Part shown: positions 1 to 8,252 of the stretch, in pieces
Layout: each line of letters starts with the position of its first letter
Position numbering within the stretch: the first letter of the stretch is position 1
Source of the DNA: Bacillota bacterium
GTDB taxonomy: Bacteria; Bacillota_A; Clostridia; Lachnospirales; WQUN01
Reading direction: 5' to 3'
Assembly (NCBI GenBank): GCA_009786175.1
Contig: WQTQ01000113.1
Coordinates: 1 to 8,252 of the forward strand
Length of the DNA: 8,252 nt
Program-made: the position numbers and the translations under genes
The notes under the pieces: model-generated
Told to the model about the DNA's origin: nothing
Databases searched by the model: none
The model's input: only the letters and a program-made list of their open reading frames with translations

Positions 1-203
1 TTGCCAAAAATATCGTCGCCAACGCAGCCCATCATAGCGCATTTTGCGTCCAGGCGCGCGCAGGCAACCATGCCGCTGGCAACTTTGCCCCCGCCCTGCC
101 AGTTTAGCTGGTTAATGCGCTCGCCGTAATCCGGCATAGGAAATTTGCTAAGGTTTACGTTTAAATCCATACAGGGCATGTCAATGCCCACAACATCGTA
201 CAT
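1..203 (-). CDS. PfkB-family sugar kinase, N-terminal part (cut by window edge)
   Basis: The first 67 codons of a ribokinase-like (PfkB) carbohydrate kinase; the rest lies outside the window. Such enzymes use ATP to phosphorylate a sugar or sugar phosphate in the cytosol. The frame opens MYDVVGIDMPCMDLNV, the usual first strand and substrate loop. It then shows the glycine-rich segment QGGGKVASGMVACARL (residues 36-51) and GCVGDDIFG (59-67), both typical of the PfkB N-terminal signature. The start is fixed by AGGAGG at 209-214, five bases upstream of the ATG. It lies 13 nt after the second VOC gene and is the last visible gene of the operon that begins with a bisphosphate aldolase. That pairing suggests it makes the phosphorylated sugar that the aldolase splits. 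The substrate cannot be read from this fragment. The family call is secure; the specificity is unknown. Confidence 0.88.
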   Translation of the reverse strand, partial: MYDVVGIDMPCMDLNVNLSKFPMPDYGERINQLNWQGGGKVASGMVACARLDAKCAMMGCVGDDIFG

Positions 204-216
204 ACGCGCCTCCTAC

Positions 217-588
217 TTATCTATGTTGGTCTACCAGGATTGGATTCCCGTCGGGGTCTTCGATAATAAAGCTGGCGGGGCCTGTTGTAGCCACGTCTGC
301 GCCGTCTATTATTTTTATTCCCTTTGCCCGCAATTCTTCTTGTACAACCCTTACGTCTTTGAACGGGTTTACTTCGTTGGCATTACTATCCCAGCCCGGG
401 TTAAATGTTAGTATGTTTTTGTCAAACATGCCCTGAAACAGCCCTATTACGCAGTCATCATTCCGCATAATCAGCCAGTTTTGCTTAATGTCCCCGCCAA
501 ATACATAAAACCCTAACTTCTCGTAAAAATCCTTGGAAGCATGTATGTCTTTGACGGTTAGACTTATGGAAAATGCACCTATGGTCAT
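217..588 (-). CDS. VOC-family (glyoxalase/bleomycin-resistance fold) protein
   Basis: A 123-residue single-domain protein of the vicinal oxygen chelate superfamily. Two beta-alpha-beta-beta-beta modules are visible: the first opens GAFSISLTVKDIHASKDFYEKLGF (residues 4 to 27) and the second ends with FIIEDPDGNPILVDQ (about 107-121), the classic D-P-D-G-N turn. The position that usually carries the first metal-binding His or Gln is Ser (S8 in FSISL), and no full set of metal ligands is evident. A glyoxalase or dioxygenase activity is therefore not assured. It resembles a widespread uncharacterised group of bacterial VOC proteins with the same ending. Its ATG overlaps the stop of the preceding VOC gene by 4 nt (ATGA), so translation is probably coupled. 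AGGACGGTGA just upstream can pair with 16S rRNA. Cytosolic. Substrate unknown. Confidence 0.9.
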   Translation of the reverse strand: MTIGAFSISLTVKDIHASKDFYEKLGFYVFGGDIKQNWLIMRNDDCVIGLFQGMFDKNILTFNPGWDSNANEVNPFKDVRVVQEELRAKGIKIIDGADVATTGPASFIIEDPDGNPILVDQHR

Positions 589-1013
589 GTTGTCACCGTC
601 CTATTCACAATTGGATGGTCCTCATTTAACTGTAATAAATCCCACAAATTCCCGTACAAATCCTTAAATACGGCAACCACACCGTAGTCAGCTTCCTTTG
701 GTTCCCGCACAAACTCAATTCCCTTGGAAACCATATCGTTGTAATCTCTCCAAAAGTCATCTGTATTCAAAAACAGAAAAACACGCCCGCCTGCTTGAGA
801 ACCGATGTATTTCTCTTGCTCTTCGTTGGACGCTTTGGCTAGTAACAGAGTTGTTCCCCGCGAACCGGGAGGGGCAACTACCACCCATCTCTTATCCTGT
901 TCCGGCTGGTAGGTATCGTCCAGAAGCTGAAAGTTTAGCTTTTTTGTATAAAATTCGATGGCTTCGTCGTAATCCCGCACTACCAGCGCAATATGCACAA
1001 TTGCTTGCTTCAC
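585..1013 (-). CDS. VOC-family (glyoxalase/dioxygenase fold) protein
   Basis: A 142-residue VOC-superfamily protein, MKQAIVHIALVVRDYDEAIE at the N-terminus and FKDLYGNLWDLLQ near the C-terminus (about residues 116-128). The start chosen is GTG at 1011-1013. A GTG three codons upstream (1020-1022) is open, but it lies inside the ribosome site, so it is unlikely to be used. His7 of the first strand fits the usual metal ligand. The second-strand position holds no acidic residue (TTLLLAK), and the second module opens GRVFLFLNTDD without His, so a complete glyoxalase I metal site is not visible. The gene starts 12 nt after the aldolase stop and overlaps the next VOC gene by 4 nt. Two VOC proteins beside an aldolase and a sugar kinase could handle methylglyoxal-like by-products, or could act on a sugar intermediate; both ideas are inference. 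Confidence 0.88.
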   Translation of the reverse strand: MKQAIVHIALVVRDYDEAIEFYTKKLNFQLLDDTYQPEQDKRWVVVAPPGSRGTTLLLAKASNEEQEKYIGSQAGGRVFLFLNTDDFWRDYNDMVSKGIEFVREPKEADYGVVAVFKDLYGNLWDLLQLNEDHPIVNRTVTT

Positions 1014-1018
1014 AACAG

Positions 1019-1027
1019 TCACCCCCT
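1019..1027 (-). promoter_or_regulatory. Ribosome binding site that decides the start of the first VOC gene
   Basis: On the minus strand AGGGGGTGA matches the anti-Shine-Dalgarno complement AGGAGGTGA at eight of nine positions, the ninth allowing a G-U pair. It ends five bases before GTG at 1011-1013. It overlaps the aldolase stop codon TAG and also contains the upstream in-frame GTG, which argues that the upstream GTG is not the start. Confidence 0.75.
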
Positions 1028-1877
1028 ACAACGAAAATTTATTAGGGTTCAGCAGCCGTATTTTCCCCCGCATAAACTCTACCATGGGTTCTTCCAGACT
1101 GTTAACCAGGCTGTACGCATCTTTGCGCTTAGTCCTTGCCATAATGGCATCCAACGCATTGTAATAAGCCCGGAAATATTCTGTGGCCAGGTTGAACTTG
1201 CTTATTCCCAGGTTAACGGCTTCCTGTATCTGCTCGTCGGGGATGTCGGAACTGCCGTGCAGCACAAGCGGTACTTCCACTGCCTTGCGAATGGCCTTGA
1301 TACGTGCAAAATCCAACTTTGGCGTTTGCACATACGCGCCGTGGGCGTTGCCTACGGCAACTGCAAGGGCATCACAGCCTGTTTCCCACACAAAATTCCT
1401 GGCCTGGTTAGTGTCGGTAAAGTGGCTGCTGTTGGTTATGTCGTCTATATTACTGCCGGAGCCCACGTGTCCAAGTTCGGCCTCTACGTCTACGTCAAAA
1501 ATGTGGGCAGCACGTACTACCGCGGCGGTAAGAGCCACGTTTTGCTCATATGGCAACGCAGAACCGTCCACCATAATAGACGGGAACCCGTCTTTTATCC
1601 CGCTTGCGGCTACGTCATAATTTGTGGAATGGTCGAGATGTACAGCTACGGGCACTGACGCACCCTGCGCCAGGGTTATGGCCATATCCGCAATAAATTT
1701 CTGGGAAATGAATGAATTAAAGCCCGGATAGAACTGGACGATAATAGGCATTCTTTCTTGTTCTGCCGCTTTAACGGCCCATTTTACGGTTTCGAAATTA
1801 AAAGTATTTGCGGCTATTACGCCGTATTTATTTTCCGTTGCGTGGGCTAAAATAGACTTTGTTTTTACCAATGGCAT
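1026..1877 (-). CDS. Class II ketose-bisphosphate aldolase (fructose/tagatose-bisphosphate aldolase family)
   Basis: A 283-residue zinc-dependent aldolase, normal length for the GatY/KbaY/Fba group. These enzymes reversibly cleave a ketose 1,6-bisphosphate (or a related deoxy sugar acid phosphate) to dihydroxyacetone phosphate and an aldehyde. VHLDHS (79-84) supplies the catalytic Asp82 and zinc ligand His83. EAELGHVG (132-139) is the family loop, with Glu134. NAHGAY gives His179 and LHGSSDI gives His207, the other expected zinc ligands. KFNLATE (227-233) is the phosphate-binding end. Two spots differ from the commonest forms: GHVGSGSN, and GSSD where GGSG or GASG is usual. The exact substrate may therefore differ from fructose bisphosphate. 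ATG at 1875-1877 follows AAGGAAGGG with an 8-nt gap. First gene of the operon, downstream of a clear promoter, followed by two VOC genes and a PfkB kinase. The family is certain; the sugar is not, so no symbol is given. Confidence 0.95.
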   Translation of the reverse strand: MPLVKTKSILAHATENKYGVIAANTFNFETVKWAVKAAEQERMPIIVQFYPGFNSFISQKFIADMAITLAQGASVPVAVHLDHSTNYDVAASGIKDGFPSIMVDGSALPYEQNVALTAAVVRAAHIFDVDVEAELGHVGSGSNIDDITNSSHFTDTNQARNFVWETGCDALAVAVGNAHGAYVQTPKLDFARIKAIRKAVEVPLVLHGSSDIPDEQIQEAVNLGISKFNLATEYFRAYYNALDAIMARTKRKDAYSLVNSLEEPMVEFMRGKIRLLNPNKFSL

Positions 1878-1912
1878 GTGGGTGTCCCTTCCTTATGTAT
1901 ACTATTGGCATT

Positions 1913-1941
1913 ATTATACAGCCGGATGTACGGAATAACAA
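1913..1941 (-). promoter_or_regulatory. Sigma-A type promoter of the aldolase operon
   Basis: On the minus strand there is a perfect -10 TATAAT (1913-1918), a 17-nt spacer and -35 TTGTTA (1936-1941, four of six matches). It lies 35 nt upstream of the aldolase ATG. No operator-like repeat is evident between the -10 and the start codon. Confidence 0.75.
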
Positions 1942-1942
1942 G

Positions 1943-1999
1943 AAAAAAAGCAAGTCCCCCCTGATATCACATCCGCCAATGTGATATCAGGGGGGACTT
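1943..1999 (-). terminator. Rho-independent terminator of the LysM protein/histidine kinase operon
   Basis: A perfect 19-bp inverted repeat (arms 1952-1970 and 1981-1999) with a 10-nt loop. Reading on the minus strand it is followed after two bases by seven T (1943-1949), the form of an intrinsic terminator. It lies 25 nt after the kinase stop and just before the -35 of the aldolase operon, so it separates the two same-strand operons. On the plus strand the stem is not followed by a T run. Each arm contains the 8-bp palindrome TGATATCA. Confidence 0.88.
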
Positions 2000-2024
2000 C
2001 AATTATAATCATTTTTTATCTTGA

Positions 2025-2636
2025 CTACATATTACATGGCATAGATACTGAAACTACACAGCCGCCGTCCGCGCCGCTTTCTATTTTAAGCTCGCCGCCT
2101 AACTGTTCTGTCAACCAGTAGCAGATGCATAATCCTATGCCGTTGCCGTGGGGTTTCGCCTGCAAGTTATCCACATATTCCCCATTGTTGTGAATAGTGA
2201 CGCGCAAACAGCCGCCTTTTTGTGCGGCATAAACCGCTATATACCTGTCGTGGTTTGTTTCCGTCACGGCTTCTGCGGCGTTTTTAAGCAGGTTGGAAAA
2301 AATAAGGCGTACGTGCTGCTCGTTTGCGTAACACAGCAGCGACGGTTCCGCGTTTAGGGAAAAAGAAATACCGGGCATGGCGGCCTGGTATTCCTTTACC
2401 ATTTCTGACAGGGTTTCCGTGATGTCTATTACACAAGGGGATGTTTTATTATGGGCTGCCAACAGTAATTCTTGCACCAAATCGCAAATGTCCAGCAGTG
2501 CTTGTTGAATATAATTGCAATATCCGTCAATGCAAGGGGATACATCCGACTGGCGTATTAGACTAACATATGCCATTGCCAACGCCGCCGGGCTTTTTAT
2601 TTCGTGGGCCAAGGCCACTGCCATGTTAGGCATCAT
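2025..2636 (-). CDS. Sensor-less cytosolic histidine kinase
   Basis: A 203-residue kinase made only of the dimerisation/phosphoacceptor helix pair and the ATPase domain. AVALAHEIKSPAAL (6-19) is the H-box, with His11 the expected phosphorylated residue. IFSNLLKNAAEAV (112-124) is the N-box with Asn115 and Asn119. IHNNGEYV (148-155) sits where the G1 box should be, with Asn150 in place of the adenine-contacting Asp. GNGIGLCIC (164-172) is the G2 box. No transmembrane or PAS/GAF region precedes the H-box. The ATG overlaps the stop of the upstream LysM gene (ATGA) and no strong ribosome site is seen, which suggests translational coupling. A second ATG follows at once. No response regulator is in view, so it may feed a distant regulator such as a Spo0A-type phosphorelay; that is inference. 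The kinase family is clear, the partner unknown. Confidence 0.88.
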   Translation of the reverse strand: MMPNMAVALAHEIKSPAALAMAYVSLIRQSDVSPCIDGYCNYIQQALLDICDLVQELLLAAHNKTSPCVIDITETLSEMVKEYQAAMPGISFSLNAEPSLLCYANEQHVRLIFSNLLKNAAEAVTETNHDRYIAVYAAQKGGCLRVTIHNNGEYVDNLQAKPHGNGIGLCICYWLTEQLGGELKIESGADGGCVVSVSMPCNM

Positions 2637-3958
2637 CGCTGTGGCAGGGCAATTGTCCGGCCCGCAACAATATGATCCGGGTCTTCAAGGCCGTTTAGTG
2701 CCATAATTTCTTCCACCATTCCCACGTTACCAAAGAAATACAGGCTAATCCCAAGCAGGCTGTCACCGGGCCGGATTGTGTATGTGGCCGGGATAGATGG
2801 CATTGCTGCTTCCGAATAGTAATAGGCCTGCGGCAGCGGTTCGGGGGATGGCAGCGGTTCTGGCTGAGGCAGATATACCGGTTCTGCCGACGGCGGTGCG
2901 GGCTGAACCGGCGGCTGCGCTTCAACGACTTCTTCCGGCGTGGCTGTGTCGTACACATGGGTGTCGAAATGCGCACTGCTTTCCGGTACAACAGGTGGGT
3001 TTGTTTCTGCAAAAACCGGGGCAAACTCTAAGTTAGAAATTTGTGCAAACAAATTCCTGTGTGCGGTGACTAATTGACGTATTTCACCTTCCATACGGTC
3101 TATCCGGTCTTGGTTTCGTATCAGCCCCACCCCCATTACAAATGACACCACAAACAGCACCGCGCACAAACCGGCAAGCAGGCTTGAAGGACGTTTTTGG
3201 TCTGCCCGCAAGCCCCGCCTCTTTAGGCGGTTTACCCGGTGGCGTCGAATCACTTCTTCCGGGTTTGCTATGTGATGTGTGGTTATCTCGTTGTGGTCAT
3301 CTTCATAGTCCTCGTGCATACCTTGTAAAGTATCGTATTCATCCGGTACCCCTTCCACCGTGGTAAGTTCGACAAACGTGGGCGGCGGTGGGTAATCTGC
3401 AGTTTTGTTGGTTAACATATACTCGTGCATGTTTACATTTTTTTCGTAGTATATGAAGTAGCCGCCAACGTCCGCAAGCCTGTCTGCAGGTGTTACGGCA
3501 TTTGGGTTAGCCGCGTAAAACGCATTAACGCGCTCTAGCGGGTCCATTACAAACAGCACTTGGTATGGCTTTGTAAACTGGCGCAAATGATATGCGGCAT
3601 AACGTTGGTTTAAGTAGGTGCCATAGCTTGGCTGGGATTGCATCCAGCCTACAACCTCTTGCCCGGGGAAATGCTCTTCCAGCATGGCTTCGGCATATTC
3701 GGCACTTTTGTGTGAAAAGCGCAGATACCCTTCCGCCTGTTCGGCATACATGCCGTAAATCGCGCCCGATATAAACAGAAAAGATTGGCCGTCTATCAGC
3801 ATGTGACGTCCTACCAGGTAAGCAAGCCGTTCGTCATACCCGCCGGACGCCGCATACTGCTGCAGAAAGGTGCATACGTAATCTTCCATGTAGATACGTA
3901 ACCCGCTTCCAATACTGCCTATTTGCTTTATGTTGGCAGGTAATGTAAAATCGTTCAT
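2633..3958 (-). CDS. Membrane protein with degenerate MPN/JAMM-like domain and C-terminal LysM domain
   Basis: 441 residues in a mosaic layout. Residues about 12-185 form a globular cytosolic domain. Its core VVGWMQSQPSYGTYLN (102-117) followed by PYQVLFVMDP (131-140) strongly recalls the MPN/JAMM metalloprotease fold (VVGWYHSHPGFG...DP in Rpn11). The metal motif HxHx7Sx2D is lost: the positions are Gln107, Gln109, Asn117 and Tyr120, so it should be catalytically dead. Next come an acidic linker (about 190-235), a basic stretch with many Arg/Lys (239-256), one transmembrane helix (about 259-280), a short coiled coil (281-310), a Pro/Glu-rich stalk (about 318-378) and a LysM domain (about 392-438, TYTIRPGDSLLGIS) that should bind peptidoglycan. 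The basic stretch predicts N-terminus inside, LysM outside. ATG at 3956-3958 is chosen for its ribosome site; the frame is open 41 codons further upstream but overlaps the promoter. Function unrecognised; it is coupled to a histidine kinase gene. Confidence 0.85.
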   Translation of the reverse strand: MNDFTLPANIKQIGSIGSGLRIYMEDYVCTFLQQYAASGGYDERLAYLVGRHMLIDGQSFLFISGAIYGMYAEQAEGYLRFSHKSAEYAEAMLEEHFPGQEVVGWMQSQPSYGTYLNQRYAAYHLRQFTKPYQVLFVMDPLERVNAFYAANPNAVTPADRLADVGGYFIYYEKNVNMHEYMLTNKTADYPPPPTFVELTTVEGVPDEYDTLQGMHEDYEDDHNEITTHHIANPEEVIRRHRVNRLKRRGLRADQKRPSSLLAGLCAVLFVVSFVMGVGLIRNQDRIDRMEGEIRQLVTAHRNLFAQISNLEFAPVFAETNPPVVPESSAHFDTHVYDTATPEEVVEAQPPVQPAPPSAEPVYLPQPEPLPSPEPLPQAYYYSEAAMPSIPATYTIRPGDSLLGISLYFFGNVGMVEEIMALNGLEDPDHIVAGRTIALPQR

Positions 3959-3966
3959 ATCACTAA

Positions 3967-3973
3967 CTCCTTT
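3967..3973 (-). promoter_or_regulatory. Ribosome binding site of the MPN-like/LysM gene
   Basis: AAAGGAG on the minus strand with an 8-nt gap to ATG at 3956-3958. It sets the start at MNDFTLPANI rather than at the longer open frame, which extends back to 4081. Confidence 0.85.
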
Positions 3974-3992
3974 CTTTTTATGGTACAAGCGT

Positions 3993-4021
3993 ATCATACG
4001 GAAAAGTAAATTATTGGTAAA
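3993..4021 (-). promoter_or_regulatory. Sigma-A type promoter of the LysM protein/histidine kinase operon
   Basis: On the minus strand -35 TTTACC (4016-4021, four of six), 17-nt spacer, -10 TATGAT (3993-3998, five of six). It lies 34 nt upstream of the ATG at 3958, in the divergent gap shared with the ytvI-like gene. No equally good promoter for the plus-strand gene could be found in this gap. Confidence 0.6.
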
Positions 4022-4071
4022 ACATGAAGTCGAAAAAAAGTTTTCATCTTCAATCAACGACTTGAAGCGAC

Positions 4072-4078
4072 AGGGAGG
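4072..4078 (+). promoter_or_regulatory. Ribosome binding site that decides the start of the ytvI-like gene
   Basis: AGGGAGG, 7 nt before ATG at 4086-4088. The reading frame is open back to an ATG at 3930, but that start has no such site and would run through the divergent promoter and into the neighbouring gene. Confidence 0.85.
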
Positions 4079-4085
4079 CATTTTA

Positions 4086-5150
4086 ATGAACGAGTTTTAT
4101 TGCAAACACAAGTACCGCATAGACCGCGCCGCGTTTTTTGTGCTTATTACCATTGTTGTTTATGTATTTTTTACGGTACTGTTCTCGTATCTTGCTCCGT
4201 TTTTCTTTGGGCTGCTAATTGCTTTATTAATGGAGCCGCTTGTGCGTATAATTACAAATAAACTGAAATGGAAGCGTTGGATTGCGTCACTAATTTGTCT
4301 GTTGGTTTTTATAGCCCTAATTAGCAGCCTTGGGGCGTGGCTGGTTACAACACTAATCCGTCAGGTTTCTGCTTTTGTGGAATCTGCCCCGGTACACATA
4401 GAGGTCCTTGGCGAGCAGTTTGACGATGTTAATTTACGCCTGGCGCGGCTGGAAGACGCCTTGCCGGAAGGCTGGTATATCCCAAACATCGAAGAAATAT
4501 TGCTTGCATTGGTAACCATTTTTTTAGGCGAAGGTGTCCGCGACCAAGGCGTTCGCCTGGCAACAATTGTTCCAAATTTTTTCTTAAATACGATTATCGC
4601 GTTAGTGAGCGCGCACTTCTTTATATCGGATAGGGAAAACATATTTAATTCTATTAAAAAAGTGTGCCCCAAATGGATATCCGGCCAAATGAGCCAAACA
4701 AAGAAAGGCTTTTCCCGTGCAATGGGCGGATACTTCCGCGCCCAGTACATTCTTATGCTGGTTGTGGGTATTATCAGCATTGTAGGGCTGTTGATATTGG
4801 GCAATCCATACGCCCTGTTACTTGGGTTATTACTTGCTGCTTTAGACTTTTTGCCAATTGTGGGAACCGGGGCTGTTTTTGTACCTTGGGCACTGCTTAG
4901 CCTTGCAATGGGCGATTTCCGCCATGCAATTGGTTTAGCGGTTATTTACGGGGTTATAACTATTACACGGCAAGTGATGCAGCCAAAAATCTTGGGCGAT
5001 CAAATGGGGGCCCACCCACTGGCGTCACTAATGTCGATATTTATAGGCTTTCGTATATTTGGGCTTTTGGGACTGGTAATTGGCCCGTCCCTGCTTATGA
5101 TTTTTACCGCAATATACGAAACAAGACAGGAAGAAGAGGAGAGAATATAA
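4086..5150 (+). CDS. ytvI: AI-2E family / YtvI-like integral membrane permease
   Basis: A 354-residue polytopic membrane protein of the AI-2E transporter (UPF0118) superfamily. Hydrophobic segments lie at about 14-35, 36-58, 67-92, 160-181, 221-239, 241-275, 280-297 and 312-343. A soluble loop occupies about 93-158. The family core is visible as LDFLPIVGTGAVFVPWAL (253-270) and QPKILGDQMGAHPLASLMS (299-317), followed by a glycine-rich last membrane segment. This pattern is closest to the sporulation membrane protein YtvI of Firmicutes; the transported substrate of that subgroup is not known. The protein ends in an acidic tail (EEEERI). It forms an operon with hflX, which starts 1 nt after its stop. 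It is divergent from the LysM/kinase operon with 127 nt between the start codons. The superfamily is certain; the YtvI subgroup is likely but not proven. Confidence 0.88.
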   Translation: MNEFYCKHKYRIDRAAFFVLITIVVYVFFTVLFSYLAPFFFGLLIALLMEPLVRIITNKLKWKRWIASLICLLVFIALISSLGAWLVTTLIRQVSAFVESAPVHIEVLGEQFDDVNLRLARLEDALPEGWYIPNIEEILLALVTIFLGEGVRDQGVRLATIVPNFFLNTIIALVSAHFFISDRENIFNSIKKVCPKWISGQMSQTKKGFSRAMGGYFRAQYILMLVVGIISIVGLLILGNPYALLLGLLLAALDFLPIVGTGAVFVPWALLSLAMGDFRHAIGLAVIYGVITITRQVMQPKILGDQMGAHPLASLMSIFIGFRIFGLLGLVIGPSLLMIFTAIYETRQEEEERI

Positions 5151-5151
5151 T

Positions 5152-6420
5152 ATGTACGATACAGCAGAACGAAAAGAGAGATTCATTTTAATAGCCGTCG
5201 AGAAAGATAATACGGACAGCGAAACCAATTTAAATGAACTAAGCCTATTGGTAGACACCGCAGGTGCTAAAGAAGTGGGGCGGATTATACAAAAACGGGA
5301 TGGCGTACACCCCGGCCACTATATTGGCAAGGGCAAAATAGACGAAGTAATGGCTCTTGTAGACGCAATGGACGCAGACGCCGTAGTTGCAGACGATGAA
5401 CTTACCGCCAGCCAGCAGCGCAACCTTGCCCAGCGGCTAAATGTTAAAGTTTTAGACCGCACCATGGTAATTTTAGACATATTCGCCCAACGGGCCCAAA
5501 CCGCCGAAGGCAAGGCACAGGTAGAGCTTGCCCAACTAAAATACAGTCTCTCCCACCTTACAGGGCTTGGGGTGTCCTTGTCCCGCCAAGGCGCAGTTGC
5601 TGCCCATGGCGGCGTAGGTAACCGCGGCCCCGGTGAAAAAAAGCTGGAATTGGACCGCAGGCACATCCGCAACCGCATAGACCAGCTTAACAAAGAATTG
5701 AAAGAACTGCGGGAAAACCGCGCCCTTCTGCGTAAAAAGCGCGAAAAGCAAGAAATCCCCGTTGTGGCACTTGTAGGCTACACCAATGCGGGCAAATCTA
5801 CCCTGTTAAATGCCCTAACCGGCGCAGGTGTTTTGGCAGAAAACAAATTGTTTGCCACCCTAGACACCACAACCCGCAAAACAGAACTGCCCGACGGCGG
5901 TGCCGAAATACTTCTTACAGACACCGTAGGTTTTATCAATAAACTGCCCCACCACTTGATACAGGCCTTCCGCGCTACATTGGAAGAAACCCGCTTCGCG
6001 GATATTTTGATACACGTGGTAGACGTATCTTCGCCCCAATACAAGCAGCAAATGGAAACAGTTTACGAGACGCTTAAAGGCCTGGAGTGCCTGGATAAGC
6101 CCATTATTACGGCGTTCAATAAAATTGACGCGCTGGAAGACCCCACCCAAACCCCGGCAGACACCAGGGCAGTACACACAGCACCAATATCCGCAATGGA
6201 AGGCACAAATATTCCGGTGCTGCTTAAAGCCATAGAAGACGTAATAGATTCCATGCGCAGCAAAGTAGCGGTGCTGATCCCCTACAGCCATGGCGGCCTT
6301 GTAAGCCAAATTCACGCAGCCTGCAAGGTACTTAACGTGGAAAACCGGGAGGACGGCACGTACATGGAGATATATGCTACAGATGAAATTGCGTCTAAGG
6401 CGAAGGGGTATGTGGTGTAA
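5152..6420 (+). CDS. hflX: Ribosome-associated GTPase HflX
   Basis: A 422-residue GTPase of the Obg-HflX group, the usual length. HflX binds the 50S subunit and splits stalled or hibernating 70S ribosomes, for example in heat stress. The N-terminal HflX domain is seen as HYIGKGKIDEV (56-66) and LDRTMVILDIFAQRAQTAEG (101-120), followed by the conserved RQGAVAAHGGVGNRGPGEKK region (145-164). A helical coiled segment (about 165-200) leads to the G domain. There G1 is GYTNAGKST (209-217), G3 DTVG (257-260), G4 NKID (323-326) and G5 SAM (347-349). A short C-terminal alpha/beta region follows. The ATG is 1 nt after the ytvI-like stop, with GAGGAG at 5136-5141 inside the upstream gene, so the two genes are co-transcribed. 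No strong T-rich terminator follows; the hairpin at 6465-6506 may serve weakly. No key residue is missing. Confidence 0.96.
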   Translation: MYDTAERKERFILIAVEKDNTDSETNLNELSLLVDTAGAKEVGRIIQKRDGVHPGHYIGKGKIDEVMALVDAMDADAVVADDELTASQQRNLAQRLNVKVLDRTMVILDIFAQRAQTAEGKAQVELAQLKYSLSHLTGLGVSLSRQGAVAAHGGVGNRGPGEKKLELDRRHIRNRIDQLNKELKELRENRALLRKKREKQEIPVVALVGYTNAGKSTLLNALTGAGVLAENKLFATLDTTTRKTELPDGGAEILLTDTVGFINKLPHHLIQAFRATLEETRFADILIHVVDVSSPQYKQQMETVYETLKGLECLDKPIITAFNKIDALEDPTQTPADTRAVHTAPISAMEGTNIPVLLKAIEDVIDSMRSKVAVLIPYSHGGLVSQIHAACKVLNVENREDGTYMEIYATDEIASKAKGYVV

Positions 6421-6453
6421 GACCTGCTTCTTGCTTTGCAACCACTGAATATC

Positions 6454-6485
6454 CACTTTATTCACAAAACAGTCACTTTATTCAC
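6454..6485 (+). repeat. Two direct copies of CACTTTATTCAC
   Basis: Identical 12-nt copies at 6454-6465 and 6474-6485, a 20-bp period or about two helical turns. A third half-unit, AAAGTG at 6492-6497, is the reverse complement of the first six bases. The array lies directly before and across the promoter of the AlbA_2-type regulator, so it is a likely operator. Confidence 0.8.
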
Positions 6486-6506
6486 TCGACAAAAGTGACT
6501 GTTTTG
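6465..6506 (+). promoter_or_regulatory. 15-bp perfect inverted repeat; likely operator and possible weak hflX terminator
   Basis: Arms 6465-6479 and 6492-6506 are perfectly complementary around a 12-nt loop. The right arm fills almost all of the spacer between the -35 and -10 elements of the downstream promoter, as expected of an operator bound by a repressor. Read as RNA from hflX it would form a stable hairpin whose 3' arm ends in four U, so modest termination is also possible. Confidence 0.7.
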
Positions 6507-6514
6507 CGTATAAT
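6486..6514 (+). promoter_or_regulatory. Sigma-A type promoter of the AlbA_2-type regulator gene
   Basis: -35 TCGACA (6486-6491, five of six), 17-nt spacer, perfect -10 TATAAT (6509-6514). It stands 32 nt before the ATG at 6547. Its core overlaps the inverted and direct repeats described here. Confidence 0.8.
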
Positions 6515-6532
6515 GTTATTTACTCAACTGTC

Positions 6533-6539
6533 AAAGGAG
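6533..6539 (+). promoter_or_regulatory. Ribosome binding site that decides the start of the AlbA_2-type gene
   Basis: AAAGGAG leaves one base before the first in-frame ATG (6541) but seven before the second (6547). The second is therefore the likely start. Confidence 0.8.
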
Positions 6540-6546
6540 CATGATT

Positions 6547-7854
6547 ATGGCATACGAAACTGAAAAAATAGAATTTAAGTCAAATACACTTGGTGATATT
6601 TACAAAGAGATTATTGCCTTTGCGAACACAGACGGCGGCTTTCTGCATATTGGTATAAACGATGACGGAGAAGCTACTCCACTACTTGATGTGGATGATA
6701 CCTATACACGAATCACAAACGGCATTCGGGATGCCATTGCGCCGGATGTGACAATTTTTGTGAAGTACACTCTTGCAGACAATAAAGCCATCCATATCGA
6801 AATAGGTGAAGGTTCCTACAAGCCCTATTACTTAAAATCAAAAGGAATAAAACCATCCGGTGTATACGTCCGTCAAGGCTCATCATCTGTACAAGCATCT
6901 CCGGAACAAATCCGTCAAATGATTAAAAATGCAGATGGTGACATTTTTGTAGAATTGCGTTCATTGGAACAAGAACTGACCTTTAATTTCTGTTCGGAAA
7001 TTTTCGCAAAAAATAAAGTTGAATTTTCACAGGATAAATACAATATCCTTGGGATTCGTAACCACGCACAGCAGTTGTACACGAATTTAGGGTGGCTTCT
7101 TTCTGACCAATGTACTCACAGCGTAAAGGTAGCTGTATTTGTTGATGAGCAAAACACGATTTTCCGTGATCGCAAGGAGTTTACCGGTTCTGTATTAAAA
7201 CAGTTAGAGGAAACTTTTGATTATCTTCAGCTTTGCAATAAAAATCACTCTATTATTGACGGGCTTGTGCGAAAAGACTATTGGGATTACCCGTCAGACG
7301 CTGTTCGTGAAGCACTCTTAAATGCACTTCAACATCGTGACTATGGGTTCTCTGGCAGCATCATTATCAATGTAAATGACAAGCAGATGGAGTTCATTTC
7401 CATTGGTGGATTGCTTCCCGGTATTTCGACAGAGGATATTCGTAACGGCATATCACAGACGCGTAACGAAAACCTTGCGAAAGTTTTCCAAAGACTAAAC
7501 TTCATAGAAACTTATGGAACAGGAATAAGGCGTATTTTTAAACTTTACGAAGATTGCCCTGTTCCTGTTACGATAGATGTAACTCCAAACTCCTTTCGGA
7601 TAACTTTGCCAAACATGAATGCTGCAAAAGAAAGCTTGGCATCTTCAATTAAGAGTCCATTAACTCCACAAATGCAAACCTTGCTCAATTATCTAAAAGA
7701 GCATGAAGATGCTTCTGATGAGGAAGTGCAGGCATTATTGGGCATTAAGCGAACGCGGGCATTCAACTTGACAAAACAGATGTCGGATGCAGGATTGTTG
7801 ACGATTGTAGGGCGTGGAAAAAATCGCAGATTTGTTTTGACTGAAATCCCGTGA
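6547..7854 (+). CDS. Schlafen AlbA_2-type ATP-binding putative transcriptional regulator
   Basis: A 435-residue protein of the COG2865 type (AlbA_2 plus ATP-binding domain), often annotated as a transcriptional regulator or RecG-like helicase; the helicase name is misleading. The AlbA_2 nucleic-acid-binding domain opens with EKIEFKS (6-12) and AFANTDGGFLHIGINDDGE (24-42). VYVRQGSSS (107-115) closes it. The GHKL-like ATP-binding part is seen at DAVREALLNALQHRDY (251-266), SIGGLLPGIS (285-294), RNENLAKVFQRLNFIETYGT (306-325) and GIRRI (326-330). A C-terminal winged helix (about 372-432) holds SDEEVQALLGIKRTRAFN. Start chosen at 6547 by the ribosome site. The repeats over its promoter suggest autoregulation. 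It looks more AT-rich in codon choice than hflX and is followed by broken genes and an IS-like end, which suggests transfer. Its target and ligand are unknown. Confidence 0.88.
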   Translation: MAYETEKIEFKSNTLGDIYKEIIAFANTDGGFLHIGINDDGEATPLLDVDDTYTRITNGIRDAIAPDVTIFVKYTLADNKAIHIEIGEGSYKPYYLKSKGIKPSGVYVRQGSSSVQASPEQIRQMIKNADGDIFVELRSLEQELTFNFCSEIFAKNKVEFSQDKYNILGIRNHAQQLYTNLGWLLSDQCTHSVKVAVFVDEQNTIFRDRKEFTGSVLKQLEETFDYLQLCNKNHSIIDGLVRKDYWDYPSDAVREALLNALQHRDYGFSGSIIINVNDKQMEFISIGGLLPGISTEDIRNGISQTRNENLAKVFQRLNFIETYGTGIRRIFKLYEDCPVPVTIDVTPNSFRITLPNMNAAKESLASSIKSPLTPQMQTLLNYLKEHEDASDEEVQALLGIKRTRAFNLTKQMSDAGLLTIVGRGKNRRFVLTEIP

Positions 7855-7857
7855 TGA

Positions 7858-8063
7858 TAGATTCCTGGGGTTTTTCTATGGTGTATCATTTCATTTAATG
7901 GTACAGGTACTTTTATACAAGGTATAATACCAATTGTTATGCTCTTTACTTTTATTTCAATATGATTACCGTGAATAACCTCATCAACATTGTAGCAATA
8001 AGTGCATTTTGCATTACATGCTGAAAGGATTTCTATATACAGTCCACTAACAAAATTTTTCAC
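7858..8063 (-). pseudogene. Truncated radical SAM protein, N-terminal remnant
   Basis: From GTG at 8061-8063 the minus strand encodes MKNFVSGLYIEILSACNAK followed by CTYCYN. The CNAKCTYC segment is the CX3CX2C cluster motif of radical SAM enzymes, which bind a [4Fe-4S] cluster to cleave S-adenosylmethionine. A ribosome-site-like AGAAGGTG lies 7 nt upstream of the GTG. Similarity fades after about 35-40 codons. The frame stays open to 7689, but there it is antisense to the regulator gene and reads as random sequence, so at most 124 residues exist where several hundred are expected. The true 3' limit of the remnant is uncertain. It follows the upstream gene remnant by 1 nt, as in an intact operon. 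The product would lack most of the barrel and cannot be a working enzyme. Substrate unknown. Confidence 0.6.
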
Positions 8064-8064
8064 G

Positions 8065-8154
8065 TCAAGACACCTTCTTTACCAAAACACCCTTATCAAC
8101 AAAATCTGCAATAGCTTCATTAAAGTCAGTCCATAGCTCTAACTCGTCAAGTGT
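8065..8154 (-). pseudogene. 3' remnant of an unidentified gene upstream of the radical SAM remnant
   Basis: The minus strand encodes about 29 sense codons ending DFVDKGVLVKKVS and TGA at 8065-8067, one base before the radical SAM start. An in-frame TAA at 8155-8157 lies at the border with the IS-like sequence, and no start codon with a ribosome site is visible. It therefore looks like the tail of a gene cut off at this junction. The product is not recognised. In radical SAM peptide-modification clusters a small protein often precedes the enzyme, but nothing here proves that. Confidence 0.4.
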
Positions 8155-8157
8155 TTA

Positions 8158-8252
8158 TGTCAAGCGAAAAACCAGCCACTATTCTAATTGAAAAACCAGC
8201 CACAACAGATACGAAAAAAAGGTATAATAAATAATGCAACGATGTGGTTTTA
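8158..8252 (+). mobile_element. Probable end of an IS21-type insertion sequence (runs off right edge)
   Basis: The sequence changes at TGTCAAG (8158-8164). IS21-family ends start with TGT and carry several internal repeats that bind the transposase. Here two 14-bp copies follow (8166-8179 and 8190-8203). A -10-like TATAAT at 8223-8228 could belong to the promoter of a transposase gene beyond the window; no good -35 is seen. The upstream gene remnant stops at this border, consistent with insertion. No transposase coding sequence is visible in the window, so the family call is tentative. Confidence 0.5.
8166..8203 (+). repeat. Two direct copies of GAAAAACCAGCCAC
   Basis: Identical 14-nt copies at 8166-8179 and 8190-8203, 24 bp apart, inside the putative IS end. 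Their arrangement fits transposase-binding terminal repeats. Confidence 0.85.

Follow-up and report, generated by a model that had tools for sequence, protein, structure and literature searches.

Rpn11, CSN5, and BRCC36, the archaeal and eukaryotic JAMM+ proteins, keep the zinc site of the MPN domain. Among spore proteins, SpoVID and SipL have a C-terminal LysM domain and are not known to contain an MPN domain or a membrane helix. Rpn8, CSN6, and eIF3F (MPN-) are called inactive (PMC6043591). Bacterial LysM-associated JAMM proteins are already named in a figure legend of the same source, which gives no function for them; thus, the combination of an MPN domain, a membrane helix, and LysM has a precedent. 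According to PMC1779556, YukD of Bacillus is not conjugated to other proteins, and conjugation by YukD-type operons is therefore only putative. In clostridia, orphan kinases, some of which are described as cytosolic, influence the onset of sporulation (PMC11210211). In the open-access literature, we found no paper on a dead JAMM protein with LysM or on a link of such a protein to sporulation.

We analyzed a stretch of 8,252 nucleotides (the window) from a Bacillota bacterium of the order Lachnospirales. A gene on its minus strand (2633..3958) encodes a pseudo-JAMM (MPN) protein of 441 amino acid residues with a membrane helix and LysM. The ATG at 3958 lies behind AAAGGAG, the reading frame is open over all 441 residues of the translation, and the start M-x-D-F-T-L-P is common to most relatives among the matches listed. 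On the same strand, the MPN-fold domain (approximately residues 7–190; 3389..3940), assigned by AlphaFold, a fold search, and hhalign against JAMM-LysM proteins, is followed by a membrane helix found by hydropathy and charge count (approximately residues 259–280; 3119..3184), a poorly conserved Pro-rich stalk with a mean column identity of 0.35 (approximately residues 320–388; 2795..3001), and a LysM domain supported by Pfam and PDB (residues 393–439; 2642..2782). LysM was the sole confident Pfam match (E = 3.9e-6), and a match to JAB fell under the cut-off (E = 0.09). Because the N-side flank of the helix is strongly basic, a single-pass topology with the N-terminus inside and the C-terminus outside was predicted. 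The preliminary description of this DNA had placed an MPN-like core, a membrane helix, a stalk, and LysM in one chain, and Pfam, AlphaFold with the fold search, and hydropathy confirmed this order.

Both the AlphaFold model and the fold search identified the N-terminal domain as an MPN fold, in agreement with the previous assignment from motif likeness, and chance likeness to MPN was ruled out by these two analyses. In the hhalign alignment, E43, Q107, Q109, N117, and Y120 fill the E/H/H/S/D positions of JAMM proteins, respectively. The upstream Glu of the JAMM-LysM proteins is kept as E43, and the HxHx7SxxD zinc motif is absent, the residues in its place being exactly the four substitutions described before (Q107, Q109, N117, and Y120). 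The window protein is probably a pseudoenzyme of the LysM-associated JAMM family, with the loss of isopeptidase activity predicted from the motif. The earlier interpretation was supported overall; it did not include Glu43, the neighboring kinase, or the link to sporulation.

The next gene on the minus strand (2025..2636) encodes a soluble, sensor-less histidine kinase of 203 amino acid residues with an HEIKSP box and HATPase_c, and its ATG and the stop codon of the MPN-LysM gene overlap as ATGA. The kinase gene is immediately followed by an intrinsic-terminator-like hairpin (1952..1999, minus strand) with at least 20 pairs and a T run (−41.9 kcal/mol, z −7.96); the terminator scan returned three overlapping forms of this one hairpin versus 3.1 sites expected. 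A promoter-like TTTACC-17-TATGAT precedes the MPN-LysM gene (3993..4021, minus strand), in a region where the promoter scan yielded six sites versus 3.9 expected. The two genes look like one transcript because of this promoter-like site, the ATGA overlap, and the hairpin after the kinase gene. The promoter-like site lies inside an element shared with related loci (3980–4025, minus strand), which consists of TTT-N-CCA, 14–24 nt, and RGGCTTG or RCGCTTG before the MPN-LysM start. This element was present in 10 of 53 upstream regions, all ten from close relatives, and in none of 520 controls, and to our knowledge it matches no regulator site. The divergent neighbor on the plus strand (4086..5150) is ytvI, encoding a sporulation integral membrane protein (NCBIfam TIGR02872; 264 bits versus a cut-off of 198). 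Farther along the plus strand (6541–7854), a stretch of lower GC content (approximately 0.39) encodes a protein with Pfam matches to SLFN_AlbA_2 and HATPase_c_4.

The gene order was compared over 54 loci, comprising the window, 13 loci from the search for its relatives, and 40 picked from genomes of the order. In 28 loci, the same-strand gene at +1 encodes a kinase, and the other 26 have none at that position, indicating that the MPN-LysM protein can exist without an adjacent kinase. In L016, L081, L082, L124, L125, and L127, a membrane protein of approximately 380–425 amino acid residues replaces the kinase after the MPN-LysM gene, mostly with a CvpA-like protein also there (both named by eye). 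The 28 kinases consist of 202–231 amino acid residues, except for one of 314, and all contain an H-box, which starts at residue 10–28 and is preceded by only 9–27 residues. Pfam matched HATPase_c in all 28 and HisKA in 26 (the window kinase reached only E = 0.13 for HisKA), and no sensor family was found among the matches. Counted from the first possible start, the gap between the two genes was −4 nt in three loci, including the window, 1–54 nt in 21, and 101, 102, 182, and 213 nt in the remaining four. With two receiver queries, a receiver-like gene was detected within three genes in 3 of the 28 loci, always on the opposite strand. The window kinase, with HisKA and HATPase_c and no cognate regulator detected beside it by these two queries, corresponds to an orphan kinase. 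Since a kinase reduced to its phosphoacceptor and ATPase modules needs another protein as its signal source, the membrane protein encoded beside it is a candidate for this role. The pairing was observed in Q-x-Q, L-x-Q, H-x-Q, and Y-x-Q rows and therefore seems older than the window clade. On balance, we slightly favor a partnership between the MPN-LysM protein and the kinase.

The gene neighborhood also points to sporulation. YyaC (TIGR02841) was encoded by a divergent neighbor in 21 of the 54 loci and YtvI by a divergent gene within two genes in 17, and 34 loci had one or the other in divergent orientation at a distance of no more than two genes. Of the 295 genomes sampled from the order, 215 had a match to the MPN domain and 216 to SpoIVA (208 over the cut-off); 201 genomes had both, 14 had only the MPN domain, 15 had only SpoIVA, and 65 had neither (odds ratio 62). 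FlhA, a control with a patchy distribution, was present in 188 genomes, 134 of which also had the MPN domain, and exhibited no link (odds ratio 0.80, p = 0.50). SpoIIR was present in 11 of the 14 MPN-only genomes, suggesting that most of these are sporulators in which SpoIVA is missing or was missed, and in 11 of the 15 SpoIVA-only genomes, which suggests that these 11 are sporulators without a detected MPN copy. Two other SpoIVA-only genomes, G087 and G212, had weak SpoIVA matches and lacked SpoIIR.

Independent pairs were then compared on an RpoB tree of 81 genomes (55 of 266 concordant and 26 of 29 discordant). With raw SpoIVA calls, 5.4 pairs changed in the same direction and 3.3 in the opposite direction, which was not significant (median p = 0.73). 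When SpoIIR decided the discordant genomes, by a rule set after these genomes had been seen and with one SpoIIR-less genome still scored as sporulating because it matched SpoIVA strongly, the pairs were 7.1 to 0.0 (median p = 0.016) and, in the reverse direction, 6.8 to 0.1. On an RpoB tree of concordant genomes only, with a usable locus in 55 of the 60 genomes drawn, at least 8 changes of the joint trait were required; two rows of that tree, G021 and G218, apparently represented wrong reading frames. Upstream motifs were searched by consensus in 53 regions, with starts guessed by rule. Spo0A-box, SigE-like, and SigH-like sites were found in 7, 4, and 2 regions, respectively, versus means of 0.7, 1.0, and 0.2 in shuffled sequences, which reached these counts in 0, 3, and 1 of 100 shuffles, respectively; SigF, SigG, and SigK motifs were found in none. 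No known sporulation promoter site recurred across the 53 regions, and the upstream region of the window gene contained none of these six motifs. A link of the MPN-LysM protein to sporulation is likely, not proven, and we consider it quite probable that the protein is a sporulation protein.

A sporulation protein of this kind may instead be a structural part in spore building and not a sensor. LysM would then anchor it in the wall that separates the mother cell from the forespore, and the MPN domain would recruit coat or engulfment proteins, much as in spore LysM proteins such as SpoVID and SipL. Its presence in 201 of the 216 SpoIVA-positive genomes and in the 26 of 54 loci without a kinase at +1 is consistent with such a role. 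However, a structural role does not account for the kinase gene next door at 28 of the 54 loci, which are spread over several motif classes of the tree, and the predicted single-pass topology with the N-terminus inside is unlike the soluble SpoVID and SipL. We regard this role as somewhat unlikely and retain a signaling partnership with the kinase as the preferred reading.

The origin of the family was examined through its intact relatives. A class-wide search detected the MPN domain in 20 of 341 genomes, nine within the order sample (n = 295) and 11 outside it. Of these 11, four have E/H/H/S/D, two have E/H/C/S/D, and five have G-x-R in place of H-x-H. One of the four genomes with an intact site is Tindallia, as an identical protein is so named, a genus in Peptostreptococcales. 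A profile built from nine LysM-JAMM proteins yielded 2989 relatives, the best 120 of which were inspected. In total, E/H/H/S/D was intact in 17 rows, 7 from the four genomes and 10 of the best 120 of 2989. By hhalign, the window group matched the intact JAMM-LysM group without gaps over the motif (probability 99.8%, E = 8e-29). All seven intact proteins from the four genomes have a hydrophobic stretch after the MPN part. Pfam found JAB together with LysM in the protein of L118 and in one protein per tandem pair of L113, L114, and L115, the three genomes that encode intact proteins in such pairs; in these three, the tandem membrane proteins flank the RING-type gene.

In all four intact-site genomes, genes for a YukD-type ubiquitin-like protein (Ubl), a ThiF-type E1, an E2, and a Prok-RING-type protein adjoin. 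In L118, Pfam identified YukD, ThiF, UQ_con, and Prok-RING_1 with E-values of 1.3e-9, 5.7e-57, 2.9e-9, and 7.1e-11, respectively, and the same four families were found in L113. In L114 and L115, YukD and ThiF were found by Pfam, the E2s could be aligned to their counterparts in L118 and L113, and the RING-type genes were named by likeness only. The E2 of L113 has an FHA domain at its end, and a trypsin-like protease (Pfam) lies beside the tandem JAMM operon of this genome. No Ubl, E1, or E2 gene was found by Pfam among the eight window proteins scanned. In the order, a search made with E2 only gave a match in 3 of 295 genomes, versus 215 of 295 for the MPN protein. The dead MPN domain might still recognize modified proteins or the tail of a Ubl, in the manner of Rpn8 and CSN6, considering its kinship with a branch encoded beside Ubl, E1, and E2, the retention of Glu43, and the fixed pocket residues; the near absence of a matching E2 from the order argues against this reading, which we consider improbable.

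Within the order, several forms of active-site loss were observed. None of 61 order rows, which were chosen by hand so that the following counts are not frequencies, has H-x-H. Gln occupies the position of the second His in 54 rows, the first His is still present in nine, and eight of these nine also keep the Asp (seven E/H/Q/M/D and E/H/Q/S/D in L089); the JAMM Glu is kept in 50 rows. A tree was calculated from 81 of 85 rows after removal of the four motif columns. It placed 58 order rows on one branch (100/96), separate from the 17 intact rows (97/84). When the tree was rooted on the intact rows, the H-x-C pair and the G-x-R group fell between the two, and H-x-Q occurred at two places inside the order branch, so that the sequence of losses is not readable from the tree. 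Homologues with intact HxH, which the preliminary description had named as a sign that this copy is merely decayed, do exist; however, they form a separate branch in ubiquitin-like operons, and the decay reading fails. Because the intact proteins branch apart and none of the 61 order rows has H-x-H, the window copy belongs to a branch that is inactive as a whole. Several partial forms of active-site loss survive in living species. L116 and L117 (L098 and L101) have H-x-C with all other JAMM residues kept, where Cys is a possible zinc ligand. L119, L120, and L121 form a further dead branch with a GWYGVR-type stretch instead of HxH. Flagellar genes lie nearby: Pfam identified FliD in L119, and fliD, fliS, and flaG were recognized by eye in the other two. 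The E/H/Q/S/D of L089, the seven E/H/Q/M/D proteins, and the E/H/C/S/D of L098 and L101 would suit a metal enzyme with other ligands, but both His and the Asp are gone in the window clade and Gln is a poor zinc ligand, making such an activity very improbable there.

The replacements in the window clade are themselves conserved. The search with the window protein yielded 364 relatives, and the best 120 of these were compared together with the L013 protein. Q-x-Q...N..Y, for whose QxQ part a conservation check had been proposed, was kept in 119 of these 121; one had L-x-Q...P..Y and one was gapped. Where a family was named for relatives among the matches listed, it was Defluviitaleaceae (Lachnospirales according to NCBI). 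The JAMM Glu was present in all 118 non-gap rows of the clade among the matches listed. Conservation was 0.99–1.00 at positions 43, 107, 109, 117, and 120, compared with a mean of 0.81 for the MPN domain; since 37% of the domain columns reach at least 0.98, the pocket is among the best-kept parts and is not alone. The membrane helix (0.78) and LysM (0.78) are kept, and the stalk (0.35) and the linker at residues 200–255 (0.43) are variable. A second search, with a Lachnospiraceae relative as the query, found 676 relatives, the best 120 of which mostly have L-x-K, L-x-V, or similar. H-x-H was found in none of 242 sequences (the best 120 of 364, the best 120 of 676, and others), one of which was gapped at the site, and the JAMM Glu in none of nine aligned Lachnospiraceae rows. 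A functionless, decayed copy, to which the lost motif might point, is extremely improbable, and a single decayed copy is ruled out, by the same four replacements in 119 of 121 relatives (the best 120 of 364 and L013), the conservation of the MPN domain, membrane helix, and LysM but not of the stalk, and the frame open throughout.

Taken as a whole, a model in which a former JAMM enzyme acts as a pseudoenzyme in sporulation, most likely as the sensor of the adjacent kinase, has in our judgment an even chance of being correct. It starts from features computed directly, namely the fold, the motif loss and its conservation, the intact relatives in ubiquitin-like operons, the co-occurrence with SpoIVA, and the gene order. 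The family probably descends from a catalytically active zinc isopeptidase that already had a membrane helix and LysM and whose gene accompanied a bacterial pathway for ubiquitin-like conjugation. In Lachnospirales (Defluviitaleaceae and Lachnospiraceae), almost every genome lacks the E2 of this pathway, and the protein would have lost its active site while keeping the fold, helix, and LysM. The cytoplasmic MPN domain may now be a docking module for proteins or peptides, and the external LysM may read or hold peptidoglycan. The state of the wall outside would change the MPN domain, which would recruit or switch the kinase, and the kinase would donate phosphate to a response regulator that acts in sporulation. 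The obvious choice is Spo0A, although its assignment as the target is tentative. At loci without an adjacent kinase, the gene for the partner may lie in another part of the genome, or the protein may have a structural role. The more specific proposal, that a dead deubiquitinase-type enzyme supplies the membrane-spanning sensor, and the next gene the catalytic part, of a sporulation kinase divided between two proteins, with the state of the wall gating spore formation in Lachnospirales, is possible yet speculative. A scaffold or a relay of signals through the membrane, as the preliminary description suggested, gains indirect support from the neighboring kinase without a sensor and from the setting among sporulation genes, and stays a putative role. 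The membrane protein is a concrete candidate for the input of that kinase, and if the model is true, a ubiquitin-pathway fold is tied to spore formation in a large clostridial order.

Among known systems, the bacterial LysM-associated JAMM proteins have the same arrangement as the window protein, from MPN domain through membrane helix to LysM (hhalign E = 8e-29); those with an intact site lie in Ubl/E1/E2/RING operons, whereas the window branch is dead and lies beside sporulation genes and a kinase. The sporulation kinases (KinD) and clostridial orphan kinases share the HisKA and HATPase core with the neighboring kinase, for which the NCBIfam KinD model was the second-best match, far under its cut-off; unlike KinD-type sporulation kinases, the neighboring kinase has no sensor domain. 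SpoVID and SipL resemble the window protein in the C-terminal LysM and the connection to sporulation. Rpn11, CSN5, and BRCC36 differ from it in having no membrane helix or LysM. Rpn8, CSN6, and eIF3F likewise have a dead MPN domain, which serves as a structural partner, but they are parts of large soluble eukaryotic complexes. If the proposed history is true, the intact and dead LysM-associated proteins would be a bacterial counterpart to the split between active and inactive MPN subunits in the proteasome lid and the COP9 signalosome.
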